NCBI GenBank assembly: GCA_024663395.1
Contig: JANFAH010000002.1
Span: 3,038,001 to 3,102,000, forward strand
Reading direction: 5' to 3'
Length of the DNA stretch: 64,000 nucleotides
Source of the DNA: Pisolithus tinctorius
Lineage: Eukaryota; Basidiomycota; Agaricomycetes; Boletales; Pisolithaceae
Shown here: piece after piece, positions 1 through 64,000 of the stretch
Position numbering within the stretch: position 1 is the stretch's first letter
Layout: each line of letters begins with the position of its first letter
Program-made: the position numbers and the translations under genes
Notes under the pieces: model-generated
Told to the model about the DNA's origin: nothing
Databases searched by the model: none
What the model saw: the letters and a program-made list of their open reading frames with translations, nothing else

Positions 1-732
1 GATGGTTTTGCCGAACGCTTTATCTCTCGACTTGTTTGTCATGAGATCACCAGGAATCACCGCGGGGGTTTCAGACCGAGAGAGGGTCCTGGACGTGTCA
101 AATGACCTGCCCCTACCGTAGGTCTTATCCGTGACGTCCGAGGCATGTAAGTCGGTCGTACTCTTTCCGGCAAGAGCATTTTTCCACAGCCCTCCACGTC
201 GTGGTTGGCTTTCGTGGCCAAGTCCAGACACAGGAGTGTGAGCAGATGGTGAGGCAATGGACTCTATACTCCGAGCTTTTCGCATAGTACGCGGGGTGGA
301 CGGTTGTCCCACAAGTGTAGCACCCGCGGGGGGGTTGGTCGTTAGCACGCGAGATGACTTAAGCATGGCCGCTTTGACGGTCGTATCCATATTAGTTAAC
401 TTGGGACGCAGAGTGGGAGGAATCTGCAGTTCATCCTACACGATTAAGTACCCTGAGAAACAGAAAAAGGAATCATAGCTCACTAGCAGTCTGTCGAAGG
501 CCTGGTGCATTGCTTGAGGCCCAGCGATGGCATCTTGAGAAGATGTCTTATTCGACTTGGACTTCTCATGCTTAGCTTTGCTCTGTGAGGCTTTGGGGGG
601 TTTTGGAGCCTGAGTCGGATTGCTAGGCTCCACGGGGAGGTTCTCCTTGCCATTGGAGATATCGCCGAGACTGGTAACCATGGTGAACTCGGAGGAAGAA
701 ATCCTCTTTGAAGGTAAAATTCCTTTGAACAT
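1..732 (-). CDS. Formin (GBD/FH3 N-terminus), 5' end only
   Basis: This is the first part of a formin, an actin-nucleating protein used in polarised growth and septation. The gene runs off the left edge, so only about 228 residues are visible. Exon 1 (732..484) starts at a methionine followed by FKGILPSKR and is rich in Lys/Ser/Pro. A 48-base intron (436..483, GTGAGC..GTAG) joins it in phase 0 to exon 2 (435..1). Across the join the protein reads FDRLLDELQIPPTLRPKL and then VKAAMLKSS. This is the conserved start of the GTPase-binding domain of fungal formins. The remaining GBD/FH3, FH1 and FH2 regions lie outside the window. The assignment rests on that motif; the start codon is probable. Confidence 0.72.
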
Positions 733-1407
733 TGGACTTTGTTTTTCTCGGAACTGAAGCAGAGTGAGGTGAGAAGTTGAACTTGAAAAACCAAAACACG
801 TTGCAGACTCGAAGAATTCGCGGTTCGTCTTGCACGACGCGTAAGTCACGTGACCCGTTGATTTCCTTGACTCCGCCCGTTTCCCTGCTGGCTTGCAAGT
901 TGCAACGATGCATCCAACATGGCACTGAAGGCCTGTGGTGTCAGGGCCCCACTTCAATGCTCTGTTATGAGCCAGGTGTTTGCAGGAAAGCAATATACGC
1001 AATTGTATCCTGTCGGTACAGCCTAGCAGGGGTCGGCTCGCTAGGTCACCGGTACCTTTCAGGCGCCAACAAGAACCAAGTTATGTACAAATACCGGTCT
1101 GCCGACAAATCAGCCTTCTACTCATCGCTCTGTCCTACGTCTGAAGGGTTTCTAATACACTATGCAAACTATGAAAAAGTGCTACGATGAGTACGCTATA
1201 CCCTATAGATGAACTATTTATTGGATGCGCTAATAGAACGGAATTGCAGAGAAAACAAACACTAGTGATATACTATGCGGTGAACCATCCGGCATCGAAG
1301 TCACCGAAAGATCGCGAATAATAATAGTGGCGGTTAGGATGCTGCAAGCCACCCGCAGCAAAAAGGTAAAGGTATTCGAGCGTGTATGCCAGACATAGGG
1401 GATCTTC
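733..1407. other. Intergenic region, no gene seen
   Basis: This stretch holds the upstream region of the formin and the 3' flank of the neighbouring Zn2Cys6 gene. Open frames here lack family resemblance, and I see no RNA gene. Confidence 0.5.
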
Positions 1408-3831
1408 TCAGACCAGTAAGAGTCGATGTCTCCCTTGTACGTGCAGTAGGTCCCGCCATTCAACTGCACCACTTCTATTGTCGCGTCGATGCCACACCGC
1501 CTCGAGGACTCTCACCGCCTGGTGGACGTTACGAAAGCCATCATGTATGCCAAGCAACCTTGTCCTGAGCGCATCCCGTTGGACTGCGTCGTCTGTCAGG
1601 CATCCGGCCAGATAAATTGGGAACAGCAGCCCTTGATCCATGACAGATCCTGGCAGTTGACGGAGCAACTGGATGACGACATCTACTGATTGCATGATCT
1701 CGGGAATTCCTATAAAATATTGGCTCTTGGCTTTTGTCTCTCAGGAGGAGTAACGCACCAGGATATGAACCGTTCAACACTGTGTACAAATACACCAATG
1801 CCGTTTCACGGAATATCTTGGCCACCAGTTGCCGAGTAACGTCTGCCGGTGACGCCGTTCTGGGAAGCCCTGTCGTAGTAGGGTCGCCACTCATGACCGA
1901 CCCGGGATGAAGGCGCGTCTGGTCTGCTTCCGGCGCACATGCTGGTTCGCACTCGGTCCGAAGATGCCTCTCCAAGATATCCCCACGACGAATCAGCTCT
2001 CGCGTGCTGAGTGTACCTTTCCGCATTTCTTGTACTTTCCAGCACTCGAGCGAAGATATCTCGGCGATCCCCAACAATATTTCATCGGGACATCCTGTCA
2101 AGCTTTCCACTCGTGTGTCGAGTTCCTCGGGAGTGCACCGCCCGGATGCTGCCCAAAAACCCCCTCTGCCAAGATAAAGACGACGGTAAAGCTGAAGGTA
2201 CCTGGGCACAGCGAGCGATGTGACTGTGGACATGACATCTAGCCACTGCACCCATAGTAAGGATCTCCGGTTACAGACCACCCGAGAAAAGGAGACTCAC
2301 CATTGTGCTCTTTAGGGCTAATCGCGCAGCACTACTCATGTTCATGATGGCCAACTTCGGATTATCGTGCGCCATGATTCCCGTCCGTAGGAACCATTCA
2401 TTCACAATGTCGAACATGGGCTGCCATTCCGTTGCACCCCCTGAAAACGTTGAAAAGCTCAAGAGATGTAATGCAGCATTAGCGTCTATCTCGTTTAAGA
2501 CCCCCTGTCTGTTGTGGTGTAGTTGTGCGTACGCATTATCGTAAAATGCGAATGCTTGCGAATTCTCAACCGTACTCGGTTCTATTCCTCCAGCTGCACG
2601 GATACATATGTCATGAAGGCTCGCAAGGGCGCAAAGAGCGTCTGTCAATGGACTGTGTGGGTTCTGTTTTACAAGCTAGAAACACGTAACGTGAGTAATC
2701 CACTATTAGTCGGATAAAATAAACATACTGAATAGGTTATGTTCTCAGCAGCGGTACTGGCGAAGGGAAATTGGATCCTGCAGACCCGCTGAAAATAATA
2801 CAGTACGTGTTCAAATTGTGGACTGTGGCTGGATACGGCCGCTGCGTCGATTTCCTGATTGAAGGTGCTAGTGGATGGAAAAGTGGGAGTGAAATGCAGG
2901 AGGTCATGCGGGGAATGGTGTGAGGGGGGTATTGATGGTGGTGGTGTGAATGGCGAATGAGTGCTCAGTTGGGAAAAATTATGGTCAAATTGCGGAGGCA
3001 AACCGCAAGGTGAATGACGGGACGTCGAAGAAGATCCTGTATATACGTCAGCGGTCCGCTCAATGTCCCCCATTACAGCTCCCCTACCCAACGCTGACAT
3101 CATCGTAGAACTTTCCCCGAGATTCAGGCTCTGTGATGGGTCGTCGAAGATGAGACTAGGTGTTGGCATTGGATCGCTTGTCGTATGGGGTCCACTTGAA
3201 GAGGAGCCCTGATACTGTTGAGCAGTGAACACAGACGATGATACTGCTTTGGCCTGTACCACTGGTGGCTTCGGCTGTCCGCGAATCATGCCAGCTCTCG
3301 TGAGCTGCGCTTTGATGTCTGCCTTGTATGCTTCAACAGCTTGCTTGTCCTGTATGGCAGCCGGTGAACAATTTGAAACCGGATACTTCTAGGCCACGCA
3401 CTCGCATCCAGTCGGGACGCTTGGAGCCCCATCCAAGGCATTTTATTTTGAGGCGATTACACGTGTGACAAGAGTCACCCTCACGCTGCTCGTCGCATTT
3501 CTGTATAGGAAGGGGGGTTAGAACTGGTGAGTGAATCGATGATAGCTTCGGACGCATACCTTTCTGCGCAGTCGACAAGTCCTATCATAATGTGGCGAAT
3601 GAGCGTCAAGGTGAGACGAGTTCGAGATACGACGCACCAGCAACCACCTTTGCTTGTCGCACCTGAGCGAGGGAGATCTATTGATAACCGGCTGGGTGTG
3701 TCATGAGAGTAAGATGTCTGGGTGTCAAAGTCATTCGAGGTGAGTGAGGTGACTAGTTGGGCCGGAGAGGTGTTATTGGACGCGACCTCTGAAGTGGGTG
3801 AGTCGCTCGAATTAGAGTGTTGGTTGGACAT
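1408..3831 (-). CDS. Zn2Cys6 transcription factor with fungal_trans_2 domain (copy 1)
   Basis: Predicted nuclear DNA-binding regulator of 699 residues. Seven exons: 3831..3638, 3581..3560, 3500..3402, 3349..2729, 2675..2301, 2245..1759 and 1709..1408, with introns of 49-59 bases. Exon 2 is only 22 bases. Splicing rebuilds a full zinc cluster at residues 64-93: Cys64-x2-Cys67-x6-Cys74-x8-Cys83-x2-Cys86-x6-Cys93, with CWTCRLRRKKCDEQ at its start. A LGWGSKRPDWMR linker follows. After a Ser/Pro-rich stretch, the C-terminal half carries fungal-specific TF domain features: FEHVLYYFQRVCR, LTDALCALASLHD, WLDVMSTVTSL, ETALVYLYTVLNGSYPG and FPIYLAGCLTDD. It ends in RHRLLLV. A same-strand relative lies at 6716-8876, so the pair looks like an old tandem duplication. 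Target genes cannot be inferred. The start at 3831 is the first Met giving the usual short Ser-rich leader. Confidence 0.85.
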
Positions 3832-6715
3832 GCCAGCGCGTGTCGAGGTAGATTGGGTAAAGTATAGTGTTCGACAAGAAGGGAATGCGTTCGTATATTG
3901 CCAAAGGAATATATGTAAGGCAGAATTGCCTGACAGTGATGTAACGCGGAGCCTAGACAGGAAGTGCACCGCCGAGCCTCACCCCGATTCGGAGGTGTAT
4001 AAGCGCGTTCGCTGGATCGGAGAATGGTGATGAGTCGACTTGGAAGGTCAAAGACCAAGTATATGATTCGATAGCCAGCAAGAAGGGTCGAATCAATTAC
4101 GACGCAGTGTGGGTCACATCAAGGGGGGTTGACATGGACTTAATCAGTGTCCGGTCGGTGTTGTGCAAGCAGCGACTGAAGTATTCACGGACGATTCAAG
4201 GGCCCGTAATCAAATTCGGACCCTAATTAAGACGACGCTTCGGGAATGTAATCTACACATTTTCTGTCGCATTCCTCTCCAGACTTTTCCAACGGAATAC
4301 AAAGACAATAATAACAGACTTGACGTCGGATTAGGTAAACGTCCGAGAGCGATGTGGATAGCCCTGCCGTAGCCTGTAGTGAGGCCAGGCTACTATGTAA
4401 TATACGTCTGGGAAGTTTGTTCAAACCCTGTCGATACTTTGACATCCAGCTGTGAACACAGGAAAGTATTCTGATATACAAATTACAGGAAGTGTCACCA
4501 GAAAGCGGCACATGGCGATGACCGGGACCAAAAAGCTGAGGCAGTGGATACGGTGAGTGAGGGAGAACAAAAAAAAATCTACTCCACTATGCGACCCAAG
4601 TGCAGGGGAAGGTTCAAGGTTGCCTTGATCCGAGCTGCTCGGCCAGATCCCAGGTTGGCTGCCTCATTCAACTTTGACTTCAATTTATACCTCGCGGCCG
4701 CCCTTCTTGCCCTACCTTGGCATAAGGGTAGGGGGCTGGAGAAAAGCATTATCCGGTTATCTCTAGGAGGTATAGAGCACTACTACAAATTGCGCACGCA
4801 TGAGTGTAAAACACCTCGAGAAGGGGGGGAAAGCAAATGGGGATGTGGCGTGCAGCGTTCCGCAACCTCCGTGAACAGTGGCAGTGATGGACAGGTCGAA
4901 GATCATGCCACGGGGAGGGGGGGAAAGAGAGCGACATAAAGCAAATGTCAATCAGCTGGTCGCCGTGATGGCAACAACTCATGTGAGGTTATACCGCCTA
5001 CGCTGAACCTCGGTGACCGTGAGAGTGCGAGATGGAGGATGAGAATTCGGAAGATAAAATGTCGTACAACTGATGTGGGGTACAGGTCGGAGGCAGGTGA
5101 ATTCCGAACGCTCGATGAGAACATGCCAAACTTGCCTTGTGAACAAACCCTGACAAGACATGCTGTAGGTAAATATCAGATACCGAAGGAAAAGAAAAAA
5201 AGATAACATCAAAATATAAAGTTCCCGGTAACTCTCAGATTGGTGAGGAAGAAAAAGAAAAGCAGATCGGATGACAAACAACACCCGTGTTGCGTGTGTG
5301 CGTGTGGTGTTCATACAACAACTTATTATTTCCGATGTGCGACTCGTCGAAGCAAGTGATGTGATATGAATAACCGGGTCTCGGGAGTCGGTATAGCCAG
5401 ACGGCGATGTCACCAATCCGGCAATACATCAAAACACCGGGACTCGGGGATCTGACGTGAAACCCCTCGGTGACTACTTGCGAGGCACGGGAAAACGAAA
5501 GGGAAACACGATCGGAAGTGGAAGAAAACATGAGCTCGTTGATTATGTAGGAAAAATTGGTTAGACAGACTCTTCAAAAACGTGGCGGGTCTGACGTGCC
5601 AGTGGAACTGGAAGAGTAATACGTACTACGATCTCGGCCGCCGTTTGATGCGGTGGGGGCAGTTGAAAGAGTTCTTTGTTTTCTTCCCCCTTGTTCGGTT
5701 CATGCGAGTCGGCATTACTGTATTGGGTCGAGAGTAGTATTAAGGGCACTCAACCAACGGCTAAGGATCTGTGAGCACCGTCGTGACAACTCATTTCATG
5801 GAGCGACCCCTTAGACTTACCAGAATCGATACTTGCCAAGTAGTTATCTATTATCTCTCTCTCCCTCTCAATCAAGGTACACACTCGGGGTCAGCAAGGG
5901 GATCTCGATTATCATCAACAGCAAACAATATCTCGTTCCTTCCCTTTCCTTGCAGCCTCGTTGCAAGGTGTTGAACCCCGTAATTTGGCTTCCTCCTATC
6001 ATGGGCCACGGCGTGACCGCGATTTAGTCCTACTCGAGCACGTGAATGTTGCTGACTGTCGTCGACCTTGTCTGGCCACGATGAGGCTATGGTCCGAGAA
6101 TGGGTGCATATGTACCCAAAAAGGTGAATGCGATGCTACTTGTCGCCTCATTACGACGAGACAAGGTCCGCGCAACCGACGGCTAGAAGGCCGTATCGGA
6201 AAGGTATACAGGCATAGCACGCCACGGGAAACTTGCGGTTGCTCCCTACCTAACACAGCCGGTTGGGGCTGCTGCAGCTACAACTGAATGGGATTGACAG
6301 AGAACTTTTCGAAGTTCGGGCTGTGATGATTGATGGTTGATCAGAACATCGCATCAAGTCTGTCTGCCGCACGCATGCGTCAGCTCTTTCTTCTCGTTTT
6401 GAGATACAATTCCAACACTGTTATTTCCGTATACAGTAGCTATTGTTCCGTGGTGGATGAGATTTGTATTATAAGAGATACACGGCATGATAGAAAAAAA
6501 CGTGATGATGAAACGTGGAACTACGACTGTTACTGCAGAAGTAGACATGACCAACAAACTGCGCAGCAGTGAGATGTAGGGTTTGATATTTTCAGATCCA
6601 ATGCTTGTGAACATGTGAGCCAGAAACTGTGATGTTGAAAATGGATGTTTTTTGTGGGTTGCTAAAAAAGAAAGGAAAAAAGCAGCAGGAAGAAAAGGTA
6701 AGAAAATGTGAGTAT
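3832..6715. other. Intergenic region between the two Zn2Cys6 genes, no gene seen
   Basis: About 2.9 kb without a frame that I can link to a family or to convincing splice-joined exons. Several 60-140 codon open frames exist, but they are low in conserved features. The stretch may hold the long promoter of copy 1 and the 3' region of copy 2. Confidence 0.4.
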
Positions 6716-8876
6716 TCAAACAAGGAGCATTTCCGCTTCTCGCATCACTTGTCGCCAATCGACCCGTTCCTTGCCTCGGCGGCGCCATACCTCGTTGATC
6801 AGGTGCTGTACCTGCGAGCAATTGCCAATACCCCTTTGCTCCTCCAGACGTCTCGTAAGGTACCGTTTGTGGTTCATGTTGTCAGTAAGGCACCCAGCAA
6901 TGCAAATGCTGAACACGACGCTCCGCACGACCGCGCGACCGGCCTGCCCGGTTTCAGCAGCCTTAAGACGGTCGATAGTCTGATCGACCGCTTCGATGAT
7001 CTCGGGGCATTGCGGGTAATCGCCCGAGATCACGGAGTGCAGGTACACGTGTGCAGACGCGCGAAAGACCTCCGAAGTGAGCACTCGCTGATGGCTGCGC
7101 TCGTCGTCAGCGGAGGAATTCATGCGGGAGTCGTGAGACGACATCGGGGCCGAGCTCGGCTTTTTGAGGATCTCTTCGATGCGCTGACCACGCTTGACGA
7201 GTTCAGGAACGCTGAGCCGGTTCTCGCTCCGATTGCGCTCCTTCCATGCTGCCAGCTCCGCGATCTGCGCGAGAGCATAGACGATGTGGTTGTCGCAACC
7301 CATGATAGAGAGCATCGAGTACTCTTCGCATGGCGCGAGAGGATGCCCGTCAATTGTGGCAGCATTGTATGGGGAGAAGAGTTCGGACACGACATCCCGC
7401 ATGATAGGAGTACGGACAAGCGTCGCGGATGCAAGCACGTCAAACCAGATGGAGGTTTTGATGATGAACCGTAGGGACTCAGAGCAAGTCATCAGCACGC
7501 GAGACGCACCGCCGCATGCTTGCAAAATGTCGATGGAGAAACGACAGGCAGCGTCGAGAAAGGCTTGCCACTGGCCCTTGCCACCCGTGAAGAGGAAGTA
7601 AGATACAACACAAAGTCCGGCAAGGGCATCACCCTCGTTCAAGGGCTGTTGGTGTGGGAACATGGTCTGTAGACGAGACATGTCGGCAGGTAAGATGAGC
7701 TCTGCTCTGCCATACTGGCAAGTCTTGCGGTGGAGATCGGACAATAGACAAGCGGCCTCACGAGCTGAGGCGCTCGAGTGAATTAAATCCCAGAGGGCAG
7801 AATCCAATGAACCGTCAGCATGAAGGTATTGCATACGAAGGACATTGTCCATGTAATATTTCAAGGCACTATTCTGGCGGCCATCCAGGTTGAAGGGGAA
7901 CTGATAAGGGACATTGGGAGACAATAGAAATGCAGACGACACATCACTGCCAGTGGCCGGGTCGTCCTCAGTCTGGCCAGGGACAGGAAGAGAGTGCCAT
8001 ATCGAAAAATCACTTGTATGGGGTCTTGGTAGGAGAGTAAGCTGATGGTGATGACGGGGGATAGAAGAATGATGAGAATGCCCTGCCAACAAATCAGGGC
8101 GATTGAGCACTATAATACAATACATATTCTTAGTAACGATACGGAGTCTTACATGATGAATCTATGCTACCAGTCGGAAACGGAGGAAGAGTGACTTCAG
8201 GGTATCCAGGAGAGTCAGGGCTTTCATGCATTACAGGTAAGCCTAAGACGAGTTGTTGAACGACGACGGAGGTGTCAGAGGAGGGATCTTACGGTCAGAG
8301 TCAGGGGGCCCGCGGAAGGGCGGGTATACTGCGGGGATGCGATCCTCGTTGCTAGAAGAGATAGAAAGCGTTGGCGTCTGTGGAGTCGTACTTGGTGAAG
8401 TATAGTCGTTAGATAGATGAAGAACTTGGGGCTCCTGATCCTGATCGGATGAGCGAGGGCCCGAGCCAGAGTGACCTTTGATCATGCCCTGGGAAGCGAG
8501 GAAGGACTTGATCTTTTCTCTGAGATCAAGTACATTGCGGCCGTCCTGGAGGACGAGGGTGAGCGAGGAGAGGCAAGTGGGATGGCAGATGAGTATGTAC
8601 CCGCAACCAGTCTGGACGCTTGGCACCGAAACCGAGACATTGAAGACGGAGGCGGGTGCAGGTTCCACAGCTTCCGTCGGCGTTCATCTTCTCGTCACAT
8701 TTCTAGAGCCACGCGGTGTAAGCACTGGCTGTGTCGGCCGGGGAAGTATATTATGAGGAGTGGCGAACCTTGCGACGGATCCTACAGGTATAGCAACCCG
8801 ACTTGGCGCGGACGGCACCTTTGGCCTTGGGCGCTCCGGCTCTTTTTGCCTGTGGAGACTTGGGTGCTTGGGGCAT
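6716..8876 (-). CDS. Zn2Cys6 transcription factor with fungal_trans_2 domain (copy 2)
   Basis: Predicted nuclear regulator of 648 residues, related to the gene at 1408-3831. Exons: 8876..8769, 8702..8601, 8545..8293, 8242..8153 and 8109..6716. The leader is Lys/Ala/Pro-rich. The zinc cluster is intact across the first intron: Cys28-x2-Cys31-x6-Cys38-x9-Cys48-x2-Cys51-x6-Cys58, followed by LGFGAKRPDWLR. The linker loop is one residue longer than in copy 1. The large last exon holds the fungal-specific TF domain, with motifs such as SIWFDVLASATL, ASAHVYLHSVISGDYPQ and FSICIAGCLTDN. It ends in EAEMLLV, parallel to the RLLLV end of copy 1. The intron at 8243..8292 has a perfect GTAAGA donor and removes an in-frame stop. 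Function beyond DNA binding is unknown. Confidence 0.85.
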
Positions 8877-9657
8877 GATGGGGAGGCTGGTGATGTATGC
8901 GGGGAAAGGAATGGAGGGGAGGGGAGAGGCGAGAAAATATACAAAGCCACAGGTGTTGTGTTCCCCTGGTCGAGATATGGGATGAAGTCGAGGGAGTGGA
9001 GGGTCATATATAACATTCTCCTTGCCAAACCTTTTCTTGTTTGGGTCGACACACTGTACTCTCGGGGTCCCCGCGTTATGTGAGCGTGTTTGCACCCCCG
9101 ATTGGTCTTCTCCATTTGCAGCCACCTGGGATTTGCTTCCGTTTGGTCATCGCTGATGCCCAATCTGGGCCGTGCGATGATCCTTTCGACCCCCGACGCC
9201 ACCTCCTAACATGCACACACACACACACCCTCACCCTCACTCTCACCCCGTATCTGCAAGAATGAAAGGCCCGTTTTGCCATGCCTGGCCTAGCGTCACA
9301 GCCATTAATGCACGTTCTGCCTAATCATCTGGCCGCTGGACTCGGAGTAGCAATCGGAGATCCAATCTAGGGCCCGGTCTTCCAGTTGGTCCCCGACCAT
9401 GATGGCCTGGGAAAAGCTTCCGCGGGGGGGTTGACCCAATCCTCCGCGCCTGTCGCAAGTCATTAGCGCACGCCACCGTATCAAACGCAACTCCTGAGAC
9501 AACGTAGTATCATAGCATGCTTACCCGAACAATACGAAACTGTGATATATCCAGTAGCAATATATCATTCATTTCACTAGTAGCCAGCCAAGTGGAGAGA
9601 TGCCACGAAATTCCATTATCATTACAATTTACAATGTTCTCTGCCGTTATCCACACT
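8877..9657. other. Intergenic region with CA microsatellite
   Basis: Upstream region of the second Zn2Cys6 gene and 3' flank of the PH-domain gene. The only feature I see is the simple repeat near 9213-9246. Confidence 0.5.
9213..9246. repeat. CA/CCCTCA simple repeat
   Basis: A short (CA)n run grades into a CACCCT/CACTCT-type imperfect repeat. It lies about 340 bases upstream of the second zinc-cluster gene, in non-coding sequence. Confidence 0.8.
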
Positions 9658-11323
9658 TCACCTGTCCTCCGTCGCCGAGGTACCTCCTCCACTGGGTCCG
9701 CTGATACTCAGGTTTCTCACCTTGTGTCTCAGCCCTCCCTCCCCCTTCTCTCCCCCCCCGCTCCCTGGCACAACTCCCGCACCCGTTCGCCGCGCAATTA
9801 GGGCCCGAATTGCACTCAGCCATTTGATTTCTTCTTCCTCGCTTGGCGCGCACAGAAGCAGCGTCCGCTTCGTCGTCACAATCTTGAACATATGTGGCCC
9901 CTCCACCGAAGCCTGTTTATCAGCGCTCGAAGCCGACGGCCCGGGTAAATTTACCGGCGGGGACACCCCAGCGCCGTGTTTGTGTGACCGCATATCAAAT
10001 TCGAGTGCGTCCAAGATCTCAGAAACCGAAAAATGTCGATGTGGCTTCGTATCCTGGAAGGGGAGAAACGAACAAAAGCATCAGAACCCAATCAACATGC
10101 TCGGAAAAAGATTCCGCAAACAGCTGGCCCCTTCGATTTGATCGGATAGACCACTTGGCCAGAAACAAACCAGTAGACCTACCATGTGACTTCCCGAATA
10201 GACCAACTTGTCGCTAGAGAGCGTAAACCATCGTTTGCGCCAATTATGTCGCTTCGATCCACACTTCATCAAGTAGCCGGATAAGACAACCTTAGAACCC
10301 CCGTCCTTGGATCCTTGCCCTCGATTTGGCGAGCATGAAGGGTTCTCCGCGGTAATGGTAACATGCTGAGGTGATGTTGACAATATCCGCTGGGCATAAG
10401 GCGAGCCATCCTCTGAGTCCGACGACGTCACGTTCTGTGCGTACGCAGCGCGAGGTGGGGATGGTGTCACTATGACCTGTCGCTCCGATACCCGCTGACC
10501 ACGGGGTATCGGGATAGGGGGAGTAGCAGGTGACGTTTGAGTCGCAGTCATCATGAGAGCGTCCCGAGCATCTTGAATGGCCTTCACCCAGTCCTGCACT
10601 TCTTCGGGACTCTGTGCCTGGAGATAGAATGTCCTAACAGCTGAGACGACGCCAAATGTGTACGTGTGCTTCTTCAGCATCACTGGAGTGCACGAATGCA
10701 CGTCAGAGAGATCAAGCAGACGGAGCGGCTTATACTCCGCTGATGTCTTGTAGTAAGCAAGATGGGCGGGGCGCAGAACGAACCACCGTTTCTTCCAGTT
10801 CTGCGAGAGAGGAGACACAATTACACGCCATGAGCAAACTGCAATGGAACGAACCTTGCGCCTTTCGCCTTTCTTCCAGAGATACCCTGATTTGATGGCG
10901 CTCTCGTCCATGGGGTCCAAAACCGCTCCGGACCTATCCGCGGACCGCCATCCTTCCTCATACTCGTCGTCCTCTTCCGATTCTTCACCGCCACTTGCAG
11001 ACCGACGTTCCGCGATAGACGAAAGGGGTGGCTGCTGGGAGCAGCTCCCAGACAGGAAAGCCCCACTGGAAGCCAAAGTGTGTGAGGTCGGGGAAGCTAG
11101 TTCCGGGGACAAAACTGAATCGGAATCTGACTCTGTTCCGGAAACGTGTGATTGCGATAACACTGGGGTCGTTGGCGGAGGAGTGACCTGTTGCTACGCG
11201 GTGGGTCAGCGTCCCAGAGAGGGGTAGGGTTGGGGGGGGGCGTACTTTCTTGGGCTTGGAGTGGACAGAGAGTTTCCTCTGCACTTCCTGAGGAGATGGT
11301 GGAGGCGCCGCCGAGGGAGACAT
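9658..11323 (-). CDS. Tandem PH-domain protein (Opy1-like)
   Basis: Predicted phosphoinositide-binding adaptor of 474 residues with two pleckstrin-homology domains. Exons: 11323..11246, 11187..10855, 10800..10183 and 10053..9658. The N-terminus is disordered and rich in Ser, Pro and acidic residues. PH1, about residues 95-200, starts IKSGYLWKKGERRK and continues after a 54-base intron as NWKKRWFVLRPAHLAYYK, ending EVQDWVKAIQDA. PH2, about residues 285-400, starts LSGYLMKCGSKRHNWRKRW and ends EEEEIKWLSAIRALIARR. The conserved Trp of each C-terminal helix is present. The third intron is longer (129 bases). The domain order resembles yeast Opy1, which binds PI(4,5)P2, but no other signature fixes orthology. 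The gene is divergent from the ACBP gene across about 610 bases. Confidence 0.85.
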
Positions 11324-11933
11324 CTTGTCTTGGCAAGTGGAACAGCAGAGGCTAATTGCGGGAACGTGGACTCGTCGGCGATCTCGCGAGTCGTTGCTTG
11401 GGTCCCTCAACACGACACGACAGGAAGTGGGTAACGTCACGTTGTCACACTGATGTGTCACAGTCACACCTCTTCCTCCCCTCACCGTGGCAGAACGTTC
11501 CACAGCATGGAAGGTAGTGTGGGTCGCAGTGGGTATGCAGGCCCGGGGTCCTTCTATGAAAAACGTTGGCGTTGGTCCTACGCGTGTTGAGGGGACTCCT
11601 GCTCCATCGGACGCAGGCTAATCTCAAAACCTAGCCTGTGAGAGCCGGAACTTCTTGGGTTGGCCCTCATGCATTTCCGAGTTACTTGTGATGGCCTGAG
11701 TATACGTACTTCCGAATGAAACATGCACCCCATGCATAACTCTTGACTTATGTACGCCTGTCGGGCGGTTTCACCTAAGCCGATAAGATAAACAAATCAA
11801 CACACTCCAAGATCTGCGATAATCTGAACGCGGTTTCACATTCATCAGCTCCTCTGGCAGACCAGCTAGCCCACAAAAGCCTGAACACCACCCGACTCTA
11901 AGCCTCTTCATTGTCCTTTTTGACACCCACACC
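11324..11933. promoter_or_regulatory. Divergent intergenic region between PH-protein and ACBP genes
   Basis: The 610 bases separate two genes transcribed away from each other and must contain both promoters. No individual element is claimed. Confidence 0.45.
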
Positions 11934-12497
11934 ATGACTCTCACTTTGGACGAGAAATTCGAGAAAGCCTACAAGTTCGTGCAGAACCAACCCAAGGAAG
12001 GGCCTTTCCAACCCAGTCAGGATAGGAAGCTCGAGGTGAGGACGCCCAGCCTCCTCTATGACCAATAGCTGAGATGGACTGCAACTGTATCAGTACTACA
12101 AGTACTACAAGCAAGGTACCGATTCCTCTGCTCCGTCTATCAATCTTTTCCATGCTGATTTGCCATACCACAGCCACAGAGGGGGACGTCAGCACTGCAC
12201 GTCCAGGCATGTTCGACTTCGTAGGCAAAGCCAAATGGTCCGTCGTGTTCCGATATCGATATGCAATATAACTGACGCGCATATGAACCAGGGACGCACA
12301 CAAGAGCGTCGAGGGTGTATCAAAAGAAGAAGCTAAGAAGAAATACATCGAACTTCTTCTCGCGGTCAGTTAGGAACTGCATTTTTTGGATCGGGCTGGA
12401 TAGTGGCTGACCACCTCGTCCTTGTTCCATACAGGACTTGGAGCAGATCGCGGACAAATCGGGGTTGGAGCAAGTGATTGCAGATCTGAAAGCGTAG
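11934..12497 (+). CDS. ACB1: Acyl-CoA binding protein
   Basis: Small cytosolic carrier of long-chain acyl-CoA esters, 107 residues. It is split into five exons: 11934..12035, 12094..12115, 12174..12237, 12292..12364 and 12435..12497. The second exon is only 22 bases. Spliced in phase it shows the family core: [10 protein letters not shown], then KLEYYKYYKQATEGD (the acyl-CoA contact region with conserved Tyr and Lys), [17 protein letters not shown], and [12 protein letters not shown]. It has a slightly extended C-terminal helix compared with 86-92 residue ACBPs. All key ligand-contact residues are present. The assignment is firm. Confidence 0.95.
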
Positions 12498-15400
12498 ATG
12501 AAATGCTGCAAGTTTGGCTGGTTTGTACAGACGAATGTACGACGTGCACGGAACAAATACGTGTGTGGGCGTGTGTGGGCGTACCTATTATACGTCTGCA
12601 CAGCAAGAGATAAGTATGGAATCAAATTCAAAGTTCACAACGGTCATATGTTCACAACGCTAAGCCTAATAAGAGAGACAGGTGATGACGGTGGCTGCGC
12701 ATTGACCGGCACGAGGCTGATAGCGCCCACTTCCTAATCAGAGCAACGGTGGACGCGGCGGCTGTACCGAGTTGTCGGCGCTTGCGAGCCATATTCTACT
12801 CTTCATAATACAGGAGCTTATACTCCCTTTCAAGGAAGGTCCAAAGGGTGGCAGGGGTCCACCCCGTACTACCGCTTCCCATCTACCCTTACCGGCAGCT
12901 TCCGTTACCGGGCGCCGAGGGGGTTGGCAAGAAGTAAAACATGGGCATGGCAAGGAAGTTGCGGCTCGTCGACATCCACTGCAATGGAACACACTGATTG
13001 TGACACCGGTTAACTGGGAGGCTTGTGAAATGGCCACATCACTGCGACCAGCCATCATCTCACCCTGAGGCTCAAGTTGTTTTTCCAAGTCAACTGCTCT
13101 TTCTTTGCCAAGGCGGGGGTGTGGAATGGAACCTTTCGACCTTCAAGCTTGATAAGCGCCTCATGGCATGGCATTTGGCCAGGTGCAAGTCCGACTCCGA
13201 GAATTTCGCTGCCCTACTCAATCTGGGCGATTCAGCGTCAAGTAACGCATCCCACACACGGCCACACAATGTTATGATGCCCTGACCTCCCCAGCCTTTT
13301 GGCAAAAGTACATTATTAGCTCACCGGGGATACCCTTGGAAAACAAGGGGCGCCTACGAAAAGGATATATTGTTGCGGCTGGACTCTTCCTATTAGTGTT
13401 GACATGAGATTTGATTCATACAGCTTCGTGCCCCTTACTGTAGGCCGGTACGTCAGTTGACAGGGGGCTTCGATCCACGGAACGTTATGGTACGACAGTG
13501 CGGACGTCGCCCGAAAGCGCTCTCCACTCAATTTTGTTTTTGAGCACAGCGAACATATTTTTAAATTAATTCCTTCGCGGCTTGCGAAACGCTGGGAAAC
13601 GCCCTCCAAGCGTCAAGCCCGGCGATCGTTCATACTATGTTTTACACAATGTATCGTACTTGCCCAGACAACGACGAGGCGAATAGAACCGTCGGCATCG
13701 ATAGTCGACGAGAATTTCCCATCGGTACTACAATGGTGCGAGGGCTCCCTGGCTGCGGACCAATCAGTGCAAAACTTTCATTCCCATTGGTGAGATTAAG
13801 CATTCTGATAGCCATATGTGCCATACAGAGACAGTACCGATCTGAGTCCCGGAAGGACCTAATGGCCAGACAATGAATACCCTTTATTATGGCCCTGATA
13901 GACCTGATCTATGAAGCTTCGTTCGCTATAGGTCCCATATCTCCACCCTCGTGCCGTATTTCGTTCCTGTGCTTGGCTGGGGGCCATCAATCGGAGCTGT
14001 CCAGCCAACTTGACGTTCGCACAAGTTCCGCCGCTAGTCATGACCATATACCGACTAGCGATCATTCATAAGAATTTTCAAATTTGAACGGCAGGTCTAC
14101 TACCTAGATAGTAATCTAGCCGATGCGACAGCCACCTCTCGTGCAGGTGTACATACCACGTGATTGGCAGCCGCATCTCTCTCTGCATCTTTCTCTCACA
14201 GAGCACAGACATCCCGTCATGTACGTACGTAGATACCGCTTGGTATTAATGTTAATATAACTCTCACCTGCTGTGTCAGATACATTCTATTTCTCAATGG
14301 TCATATCACGTTTGCGGCACCGTTTCACCCCTCTTGACTTAGAGCTTATCTCTGTTCTCGTATATGGTTCAGATATCGGAACTTAAGCGCTCCTTTTGCC
14401 CCTCGCCACGAGCTGCCCGCAATCCTTATCTGAGGTCTTATTCTAAGGCATGAGCACAATCTTCCCGTTCAGCCGACAGATCTGGCCCCCCCCTCCCCTA
14501 CGGAGGTGAAGACGGGGTTAACTGCTCGATTAATAAAGCGGACCGAGTTGTGCTGTATACCACACGTTGTCATCCACAGCATGGCACGTCCAACCAGGTC
14601 CAACCTTCACAACTCCTTTCCGGATTCAAATGCCAATCACCTTTTTTGCCACGCATGAGGCACTGCGCCTGGGTCATAAATCATGGTCTGTCTCTGTCCA
14701 GCTCTCCTAGGGTCGCTGATCACACCTCGCACAGCGTGGCCAGCCTACTTGTGATTGATCACCCCCCTTAGTGATGCGACGGCATCACAACAGTCGGTTT
14801 TTGCGGCCAACTTCAGAGTAAATTTCTGATACAGGGAACGTTGCCGTTTTCCGCATGAAACGAAGAAGAAGGTTGAGAAACACATGACACCTCGGTCACC
14901 GGTCAGGTTCCCGCTGGTATTTTCATTCCCGGGTTCTGTGGTAATCTTTCCACTAGTGGTCAAATGGACTTCCCATCTACAGTGTGCTCCGCTTTCATCG
15001 TCTGCGCGCCTAGAACCCATCCGTTCCACGGTCACCTTGGTCTTCGTCGTTTGGCCGGAGGCGACTGTGCCGTCTACTATTATTTTCCCGCGAGTACCGC
15101 GTTACCGCCCTTATGGTCGATCACCTTACAGGCACCAGAATACGTACGCCTGTACCAGCACCTCTGGTGATAGCGGGGCTCCACTCAGGCGCCGACTGCT
15201 AATTCGCTCGAAGACGAACTCGGAACCACTACTATGGTTCAGACTCGAGATTCTAGTTTATCCACGTACGGTTGGAAGTTGGTGGCGATTCATCTGATGT
15301 GCAGTTTCATCACCGTTGTTCCCGTGAATTCGACATCGTGTCTTAACCTGTTTCGATCTACAAACGGTCAACCTAGCTAAGCTTTGACTCGTCTCTCGGT

Positions 15401-16590
15401 ATCCTTTGCGTGGTCCCGGTGCGAATAACACTAAGCCATCTTCGTTTTGCGGAAGCACGACGGCGGAGAAAGCGAGACTTAGCGTTGTGTTGGTACTGGC
15501 CACCGCGCAGCCAAACACTGCATCCCACGTACCTAGCCTCGAGGTGTCGCGGGATGAAGAGTATGGACTGCTCGCGCTGATGATAATGCCCGTCGACGCC
15601 TGCTCCGAGGGTAACACCGTTAAGAAGAACAGTGGAGTCCCTTTTCATGCTTTGATTTCTGGTCTTTGGGTTTAATTATCTAAGAATCGAATGACAGGTC
15701 TTTCCTACACGAAGTTGGGTTGGATTCCTTGGAAGAAGTCGTTTGGAACGGTGAGAATGGTATATTAATTCGACCAGTTTCGAGCCATGTACAAGAACTT
15801 TGGCTTTCATTTTCGCCAGAACGCAGGCGTCGCGGTCACTGGGCGAGAGAGTGCACTTCTAGACCACTTTTGTCATCCCTTCCCCAGAAGTATTCGAAAC
15901 TGAGAATTATCTAGACGCTCACGATGAAACAACTTGAACTTAACTCTCGAAGAAAAGTGCGCGCTTGGAAATCGAATAACCATTGCCGTATACTGCGAGA
16001 ATCATGATAGAACGATGAGCTCATCGCAGTGCACGATGGATCGCGATATGATGATGATCATGGACACACCGGTTTACTATTGTCATCCGCCGTCGGGAGC
16101 AAAGTTGTCCCAAGGTTTGACCATGGATAGTGGCGGTCATAAAGTCATAAAGGAGTGAGCAAAGCATCACATGGTTTAATTTTGCTTTGCCCGTAATAAT
16201 TGTCTTTTGCACTCGAGAAGGTGATAGTAATGCTAAGCTCCGAGTTAGCGTCAACTATGAAGACCACCTAAACCTAAGTACAGCACCACACGGCACTTCC
16301 TGTGTTCTCCAATGTCACGTAAGAAATAATCCAGAAATCAAACGGACGAATATGTGGCTAACTTGACAGGGCAAAAACGCTAGCTATAATAGCTACCATT
16401 GCGGTCCGTGAGGCTACATAGTTCACAGCAACGAGCGAACCAAAAATGCTCAACAAGAGTCTCATCACAAACAGCCAACGATACAATAACGTGAGGGTGA
16501 CGGCGTACAAGGTACATACTTATATGGATAGTAGTAGGTTGGACAGAAGGGCAAATCTATACGCACAAAAAGAACGAAAACCATTCTTGT
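12498..16590. other. Gene-poor stretch, no gene seen
   Basis: About 4.1 kb with numerous overlapping open frames on both strands but no recognised domain and no convincing splice-joined coding series. The frames near 14745-15648 on the minus strand look somewhat protein-like but have no plausible start or family. No terminal repeats, transposase or reverse transcriptase motifs were seen. Confidence 0.4.
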
Positions 16591-19500
16591 TCATGAAGGG
16601 TCCTGATACTCTGCGTCCGGGTTGGCGACATACAAGGAAGCGCGCGGGGCAAGTCCATACTTAATCGTCGGTCGACTCCGCGAGGGTACCTCCTCTCGCT
16701 TACGAGTGTTGCTTGGCGGCGAAGGGAATTGCGACTCAAGGTCCTGCGATAATCGCCGCTCATAGGCACGGACTTTCTGCAGTACTTCTGAGCCGCTATT
16801 GGCTGTTGGCGAGGTCAAAGGCGAGGAGGGATTGTCGTGCATGGCGGAGTTGATGGTCTTTGCAAGTGGCGATCGCGATCTCGTGTTCAGTCCAGTCGCT
16901 ATTGTCTTCGTCAAACTGGCTGACACTGGTGTCTGTGGAGGAAGGGATGACACCGAACCCTGGAACGACGAGCTATGGCTCAAAATGGACTCATTTCCCG
17001 TGGCGTCGCTGATTCGGTTGACGGCCAACAAACCGTGCCTCCTTTCAGACTCTATGAAAGTACTGGTGGCGGCAGTTTCCAGAGTACTCGAAGCAAGGGT
17101 ATGTCGGGACCCCGACGCCTCAGATAGCGCACGCTGCACGACGTCGTAGTTCCCTCCGAGCCGCTCTGCGGATTCCGTATTAGCAGTACGCATGCTGTGC
17201 GATGATGCAATAGAACGGGTATGTCGTTCCCTTGGCGGGGTTCCCGGTTCCGTTGGCGAGTGTTTGGAAGTGGAAGCTTCTTCTATTACTGACAATGGAG
17301 GCGCAGGGTTTGGATCTCTGAAGACGAGGGGCTTGCTGTTATTGGAAGTAACGGAGCCTCGCCTATCGATGAGGGATGTTTTAGCGAAGCGGGTCCACCA
17401 GCTGTTTGAACGATGCATTGTTTGGGAAAGGGGTGGGTGGGATGAAGGGTTCTCGAGGGAAGGGGGATAGAAGGTGCGAAGAGTCGTCGGACTGATGGGC
17501 GACTTCGGCTCCGAGGTAGAGGTAGGTGAATTATGATGGGAAGGCTCCAGCGGAGTACAGAGAGGACTAGATTGGTTCAATGTAGAGGTGTGGGTGACTT
17601 GCTTTAGAGGACTGAGTGTGCGAAGGGGGAAGGTAATTGGTGAAGAGATCTTCGACAAAGGAGCTGGCGTCAAATCGTAGTCTTCTAATGATATATCACG
17701 CCCCACAGGGCCATCATACTCCTCGTCTCGCTCCAGTACGCCAGGGCGCAAGTCAAGCCAGGGGTAATCGTCCTCTGTCGGGGGATCCGCGAATGGGTCG
17801 GCATACGTCCATCCTCCACCACTTCTTCCTTGCGACTCTTCCCGGACCCTCTTATCATGTGTGCTCTTCTCACTGGCAATCAACTCGTCTCTGTCTCCAC
17901 CGATACGGCCTAACCCGTCGCTTCGATCGCCACCGGTACCGGACGTGCTCGGCTCACGGGACATCATGCCACGGACCATGGCACCCATGGAGCGCAATGA
18001 CCACGCGCCGGTCACGTCACTACCTTCTCTGTGTGTCATCATAAGTCGACCGCCCCACGTAAAGGAGCGTGTATCTTCATCGGCGAACATATCCCTGCGT
18101 GGCCGGTGTTGATCCCTATGACCCCTGCTGAAGCCAATATAAGCAAGCACATTGCCGAACCGACTTGCTCTATTGCCGCCCGCGGTGGCAACGATGCCAC
18201 TAGCTGATCCAGCGCTACCTCCCTTATCCTCAAGGTCTCCTCCAAGCAGAACGAATCTCCCTGATCCATTTCCATTGTGCTTGAGTTTCACGAAGTAGAC
18301 CACCGCGGCTCCGGAAACTAAGCCCAAAAATCCAAACGTGGTTCCAAGTGCAATTGCAAGAGTTTGAGATGACCCAGGGCCGGAATTTGTGCCCTGTGAA
18401 CCCGAAGGAGAGGAACTCGTTGCCTGACCCAAGGGAGTGTTTCCAGACGTGGTGCCAGTGTTGCCAGTGACGCCTGAGTCAGGGGAACCTGCAAAACCGG
18501 TCTGGGTAGGGTGTGAAAGGGATTGATGCGTAGGTGTGGAATTGGGTGGCGCAGAAAACGACGAAGTCATAGTCGAACTCGCAGGGTCATATATGAAAAT
18601 AGAAGCAGAGGCAGGAGCCGAGGAACCATACCCTGATAGACGGTTCAGCCACGGAAACACATTGCTTGACTGCGACTTACCGAAACCAAATAGGACGAGC
18701 CCCCCCGCCTGGACTGCGAAGTGATTCTTCCTTGCGCCAATTTGTGAGAGAGCCTCCACGCTCTTCCATGTCATTGGGGTTGTACCTGTGTCTAGGATCC
18801 AGCCATCACTGTATGTCTGCTGTAGTGCTGCATCAGCACCTCCATGGATGAGGATGTTCCCATCCGGGAGGGAGACCGCAGCAAATTCTCTACGTGAGGT
18901 CGGTAATGATAAGTTGGACACTACCAGGAGTTCCCAGTTAGAATCATCCATATTTGTATCGAGCGACCAAATCGTGTTCAAAGGTACGAGTTGTCCACAG
19001 GAGGCACAGTATCCTCCAAGCACAACCAATCTGCTATCTGACAAGACGAGTGAAGAATGACCGTAGATGTCAGGGGGTGAATTGGCGTTCGAGGGCAAGT
19101 GACTAAATTCCGCTGCGAGAGGGTCGAACACGTAGTGCTCAGAGAAAGCATTTCCAGACCCATCTGCCTTTTCACCCCCGGTGATGTATACTTTTCCATT
19201 GATGGTCGACGCAGCGTGGCGTATTCTACGCATAGGTTCGCTTGCCCAACTCTCCGGCTCAACGGAGAAGTTAGGGTCCGTCATCTTAGTGACTGAAAGC
19301 AAAGTAGCCGAGTCATTGAGTGTTGTCAAAACTGTTTGTGAATTTGGTCCTGGTTGGCCTCCAAAGAGGAGTAGGTTTGTTGTATTGAAAGCTGAAAATG
19401 TGTGCCAAGCCAGTGCAGGTGACGAAGTTGCCGAAAGGAGGTTCCAGGGAGGGGTTGATATACCGAAAGACGTGGATAGATCAAGCAATAGCAAATCTGA

Positions 19501-19731
19501 AATAGCCGGTGCGGAAGTGTAGGAGTAGGAATCGTACGGATCGGACAACCCGCCATGCACGAGTACAATGTTTCCCAAAGAAGCTGTTGCCTGAGCCCAC
19601 CTGTTCGCACGGCGGTATGCAAGTCAAAACAGGGGAGGGCAGTGTTGAAGGACTTACCTCGGGGATGGCACGTACTGAGCGAAGGCGAGGGGTATCAGGG
19701 AGAAATAAGACAACCCCACAGTCCATGGCAT
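16591..19731 (-). CDS. Kelch-repeat membrane protein with long disordered tail
   Basis: Predicted type I membrane protein of 1027 residues, or 1011 if the internal intron below is real. Exon 1 (19731..19658) encodes a signal peptide ending near LIPLAFA. A 57-base intron joins it to exon 2 (19600..16591). Residues about 25-390 form a Kelch/galactose-oxidase-like propeller, with recurring blade motifs such as NIVLVHGGLSD, NLLLFGGQPG, KVYITGGEK, RLVVLGGYC and NILIHGGADA. One hydrophobic helix follows at about 438-461 (LAIALGTTFGFLGLVSGAAV). The remaining 550 residues are Ser/Pro-rich and presumably cytosolic. A stop-free 48-base segment (18633..18680) has GTAAGT and CTATCAG ends and a CTGAAC branch-like site, so it is probably an in-frame intron. 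Partner and role are unknown; Kelch propellers usually mediate protein contacts, here outside the cell. Confidence 0.85.
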
Positions 19732-20716
19732 GTTAAGACGTCAGTGGAGACGAATGGCACGCCGTTACGCGGGAAGGAAGGTGGTGAGTTCTGGGACGAA
19801 CTGAAGGTATATAAGTTAGATGTTAAAAAGAGAAGCGCGTCGTTCGATCGTGAATAGGTCGTCGCTGAGATGCTTGCATGGGCCTCAGCCTGGCAAGGAG
19901 TGTGGTGGTCGGGGTTGGTTTGAATTGCAATGGGATGCCTAATAGGGAAGTTCTTGCTGGCGACAGATGGCGGGTACCGCGTCATCCGCTGTCTACGACG
20001 TCCTACCCCTTTTCTTTATTAGGGGCCGAGGGGCAAGGTTCTGTCCCGCCACAACGGTGTATACCAAGGTATGACATGCAACTTCTAACCCAGGCAAACT
20101 CGGAGCAGAGAACTTTGGAGAATTCTATGACACAAACTAGAGCACCGGTGTGCGACGCTTTCAAATTGTTGGTGTAGACAGATCGCGCTTGCATTGTGAA
20201 GGTGGACAACTCGGTGATCTCTGAGGCTGTTCATTCGGGGTGTCAGTGGCACGCGACGCTATGCATATCTGGATGACGAGTTCCGGTTTCCCATTGAAGA
20301 GGGCTTGCAGAAATTCCTTGGATCCGAGATGGCTGCCCACGGTGGTTATCGTACTTTCGACACTTCAAGTGAGTAGACACGTGCATTCGATTTATTCCTC
20401 ATTCCCCGACATTCTGGGCAATAGCTACAGTTCGTACTAGGTGGGGGGTATGGTATCTAACCGTCGAATAAGTTATTTATATAAATGTAAGTAATATATA
20501 TGTAATATATCCTCGTGACAATGCTAACAATATAACCTCTTGTTAATGGCTCGTGAGTGTCGTCGAATGAAAAGATACAGGTGGTGGACGCCGCAAGTCC
20601 GTTGACTGATATAAGGTAAATACCCGCGTGTTCAACCGTCGGATATGGCCTAGCATTGGTAACCCAAGCTAGTGAGCCCGGAAAAAAAAGGCAAGGATGT
20701 GGGTATGGCCACCACT
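19732..20716. other. Intergenic region with one short coding-like remnant
   Basis: Upstream region of the Kelch gene plus AT-rich sequence near 20470-20545. The only coding-like part is the short frame at 20221-20376, listed separately. Confidence 0.45.
20221..20376 (+). pseudogene. Short coding-like remnant of unknown origin
   Basis: A 51-codon frame after a stop codon contains a compact, normally composed protein stretch: RRYAYLDDEFRFPIEEGL, then FLGSEMAAHGGYRTFDTS. It ends at a GTGAGT that could be a splice donor. There is no upstream start and I do not recognise the family. It could be an exon of a decayed gene or chance. Confidence 0.2.
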
Positions 20717-21145
20717 TTATGCCTGGAGTTCATCCGAGATGGCAACCGGCGATAGTCGCTTGTCTTGCGAATAGTTGGGTGTTGCTGGGTCGAAGGGGTG
20801 AGCTCTACTATCATCAGTATGTCGCGGGTCGGTCTGCTTACGGCTAGCGGACGGCGCGTTCTCTCGCACCTCTTCATGGACGTTGTTCTTCCACATCTCC
20901 CCTTCAGGCGACCTCCGCCTCATGGTTGACGCAACTGCATTCATTGGTTTTAATTCTCGATGGGCTGAATAGTGGTCTATTCGCTCACCTTCATCCATCC
21001 CCCGATGAACATCTTCGTGTAACGTGTCTTCTAGCAATCTTTGTTCAATGCCGACTTCGGCTGGTGCACGGGCGATTGGGGCACCAATTACGGGTGATGT
21101 GATGGTGGACAGGAGGACACAGACGCAGAACCAGGTAAGGCGCAT
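20717..21145 (-). CDS. Secreted precursor-like protein with one MWK motif (candidate RiPP precursor 1)
   Basis: Intronless frame of 142 residues beginning with a clear signal peptide (hydrophobic core CVCVLLSTITSPVIGA, cleavage likely near residue 22). The mature part is hydrophilic and charged, with no fold that I recognise. A tribasic RRR at residues 76-78 precedes SPEGEMWKNNVHEEV (residues 79-93). The MWKNNVHEE segment matches the five repeats of the gene at 24424-25188. This architecture is like fungal secreted precursors cut by Kex2 after dibasic sites. The gene lies about 6 kb from a UstYa-family oxidase. A role as precursor of a modified peptide is inference; an effector-like secreted protein is the alternative. 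Confidence 0.6.
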   Translation of the reverse strand: MRLTWFCVCVLLSTITSPVIGAPIARAPAEVGIEQRLLEDTLHEDVHRGMDEGERIDHYSAHRELKPMNAVASTMRRRSPEGEMWKNNVHEEVRENAPSASRKQTDPRHTDDSRAHPFDPATPNYSQDKRLSPVAISDELQA

Positions 21146-24100
21146 GATTGTAGTGATGTTTCGTAAGATAGGGAAGGAGAAAAAGCGAAATTACAGGGAA
21201 GGCTGGAGCGGATTCTAGGACCTTGGTACGTCTGTTCAACTGTCAATCTTGCTCTTTATCCCTGATGACCAAGGGGAGTCAAAGGGAATCACGGCCTCTG
21301 TGGCGAAGAGGCAGTAATCATTGCAGCATCGCACTGTAGTCGGTCGTCATGCTCCTGCCACCTGTCTGTCCCGCTTCCCCTATCAGCTGTTAGAGCGGCG
21401 ACCTAACATTCGTGCCTTCCCCCTTTAACGGAACCAAGCGAGATGAAACGACTACTGACACCGCCAAATAAAATGAGAAAGCGCTGACCAGCAGTATGAC
21501 GTGTATTGCATGCGCCGCAAACATCTGTCCACGCCTCCTGCTACTAAGTCCATTCAAGAGGTGTGGACATATGTTCGCACTTCTGTTCTTCTCCAGCTAG
21601 GCACCATGTGCACTATAACACATTGAACACTTGATGTAGTAGGTAGTAGGTTCAAGTAGCCTCGACAATCCCATCTAGCAGCCACCGCTCCCACGGTTGG
21701 GCCTCCACAGCCTTTCCTATTTGTTCAGATCAGTGATCACAGGCCTGCGGCAGACTAAGCGTCGGGCTCCCCACCGCTGACCTCGGCGTTGTAATGCATC
21801 ACCTTTCTACAACTTTCAAGGGGGGTGTTTACCTGTTTACCTCGTGATGTACTTTTCAAGTGATGATATCGATGATCGCCTTATCCGCTATCGACGCGTC
21901 AAGGCTCCCGGTCCTGTCCTAGATAGTTGTGGGGGTCGAGGTCGAGTCTCTGGCGCGCACACATTCTATATAACAAGGCAAATGAATGAGAGTTTATATT
22001 CCGTATTCTTAGAAAGGATAGGTTCTCTTACAGGGCGCTGCATGGATGATGGCACCGTGGTAGCTTTCTTATTACTGCAACTAGAAGGTCTTTTCTGGTT
22101 CTCGTTCCACAGAATGGATTCTGCGACTGCTACGGTAGAGAATTAGTAGTCAGGCCTTCAGGGACATTACTTGCATGACTCGGCCGAGTTACGTAGCGAC
22201 TTGAATGGAATTGATGCGGTTCATAGCGCTCGGTGACAGTCAATCATGTTATCCTCCCCGCGCTCACCGGTTCGTGAGTCCGTCCTGTCCCTGTCCAAGG
22301 CGGCCAACAGTCCTTGTTGATCGAGATCATGGCCTCACGTGGCAGCGCTCCGTCATGTCCAAATGACAAGAACTTCATTAACGCTACTCCAGTCTCGTCA
22401 GACTCGAGTCATGAATAGTCCCCCTGAAACAGATGACAGTCATCTAGAATAGATTTCTTTGTCCATCTGTCGGCGAGTAGCAACCCATTACTTATTCGTT
22501 CATCCCCCTCAACGCTTGATCCTACTTTCCACAGTGCCACCTTCTCAACGTTTTTGCTCGAGGTGAAGTCGTTCGCATCCCAAGAAAAAATTTCTATTCG
22601 AGGTTCGTCCGATCTGTTTATTGTAACTGGTGCCGACGACTAGAATTACCACTGGGAAAAACTCGTGTCTGGTATGTCGTTAGCACCGTAAGACTCGCAA
22701 ACTTCATTGCAATGCGATGGTGTTCTGGTAATTTAACGGATCATCGGCTTAGGAAGCATCGGTGTTAGTCTGCAATTCAGAATAGGAATGGTCTACCAGG
22801 GTCTACCCTCAACCCTAGTTCATCAATCATTGTTCAGGGACAAGATGCGGGTTGCCCTGAGGCCTATTGAGGTTGCCTGTCCACTCGGATGTGATGTAAC
22901 CATCAGCTCAGTATCAAAGTTCGGTCATCCCCATTCCCCAAAGATCACGCATTCTCCCATTCCTCTGGGCGATCATTCTCTTTCCATATTGAACCCCACT
23001 GGTCATCTTCCCTTGGCCCGTCCTCAATCAGCACCTGTGCAGACTTCATCAGAGCCGCTGCGAGGAGAGATACGACGGTGGCGGAAAGAAAGTCGGCGGG
23101 TCTGCGCCTTGCAGTAAGGTGGGGGCCAATTGCACATAATGCAAAATGCACACATAGGAAGGATCAATGTAACACATCCACGAAGTTCTGGCGTTTTACT
23201 AAATGTTCTTATGATTCATCTCTCGGACAGGTCTCCATGGAAGCGACTAGGGAACTGGTACACCACTGCTAGTTGGCTTACCAGTAAACCGGTTTTTCAA
23301 ATGCAAACTCTTTGAAAGCAGGCGTCCTTTGCGTTTATGCTATTCTTGCTACCTGGCAAGTAATAGTTGTTGGGCGGTGTAGCACAGAACGTGGGAGAAG
23401 GGATATTTTGACATGAACCATCCGAACTGGAATGACCAAGGCGGAAATGGGCATTCTAGGATACCGGCGCCAGTCCAGCTTATCGACGCAGATTTGTGTG
23501 GTCGGTGTCGTACTGACCCCTGCCGACTCTTAAAGGGCAGCAGGCAGTGGTGGGTGACGACTGTCCGTTACAAGTCACATTTCTTGGTTGCCGAACCCCA
23601 TGGTTACTACGTACACGACTCGCGGAGAGATTAAAACTGTCGTGCGCTATGGAGGCTCGTTCCTATGCGAGCGTCCCTGGCTGATGGAAGCTAACTGACA
23701 CCGCCCCAGTTTCCAGAACATTGTTTCACGATCTCTCCTCGGAACAAGCGTCACTAGCTCAGAATAGGCCAGTTCTTTGGACAGGAGTTTTTCTCCTCGG
23801 TCCACCATCGGCATTGGGACCGCATCAAGGGCGCTTGTCTGGTGTAATTCCGAGGAACGCACATGGTCAATATTGGATTGGTGACATGAAGTGTCAAAAA
23901 CGAGTGACAGCGGTGATCGACATGGTAAGCTCCGTCAGTGGAGTTATATCCCGTAAAGGGATGTGGTTGAATGTTGCTGCATGGCAGTTTCGAAAATTTC
24001 CACTCAACTGAACACCCACACCCTTCGCGTTGGTGCTATTCGTTTGTGCGGTACCATGCTGACACAGTGCCGTTGTCCAGATAAAATTTTCCGGGCCGGT

Positions 24101-24423
24101 TTTGCAGTCTTGCCAGGTCAACAGTATCGATTACGCAACTACAATCTACTAACTTAGGAAGCATCTACTGCGAAGAGCAAGGGTTAAAATAACTTGACCG
24201 TTACAGCTGGTACATGCAAGGAACGGACGTCAAAAAGGTATGTTCTGAAAGAGGGACCGAAGTTGATAAATAAGTTGTCTTGAGATAGAAACAATAATTC
24301 CGATTATTTTCTTTACTTCGACACCGAGATCATCAAGGCGAGTGCTCCGTTGCTTGCATCCCAAGTTATCTTGAAACTCACTGGATGGCAGGAGCTTGGG
24401 AAATCCAGGTCTATTAACTAACG
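21146..24423. other. Region between the two precursor-like genes, no firm gene
   Basis: About 3.3 kb with no confident gene. A minus-strand frame at 22945-23151 encodes a hydrophobic stretch and then WGSIWKENDRPEEW, which weakly resembles the MWK motif of the flanking genes. Another minus-strand frame at 23647-23862 contains PRRDRETMFWK. Either may be a decayed duplicate or chance. Confidence 0.3.
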
Positions 24424-25188
24424 TTACTTCTTTCCGTCTTTGGACTCTTTGTGCACCTTGCTCTTCCACATAGCGCCAGCGCCAGCCATTACGCTATTAT
24501 CATCACTATCTCTCCGCTCGACCCCTTGAAATGATGAGTTGCCTGAGATGGCCGTTTAAATCCAAAATTCGGGAATATTAGCTAACCTCTCTTCTTTCCA
24601 CCAATAGATTCTTCATGTACCCTGTTCTTCCACATGCCGCCAGTTAGTGGCTCGAATCCCTCAGTGCGACCTCGAAATAGTGAGTTGGTTAGGATGTTTG
24701 TTCAAGTGTCGGTATTACACACCTCGCATGGCCTCTTCGTGCTCGCGGCCCTTCCACATGGCACCCCGAGCAGGAGCTGGCATCGGACTACGGGGTGCTT
24801 TATCCGTGTCCCCTTCGCGCCGCAGCCTCTGTGGCATGCTTTGGTTGTCTGTGCCTACCCACATCGCATCCTTAGCAGGAGACGGAGCCCTCCCCACTGC
24901 CACGATGCCACGATCCTCGGGTGCATTGGGCGTTGGAACTGGCTGTGGTACTGCTGAACGTTCATAGCCAACCACTTGGTGCTCGGTGCCCTCCCACATG
25001 AGTCCTCCAGGGGAAGTTCCCGGCGTGTTTATCGCCGACGTTGTACAGGGTGGTACTGTGAACTTTGTAAATGGCGGAGAAAAGGACAGTGAAGTATACT
25101 AACTGGAACGGACTACAGCTGCTCCGAGAATTGCTGGCATTTCGAAGATGAGGATGGTGCAAATCAATAACGAAGCTCTTGCGAACAT
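24424..25188 (-). CDS. Secreted repeat precursor with five MW motifs (candidate RiPP precursor 2)
   Basis: Predicted secreted protein of 206 residues from four exons: 25188..25104, 25055..24723, 24670..24587 and 24542..24424. All three introns are phase 1. Exon 1 is a signal peptide (LLICTILIFEMPAILGA). Five copies of a short motif follow: GLMWEGTEHQ (W49), DAMWVGTDNQ (W94), GAMWKGREHEE (W129), GGMWKNRVHEE (W153) and GAMWKSKVHKE (W193). Dibasic sites at LRR108, KKR167 and ERR178 and the terminal KK fit Kex2-type cutting. The last two exons each carry exactly one motif, suggesting growth by exon duplication. Met, Trp and the spacing to His are the most constant features. Next to a UstYa-family oxidase, this resembles dikaritin-type RiPP precursors, but no member with this core is known to me. 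Confidence 0.7.
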
Positions 25189-25905
25189 GGTGATATATGT
25201 GAGCGTTGTTCACTTTATAGAATAGAAGTAAAGGGAGGATATCTAGCGAGTGATAAGTAGGAGTGCACGATAGGTTGGGGATGGAGGGGATTTATATGGT
25301 GTACCTGCCACACCATGCAGTGCCCTCGTGGCGACGAGTGGACCAAGCGGTGATACAGTCCTTCCGTCCATTGGAAATCCTAAACCTTCAAACTCGGAAA
25401 TACACACAGTGCCTTTGACACACAATGATTGTCATAGTATGCCGGGCTCAATCGCTGTAGTCAGCTACACAGTAGGTGACTTCTGTTCGCTACCACCATA
25501 ATGGGGATCCGACTCATTTTGTCGCGCACAGCTACCGGTACATATCATCGTCACAATTATATGACTAGGCTGCGCCCCCCCTCTGCAGCTAGTACGGCGA
25601 TGCTTTATGATTCATGCTCTTGTTCTACATTTACACCTTACTTCAGAGTTGTGCTGAGTCTCGAACCGTCACAAAGGTACATAGTCAAGAAACCCAACGT
25701 GAGGGCCTACGTAACAGAGGGGGCAGGCTGACGAATGCTAATACCACCCATGAGTGGGTATCCTTATTCTCCGAATGTATGGCGACAGGAGACAAAAACT
25801 ACCAGTACACATAAGTGGAAACTGTCATGTACTACCCCTTATCCTTATCCCGTCCGCAGCCCTGTTCATTGAACTCTAAGCCAGGAGTAATAGTATAACC
25901 GTCAA
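25189..25905. other. Upstream region of precursor 2 and 3' flank of the small membrane protein gene
   Basis: About 720 bases without a gene. Apart from the TATA-like site listed separately, I see no specific element. Confidence 0.45.
25290..25297 (-). promoter_or_regulatory. TATA-like element upstream of precursor 2
   Basis: On the minus strand the sequence reads CCATATAAATCC about 100 bases before the start codon of the repeat precursor. That spacing suits a TATA box of a strongly regulated fungal gene. A second CTATAAAG lies only about 30 bases before the start codon. Confidence 0.4.
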
Positions 25906-26214
25906 CTAGAGCCCATAGTATGGGTCTGGACGAGGCAAATCCCGAGTGTCAAGAAAAGTATGGCCTTTCAGATGCGGCTTCATAGCCCGTGCAGCGAGGA
26001 AAAGCTGCCGCATGGTAGCCAATAGGCACAGGGCATTTATGACAAGGAAAACGATTGACACCACACTGAGGCATCGTGGTGAGAAGAGGAGACTCCGCCG
26101 TTTAATATAGACGGGCTGGTCATCTCCAGGCTTGCTAAGGGAAGAATGCTGAATTTTCTCGACAAATGAATCGTCTTCAGCAACTTGGTTGAGGGGTGAG
26201 TATTCGTGGTTCAT
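25906..26214 (-). CDS. Small single-pass membrane protein with LPRPDPYYGL tail
   Basis: Intronless, 102 residues. A hydrophilic N-terminus is followed by a transmembrane helix around residues 50-72 (VVSIVFLVINALCLLATM), then an exposed stretch ending DTRDLPRPDPYYGL at the stop codon. No enzymatic motif is visible. The N-terminal layout (cytosolic head, one helix, short linker) is that of UstYa/DUF3328 proteins, but the catalytic HxxHC region is absent. It is divergently transcribed from the UstYa-family gene at 27190 and probably shares its control region. It could be an accessory subunit, a truncated relative, or itself a substrate with a Tyr-Tyr-Gly tail. I do not recognise a named family. 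Confidence 0.6.
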   Translation of the reverse strand: MNHEYSPLNQVAEDDSFVEKIQHSSLSKPGDDQPVYIKRRSLLFSPRCLSVVSIVFLVINALCLLATMRQLFLAARAMKPHLKGHTFLDTRDLPRPDPYYGL

Positions 26215-27189
26215 CTGTGAACATGATGGGCTGATGTGATTGATACGAGACTGATATGCTGACCTCTTTCGGGTGTTTAGGCCCCAGGGTCAGGCCTTCA
26301 GGGGCCAGCAAGGTAGGATAATATGTAGTTGCGCAGACTTGCGGAAAAATGTGGGGAGTGGTACGTCGAATGCTAGGATTATAAATCGGATTCGTAAGTT
26401 ACCATCATCCTAAACCCCGCGTCGGCGTGATGCAGTACATGATGCAATGATATGGTTCCGTGGGCAGTGTTATGACAAAATGCGCCCGCGGAGGCAAAAG
26501 TAATAATTTACCACGACGCCGAGTCCGACTATTCGGCTGCGATGCTGTGTGCGGTGTTCACCGTGAAGTTCTTGCGATGCTTCGTTGCAACTCGAACAGC
26601 GCCCAGGTACAAAGGGAGCAAGGTCTTGGAGCAAGTGGTTTAGAGGCTGTTGGTTCGTGCCATCGAGGAGAGGTTAGGTAAGTAATAACGACCGTTCCGG
26701 CATCATCTGACGCCCGACTATAAAATAAAAAAATAAAAAAACAAAGTCACTGAGAATCACCGTCCTGGTGGCAAAGGATGGCAGGCGATGATGGCAAGCC
26801 TCATTGCACCATCATCGTATGTAATAATATTGGTCCATGTGGCCACGAACTTCGTCCCGTTCGTTCGCGAGTACAGCCTTTCCTGTCGTTCTGGGCATCC
26901 TCCTCGGCCGCAGCGCAGGAGCATTCGGCATCACAGCTCACAGGTGCCTGTTGGTCTTCTCTCTTTCGTTTTGCACTGACTTGGTTTGATATTTAGGGCG
27001 CGGTCACAGCCTGTGATGGGACGGTCCTAACCAGGATATTATCGTATCGCTTGTACCCGTTCCCCGACTGCCGTTACTCTATTATCAGCGTCATTTTGAC
27101 TAGGGCAAAGGACTCCAATCTCTTTATATACTTGCTAGGAACACTTCCTCCGCTCTTGAACTCCGTTGACCTTCAAGCGCCATCGCGCC
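26215..27189. promoter_or_regulatory. Divergent intergenic region between the small membrane protein and the UstYa-like gene
   Basis: The 975 bases separate two head-to-head genes of the candidate cluster. A possible tiny spliced hydrophobic frame around 26784-27030 was considered but is too weak to call. No defined operator is visible. Confidence 0.4.
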
Positions 27190-27883
27190 ATGCCCAGGCT
27201 GTATCACGAGTCGAGAAGCTGGCAGTTCCCACAAACGCCATACGTTTGCTTCATAGTCCTCTCTGTCATCACCTTGACCAATGTCGCCTTTACGCTGTAT
27301 AACATATCTCTCATCAACTCCTTCGCTCTCCAGACCCCAAGAGAGTATAGTAAGTACTTTTCCGGAATCTCTGTTATTCGATCTGATTTGTGCAGCCTGG
27401 ATGGGTGACGACCACCCTGCCCAACTTCCGATAGACCTGCCCGACGTCAGCCTTGTTCTCCAAGAAGGGCATGGTCATTTTGACCTCTGGGACGACGACG
27501 AGTGGGGTTCACTCTTCCCTTCCGATGGGTTCGCGCGAGTCGGTCCTCACAACCGCACGTTCGTCATCTCTCTCTACCACCAATTCCACTGTCTAGACGT
27601 CATCCGAGTTGGATTTCTCGTCAACCGAACGCACGCCGCCCAGCATATTCAGCACTGTTTGAGATATTTGAGACAAATACTATTGTGCCACGCCGATACG
27701 ACGCTCGAACCCGATATTCCGCAAATGGCGCCTGATGGGAGCTGGCATCACACGGCGAATGGCGTGGGCGCGGTGCACCGGTGTAAGGACTGGACAAAAT
27801 TGACGGATTTCATGCTGGAGAATCCGAGTTTACCAATCAACGAGGAGTACCAGGGGAATAATAGAATTGACACCAGTGGGTAA
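27190..27883 (+). CDS. UstYa-family oxidase (DUF3328)
   Basis: Predicted single-pass membrane enzyme of 215 residues. Exons 27190..27349 and 27396..27883 are joined across a 46-base intron (GTAAGT..GTGCAG). A transmembrane helix lies at about residues 18-40. The catalytic region has the family order: TWMGDDHPAQLP (54-65), an acidic EW segment, then HQFHC (115-119) and HIQHC (137-141), both HxxHC motifs, followed by LRQILLCHADTTLEP with Cys151. These are the hallmarks of UstYa proteins. Members in ustiloxin, phomopsin, asperipin and cyclochlorotine pathways carry out oxidative cyclisation or hydroxylation of peptides. All expected His/Cys residues are present, so the protein should be active. 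It lies about 2 kb from the repeat precursor, which makes that protein its likely substrate; this is inference. Confidence 0.92.
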
Positions 27884-28235
27884 ACTTGCATGTCGTGTCC
27901 ATGCACACACAAAGAGGGGCTGTTTCGTTTCATTGGAACAATACTGCATTGGTGATCATCCCAGATAGATTGTTACTTGTTCTTTCACTGAGGACTGGTT
28001 CTTATTACAATGTCTAACCCAACTTGTACTGCCTAGATAACTTACTTTGTATCCGAATGCGGAAAAGGGAGCTGCAGAATTATAATTAAGGTTTGTAGTT
28101 CACATAGGGTATCGTACACGACGTCAGGGTTTCGCAAAGACATCAAGCAGCTAGAAGTATATCTTATCACTATTGTCGCTTCGTCCTCCGGCGCAATAAG
28201 CACGCCGCACAGAAGGCTCCACTTCGCGTGTAATT
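27884..28235. other. Convergent 3' region
   Basis: About 350 bases between the stop codons of two convergent genes. Nothing else is seen. Confidence 0.5.
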
Positions 28236-29475
28236 TCAAGCCGGCGAATGGTGTTTTTGGTGGCTTGGTTGGCACGTGTCCTTAGACCCGATCACAGTGG
28301 GAAAACTTGACTCTGATTTGAACACAGACTCTTTCACGGCACTATCGTTTTCCATGTCAGTCACTGCTTCCAGTCCGTCCGTGTAACGCCGAGGGGACAC
28401 GCCAGACGTCACGCCGCGCCGTGCGACCCATCTGATGCCTGTGGATACCATCGTGTCGGAGGTGTGTTCTGAGGAAAGGCCGAGTGCGACACGAATAATG
28501 ATGAGGGTTGGGGCGATTCCCTGAAAAGTAAACGGCGTCTTAGAAAAATCTGGATGATCAAGCAGGTAGAACATGACGTACGTATATTTGAACGGCCATG
28601 ACTGCCACAATGGCAAGGGCAGGGTGATTGAGAGCGAAAAGAACGACATAGACCAGCTGGGCGATAAGATAGAGCAAGCCACTTTCGATGATGAGGCTCA
28701 TGGCGTGACGAGCGGCGCCACGTCCGACGAACTCGGGAGAGCCAGGAAGCCCACGAGACGCATGCCAAATTTTGAAGACGATGAGTAATGTCACGATGGA
28801 GTTCGTACACAATGGTAAAATGTAGCCCGCCAGGCCGAGTGGAACAATGGCAGGTGGGGGCGCGGGGGACGTGGGGTTCGTAGTGAGGACGAGGTGCGCG
28901 ACTCCTGCGATGCAGGCTGCAAAGGGGACGGTTAGTTTCAGAATGGGGATAGCGCGAGGAAGAACGTACCCAAACCACCGAGTGCTGCAAGGAAAGGAAG
29001 GATAACGACGATGGGCGCGTGTGCCCATATCATCCAGCAACGATATATGAGGACAACGTCACCGAGGAAGTCAGTGACAGATACAAGGATATCTGCCCCG
29101 AGAAGGGGCATGGTCTCGTTGGCGTAACCATCGACGCCAGTGCTTCCCTTGTTGTAATGAGTGAGGCAAACCACGCAGGGAGGGAGAGAGAGAGACGTAC
29201 CAGTGCAGCAACAAAGTGATTAAACTCGATTGCAAAATGAGTGGTACAACATAGAAATATGAGGCCGTTGAGGAGAATAACTGGGTGAAAGATATTGTTT
29301 TGTTTACGCCTCGTGTGCAGGATGACCAGAGAAGCCAGGAAAAGAACGGCGTTGACACCTGCATCATCGATGGTTGGCCTTCAGTGTGATCGGGTCAGAT
29401 GTGGGGTAATTTACCGTATAAAACAGCCTCGCAAGCGAAACCTATGAGGGAGGCGAAGTCGTTTGAGAGCGGCAT
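28236..29475 (-). CDS. Multi-pass membrane protein of basidiomycete type
   Basis: Predicted integral membrane protein of 338 residues with about seven hydrophobic helices. Exons: 29475..29415, 29358..29201, 29147..28970, 28916..28582 and 28520..28236, with introns of 52-61 bases. Spliced segments include FASLIGFACEAVLYGVNAVL, THFAIEFNHFVAAL, MPLLGADILVSVTDFLGDVV followed by LIYRCWMIWAH, LGLAGYILPLCTNSIVTLLI, SGLLYLIAQLVYVVLFALNH and YGIAPTLIIIRVALG. The pattern matches a large family of uncharacterised seven-helix proteins expanded in Agaricomycetes. The C-terminal 80 residues are hydrophilic. It is convergent with the UstYa-family gene. It could be part of the candidate cluster, for example in transport or sensing, or simply a neighbour. 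No ligand can be inferred. Confidence 0.82.
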
Positions 29476-32169
29476 CACATGGGATGATGGGACAGATGCG
29501 GGAGAGCCGGCAGCTTCAACGCAGCCTCTCAGGTTTTATTGTTGGCGTCGTCGCACGGAGGTTTGCTGGTACGCCGGTGGGACGCCCATGAAATGAAAGA
29601 AATGCATCCGCTCTGAGGTTGCTCAGGTGACAAATTCCAGAACTACCAAATGGGTTCCACTCATCTCCGCTCTGATCGATATCCACATGGAACACGAACC
29701 CAGAGATATACTAATGCAGACCTGTGTCAGATAAAATTGTCTTCCGCTCCCTTCTGCAAAACAATTGTCCAACATCAGTTCGTCGCACCCCGACTCGTCG
29801 AAGCAGAAGGAAGCAAGGAATAATTGTCATCATGTGAGACCCAACCTCTCTTCGTCCGCCGTGTGGAGATAACATCGCGACCAACTGGGGAAATCATTTC
29901 CGCAGTACCTTAGTGTGCCTTTCAGCGTCCTATCTTTGGTTCAGTGCTCCCCGGCGTGGACGTAGCTTGTGTCTACATATGTGCGATACCGCATGCCATG
30001 ATCGCAAGCAGCGCAAAATCCCGAACTCGGTATCAACTTGGCACCAGCCAACCACAAACCGACAGCATAAAAGATCCTACCTATACAGCGAGTTGTACCT
30101 AGGTGTTGCCAAGACTCTTCCATGTCACTTGGGATCTACCTATCGACGTCGACCGACCACCGAGAAGGAGTTCGACGACATAGGTTCCTGTACCGTCTTC
30201 GAATACAAAGATTTATTCCGTTAATGGAGGCGATTACGTCCGCGTTGTCCGCGTCTTTTTGTGGGTTGTATTATTGATGCTTTTGCTGTCATGATCTCTT
30301 GATATGTATGGCGTGTACATAGCCTCCGGGGGGCCGACGCTATGCTGTGTTCTTCTATTCTTCTCCTTCGTGTACAAGCCTTCATCACTACATTGCAGAA
30401 CGAGATGATTGTTAGGTCCTTGTTCAAGCTCTCAAAACCTTCCGCAGAGACGTTCGTTGTGAATAGCGTTGCAGGGCAACAGCAGATATAAGCCTCCCGC
30501 CATCAGCCATCTGCCAGTTGTTGGTTGACACCTGACTGTTTCAAGATTATTCAAGGTGAGTATACTGACAAATGGTGTACATGTCGGCGTGCAGGTGCGG
30601 GGTGATCGGGTGCGTCACTGAGTCGAATTGTCTAAAAAAGACTTAGGTATGCACAAGTACTGCGTGGGCAGCTTTCACTAATATAAAACAAATCACGACA
30701 GATCTGGGCTGGTCTGTATTAATTGCTCTGTCTTCCACATAAGCGATTTGCGTGAACTCGTCTCCCATGCAGAAATCTGGAATGCAGAAGTGAAACGACT
30801 GTGCCGCCAGCGGACGACCTGTCCTTAGCAGCCTGCCATATCTGGGTTTCGTCATGAGGTACGGGGTTTTCCACCACCCTTGTTGCTGTATCACAACAAT
30901 GTCGCGTTTTCTTCGGTCGAGATTAAGACGGCATCTTACTCTAGAGTTCATCAAGGTACACCCCTTCTTTGCATCTCCCACGATCTGGGGAGATTCGGAC
31001 AAAAGTAGCAGACCTGAAAGGGATGACACTAGTGCGGTGTCTGTTCTAGATGCCAATATATTAAAAAGCTTCTGGGAGACAACGAGAGAGAATGGAGACC
31101 AGAACGACGGCTGAAGTGTGAAGATAGCGCAGAGAGAATGGAATGGAATAAGGTATCTGCTAACATGTAAGCGGTCTTTTTTTACTTACATCCATCCACC
31201 AGTCATCCTGCAGGTATGCCTACTATTCCCCTGGTGGATGCCAATGTGCCAAGTGACGGATTCAAGCTGGCAAAAAGAATCCACCTTGCTGTGACACGGA
31301 CGCCTCTCTCTTGCTTCCCACTCTGCTTGCCTTCCACTTTCCTATTCTGAAAGATTAGTGCGTCACTGCGACGTATTGATCGTCCGGCGGAACATTGCCA
31401 CGAGTACCGTTCGTTGTGGGGGCTGACTGTAGCTGAACCTCTCGATAAGGCGATGTGTAATAGATGGTGTGAGAGGGCAATCAACCGAAAACGTAAGACG
31501 GCGGAAGACGGGTTGGAGGAAGCTTGGTGACTTCATTTCTTATCCGACCCAAAATATCTAACGAGGGGACAGAGTGCGCAGAGCGAAATGTGCTAGTTGA
31601 CAGGGTGGGCGAGGAGGTGCGCCGAGGTAACCACGCTCTCGGAATTCTGCAGGTCACGTTGGTGCCCGGGTTGTAAAAGGAATGCCGCTGACATGATGAC
31701 GATGTGAGCACATCCAGGTTAAGGTTGGTATCTTACTTATCCCAAGCCATGCTAGCAGGCCATTGCCATAAATCGAGCCGTAACTTGTGCTTGCTGTGCA
31801 CGACTGTGGCGCAGTAGTACCAATTATATGGGAGTCGAGGTTCTTGCCTCCAATATGCTACTAACTGCTCTCCGTGGAGGATGTCTCTGCACACCGGTAA
31901 ATCGTAAAAGACCTCCTGACGGTGAATCGAAAATTACCGTCAATGTGGCGATCGATGGCCTCGGCCAGACGCACGGAGGCATTCCGGCACCGGTACGACA
32001 CTGCCCGTTGAATTAAAAGGTAGCCTATTTGTCATGTTCCGTATTTACCCCACGGCAGGCACAGGAATTGGCTATGAGCGCTGGCACCGAAGGTATAAAG
32101 GGACTCAGGGGGCTGGCGTCTGGAGATTCTCTCCAGCTTTCAATCGCCTCCGTTGTCCTGCAGTGAATC
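29476..32169. other. Intergenic region, no firm gene
   Basis: About 2.7 kb without a confident gene. A plus-strand frame at 30854-31114 contains LTLEFIKVHPFFASPTIWG, which faintly recalls the end of a protein kinase domain, but no other kinase motif is present. Several AT-rich stretches occur. Confidence 0.35.
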
Positions 32170-33037
32170 ATGTCGACCGCCATTGTCCTTCCTACACTCT
32201 CCGCCTGGGCAGCATCGCACCTGTCTGCTCTTCTCCAGAGCAAAACCCAAGCCGATTTCGACAGAGCCTTCGAAGCGACCTTCGCCAAGAACCTTGATGC
32301 TATCGTCAACGCGAAGCGTCTGACCCGCGACGAATTCAAGAAGTCCCTACTTGCGCAGAGTGGTGCCGCATTCGGAGAGGCAGATGCGAACGTGCAAATT
32401 GAGGGACAGACAGAAGTGTTAGGCAACCAGGGACAAATGGTCAGTAAGAGCGTGGCGTCTTTGGTGATTCTCGTGGCTAATTAATGGTGACGCGACAGTC
32501 TGGGCTTGTTGGCTTGTTCTATTCTGTCCTCGCTGACTCGAAATTCCTGGTTCTCGGTGCACCCACAGAGCACCGAACGAACTCTTCTATAAACTTGACG
32601 TGAGTCTCCTTTTCATACCGGGATGTCCATTTACCCCGTTGCGATACAGCATCGAACCGACGGAGAAAAACCCGCAGCCCCCAACTCTCCATATTCGTGG
32701 CTATTTCGACCCACGCCGGGTCACAGCAGTCAATCAAGTCGTCTCTGAGAATGCGCTGCACGTTAGGATCCCGGCTTCGTCCATACCCCAAGCCAAAGCT
32801 ACGGCCTCTAGCGGCAAGGTCGAGCTTGGACCTGAACTTGGTCTCCAAGGGTTAGGTGCGTTTGGTGGTGTGTTTGGACCTGGACCAGTGAGATTCCAAC
32901 CACCGGGCGCCGTTCATATCCCCCCAACCGAGACGGGTGCGACACCTGAGACATTACCCGGGGATGGCGCCTTTGGACCCGGTCCTGTTATTATACCAGG
33001 AGAGACTGTCGGCGATGCTGTCCACCGAAGTGGATAA
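32170..33037 (+). CDS. Basidiomycete protein of unknown function, Gly/Pro-rich tail
   Basis: Predicted soluble protein of 252 residues from three exons: 32170..32439, 32499..32599 and 32650..33037. The N-terminal about 150 residues look like a small alpha/beta domain: helices around DFDRAFEATFAKNLDAIV and LTRDEFKKSLL, then strands such as GLVGLFYSVLADSKFLVLG and PTLHIRGYFDPRRVTAVNQV. That layout is compatible with an NTF2/SnoaL-like fold, but no motif proves it. The C-terminus is Gly/Pro-rich with a repeated FGPGPV element (twice). No signal peptide is seen. I recognise it only as a hypothetical protein type. It is convergent with the PTPA gene, with about 165 bases between stop codons. Confidence 0.75.
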
Positions 33038-33201
33038 GAGAGTTTTTGGCAGAGAAGGTTGGAACGCTTGTACTGTATGAATGTGCTACTTGTTACTTGA
33101 CCTTATTAGGAACCTTGGACAGCTTCTGTTGTACGCAGTAGTCGGTACTCTTTGTGACCAGAAAGTCAGATAAATCACACTGATTATGTATGGCATTTTG
33201 T

Positions 33202-34385
33202 CTAATCTTCATCTAACGAAAGAAGACCCCCTAGAGGTAGGTGTTGGACAACCACCCGCTTGCTTAGTACTTCTCCCTACGGAGTTGAGGCAGTAAATGA
33301 TTGGTAGCTTGTCTCTGCAGGGGTAGGGGTGCCTTACCTCGTACATTTTGAGCAATCCCGAGTTGACTTTGGTCCAATTTGGAACGCCGGTGGCGATAGC
33401 ATACAGCTGGGAAGAATGTTCGTGGAAAGGACCATGTTTGACCTGGTGAATGCGGGTGATGCACATGCAGTACAGATTATCTTGTGGCAGTGGAAGACGA
33501 AGGATGGCAGATACAGGAAACTCCGCTTGTTCTATGTGGGCACTCGTTGGTACAAGAAGACAACAGAACTCGTCTGAAACATACCCCGCAGCTGAGCGCT
33601 TCCAAATACGTATCCAAGGAAGCTGTAGTCGTCTAGACCCCACACACCATGGCTGCCTGCAGGTTCAAGCTTGTATACGTCCTGAAGTCTCCAACATAAT
33701 CTCATATACCGAACGAACACCCGTAAGACCAGCTCGCGCTCTTGGTCTATCGATGGCTCAAAGAACCTGACGAGAGTAAGACAACACAGAAACATGGCAA
33801 AAGATGTTTCATGTCCAGTGCCATAGTCCATTCGCAAAAATGATCCGAAGGAGATCTCGAAGATTGGTTTTACGTAGGGAATGACTGCGCGTAGTTCAGG
33901 TCCCAATAATCTTTCCAAGAGTTGGTCAGATTTCTGCAGTTCAGAGTAGCTTGCGATGAGTTGGAGGAGGTAAGATATATCATCGTCGGTTGTACTCACC
34001 TGCGTCAAACGATCGCCCCAAGTTCGAAAGGCAAGGTTTCCGAAACGCTGCGGTGATCGTAGCGGTGGAATATCATCGATCCATGAGTCGAGCTCGTCCA
34101 GTATAGAGATCAGCACAGCTGCTGTCTGGTATGCATTTTGCAGCCTTCCGGAACTCGAGGGAAGTGTCGACAGCTTACTGGACTACATGAACCATCTACT
34201 CGAGGTACCGCGTGGTTTACAACGGCTTCGTTAAGCCTGAGCAAAAACAGCCAAAAGTCGCGATATCCCCTCGTCTTATGCCATGCCACGACATCGTCAT
34301 CGGTGTGGATCTTTTTCTGGGGCAACTGCACCAGTTCTGCTACAGTGATTTTCCGTAATTGCGGTAATAATCCTTGCGGCTGCAT
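33202..34385 (-). CDS. PTPA, phosphotyrosyl phosphatase (PP2A) activator
   Basis: Peptidyl-prolyl isomerase-type activator of PP2A, the Rrd1/Rrd2 family, 316 residues. Exons: 34385..34179, 34125..34000, 33933..33585, 33531..33338 and 33276..33202. Family motifs are continuous after splicing: KKIHTDDDVVAWHKTRGYRD, WIDDIPPLRSPQRFGNLAFR, RMDYGTGHETSFAMFLCC, LQDVYKLEPAGSHGVWGLDD, YSFLGYVFGSAQLR, HGPFHEHSSQLYAIATGVP and KVNSGLLKMYE. The tail is LPLGGLLSLDED. The 66-base segment 33934..33999 has GTGAGT and CTGCAG ends, no stop, and no counterpart in the family, so I treat it as an intron. Whether this is the Rrd1 or Rrd2 type is not decided. The PP2A catalytic subunit gene lies about 10 kb away. 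Confidence 0.93.
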
Positions 34386-34806
34386 TGGAAAGTAGCACAG
34401 AAAGTACTTACGAGAGCAGAAGTGCGTCTCAGAAAGCAAGTATAGGGGCGTGATACTATTGCCATAAGTAGAGCAACCCTCAAGCAACGATTACTCTCCT
34501 GCTACCATGCAGTCTTCGGTTCATCACATGCAAGTGCAGCACCAATCACGGTAACCACACTAGAAAAGTGCAACATGCAGTACATCCAGAGTATTTGTAC
34601 AAACTACATATCCAGAAATACAACGCGGCAACCGCAAGGAAACCCAAGCAACAAGCGGAACGAACATGTATTAGACTCAACCACGACTCAAGTTGCATCG
34701 CGCTAACCTTCACTGGAGTACCTGGGTCAGCTATCCATCGATCAAACAGAGCGAACACCGGCAATTCAAGTGTCACTACTCACGGGAAATCTCGCTCTCC
34801 TGTCGG
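34386..34806. other. Short intergenic region, no gene seen
   Basis: About 420 bases holding the PTPA promoter and the 3' flank of the next minus-strand gene. An upstream 5' exon for PTPA cannot be excluded. Confidence 0.45.
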
Positions 34807-35564
34807 TCATGGCCCCTTTTTGATGTCCACCTGTTCCTCGTGTATAACGTGTCTGAAAACCGTGCGCCCATCGGAGTCGACGTTATTGCCAGGGTCCACG
34901 TCAGCGAGGCTATCAACTCCGCCTACTTGTGCACTCCCAAGTGGCCCGGAAACTTCATCTCGAACATCCATGGTCCCTGTGGCCTCCGGCCTGTCGTCTA
35001 TGCGGTGCCGGGCGCGAATGTGATTGACGGTCTTCGCCTGGAGTTCTTCCGGTCGGAGGGTGGATCGGTCAGCCTGCGAGGGAAAAGAAAAAGATAGAAT
35101 TCAGCTTGCGAAAGCAGGCAGATGAACAGCATCTTCCTGAGACACACCTTAACGTTGGCTTCGGACGTAGTAGCAAGATATTCGTTCCAACCGGGTGCAT
35201 CGTCGATAGGCGAGGACGTCGTGTGCTGCGTGCCAGACAGGTTCCGGTGTTTTTCACGTTCCAATAACTGCGGAATCAGTCAGCATGGCGCAAGTTCACG
35301 AAAAAAACAATCGTCCCCATTCACCTCTGCGTCGTTGCCGTGAACGGTGCTAGTGTACTGTTCTTGAGCTTTGGACCGAATCCAAGGAATAGTTACGTAC
35401 CTAGAGTACTTTCTACATGAACAACCCTCAAGATTAAGCAATCTGAGTCTGCCTACACGGAGTTTGCTGACTGACCTGTTTTTCCCGGTTGAGCTCACAA
35501 CAGAACAGGCTGTTCCGTGTGCCCGACGACCAGCGAACAAGCTACGTGCTGCAACGGAAAACAT
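34807..35564 (-). CDS. Predicted mitochondrial protein of unknown function
   Basis: Predicted 166-residue protein from four exons: 35564..35476, 35349..35325, 35267..35148 and 35073..34807. The second exon is only 25 bases and the first intron is 126 bases. The N-terminus FSVAARSLFAGRRAHG is rich in Arg/Ser/Ala without acidic residues, fitting a mitochondrial presequence. The remainder is hydrophilic, with segments LLEREKHRNLSG, DDAPGWNEYLATTSEANVKA and RSTLRPEELQAKTVNHIRA. It ends in HEEQVDIKKGP. The APGWNEYLA..SEANVKADR motif looks conserved-type, but I cannot name the family. The opposite strand also carries a long open frame (34693-35097), but the spliced minus-strand model keeps phase across four exons with good signals. 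Confidence 0.72.
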
Positions 35565-36013
35565 GTTTGAATTTCTCTTACAGGTAATATAACTAGTATC
35601 TTGAAGTGGGGGACAAGAACGCGTCTGGCTTTGGACAGGCAACCCTGTCTCATTAAATTGGATTTCAGAATACCCCTGACGTCATAGCAGCCCGTTGAAG
35701 GTTGGCGAAAATTGGTAGCCTAATCGGGATACAGTGACAGTGTGGAGAGGCATTGGAGACTGGAGACTGTCTCTCCTGGAGAGCACATTTTTCGATGTCA
35801 TAAACGTCAACTTAGCACCGGAGACCAGTGCTGCAATGTCCCTGTCACTCCTGCACGACTGCCATCCAAAGTGGCCTCACGGTGGTGTTAGCCACAAATT
35901 CGAACACGCAAGGTGTTCGATTACGCATTTCGAGCGGAACTGGCGATCCCTATGCTAATTTACAGCTTTACATGCACATCACAGCAGAACATTTTTTGGA
36001 CTTTCCTCATTGC
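35565..36013. other. Short intergenic region, no gene seen
   Basis: About 450 bases containing the promoter of the mitochondrial protein gene and the 3' flank of the alcohol dehydrogenase gene. Confidence 0.45.
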
Positions 36014-37121
36014 TTACGCGCCAGGGGCAACCAAAACCCCACGATACCTGATTTGGCCTTTCTCCAACTTGTCTATCGCCTCCTGGATACCTTCCAAGGT
36101 GAGCGGGAACTTCTGGATGACTGGCTTAATAGCGTGCAAAGCCGCAAAGCGCAACATTTCAACGTGCAAGCCACGCGATGGGCATATGCTACCCTGAACC
36201 CGAAGTCCCTTACCAACCAAACCCATGTGGGGTATGGAGAAGTCTCCCTCAGTTACCGTGAGAGGGACGATAGTTCCCATAGGTGCAATGATGGGTAGGT
36301 ACCTGCGTTGCCTCGTCAATGATGTAGAAATATCAAACGCGCATCACGTACAAATTCCAGTCAGGACTGGCTGACGTGGTTACCATCAAGTAGTTAACAG
36401 GCCGTCCAATGTCGAGCTCCTTCGCTCCCTTGGTCGCGTAAAATTCCTTCGCTCCAAGCGTCATGGCTTCATCCCGCTTGCTGTTCGTGCTCGAAAATAC
36501 CACCACATCACAGCCCATCTTGGCTGCGAACTGGATACCAAGATGCCCGAGCCCCCCGATACCGACCACACCGACGCGATCAACGGGGCGCACACCGTGC
36601 AATGCTAATGCGTTAAAGACGGTGGCACCAGCACACATCAGAGGCGCTGCATCGGCGGAACTTATGGCGTCCGGGATATGGAAAAGAAACGCTTCCCTCC
36701 ATACAGCGTGCGTTGCAAAAGCGCCCTGATCTAAATCCGCCTCTCCGTACATAGCACGCTTGGGACAGAATATCTCGTTGCCACTCAGGCACTGATCACA
36801 GTGAAGACATGCGTTGTGGAGGTAACCCCAACCGGCACGGTCACCGCTGTGAATTCCCAATCAGTTGTCTCGGCGGTTCTACATGAGGAATGTCACGTAC
36901 ACCTTAAAGAAGGTAACTTCGGATCCAATCTTCTCTACGACACCAACGCCCTCATGGCTGAGACCCATATCTTGGTCCTTGTAGTGCAGGTCCGTGCCAC
37001 AGAGGCCCGCATGCGTGATCCTCAAAAGGACTTCATCCGGCTTGAGGTCCTTGTGGGTGCTTCCTTTGACAATTTTGCCGTTGGGGGATCCCTTGTACAC
37101 GGTAAAATCGATACCCGTCAT
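36014..37121 (-). CDS. Zinc alcohol dehydrogenase, NADP-dependent ADH C-like
   Basis: Medium-chain zinc alcohol dehydrogenase of the cinnamyl-alcohol/ADH C-like type, 334 residues, from exons 37121..36901, 36846..36352 and 36302..36014. It reduces aldehydes or oxidises alcohols with NADP(H). Visible features are the catalytic zinc Cys in HAGLCGTDLHY, the SHEGVGVVEKIG segment, the structural zinc cluster CLHCDQCLSGNEIFC, and the dinucleotide motif GIGGLGHLGIQFAAKMG followed by FSSTNSK. A Ser/Thr there, rather than Asp, fits NADP preference. The length is a little short of the usual about 350. Both introns use GTACGT donors. Confidence 0.92.
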
Positions 37122-37513
37122 GATCGTCTCGTCTGCAAAGTTCCTGCACGAAGCTGAGCGTTAAACGTTGGAGGCGAAAGAGGGGAATGTCATGTTATTA
37201 TATAGCCATCCGATCAGCATCAGATATGATGTAACTATCTGAATTGTGGGTTTACGACAAATCTAAAATAAGCACGGGGGTTCATCCGATAGCTGAGGGG
37301 TCACAAGGTCATCGATGTATTTGATTCATAAACCTACGCCGTTCTGAGGCTCGGCCTGATGTTTCTCGAATACCTTCATCTTACTACTATCAGTACTGAA
37401 TAGAAAACTGGAATGGATAAGCTGAGGGGCGTAGCGCCTAAAAGGAGCCGGTCCGACTCTTGCTTCTGCGTGGGTGCGACAAAGGTATGTCCTCTTTCGA
37501 TAGTGCCACTTGC
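37122..37513. other. Short intergenic region, no gene seen
   Basis: About 390 bases between two same-strand genes, containing the dehydrogenase promoter and the 3' flank of the sulfite oxidase gene. Confidence 0.45.
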
Positions 37514-39143
37514 TCAGACCTCAACGAGACGTTCGCCAAGTCCTGAGTACCCGACTCCCCTCAAATTCCACTTGTAGTTTAGTTCCTGTTCGTTCCCGAA
37601 GGAGTCGATTGCACGGCTAAGGACGACCATGTTTCGTTTCAAGCGACCATTCTCCTCTTCGTCGATGTTGATTAAGCCTGTTGTTTCTGCGTCTTCGTCT
37701 AGTGTAACTTCGAGTTCAGCCTCCCACAAAGCCCAACTCCACCGTCCTTCCTGGTACTTGATACAAGCATCCTCCCACGTCCTACCGTTATCGACGCTTA
37801 TCTCGACGCGGGCGATAGGCCAGCGTGAATACGCGTACCCCGCTACTTTCAGCCTTATTTCGTCTGGACGAGATGACAGACGACATACATCCGCAACGAC
37901 GGAATTGCATGCGAGATGCTGCATTGACGGGACGCGCGACCACCATCCCTGTGATTCAGCGACTTCTTTGCTTGTAACCTGAACGACTCAATCGCGAGTG
38001 AATGCTGTTGATGAGGACGAATCACAGTAGCATTGAACACTCACGGTATCGGGTAATATCTTGTAATCTCTTTGTTGGTAGAAATTAGGGGACTCTTGTC
38101 GGGATATCGTGATCCTGTCTACCCATTTCACCCATCGCATGCCGTAGGTGCCAGGCACGACGATGCGCAACGGGAAGCCGTGATCGGGCGTAAGTAGTTC
38201 TTCATTCATCTGTACCACCGCCTTGTCAGCACCCAAGCCTCGTCAGAGGACCTGAAGAATACCAACTTCGTAGGCGAGCAAAGCATCCCCTTCTTCACTC
38301 ATTGCGTCCGCTAGGGGTATCGACCCACCGTAGTATCCATCATCCTCGCATGGCGCCACGTACGATGCAAAACATACGTGGAATCCCTCGTACGAATTAT
38401 GGTCACCGTCGGGAACGCCCACGCTAAGGAGGACTTCTCGTAGTGGGGCACCTGCCCATCGGATATTGCAGGCAGCACCGTCACCCCATTTGATACCTTT
38501 GACTTCCTTGCCTGTCTTTTCCGCCATCTTAGCGCGTCTATTTCCGGCACACTGTTCACATTCCATATCGGCATTTTATGGAATAAAAAGTCAGAGAAAT
38601 TCGGGGCGTTTTGGAACAGGACAAGAACATACTCACCACGAGTGCGGCTACGACTTCCTTGCGTGGGAAGCGGAGTAGTATGTCTTGGTACGTGATCACC
38701 TTTTCCTTCGCAAGGCATTGTAATTCCCCATCGATCCTCACGGCGTATGTTCCAGCGGTCGACTTGAGGCTCTTAATTTCGGCTACAGACGCAACAAAGG
38801 CGGTTTCGCGCACATATTCGGACAGTGCCCCAGTATCGTCATGATTGTTACATTCGTCGGCACAGTTGCCGCCGCCATCATGGCCATGAGAAGCGGAAGG
38901 AGACAAAGCACGCGTGTTCGTGTTCGGAATCAAATCAGTAGTATGGAAGGATGAAGAAGGAAAGCAGGCAGAGTCAGAGAGAGCAGCAGGAGACTCGAAA
39001 GCATGGCATGGTAGGAACGTACAGTGGTTTCGGGCGTAGGCGAGACGGAGAGGGGTGATAGGGTACTGGGCGAGCTCGGCGAGCGATGGTGGTTCCGCGT
39101 TATACGGCGTCTTGCTCAGCACTTGCAGCTGGGGGGCACGCAT
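37514..39143 (-). CDS. Sulfite oxidase (molybdenum cofactor enzyme, no cytochrome b5 domain)
   Basis: Molybdopterin enzyme that oxidises sulfite to sulfate. Exons: 39143..38637 (probably interrupted), 38551..38267, 38209..38045 and 37978..37514. The Mo-co domain shows [24 protein letters not shown] with the molybdenum-binding Cys, [51 protein letters not shown] and [15 protein letters not shown]. The C-terminal Mo-co dimerisation domain includes [20 protein letters not shown] and DNGRTWEDA. There is no heme-binding b5 domain, as in plant-type enzymes. The residue before the Mo-binding Cys is Val rather than the usual Gln, right at a splice junction. A 240-base stop-free segment (38783..39022, GTACGT..CTGTAG) encodes non-family sequence; removing it gives 393 residues instead of 473. 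Confidence 0.9.
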
Positions 39144-39777
39144 GTCTTGTGATGATGACAATGATCGATAGGGCAAATACTAATACTTGCTTTGACCCTG
39201 GAGCATGCAAGATGATGTCAGGGGCACGTCAAACTCTCCTAATACTGACGCACTTGCACAACACCCAGCTGGAGAGCGCTTCGTCGAGGAGACTTGTATA
39301 TCGGCCAGGTTGGCTGGTTTTATAGTCACGGTGCACGATCCTCCATTGGGTAACGGATTAGTTCCGGTGGGTGACTCGGTGAAGTTGGACGTAGGCCACC
39401 GCCCGGCAGCAACACACGGCCGCCCGTTGCCGAGCCGCAAACCTGAGTCAGAACATAGCCAATACCGTACGGTGAAACGGGCCACGCTTTTCTTGCATAC
39501 GAACCTTATCGCGCACGGTTCACCCGATAGAGGCCAAATGGAAAACAAATAACAGGACTTGTACGATATCTGTTTCAGGGTATCCACAAAAGAGAGGTTC
39601 CATTATGAGGGTCAAGTGTTCAACACTTAATGAGGATAAAGATGAAGTAAACTTATAATGATTGTCCATATATCGTCACCAAGGCAGAACATCAAATCGA
39701 GACACAGATGCAGTACGTATTAATTGTCTCGCGAATCCTACGCTCGGAATGGTAGAAAGGCTCGAAAAATTCCTTCT
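39144..39777. other. Intergenic region, no gene seen
   Basis: About 630 bases. It should hold the sulfite oxidase promoter and the 3' region of the GPI-protein gene. An antisense-looking frame of 135 codons at 39180-39587 shows no family feature. Confidence 0.45.
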
Positions 39778-41073
39778 TTACGAGAGGAAAGCCATGGCAA
39801 AGAGTGTGCCGAGAATACCAGCAACAGAGGAGACACCGATGGCAGCGGCGCTGTTAGAGGTGGAAGTAGCACCAGCAGATGAAGAAGATTTAGTGCCGGT
39901 GCCAGAGCTTCCGGAACTGCCAGTGGAGGTGGAAGTGGATGCCCCGGTAGGGGTAGGAAGGCCAGTGTACAGGTCAGTCGATTTGTAAGTAACGCAGTTG
40001 GACGAGCTGGGAACCACGGGAGTGTAGGGAGGGCTGGGGACACCGGTGTAGGGCTGCGTATATGTCATCGTGACGCCGTTGGTGACATAGATACCGACGG
40101 GAGTTTTGAGATCAGCATCACAAACTTCGAAGGTACCGTTCTGAGCATTGTTGGGCATGTTGTACGTGCAGCCAATCTCATCGTAAGTGTTCTGGCAGTA
40201 TGCAGATTGGTCTGCACTGGAGGTGGAGGGGTCACAGATGGTGAAGCAAAACTGGTTTCCACCGATGAAGCTGCAGGTGATATTCGAGCACGTAAAGCGC
40301 GGTGAAGGACTATAACTAACCTGTTCCAGTCCATGACTTGCTGGAAGGTGTTGTTGTTCCCGTTGTTGCTAGGGAAAGCGTTGGAGTACACCAGGCCACC
40401 AAGCGGGTTGCCACGCTAAAGGGACAGAAATGAAACACATAAACAACCTACACGAAGAACAAAAAATAATAGACGCACCAAGTCGGCACCGTGAGGGTCG
40501 AGCTCTCCTCCGTAGTCACCGGCTTGCAGGTCGACCTGAGTTTGGTCGATGAAACCGGCGAACTGGATGTACTTGCTAGTCTTGAGAACTTGTACACCCG
40601 TCAAGACACCCGCTGGGATGAGACGGGTCCCCCAGCCACTCTTGGAGCACCATGCGACTTCCTCCTGTTCCGTGTCACCAATAGTAGAGTTTGGCTGAGG
40701 AGGAGCCCAAAGACAGAAATCTAAAAATAGTGAGACAAAGAGGGAAAGAATGATATGCGACAATAATAGCTACCGCCGATATTGTTCATCATCAACGTCT
40801 GACACATGGATTGCTGGTTCTGAGTGGTGGAGTTACAGATGTTGTAACCGACTTGAGGGCCACGAATAGCATTGGGGACGTTGTCGACTTGGTAAGGCTA
40901 GTGAAAAAGCGTTGAGAAACAAAGACCTGGAGAAGGCATATGGTACTGACGATGCCGGTAGGGTAGGCATACTGCTTGTCGGTGAGTGGGGTAGGGTCAG
41001 CTGGGTCAGGTTGAGCGAAGGCTTTTGAAGCAATGGCTACAGCAAAAAGAGTGGAAAGGGCGAAACCAGGCAT
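39778..41073 (-). CDS. GPI-anchored serine/threonine-rich cell-surface protein
   Basis: Predicted secreted, GPI-anchored protein of 358 residues from five exons: 41073..40951, 40897..40774, 40720..40479, 40415..40321 and 40270..39778. It has a signal peptide (STLFAVAIASKAFAQ). The cysteine-bearing extracellular domain has segments VPNAIRGPQVGYNICNSTTQ, DFCLWAPPQPNSTIGDTEQE, GFIDQTQVDLQAGDYGGELD, RGNPLGGLVYSNAF and FCFTICDP. It is followed by a Ser/Thr/Gly linker and a C-terminal hydrophobic GPI signal (SSVAGILGTLFAMAFLS). The protein type is common in Agaricomycetes as a macrofungal surface protein of unknown biochemical role. All exon joins keep phase. Confidence 0.88.
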
Positions 41074-41554
41074 GGTCCGGAAAGTGGTTGGTGGATAGTA
41101 TGGAAGGAGGAGAAAACAAAAAGTCCTTTGGGACAGACAGGCGGGTTGAAAAGACGGGTGACCCGTAATTGACTGCGGTTGGCCTCATATACCCGGTCAA
41201 TAATAGACTTTCACACACCTTTGACAGCAGTTGCAACCGAATATATGGGTTACCCGTACCTTCCTCTCCTTTCACATAGAACACGGCCAGGCCCAGAGTG
41301 TCTGCACATCGCCGTCGCTATTAGACGTGCTTGCCGTCTGCCATCACCACACAAGGAGGGTCCGCGTAGCCACGACTCAGTAATACACATGTTGCGCTGG
41401 TCGCGACGCGTTCTTGAAAAAAACATTTCTTTCACTTACGTAAGTTCCAGACTATCACGCTCCACGATTATGTAAGTACATGATAGAAGACCCGTCTGGA
41501 ACGGATTAGAGTACAGCGAGAGTGCACCTTTTGCTACTTGTAGACCACTGTCAG
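41074..41554. other. Short intergenic region, no gene seen
   Basis: About 480 bases between two minus-strand genes. It holds the promoter of the GPI-anchored protein gene. Nothing else is evident. Confidence 0.45.
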
Positions 41555-43766
41555 CTAGCCCTCCGCCTCGCCCGCGACAATGACATCGTCTTAACAAGAA
41601 AAAAAAATCGGACCTCGCATCCCTGCGTAAACAGAGCATGACTTACCTATCTTGAGCACCGCCCTGACCAACTGCGCGACGTCAACATAAGACCTGAAGG
41701 CAGGACATTGTGAAACAAACCTGGGTTGCGAGTAGATATTGTTGTCGCTTCGAAATCAGTGGATCATACACGAACTGCTTCTTCATGTCTACATCTTCAT
41801 GTCAATCATGATGTTTGCGCGTCAAGTCAAGAGACGAACCGCTTTCCCCTTTCCCAGAACAGTCGATGCCCAGACGCGGGTTATTCTCTGTTACCTGTCT
41901 ACTCTTCACCTCGGCAAGGGTTTCAATCGGCGAGAGGCCGCTGTTTTCCGCCAACGCAAGCGGGATGGCATCCAGGGCAGAGGCAAATGCACGCATGGCG
42001 TACTGCTCTATCGATGGGATCTGCGGGTTTAAATTTAGCACCGAATGATTCGGTACATAGATCATATTATTGGACGCGAACCTCATCGGCAGCTTTTGCC
42101 ACTGCTATCGAGCTACTGATGTCGGCTGCTCCACCACCGTAAACGACACGATTGTCGACGACGAGGTTGCGAACTGCGCAGAGAGCATCATGCAGCGCTC
42201 GCTTTGCCTCATCGACGATCTTGAGATGTCTATCAGTCGCAGTAGTCCTCACCTTCGTAGGTATCCTACCATTTTATTTGATCCCCGGACGAAAATGGTG
42301 ACAGCACGGGTATTTGCACACTCCTCAATAACCAGCATTTTGTCACGTGTCGTGCCAAACGTTAGTTCACGAACTATACCAGCTTTTCCAAGCTTCTCTG
42401 GAGTGAGATCTTCAAACCGCGGTACGATGCGGCCTTGCGTGGCGATGGCGATCAACTAGTGATGCTCGCGTAAGAACATTGTTGAGACGCCACAATTGGA
42501 CTTATTACCTCGATTTCTGGACCACCAACCCACCGCACGGCAGGTAAATCATTCTGCATCAACAGGTGATTCGCCTCGTCATCAAAACCCCATTGACAAA
42601 TAACCAGGTTAGCTCCAGTGTCTTTCACCATCCGAATCATGTCTTCGAACTTCTCCTTCTCGTAATCTCGGAGCTTTTTGTATTCCTCCACGCTGGTGAT
42701 GTCAAGTTTATGTTTCGTCTTGGGACGCGGAGGCTCGAATGGGCATGTGAGGATGGCAAGTTTAGCATCTTTTACAATGGACGGCATTTGAGGGTGGGAC
42801 ATGTCTTTGTCGATCAGCACACCCTTGATGAGTGTGCTGTCTGCCAGTGAGCCACCGACTTTTCCGTCCACTTTGATGAGATCAAAAGGGACATCCCGGC
42901 GCTCGAGGTCTGCAACGGTCAGCACAGCGTCGACAGCGATTTCGGCAAAGCGTTGGATCTCTTTCGAGACGCTACCGTTAAGTGAGGAGTTAGTTGGGCA
43001 CACCATGATGACGGTAAACCCCACATTTTACTGCCCAGACTTGTTGTGGCAGTCTTGATCAAATTTTGTTTGTTCTCGAGTGAAAACGGAACGCGGTCAG
43101 AGATGCGGTCGAGCTGCTCCACGGCCACGGTGCATGCTTTGTCAAACCCGTCTGCAATCCGAATTGGGTGGATGCCTCTGTCAAGGAGTGCTTCGCTCTG
43201 CTCCAAAAGGGCGCCGGCAAGCACTACCAATTTGAGGTCTCACCGTCGATACGGGTCTGGTGGAGAAAAGAGCGTGCAACGCACCAACAACACCGGTTGT
43301 ACCGTCACCGATCTCGTCGTCTTGGCTCTTTGATAGTTGTACAAGGAGCTTGGCGATCTGGTGCTCAACTTCCATCTGACTGAGTATGGTCGCACCATCG
43401 TTTGTCACGGTAATGTCGCCGTCCGGTGAGATCAGGATTTTGTCGAGTCCTTCCATAACATCATAATACCGTTCCGCAAGAGTGAAAATGACGACACACC
43501 TCGAGGTCCCAAGGATGTTCGGATGATGTTAGCAACGGTGCGCGCTGCGAGAACATGTGACTAGAACCATGTCAAAGGACGATTAAATCAGATCAAAATG
43601 TTGCTCACCTTGATCGCCTCTATGCCATGGCTTCTAGTTTTCCTTCCCTGCTCGCGCAGGATGATGAACGGTCTACCGTACTATTGGGGTATTTAACATG
43701 TCTGTCGCCTTGATTCTTAGCACCTACCTCGTCTGTCGCGTAGACTGCCTCAGGCTGCACTTGCAT
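41555..43766 (-). CDS. CCT5: Chaperonin CCT subunit epsilon
   Basis: Subunit of the cytosolic TRiC/CCT ring that folds actin, tubulin and WD-repeat proteins, 543 residues. Twelve exons: 43766..43728, 43680..43609, 43560..43500, 43449..43285, 43223..43025, 42971..42509, 42455..42270, 42219..42082, 42020..41840, 41788..41721, 41671..41647 and 41589..41555. It starts [20 protein letters not shown], which is typical of CCT5. ATP-site motifs are present: [40 protein letters not shown], and the [10 protein letters not shown] loop near the C-terminus. Other epsilon-type segments are [13 protein letters not shown] and [20 protein letters not shown]. Exon 11 is 25 bases and exon 12 is 35 bases. The gene is divergent from the PP2A catalytic gene. 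Confidence 0.97.
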
Positions 43767-43918
43767 GATGTGCTAGTCAGTACTTGCAAACGCGTCGGTT
43801 TAGCGTGACACGATTACGTGTGTGACATTTCCTGATAGCGACTGTGACATTAACGGAACAGGACTTGGAGTACGCCCTTTGCACGATACACAACAGCCCT
43901 TACCCAAAAACCTGAAAC
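43767..43918. promoter_or_regulatory. Compact bidirectional promoter between CCT5 and PP2A catalytic gene
   Basis: Only 152 bases separate the two divergent start codons, so both promoters and 5' UTRs must lie within or overlap this stretch. No specific factor site is claimed. Confidence 0.7.
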
Positions 43919-45239
43919 ATGGAACACGAAGTAGACAGCTGGATTGAACAGCTTAGCCAGTGCAAGCAGCTCCCGGAGGCTGATGTTAAGAAATTATGCG
44001 ACAAGGTGATTGCAGACATTGCTAATGCCGAACCGAGATCGAGCTCACGAAATTACCCGCTAGACCAAAGAGATTCTCATGGAGGAATCCAATGTGCAGC
44101 CAGTTCGATGCCCAGTGACAGTCTGTGGTGATATCCACGGCCAATTTGTGCGTCAATATCTGCTTTAGCGCGATCTGTTGCCCTGATCTGCTTTGTCCTT
44201 TGCGCGTCGTTCGCGGGCATTCAGCACGATCTATCAGAGCTTTTCCGTATTGGAGGAAATTCACCCGACACCAACTATTTGTTCATGGGCGATTATGTTG
44301 ACCGTGGATATTACTCTGTCGAGACAGTCACACTACTTGTGGCGCTCAAGCTGCGGTACCGGGATCGAGTCACCATCCTTCGAGGAAATCATGAATCAAG
44401 ACAGATCACGCAGGTGTACGGGTTTTATGACGAGTGTTTGCGAAAATACGGAAATCCGAACGTGTGGCGGTATTTTACTGACTTGTTCGATTATTTGCCT
44501 TTGACGGCGCTCATCGATAACCAAGTGAGTCTGAGTATTCGTCTTCATTTTCGTGGTACTTGACGGCCATTGCGTTGACGGTCGATTTGGTCTTGTCATC
44601 ATTGAATGACGTCGCTTTGTCAGATATTCTGTCTTCATGGAGGTCTATCACCCTCCATCGATACCTTGGACCATGTTCGGTCCATCGATCGGGTACAGGA
44701 AGTACCTCATGAAGGACCGATGTGCGATCTGCTGTGGTCGGACCCTGATGATCGGTCTGGCTGGGGAATATCACCTCGAGGAGCTGGGTACACGTTTGGG
44801 CAGGATATTTCTGAAGCTTTCAACCACAATAATGGCCTAACGCTGGTCGCGCGAGCGCACCAGCTTGTCATGGAGGGTAGGTGGTTGTCGATTCTTAAAT
44901 GCTGTAATTTACTTGACGCTGTGTTTATAGGTTACAGTTGGGGCCAGGATCGAAATGTGGTGACAATCTTCAGCGCACCTAACTACTGCTACAGATGCGG
45001 CAACCAGGCCGCGATCATGGAAATAGATGAAAAATTAACGTATAGCTTGTATGTGAAAGATCCATGTGCTTGGTTTGGTCGACGTTAACTTTTTTGCGGG
45101 ACAATTAGCCTACAGTTTGATCCAGCTCCGCGGGCAGGAGAGCCACTGGTGTCGCGACGCGTACCGGACTACTTCTTGGTGAGTCTTTCTTGCGTTCTTC
45201 AGAGTTGCGGATTGTCGCTGATGCTTTAGAATAAAGTGA
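43919..45239 (+). CDS. Serine/threonine protein phosphatase PP2A catalytic subunit
   Basis: Metal-dependent phosphatase, 304 residues, catalytic subunit of PP2A. Exons: 43919..44005, 44064..44147, 44225..44524, 44624..44876, 44931..45048, 45109..45178 and a last exon that supplies only the TGA stop (45237..45239). Catalytic motifs are all present: [90 protein letters not shown] and [11 protein letters not shown]. The C-terminus RRVPDYFL is the methylated PP2A tail, which separates it from PP1, PP4 and PP6 types. The final intron (45179..45236) starts directly after the Leu codon. PTPA, its activator, is encoded about 10 kb upstream. Confidence 0.96.
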
Positions 45240-45670
45240 TTGGGAGTGCTGTCCACCGATTAATAGTGTACATATGTAGTGTCCTTGCTGTGTAGCTTTG
45301 ATCACGGATATGCGAGGGCATGAATACCACAATAACGCACTGGAACAGTGGAACAAGGTCTCAGATCTGTACAAGACCACACCACACATTTATTGTCCTG
45401 CGTGCCAAACAATGCCAAACACTCGCGACGCTGAGCGTTTGTCCTCCGAGTCCATACATAAGTTGCCTGCTCACTGCTATCCACAACGACGACGACGGAC
45501 TACTGACAACTTCATATCGCAGAGAAGCCGTGAAAACGCTAATTAGCCAGCCGCACGGCTTCTGTGCTCAATTTACATTCATACAACACACCCACCACGC
45601 CGTGAAAACGTGTTCTGCCTATACCTCGCTATTCGCGTGCTCGTTCTCGACTGCCACCCTGGAATAGTAC
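45240..45670. other. Short intergenic region, no gene seen
   Basis: About 430 bases between two plus-strand genes, holding the phosphatase 3' UTR and the SUN-protein promoter. Confidence 0.45.
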
Positions 45671-48600
45671 ATGTCATTCTCGGGTACTCCGCTTGGTCAA
45701 GGCAGGCGTCTAGATCACCGCACTTTCCTCAATAAACCAAACCTTGTGACAAACCATCAGCACACTTTCAACCCTAGACCAACCGCGCTTCATCCTACGA
45801 ACAGTTCCATTCCCGCTTCATACGCATACGGGTGAGTAGTCCCCATATCATATCACTTTGATTCCGCGATCGTGTTGATGCAGTGATGCCACACCTTGCT
45901 CAGTGCCCCAACCGCAGGTTCCCGATCACCACCGAAATTAACCTCCACGTCTTCACGTTCCGCACCCACACTGGACTCCACGGACAACCAGGACGAAACA
46001 GCCCTCGTCCGTTACGCTCGCTTAAAACGTGACCAATCCCACAATTCTTCCCTCAACCCGGAGAAGTGGGCTGTCAAAGACACCTCCGTAAACATCGCCA
46101 CCGCATTCAACCAAGCTGCCTCGACGTCATACGAGATGCATCCAAGCAACCCGAATAACTCTTGGGCGTCCGGCTCGCAGACTAACTTGAATGTGCCCCG
46201 TAGCACTTCGGTCGAATATGAGAAAGAAACCCATTCCACCAGCAACCGACGGCTGGCAGCACCCCCCAGCCGCCTCACCCAACGTACAAACAGGAAACCG
46301 TTGTCTAAACAGACCTCGGGGTTAACACATGTGTCGGACTCCGAAGGCGAGGATCAACCCCAGCCGCAATCCCTTTCCGTCGAACATAGCGTGCGCGCTA
46401 AGAGTCCGTTAGAATCCGTGCTGGATATTTCGAGACGCGCATTGGATTCTGCTACGTCGTTTTACATGCGACAACGCTCCACAGAACCCGCAGATAATTC
46501 TGCAGCGACTACCAATGGGAGGGAGTCGAGTTATGACTACGCCCCGGAGGAGCGCGAGTATCAGGAACTCCAGCGACAAATAGCTGAACACACACAGGGA
46601 CGGAGCCAAGAGCAGGAACAGCAACCCGCTGCCAAAAAGAATACCCACAGGCGAAATAGAATGTCCCTGGACAACAAAGCCTACCGTCCGTCGCAGTCTG
46701 ACTTGGAAGAGTCAGACGATAATGTCTCAGATGATGGGAGGAAACGGAAAAAGAAGGCTAAGAAGAAGGATATGGGGCCAGGCGTTCTGACTTCGTTACC
46801 AGTAGCCGGCTACGATAAACGAAGGAGGAGAAGGAAAGGTACCAAGCTTTCGGCGACAGGTGAAGTGGTGGACGACGAAGGTAGTAGTAGCGGGAGTGAG
46901 GAGGTAAGCTCTCACTTTACCACCGCATTCAACGCGATGAACTCTTCGCAGCGTTCTTCTGTGCAACAAACTGTCGCTCGTCAGAATTCTGTCATACGAA
47001 CTTCCGTACCACCACCGTCGCGAAACTCTGTCCCTCGGGGTTCAGCTCTCACAGAAACCCAAGGTTACCTCCCCACAGATATTTCTATGGATGTGGAGTC
47101 TGGACTAGAGACATCTGGCCTGGAAACCATCCATGAGACTGATGAACCACCATTGGTTGACGGTATTGTCAATACGTCTGACCGTTCTTCACGCTCGTTC
47201 TCCCTTGGAGGTTTCCTAGGATGGCTCGTCAACCGAGTCTATAGGTTCTTCTACGGGATATTAACTCGCATCCTTCGCACCATCACGCTCACCTTCCTGG
47301 TATTCGGTCGCGTACTGGGATCGGTTGTCGACGTCCTTGTCCAGAAACCCATTGCTTTGTTATCAAATACTAGCCCTCGACCATTCATATTGCTTGGCAA
47401 ATTTGCGATCGTTGCATTGGCTATCTACGTCTCATGGTTCAAACTCTACGATCCTCTAATCGGAATGCTTCCTTCTCGCGTAATACACCGACAATACTAT
47501 GCTCCCGATACCCCCGTTACGAACTTTGACGAGCTTACCGCACGATTACAAAACATCGAATCCGCTCTTTCTGGACTTTCTCTCGATCATCAACGCGCAC
47601 GTGCACAGCAGGACCTTGAAGCCCGCGCGCATGGCGAAGTCGTCAACAGGATATATGCTCTCGAGGCTCGCCTTCGGGAAGAGACCAGGCGCGCTGCGGA
47701 TGCCGAGTCACAGCACCAGACTTCCGCTAGCCAGGGACTCGTCGAAATGAAGAGGCAGTTAGAAGCATTACAAGGGCAAATAAGGGTGATCGAGTCGGCT
47801 CCTCGGGAGACCGTTACCCATATTCCTTCCCCGGGCCATGATGTTGAGGCTCTGGAGAAACTGAAGTTATTCGAAGAACGCTTAGGTTCTGTCGAAGGTG
47901 GGATCAAGGAAGCGATCGAGTTATCCCAAAAATCGAAGGTACCCTCGCGATCATCGGACAGTCCCGCTTGGTGGTCGAAGTTAACGCCTGGCACTGCGAC
48001 TGATACCGATCTTACCATCAAAGCAAGCGATGGTTCTGATGTAACGTCGTTGATATCCCAACTTGTTAATTCTGCTGTCACCCGAGTGTCCACTCAAGAT
48101 ATCGTTTCACGTGCAGACTTCGCGTTGCATTCTGCTGGAGCACGACCAATACCACATCTCACGTCGCACACGCTTGAATTGCGCCCATCGACATTCCGCG
48201 GTCAGGTTTTGGGTTGGATGACCGGTCACGGACGTGAAGTTGGTCGATCACCGATTACGGCTCTTCATCAGGATACCCATAGTGGACTGTGTTGGCCGAT
48301 GCGTGGTGACTTCGGTCAGCTGGGTGTGGCGCTTGCATCTCCTGCTTACATTTCCGACTTTACCATTGATCACGTGGCGAAGGAAGTCGCTTTCGATTTG
48401 CGAGGTGCCCCTAGGGACTTGGAGGTGTGGGGTCAGGTGGAGGGGAAGGAGAATCTCGAGAAAGTGATGTCATGGTTAGCAGAGCGCGCCGCACAGCGGG
48501 CTGAGCGGCAGCAACGCGCCGAAGAATCAGGTGTACCTTTCGAAGAAGATGAGCCCCCAGAAGACGCATACCCAGCGACGCTGCCCAAGGACAAGGCATT

Positions 48601-48832
48601 CGTTCGACTTGCTTCTTTTACGTACGACGTTCACTCGCCGTCGAGCATACAAACCTTCCCTATACGCCCGGAAGTGCGCCAGCTTGGAGTCGACTTTGGT
48701 GTCGTGGTCCTCGTGATCAAGAATAACTGGGGAAAGAAAGAGTATACGTGCTTATACCGCTTCCGTGTGCATGGTGAACAGTTCGGTGGGATGCCCCAAC
48801 CTGTTGCATCGCAGGCTCAAGAAGACTCGTGA
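45671..48832 (+). CDS. SUN-domain nuclear envelope protein (Sad1-like)
   Basis: Inner nuclear membrane protein of the LINC complex, 1029 residues, which would couple nuclear envelope and spindle pole body to KASH partners. Exons 45671..45831 and 45904..48832. The N-terminal 430 residues are Ser-rich and basic, with a Lys/Arg cluster (RKRKKKAKKKDMG, then KRRRRRKG) suitable as nuclear localisation signal. A hydrophobic segment at about 490-560 includes the transmembrane helix ILLGKFAIVALAIYVSW. A coiled coil spans about 580-700. The SUN domain occupies about residues 790-1010, with RADFALHSAGARPI, PITALHQDTHSGLCWPMRG, FGQLGVALASPAYISDFTID and VRLASFTYDVHSPSSIQTFP. The acceptor at 45903 is chosen because the nearer AG at 45882 gives the wrong frame. 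Confidence 0.93.
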
Positions 48833-49404
48833 TGAGTAGTAGGTGGTGACCAAGTAATGAAGACTTGCTCAGATGTATATGTTGCGATTCCCTATTGCTT
48901 CTTTGTTATCCATCATATATCTATGCAATAGTTGTCTTTGATGCATGGGCTTTCGAATTGTAGATTACTTCTGTTACTGCGCTGCCATTATTTGGGCTGG
49001 TCAAGGCCACTTAAGGCCAGCTTTGTGTCAGATATTGACGCCCCGGAAGGTGAGTAGGAATGGCGGTTGCCTTCACATTGCTTATCAGGTATTGCCTGAT
49101 AGGTTACTAGCCATTCCTATTAGAGCCGTCGAATGACATCCGTAGCACGGTGAAAGCTAGCGTTGCTGGGAACTCCCTTTGACTAGCAGAAGGGGGGAAA
49201 CGCGGACGAACGCGATGCTCCTATCTCCATGACCGGGTAATTCTCGGAAGAACTTCGGTCTCCCGTCTGACTACCAAAGATTTTGTATTACTGCAAGGAG
49301 AATTGTCGGTCGTCATGTGAAAGGTCTATGAACGCCCCTGATCCGACTAGTGGAGCTTATAAGAGTCAACTACTTGCACCCCTTTCCACTGACCAATCGT
49401 AGTG
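48833..49404. other. Intergenic region, no gene seen
   Basis: About 570 bases between two plus-strand genes. Nothing besides presumed 3' UTR and promoter sequence is apparent. Confidence 0.45.
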
Positions 49405-52400
49405 ATGCCTCCGTCAGATATCGCCAATGTGGACGTCGACAAACTCGTCGGAGAACTGACAACAGAGGAAGCTATACTCCTGACGGCAGGCGTTGGCTTT
49501 TGGCATACTCATGATGTTCCTCGCCTAGGCATACCCGCTATCAAGGTTTGGTCCCGCTTTTTGCATCTCATTGAGCTGAAACTCATTGCGCTACTCGCCA
49601 CTGTTGTCCAGGTCAGCGATGGCCCAAACGGCAAGTTTCACCTAGTAGACTACCGTATCGCGAAACGCACGCATCTTACTTTAAAGCTTTAGGTATCAGG
49701 GGTAATCACTTCTTCATGAGCACTCCTGCGAAGTGTTTGCCAAGTGCAACCGCTCTCGGCGCAACGTGGGACCCCGAACTTATCGAGCAGGTCGGCCTGA
49801 AGTTGCTGTCCAACGAAGCGAAGCTCAAGGCTGCGTCTGTTATCCTTGCCCCAACATGCAACATTCAAAGAGTAATACTTTCCTACTCGTGCGGTGTTTG
49901 TCGTACTTATCTTTCCTGCAGAACCCTCTAGGAGGCAGGGTGAATTACGCTTCTAATTGTTGCCGCAGACTGGCTACTCATTCCACTCAATCCAGGCTTT
50001 TGAAAGTTTCTCTGAGGACCCAACGCTGTCTGGGCTTATTGCCGCCGCGTATGTGAAAGGCATCCAGAAGGGGGGTATAGGCACCACAATCAAACATTTC
50101 GTGTGGGTACTTCACTACTTCGGACTTTCGATAACTCACTCCGGAGATATCAGCTGCAATGATATGGAAAATGACCGGATGGGTTACGACAGCATCCTCA
50201 GCGGGCGAGCCCTTCGGGAAATATATCTAATGCCATTCATGCTCGCTCAAAAATATGCTAAGCCTTGGTGCTTCATGACTGCGTACGTTCGGCACCGATT
50301 TTTATTCCTTCGAGATCTGAGACCTGCCATGTTTGCTAGCTATAACCGTGTCAATGGTATTCATGCCCCTGAAAATCGGTATTTGCTGCAGGATGTTCTC
50401 CGGAAGGAGTGGAAGTTCGAAGGATTAATCATGAGCGACTGGTATGATGATGTTAGTTCCCTTGTCTACGGCGTGCTTAGTACTATCACAGGTTTGGCGT
50501 GTATAGTGTCGACCATGGCATCAACGCCGGACTGGATTTGGAGATGCCGGGTAACAACAAATGGCGGACACTTGATCTTATGAGCCGGTCCATCGCTTCA
50601 CGCAAATTGACCGTTCGCACCATCAAAGAACGCGCGAGGAAGGTTATTGAGCTTGTGAAGCGTTCTGCACTGGAGGCTCCAGAGGTGGTTTTTTTATCAT
50701 CCCTCGAATGCCAATGCTTTGGTTAAATATATCTTCTCTTTCATTACAGATTTTGGACGGAGATGGAGTAGAGCGCACCTTTGCGAGCGATGAAGAGAAG
50801 CAGCTGATGCGCGAACTTGCTTCGGAAACCATCGTTCTACTCAAGAATGACCGCAATCTCCTTCCTTTGCAGCCGGCTAAGTTAAAAAAGGTTGCCATTG
50901 TTGGGGGAAATGCTAAAGCTGTAGTCCTTTCTGGAGGAGGCTCTGCTTCTCTCAAACCCTCTTATTTCGTGTCGCCTTATGACGGAATTGTCAACTCTCT
51001 ACCGCCAGATGTTGAAGTGAGGTATAGCGAGGGGGCAACCTGTATGTGCATTATGCGGTGATTTACTCATGGCACTCATGTCGCCCACAGCATACATGGA
51101 GATGCCAACACTCGACTACGACCTTACAACACCCTCTGGAGAGCGCGGTTGGATTGGCTCTTGGTACAGGCACGAGAATGACGACAGCATGATCCTGGCA
51201 CCTACTCCAATCGAAACCCGGTCGATAGATGAAACACGCGTTTTCATCAACACTTCCACGCCCGAAGGTATCACGAGACGATGGTCCTTGAAACTCGAGG
51301 GTCTCCTGAAACCCAGACCACGCGACTGCATTTTCGAGTTCGGCTTAACAGTTGCAGGAAGGGCCAAGGTGCTCGTACTAATGGCTATGACAGACTCGTG
51401 TACTCACGAACTTCCAGCTGTTCGTTGATGGGCAACTTGTGATTGACAACTGGACTCGGCAACAACGAGGTGGAGCCTTCTTTGGTTCTGCCACCATTGA
51501 AAAGAAGGGCCGAGTCAAATTGAAGGCTGGCGTCCAGTACAACATCTTGGTGGAATTCTGTAATATTCGTGGTCCTGCTGATGGGGACGAGGATGAAACA
51601 GTATTGGACAGTAATGCCGGTGTCCGTCTGGGAGGTGCGGAGGTTCAGGACTCGGATGATCTGCTGGCGGAAGCTCTCCAAGCAGCCAAGGAAGCGGATG
51701 TCGTCATCGCCGTCGTCGGACTCAACGCGGATTGGGAAACGGAAGGCTACGATAGAAAGACGTTGAGCTTGCCCGGGCGGACCGACGAGCTGGTGGCTAA
51801 AGTCGCAGCAGTCAACCCAAATACAGTCGTCGTTACCCAATCGGTGAGTATTCTGTGATCACTTGCAAAACACACTAACGGTAGTCATGGAACAGGGGTC
51901 TTCGATTGCGCTTCCGTGGGCAGATACCGTACCAGCCATCGTACACGCCTGGTACCTGGGAAACGCTACGGGAGATGCGATAGCTGACGTTCTCTTTGGG
52001 AAGAAGAATCCATCCGGCAAACTTTCACTGACCTTCCCGAAGCGGCTTGAGGATATACCTTCTCATGGTCACTTCAGTTCAGAAAATGGAATAGTCCGAT
52101 ACGCTGAAGACTTATTTGTCGTAAGTTTAAGACTGCGTTCCACAGCGCACTTAACAAATAACATCTTTGCAGGGGTACAAACATTACATCCATAGAGGGA
52201 TCGCTCCTCTGTTCGCCTTTGGGTACGTGCCTGTGGTGTCTTGTTCGATAGTGTTTGATTTTCGACATTTTGGGTTCATTGCAGGCATGGTCTTTCGTAC
52301 ACTAGCTTCTCGTACTCTGACCTGAAGTTGTCCGAGCCGGTCGTAACCGATGGGGATTTCAGCCTCACCGCTTCTCTGACATTAACCAACACTGGTAGCG

Positions 52401-52693
52401 TGTCCGGATCGGAAATTGTTCAGCTTTATGTCTCGATGCCCCTTACTTCGCATCTTACCCACCCCAAGTTAGTACTTCGGGCTTTCAGCAAGGTTAAGGA
52501 CTTGGCCCCTCGGGAGAGCCGGACGGTCACGCTGAACCTGGACAAGTACGCTGTTTCGTACTGGGACGACATTATATCACGATGGGTTATTGGAGGCGGA
52601 GAGTACGGAGTTTCTGTGGGACCCAGCAGCGAGAGCTTGCCTCTAACGGCGACGTTCGTGGTATCCAGGGGTCTTGAGTGGAACGGTTTATGA
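49405..52693 (+). CDS. GH3 beta-glucosidase with PA14 insert and fibronectin III-like tail
   Basis: Glycoside hydrolase family 3 enzyme, 855 residues, that removes terminal glucose from beta-glucosides. Fourteen exons: 49405..49545, 49612..49630, 49693..49871, 49922..49939, 49996..50102, 50154..50282, 50340..50441, 50492..50684, 50750..51041, 51091..51368, 51418..51843, 51896..52120, 52173..52222 and 52285..52693. Exons 2 and 4 are 19 and 18 bases. The (alpha/beta)8 domain carries VSDGPNGIRG, TALGATWDPELI, FESFSEDP, TIKHFVCND and the nucleophile Asp in GLIMSDWFGVYS (about residue 231). The second domain has LPLQPAKLKKVAIVGGNA. A PA14 insert includes LFVDGQLVIDNW. The C-terminal fibronectin-like domain has HGLSYTSFSYS. 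The intron at 49631..49692 begins with GC, not GT. No signal peptide is seen, so it is probably intracellular. Confidence 0.95.
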
Positions 52694-52986
52694 ACGAGAT
52701 GTGACGTTGAATATTCCAATGTGTTGTATGATAACGGTCTGAGGACCTGGAGATGTGTAAGATACTTGAAGTACCGCTCGAAAAGCCAAGAATCAGTTCT
52801 GGACACAGGACAGACGTCCACGATAGTCTAAGATTTATGTTGGCAACTTGCAGCAGGTCCTCGGAAGCCTGCGACTAGCATCTTGCTTTGTCATCACATG
52901 TCCATGACCAAACGCGGCGTTGCGCTTAGTAAGCTACATATCCCGCGTGTCGATGGCCTACCCGTGGTTGCGCCTCGACGTTCACC
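52694..52986. other. Short intergenic region
   Basis: About 290 bases separating the GH3 stop codon from the Prp22 start codon on the same strand. Confidence 0.5.
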
Positions 52987-56797
<3,811 letters not shown>

Positions 56798-56830
56798 TCC
56801 CTTCACCGTTTCAAGAATCAATTGGGCATC

Positions 56831-56848
56831 TTTTTTTTTTTTTTTTTT
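56831..56848. repeat. Poly-T tract
   Basis: About 18 consecutive T residues just downstream of the Prp22 stop codon, in the 3' flank. Confidence 0.85.
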
Positions 56849-56982
56849 ATGTATCTATAGATTACTTTGATCATGAACTAGTACATCGCCTTGCAATATA
56901 TTCATTCGGTTCACGAACCCCGTGGTGAGCGTCAATCCACGTGGCCTATGTTGTGCTGGCAGACTGCTTCTTCGACTGAACC

Positions 56983-58117
56983 ATGTCCACTATACATGTC
57001 CCTCTGCCAGTTCCAACTCATCCTAACGTGCAGCCACCAGCGGAACTGACTGGCACGGCGAAATCAGAGTATGACCGTGTCTTTGCCCACTTTGCAAACC
57101 CAGAATATTGTCTGCCCGGTATATCGTCCGAGAAGGCCTCCAAATTAACGGAAGAAGAATGCATGTGGCTCGTACGTCGATTGTTCACATTAAAATGGTT
57201 CTCATGATACAAGTTACAATGGACAGTCATATGAATGCATCTTGCGGTACATACGCGCGGCCAAACACGACGTTGCAACGGCCATCAAACGTATTGAGGA
57301 AACACTGAAATGGCGGCGCGATTTCGGTATCTACGACACTCTTACCGCTGAACTTGTCGAACCCGAGGCAGTGACTGGCAAGGAATTCCTGTTCGGTTAT
57401 GATACCTGTGGCAGGCCAGGATTGTACATGTGTCCCAGCAAGCAGAACACGGAGGAAGGACCTAGGCAGATTCAGTTTGTGGTATGGGTACTTGAGCGAG
57501 CCGTAGACCTCATGGGCCCCGGTGTCGAGTAAGTCATAAACTACGGTGAGCTTCCGACGTGTTGCCAACTAGTTAAAAGAACGCTTGTGTTCATGATCGA
57601 CTTCGCCGACAAAGCGAAAAACTCGAGTTTCTCTACTTCTCGCACAGTCCTGAATATCCTACAATCGCACTATCCCGAGCGATTGGGTGCAGGGCTCGTA
57701 GCCCATTTACCATGGATCTTACATGCCTTTATGAAGCTTATTATGCCATTCGTAGACCCGTTGACACGTACGAAGGCGGTGTTCAACCCCGTGCAAGACG
57801 ATCGGGGCCTCTGGCGGTCTGCTGAGGCTCGTGATAAAGGTCAAAGCGACGACCCCAAAGAGCCCAATGCACAGCTGTTCGAGCTAGATCAACTCGTTCA
57901 CGATGGGTGGGGGGGTACACAGATGTTCACGTATGACCACGATATCTATTGGCCTGCGCTCGTGGAGATGTGTGAGACGCGGAGGAAAGATATGGCTCGT
58001 ATGTGGCGGAAGCTGGGCGGAGTTATTGGTATTAAGGAATGGGACGTCAAAGTGGGCGTACGGGATGAAAAGGCAAACGAGGAGAAAGTTGGTGCTGTAG
58101 AGGAGGCCAGCCAATGA
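56983..58117 (+). CDS. Sec14-like CRAL-TRIO lipid transfer protein
   Basis: Predicted cytosolic phospholipid/phosphoinositide transfer protein of 342 residues from exons 56983..57171, 57227..57528 and 57580..58117. The N-terminal CRAL-TRIO-N helix region includes LTEEECMWLSYECILRYIRA and AIKRIEETLKWRRDFGIY. The lipid-binding lobe has KEFLFGYDTCGRPGLYMCPS, VFMIDFADKAKNSSFSTSRT, and the characteristic LNILQSHYPERLGAGLVAHL followed by PWILHAFMKLIMPFVDPLTR and TKAVFNP. The C-terminal tail is charged. The protein is of the yeast Csr1/Pdr16-like group rather than Sec14 itself, judging from the divergent lobe, but this is uncertain. Lipid specificity cannot be read from the sequence. Confidence 0.92.
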
Positions 58118-58463
58118 GAATGTCTTCATTGCTGATCGATACCAATTCCATAGACCAATCGAAGTAGACAGCGACTCACAACAGACTGTTTGTATCCTCT
58201 AAAATATATGGCGCCCCTGGCTAACGAGAATTGGTCGGTCGGCGTGAACGACGACCCTGAACTTATGTAGTTCGATCTGAGACCTTGTAGTTGTGTTGAT
58301 GATGCCCTGGGTCAGATGTTTTGGCAAGCAGCAATTGGCCACGAGGTCCCTGCTCTTCCCAGTTAGAAGACCGTCCATCGATCTGTTCACGACTGCCATT
58401 TTGTCTGCGCGTCTATCACTACACAGAACATCTTCGTTTCTGACTCCAGCTAGACACTCTGCG
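58118..58463. other. Short intergenic region, no gene seen
   Basis: About 350 bases between the Sec14-like gene and the iminopeptidase gene on the same strand. Confidence 0.45.
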
Positions 58464-60334
<1,871 letters not shown>

Positions 60335-61880
60335 GTCTAGTATTGTCTAGACCCATCTACCAGGGGCCAATATGCAAATTGGAGCGGTTGGTTTCATTGA
60401 AAGCATGATCACATGTACACTACTGTTAATACCGTCTGGATTGGATTTAACCTGCCTGCTGTTGCACGGATATCTTCACCTCTTGAGGCAGGCTGGCATT
60501 TCTTGGAGGTGAACAACCAGTTGTCAGTTCATGTGTGGTGCTGCGGGTCCTGGTGTCACATGTTTCTAGCATTGTAACAAAATCCCTCCGGTTGTCCGGG
60601 CGGCCTCATCTGCTACAGCGCCCAGAAAGTTACAGATGATGCCTCGATAGGTTGGCAACAGTGGTACCTACAACTTTAGAATAATGGTTTTTCTCCGCGT
60701 CTTGCTCCATACTTAGCACGCTGTTGCATAGAACTATGGCACCGTCAATGCTATTATGCACCACAAGTCGAAAAAAATCAGACCGGTTTATTTATCTTCA
60801 TGTCAACCTCCCGACACACTGGCCAAGGTGGACGACTGATAGTGTCGTGCTGCAGAAGTAAAGAGAGTATTCACAGCGGAACAGATCTCGAAATGACTAA
60901 ATATTTCATCACCAGTCTTAGTATACGTGAACCAAGGCGTTGCCATGATACTTACACTTCCACTGTTGCAGCGGGGCGCTGAATCATGTCCCCCATAGTG
61001 CGTTATAACTCTTCACATCGAGCGATGGCCACTTTGTATCCGATGGTAGGACGTGTTCTTGACCCAAACTACATTGATACACATTTGCAAGTTAAAGGTG
61101 GCCTGAATGACCGATGCACGCGAAGTGTAAGACTAAGACTGGGCTGGTATTTCCTTGACATTGATGCGGCTGAGTGGAAGAGCCATGCTGGGCGAGCGAT
61201 GTGGCCGCTGAGGCCCGTTGGCTCGGCGAGGCACAGGCGCATTGAGATAGTGATGCCCATACTTGCGGTTGGATGCAGTACGAGACAGCGACCGAAAAGA
61301 GTTGTATAGTCACACGTACAGATTACTTCGAAGCGCAAATATACCCAGATTCCGGTACGTTTCGGATTGTTTGGGCGTTCAGGTTATCGTAGTTATTGGT
61401 AGTGTAGACAAGGTACTCGAGAGAGGCACATCAGACAATGTAGGCAAGGACAAGTGGGGGGACCCATACAATTGGGCGTAGAAGGCGCCGAACCCCGGCG
61501 CCGTTGAAAGTTGGGCCGATGCACATGTGAGTGTAGATAGGGAAACAAACACTCCTGGTAACCTTGCGCACGCCTCCACCGAACGCGTCTTTCTTGATTG
61601 GGATATGTTGAAAGCTCACCTATTTTCCTGTGCTGTACTTTACCTTGCTGTTGCCTGCAGGTTTCGGTGAGGCTATTTTCGGGTTCGATGCCAATCCAAA
61701 TTGTTCCCATCCCAAACCCTCATCTACTCAGTTCTTCTGGCAAACACCCTCGACATCGTAGCCCTCCCGCATAGTACCACATCGCCTCGCGACCGTGGGG
61801 TTCAAGTGTTATCTTCAACTGTATGATTTTTGGTTTTGCAGGACGGACTCACTCACCAAATCACCAAATACGGGTACAGG
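60335..61880. other. Intergenic region, no gene seen
   Basis: About 1.5 kb. Frames of 60-107 codons occur on both strands without family features. A pyrimidine-rich GTTTTGCAG just before 61850 could be the acceptor of a 5' UTR intron of the HET gene. Confidence 0.4.
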
Positions 61881-62924
61881 ATGCGACTCATTGATGTTGC
61901 TGCTATACTCGACGTTGAAACGAGTATCAAAGAAGGGAAAGAATTTAGCGCTTCAACCCCAGTCCTCGAAGAGTTTTACGGCCCTGATCTTGCGGAGAAA
62001 AAATATGCTATTCTATCGCATTGTTGGGGTGTGGAAAAGCAGGGGGAGAAGGAGGTATCATATAAGGAGATGAAGAAGCTTTTGTTTATCGGTGAGGGAA
62101 AGAGGAAAGAAATCAGAGGGCGCACCGGTTACAAGAAGATAGTCGACACCTGCAAACAAGCACAGAAAGACGACTTAAAGTGGGCGTGGATCGACACTTG
62201 CTGCATTGATAAAACGAGCAGCTCCGAGTTATCAGAAGCAATCAACTCGATGTACCAGTGGTACGAAAACGCGACATCGTGTTATGTCTACCTCCACGAC
62301 ACTGCTGGGAACTCTTGGACGAATCGAAGGGACTCGCCAACCATTCCAAAGTGGTTTACGCGGGGCTGGACACTTCAAGAACTCGTCGCGCCCAAGGTTG
62401 TCCATTTCTTCGATCAGAGGTGGGAACCCATAGGCGACAGAACACAACTTGCAGACATTCTCAGCGAAATTACGAGAATCCCACAGCATATTTTGAAGAA
62501 TGAGCCGGATTTCGAGCGCCCTGGCGTCGCCCAGATTATGTCTTGGGCCGCCGACCGCACGACAACACGAGAGGAGGACCGAGCATATTCGCTACTGGGT
62601 CTGCTCGGGGTGCACATGCCGCTGCTGTACGGGGAGGGGAAGAACGCATTTCGACGTTTGCAGCTGGAAATCATTCGCACGTCTAACCCAAGCACCTTGA
62701 CCGTGGTGGAAGACCCGAGTTCCTTCAGGGATTGTGATCAGGTCTGGTTGTCGAGTCCCAGTGGGGTTGTCAAAGAAAACATGATCCCGTTCCCTGGAGA
62801 GGAGCCCTGCGAATTTGCAGAGGAGGAACCTCGTGTTCGTACATTCATGATGACTAATTTTTTTTTTTTTTTTTGGCTGCGATCGGTCGTGGGAGTCGGG
62901 AGGGAGGCTTGCTTATATAATTAA
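61881..62924 (+). CDS. HET-domain protein, short C-terminus
   Basis: Heterokaryon-incompatibility (HET) domain protein, 347 residues in one exon. HET proteins act in non-self recognition and cell death; the domain is TIR-like. It starts MRLIDVAAILDVE, the usual start of basidiomycete HET proteins. Conserved blocks are YAILSHCWG, the VDTCKQAQKDDLKWAWIDTC block ending in CID, SEAINSMYQWYENATSCYVY, FTRGWTLQELVAP and DRAYSLLGLLGVHMPLLYGE. After the domain ends (FRRLQLEIIRTSN) only about 70 residues follow. The frame then crosses a 17-base T tract (62858-62874), encoding a Phe run just before the stop codon. Many relatives carry NACHT/WD or ankyrin regions here, so the 3' part may be lost, or a spliced continuation missed. 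Confidence 0.85.
   Translation: MRLIDVAAILDVETSIKEGKEFSASTPVLEEFYGPDLAEKKYAILSHCWGVEKQGEKEVSYKEMKKLLFIGEGKRKEIRGRTGYKKIVDTCKQAQKDDLKWAWIDTCCIDKTSSSELSEAINSMYQWYENATSCYVYLHDTAGNSWTNRRDSPTIPKWFTRGWTLQELVAPKVVHFFDQRWEPIGDRTQLADILSEITRIPQHILKNEPDFERPGVAQIMSWAADRTTTREEDRAYSLLGLLGVHMPLLYGEGKNAFRRLQLEIIRTSNPSTLTVVEDPSSFRDCDQVWLSSPSGVVKENMIPFPGEEPCEFAEEEPRVRTFMMTNFFFFFWLRSVVGVGREACLYN
62858..62874. repeat. Poly-T tract inside the 3' end of the HET frame
   Basis: Seventeen consecutive T residues lie within the annotated HET reading frame, 50 bases before its stop codon. Slippage here would change the frame end. Confidence 0.85.
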
Positions 62925-64000
62925 TATTTCCGTGTAATGAACCGTCTGTACAAGGATAAAATTAGACGTGATGTTTCTGTACAAAAGCCTCCGTTGGACT
63001 CGACCCCAAACACCCGATGTTAGTGAGCGGGTCGCACCTTTCACGCTCCTACTGTCGATCTGCATTCCTCAGGGCTTTCTCGAATACAGCGACTCCTTCA
63101 CCTACACGCAACTTCTCCCCGCGCATCGCCCATGGCTGTGGTTAGCATCCAAGTCAGAACGGCTCACAGATTGATGCAGTCTCTGCAATACAGATTCGCG
63201 GTGTTCAGTCATCACTGCTCCGATCCATCAAAGACAGAGGATGGTTCAGTACCTCGACTTTACTACATGATCACATCTGGCGAATAGTTAAAGATAGAAG
63301 ATTGACGTCCATTGTTCAACAGGGATGGGCCATCGCTTGGGTATTGTCGATGTGGCCCAGACTCTATGCGGACGTGTTTGTGGTTCGACATGTGTGTTCA
63401 ACCCATCCTAGACAATGCCCCCTAGGACTGCTACGACGTATGTCGTTTTTGCTCCGTGCTATAGCATTCCCCGCTCACACGCTAACAGGTACGTTGTCCA
63501 AGGCGCCATATAGACTCCATTCCATCTCGCAACTACGGTCTGGTACCAACCATCGCTTTTGGTGGTTCTTCCACTCCTCCTGAGAATAGACTTTCGTGTA
63601 CGACCATAAATATTTTGCTACTGTTGAAAATTTAGGTGCCTTCTGCGTGCGTCCGGAATGCCCTGAGGGCTTTTGGTATACACTCTAATTCTCCAGATTC
63701 GAGCGACTTTCTAGTGGTTGCGGTCCCACCAGGGTAACCGGGGTAAGGACGTAGAACGTGACATAGCATAGCACTAAATGGTGGCAGTACTATCCGGCAC
63801 TACCATGTTCCATAACGAGGTAGCATGGAACATAGCTTTCTCAACAAGTACTGTGCACGCCATAGAAATCATTCGCTGATCATCGAAATGACAGACAGGT
63901 GATGTGGACGTGCGTGTCATTAGATTGCGCAATACAGGTATTGAGTGCTAGGTTCGTGGCGTGTCTCAGTAGAAAATGCAAATCGAAAGCACGGTAATGA
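62925..64000. other. Right-end region, no gene seen
   Basis: About 1.1 kb with short frames only; none shows a family feature. It may contain remnants of a longer HET gene, but I could not connect any. Confidence 0.4.

What the first reader, a model, noticed from the sequence alone, without database searches (positions are those of the whole stretch)
24424..25188. Secreted precursor with five Trp-His repeat cores and Kex2-type sites
After a signal peptide, the protein repeats a short motif built around M-W-K-x-x-x-H-E-E five times, and dibasic sites (LRR, KKR, ERR, terminal KK) separate several copies. Seen in the sequence: repeats, signal peptide and cleavage-like sites. Known: ascomycete dikaritin precursors such as UstA have this layout and are modified by UstYa-type oxidases, one of which lies 2 kb away. 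Inferred: this is a basidiomycete RiPP precursor with a Met-Trp/His core that I do not recognise as any described product.
Basis: partly seen in the sequence, partly recalled or inferred. Interest (0 to 1): 0.9.

Follow-up and report, generated by a model that had tools for sequence, protein, structure and literature searches.

The report
Mushroom peptide precursors beside copper oxidase
A relative of the root-associated mushroom Pisolithus carries two small secreted-type proteins with a tryptophan-histidine motif beside a gene for a copper-type peptide-modifying enzyme, which suggests an undescribed kind of modified peptide.

Summary
The minus-strand gene 25188-24424 (four exons, 200 aa) has a signal-like start, five M-W cores and the claimed dibasic sites. 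Core 2 carries Asn instead of His and is decaying in relatives; only 2 of the 4 intervals between cores hold a dibasic site. A 96% identical database protein has the same length and joins.

Beyond the finding: a second precursor (21145-20717) has one core, GEMWKNNVHEEV, invariant in 5 of 5 rows, window included. MWKxxxHEE occurs 3 times in the 92.5-Mb genome, all here. The only UstYa (PF11807) gene found in that genome starts 2 kb from the precursor, with both HxxHC motifs. Relatives point to Pisolithus or a near genus. A Pisolithus microcarpus DUF3328 gene is published as induced in ectomycorrhiza; orthology is untested.

Best reading: a two-precursor, one-oxidase RiPP locus that works like a dikaritin pathway. 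By the Tyr-ether definition it fails (no Tyr in the window's six cores); by the enzyme-based definition it passes. A Trp- or Trp-His-directed reaction is the bold, untested inference.

The parts
24424..25188 (-). Precursor A: exons 25188-25104, 25055-24723, 24670-24587, 24524-24424; 200 aa
   Evidence: Splice model; P0001 96% identical, same length and joins; single place in the genome
24973..24999 (-). Core 1 MWEGTEHQV
   Evidence: MWKGYEHEV-type with Tyr in 4 of 7 rows
24838..24864 (-). Core 2 MWVGTDNQS, Asn for His, decaying in relatives
24733..24759 (-). Core 3 MWKGREHEE
   Evidence: GAMWKGREHEEA 10 of 12 columns invariant in 7 rows
24609..24635 (-). Core 4 MWKNRVHEE, alone in exon 3
24445..24471 (-). 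Core 5 MWKSKVHKE, alone in exon 4
24817..24825 (-). LRR, candidate Kex2-type site between cores 2 and 3
   Evidence: RLRR invariant in 7 of 7 rows
24588..24596 (-). KKR, candidate Kex2-type site after core 4
   Evidence: KRR in P0004
24511..24516 (-). RR of ERR, candidate Kex2-type site before core 5
   Evidence: also in P0001 and P0004
24427..24432 (-). KK, last two residues of precursor A
20717..21145 (-). Precursor B: exons 21145-20989, 20934-20842, 20784-20717; 105 aa
   Evidence: 101 of 105 residues as in P0007; relatives; single place in the genome
20870..20896 (-). Core of precursor B, MWKNNVHEE
   Evidence: GEMWKNNVHEEV invariant in 5 of 5 rows
20912..20920 (-). RRR before the core of precursor B; only its last R is invariant in the 5 rows
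20756..20761 (-). KR after the core of precursor B, candidate Kex2-type site
   Evidence: invariant in 5 of 5 rows
27190..27883 (+). UstYa-family (DUF3328, PF11807) gene: exons 27190-27349 and 27396-27883; 215 aa; hydrophobic segment from residue 19
   Evidence: only PF11807 match found in the genome
27578..27592 (+). First HxxHC motif, HQFHC
27644..27658 (+). Second HxxHC motif, HIQHC

Best explanation
A compact RiPP locus of about 7.2 kb with two secreted-type precursors (A with five M-W cores, B with one) and one UstYa-family oxidase. Proposed route: both precursors enter the secretory pathway by their hydrophobic N-termini (sequence feature only). The membrane-anchored UstYa oxidises the cores in the lumen with its two-HxxHC copper site (inferred). 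Kex2-type proteases cut at RLRR, KKR, ERR and, in B, KR, releasing blocks with one or two cores that are trimmed further (inferred). As the window's cores hold Trp and, in five of six, His but no Tyr, the likeliest target is the Trp, perhaps joined to the His five residues on (inferred). The product would be a secreted oxidised MWKxxxHEE peptide, possibly used in contact with a host root (speculative). Shown: gene models by homology, motif, co-location, no further copies found, intact copper motifs. Not shown: any processing, chemistry or role.
For: Motif far above shuffled and Markov controls. Second precursor 3.3 kb away sharing the core; P0001 and P0009, relatives of A and B, align only around the cores. 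Core of B invariant in 5 of 5 rows, core 3 of A in 10 of 12 columns of 7 rows. MWKxxxHEE found 3 times in 92.5 Mb, all here, reversed control 0. UstYa found once in the genome, head-to-head with A, with both HxxHC motifs, described as the binuclear copper site of DUF3328 enzymes (PMC12435403, abstract and passages). Proprotein-convertase P domain present in the genome. DUF3328 genes lie near 1758 of 7878 fungal KEP genes and 103 of 1680 in Basidiomycota (PMC7329392, passages).
Against: No product, no transcript, no test that this UstYa acts on these precursors. The UstYa has relatives across Agaricomycetes (73 hits), while the precursor searches named only Pisolithus among their sources, so the oxidase may have another substrate; those searches need shared 5-residue words and could miss short fast-evolving genes. 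Only 2 of 4 intervals between cores hold dibasic sites. Core 2 is decaying. Trp is not enriched in KEPs near DUF3328 genes, 20.5% with and 24.5% without (PMC7329392, passages). Tyr is not wholly absent: it is in core 1 of 4 of 7 rows of A and invariant near the C-terminal KR of B, so Tyr chemistry there is not excluded.
Confidence: 0.65

Rival explanations
1. Linear KEP: the precursors are cut by Kex2-type proteases into unmodified secreted peptides, and the neighbouring UstYa acts on something else.
For: KEP-derived peptides detected in Agaricomycetes are described as linear and minimally modified (PMC9769878, abstract). Only 6.1% of basidiomycete KEPs lie near DUF3328 genes, and that survey suggests cyclisation may hardly occur there (PMC7329392, passages). 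UstYa relatives are widespread without a detected precursor.
Against: The only UstYa found in the genome and both precursors lie within 7.2 kb.
Confidence: 0.2
2. A true dikaritin with Tyr-ether chemistry on Tyr residues outside or in core 1, the Trp-His motif serving as recognition sequence.
For: Tyr in core 1 of 4 of 7 rows of A; Tyr invariant near the C-terminal KR of B; one Tyr in the window's A at residue 59.
Against: P0001 has no Tyr in its 200 aa; no Tyr in cores 2-5 of any row that has them, nor in the core of B.
Confidence: 0.05
3. Intact secreted repeat proteins, for instance effector-like or metal-binding proteins using the Trp and His of the repeats, with basic runs not used as cleavage sites.
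For: Basic runs do not bracket each core; no Pfam match for either precursor.
Against: RLRR invariant in 7 rows and KR in 5; linkers rich in Pro, Gly and charged residues; UstYa neighbour.
Confidence: 0.08
4. Chance reading frame or dead gene.
For: Core 2 is decaying and some database models stop after exon 2.
Against: Relatives at 55-96% identity, GT-AG joins that restore one frame, motif controls.
Confidence: 0.02

Closest known systems
Dikaritins (ustiloxin, phomopsin, asperipin-2a) with UstYa-family oxidases
   Same: Secreted multi-core precursor with Kex2-type sites beside a DUF3328 gene with two HxxHC motifs
   Different: Basidiomycete; cores built on Trp and His with no Tyr in the window's cores; two precursors that share only the core; no tyrosinase among the neighbouring ORFs given to Pfam
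KEPs (Kex2-processed repeat proteins) of Agaricomycetes
   Same: Signal-like N-terminus, repeated short motif, dibasic sites
   Different: Dibasic sites in only 2 of 4 intervals between cores; UstYa 2 kb away, which the survey found for 6.1% of basidiomycete KEPs
W-containing KEP type P-3 (Fonsecaea, Cladophialophora, Galerina, Psilocybe, Coprinellus)
   Same: Trp in the repeat and a DUF3328 gene near 4 of 7 members (PMC7329392, passages)
   Different: Repeat described as W accompanied by P; its sequence was not seen, and no Pisolithus is listed, so relatedness is untested
Moroidin-type burpitides of plants
   Same: Multi-core precursor; copper enzyme with four His; Trp-His crosslink (PMC11253845, passages). 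Likeness of the DUF3328 and BURP four-His sites is noted in PMC12435403 (passages)
   Different: BURP-domain enzyme; core QLLVWRGH with Trp and His three residues apart against five here; here a Trp-His bond is only a proposal

Membership tests
Dikaritin | Ether crosslink from a Tyr in the core (definition as in PMC11253845) | tested here: not met
   No Tyr in the window's six cores; Tyr in core 1 of 4 of 7 rows and near the C-terminal KR of B. The bond itself cannot be tested here.
Dikaritin | DUF3328 protein as class-defining enzyme, with two HxxHC motifs (definition reported in PMC12048977) | tested here: met
   PF11807 64.5 bits against a cut-off of 25; HQFHC and HIQHC. That it acts on these precursors is untested.
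Dikaritin | Repetitive secreted multi-core precursor | tested here: met
   Five cores in A; secretion rests on hydropathy alone.
[quoted passage not shown]
   Dibasic sites in 2 of 4 intervals between cores; repeats diverged.
KEP | ER signal peptide | tested here: inconclusive
   Hydropathy peaks 2.43 (A) and 2.16 (B) near the N-terminus; no predictor available.
KEP | Release of core peptides by Kex2 | not testable with these tools
   A P domain of proprotein convertases is in the genome; cleavage needs peptidomics.
UstYa family (PF11807) | Curated profile score and two HxxHC motifs | tested here: met
   both motifs here and in 57 of 60 aligned relatives, the 60 being part of 73 hits.
UstYa family (PF11807) | Copper- and dioxygen-dependent activity | not testable with these tools
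   Described for CctR (PMC12435403); no solved structure matched by sequence; our structure job did not finish.
Moroidin-type burpitide | Core with Trp and His three residues apart, Leu three before the Trp | tested here: not met
   Trp and His five apart in the window's Trp-His cores; spacing of moroidin from PMC11253845.
Moroidin-type burpitide | BURP-domain cyclase | not tested
   The genome was not searched for BURP; the neighbouring ORFs given to Pfam showed none.

The most novel reading that the evidence does not exclude
The locus makes a Trp-centred crosslinked peptide: the UstYa copper enzyme joins the Trp indole to the His five residues on (or otherwise oxidises the Trp) in MWKxxxHEE cores of two separate precursors. 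It would be a fungal counterpart, by a different copper enzyme, of the Trp-His bond of plant moroidins, and used by an ectomycorrhizal fungus at the root.
Probability: 0.2. Interest if true: 0.85.

Novelty: new variant of a known kind. Interest (0 to 1): 0.58.

Why it matters
Basidiomycete KEP genes near DUF3328 genes have been counted in a survey (103 of 1680), but the passages I saw on fungal KEPs and RiPPs describe no characterised UstYa-made basidiomycete peptide. This locus looks nearly minimal (two precursors, one oxidase, no further copies found), so it is a clean test of whether UstYa enzymes modify Trp or His. If the ectomycorrhiza-induced DUF3328 gene of P. microcarpus is its orthologue, it also gives a symbiosis-linked peptide to look for.

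Tried and rejected
Chance frame: rejected by relatives and controls. Further copies in the genome: single-protein searches with P0001, P0007, P0015 and the 102-aa ORF, and two patterns, found nothing outside this locus. The pattern also demanded a Gly/Ala codon before the core and recovered 2 of the 3 sites. STE13-type dipeptide ladders before cores 3 and 5: read by eye, out of register, dropped. UstYa among solved structures by sequence: 0 matches. Viral-contig scans for UstYa and precursor B: none confirmed. Tree of 33 of the 73 UstYa hits: query, Scleroderma citrinum and P0019 together (100/100), 13 of 30 inner branches open; used only for placing the genome. UstYa structure prediction: accepted, not finished in 16 polls, so no model and no fold search. 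NCBIfam gave nothing over a cut-off for P0001, P0007, P0011 or the 102-aa ORF. The output was cut; I used only its rows for the two precursors.

Full report
Observation. The gene lies on the minus strand. Exons 25188-25104, 25055-24723, 24670-24587 and 24524-24424, over GT-AG introns of 48, 52 and 62 nt, give 200 aa. Five M-W cores start at residues 48, 93, 128, 152 and 186; basic runs lie at 107-108, 165-167, 171-172 and 199-200. All 5 Trp of residues 23-200 are in the motif. Of 200,000 shuffles, 412 had one match and none had more; the window in six frames has 6 matches against a mean of 0.15 (maximum 1) in 60 order-2 Markov sequences.

Corrections. Core 2 (MWVGTDNQ) has Asn where the other four have His. 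In relatives it reads VWAGSQNQ, VWAGLENQ or MQEGTGNQ, and it is missing from P0006. Of the four intervals between cores, two (2/3 and 4/5) hold a dibasic site. The protein would thus be cut into blocks with two, two and one core.

Relatives of precursor A. Six proteins passed E <= 1 among 892 candidates: three from unnamed contigs, two from Pisolithus croceorrhizus, one from Pisolithus sp. B1. P0001 is 200 aa, 96% identical, with the same joins; P0004 runs through exons 2-4. P0002, P0003 and P0005 end at exon 2, as reading into intron 2 would give; P0006 ends early in the exon-3 part. So two of six relatives support the full five-core joins. Core 3 with its flanks is invariant in 10 of 12 columns, and RLRR is invariant, in 7 rows. 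The closest pair is not most alike in its cores: the window and P0001 differ twice within core 5.

A second precursor. The ORF at 20717-21145 resolves into three exons and 105 aa, 101 of them as in P0007. Four relatives passed E <= 1 among 27 candidates, named ones from Pisolithus marmoratus and Pisolithus sp. B1. In 5 rows (window and four relatives) GEMWKNNVHEEV, a downstream KR, a Tyr four residues before that KR, and an upstream TLHEDVHRG are invariant; of the RRR before the core only the last R is. P0001 and P0009 align only around the cores. In Pisolithus sp. B1 the relatives of A and B are listed with the same longest-contig length, 1,816,102, and the two A relatives of P. croceorrhizus with 491,754: a hint of linkage, not a mapping.

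The oxidase. The UstYa gene 27190-27883 (plus strand, starting 2.0 kb from precursor A and pointing away from it) encodes 215 aa in two exons, 214 of 215 as in P0011. Its second-exon frame scores 64.5 bits to PF11807, cut-off 25. It has a hydrophobic segment from residue 19 and two HxxHC motifs, as do 57 of the 60 proteins I aligned out of 73 hits. DUF3328 enzymes are described as binuclear-copper, dioxygen-dependent enzymes using this motif (PMC12435403, abstract and passages).

The whole genome. In 92.5 Mb and 221 contigs PF11807 gave 1 match, and a Rhizopogon UstYa found only this gene, as two exons. P0001, P0007 and the 102-aa ORF between A and UstYa found only their own places. MWKxxxHEE as a DNA pattern gave 3 matches, all in this window, and 0 for the reversed control. 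These searches score best candidates only, so absence is not proof. A proprotein-convertase P domain occurs at two places. The nearest named relatives are Pisolithus for the precursors and Scleroderma citrinum for the oxidase; Pisolithus belongs to Sclerodermatineae, Boletales. The species is not known.

Interpretation. Co-location of genes for which no further copy was found, conserved cores and basic sites, and an intact copper motif make a UstYa-type RiPP locus the best reading (0.65). Two definitions of dikaritins are in print in what I saw: a Tyr-ether bond (PMC11253845, passages) and the DUF3328 enzyme (PMC12048977, passages). The locus fails the first, as far as cores can tell, and passes the second. 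Tyr is absent from the six cores of the window, and P0001 has none in its whole length; but core 1 holds Tyr in 4 of 7 rows and B has a conserved Tyr near its C-terminal KR, so Tyr chemistry is not excluded for every precursor. The Trp-His idea rests on the fixed spacing of W and H and on the plant precedent of moroidin. Against it, Trp is not enriched in KEPs near DUF3328 genes (20.5% with, 24.5% without; PMC7329392, passages). UstYa relatives occur across Agaricomycetes, and Pleurotus ostreatus is reported to have 16 UstYa-like genes (PMC8893723, passages), so the family alone does not predict this precursor.

Role. In P. microcarpus a DUF3328 protein (171565) is listed among genes raised in ectomycorrhiza: 21 to 82, 57 to 188 and 30 to 92 in three strains that form it, 14 to 21 in the strain that does not (PMC12409109, section 18 part 1 and passages). 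Genes also raised in that fourth strain were left out of the table by its authors, so the contrast is partly by selection. This genome shows one DUF3328 gene, which makes orthology plausible; I could not test it, and the passages I saw name no precursor.

What is in print. All ten paper searches: (6 papers; 1; 14; 0; 2; 3; 17; 2; 0) and 71 (5, 4 listed). I saw abstracts or passages of 11 papers and only listings of the others. None of those passages describes this core or this locus. The supplementary tables of the KEP surveys could not be opened, so a listing of this gene there is not excluded. RiPP-like clusters are already predicted in another bolete, Phlebopus portentosus (PMC12411881, passages).

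Noticed in passing
25906-26214 (-): Intact 102-aa ORF between precursor A and UstYa, single hydrophobic segment (peak 2.92 from residue 51), ending DLPRPDPYYGL; no Pfam or NCBIfam match, one place in the genome. It could belong to the locus. I recall, from no call, an agaricomycete membrane-protein family with an LPRPDxYxGL stretch.
   Followed up: partly
20999-21025 (-), precursor B TLHEDVHRG: Second block invariant in 5 of 5 rows, outside the core; by eye it resembles the core without Trp, so it may be an old core or a recognition sequence.
   Followed up: partly
24424-24670 (-): Cores 4 and 5 each sit in their own exon, all three introns of precursor A are in phase 1, and exon 3 is 84 nt (from the exon bounds): a layout that would let cores multiply by exon duplication.
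   Followed up: no
24671-24722 (-), intron 2 of precursor A: Reading into intron 2 ends the protein at once after core 3 (AMRGV and stop); P0002, P0003 and P0005 end at this point, so a three-core form may be real in some species.
   Followed up: partly
G000 contigs C5 (1121287-1121589) and C74 (213493-213795): Two matches to the proprotein-convertase P domain with the same score, perhaps alleles or a recent copy.
   Followed up: no
61827-62924 (+): HET-domain (heterokaryon incompatibility) gene, PF06985 at E 3.5e-12.
   Followed up: no
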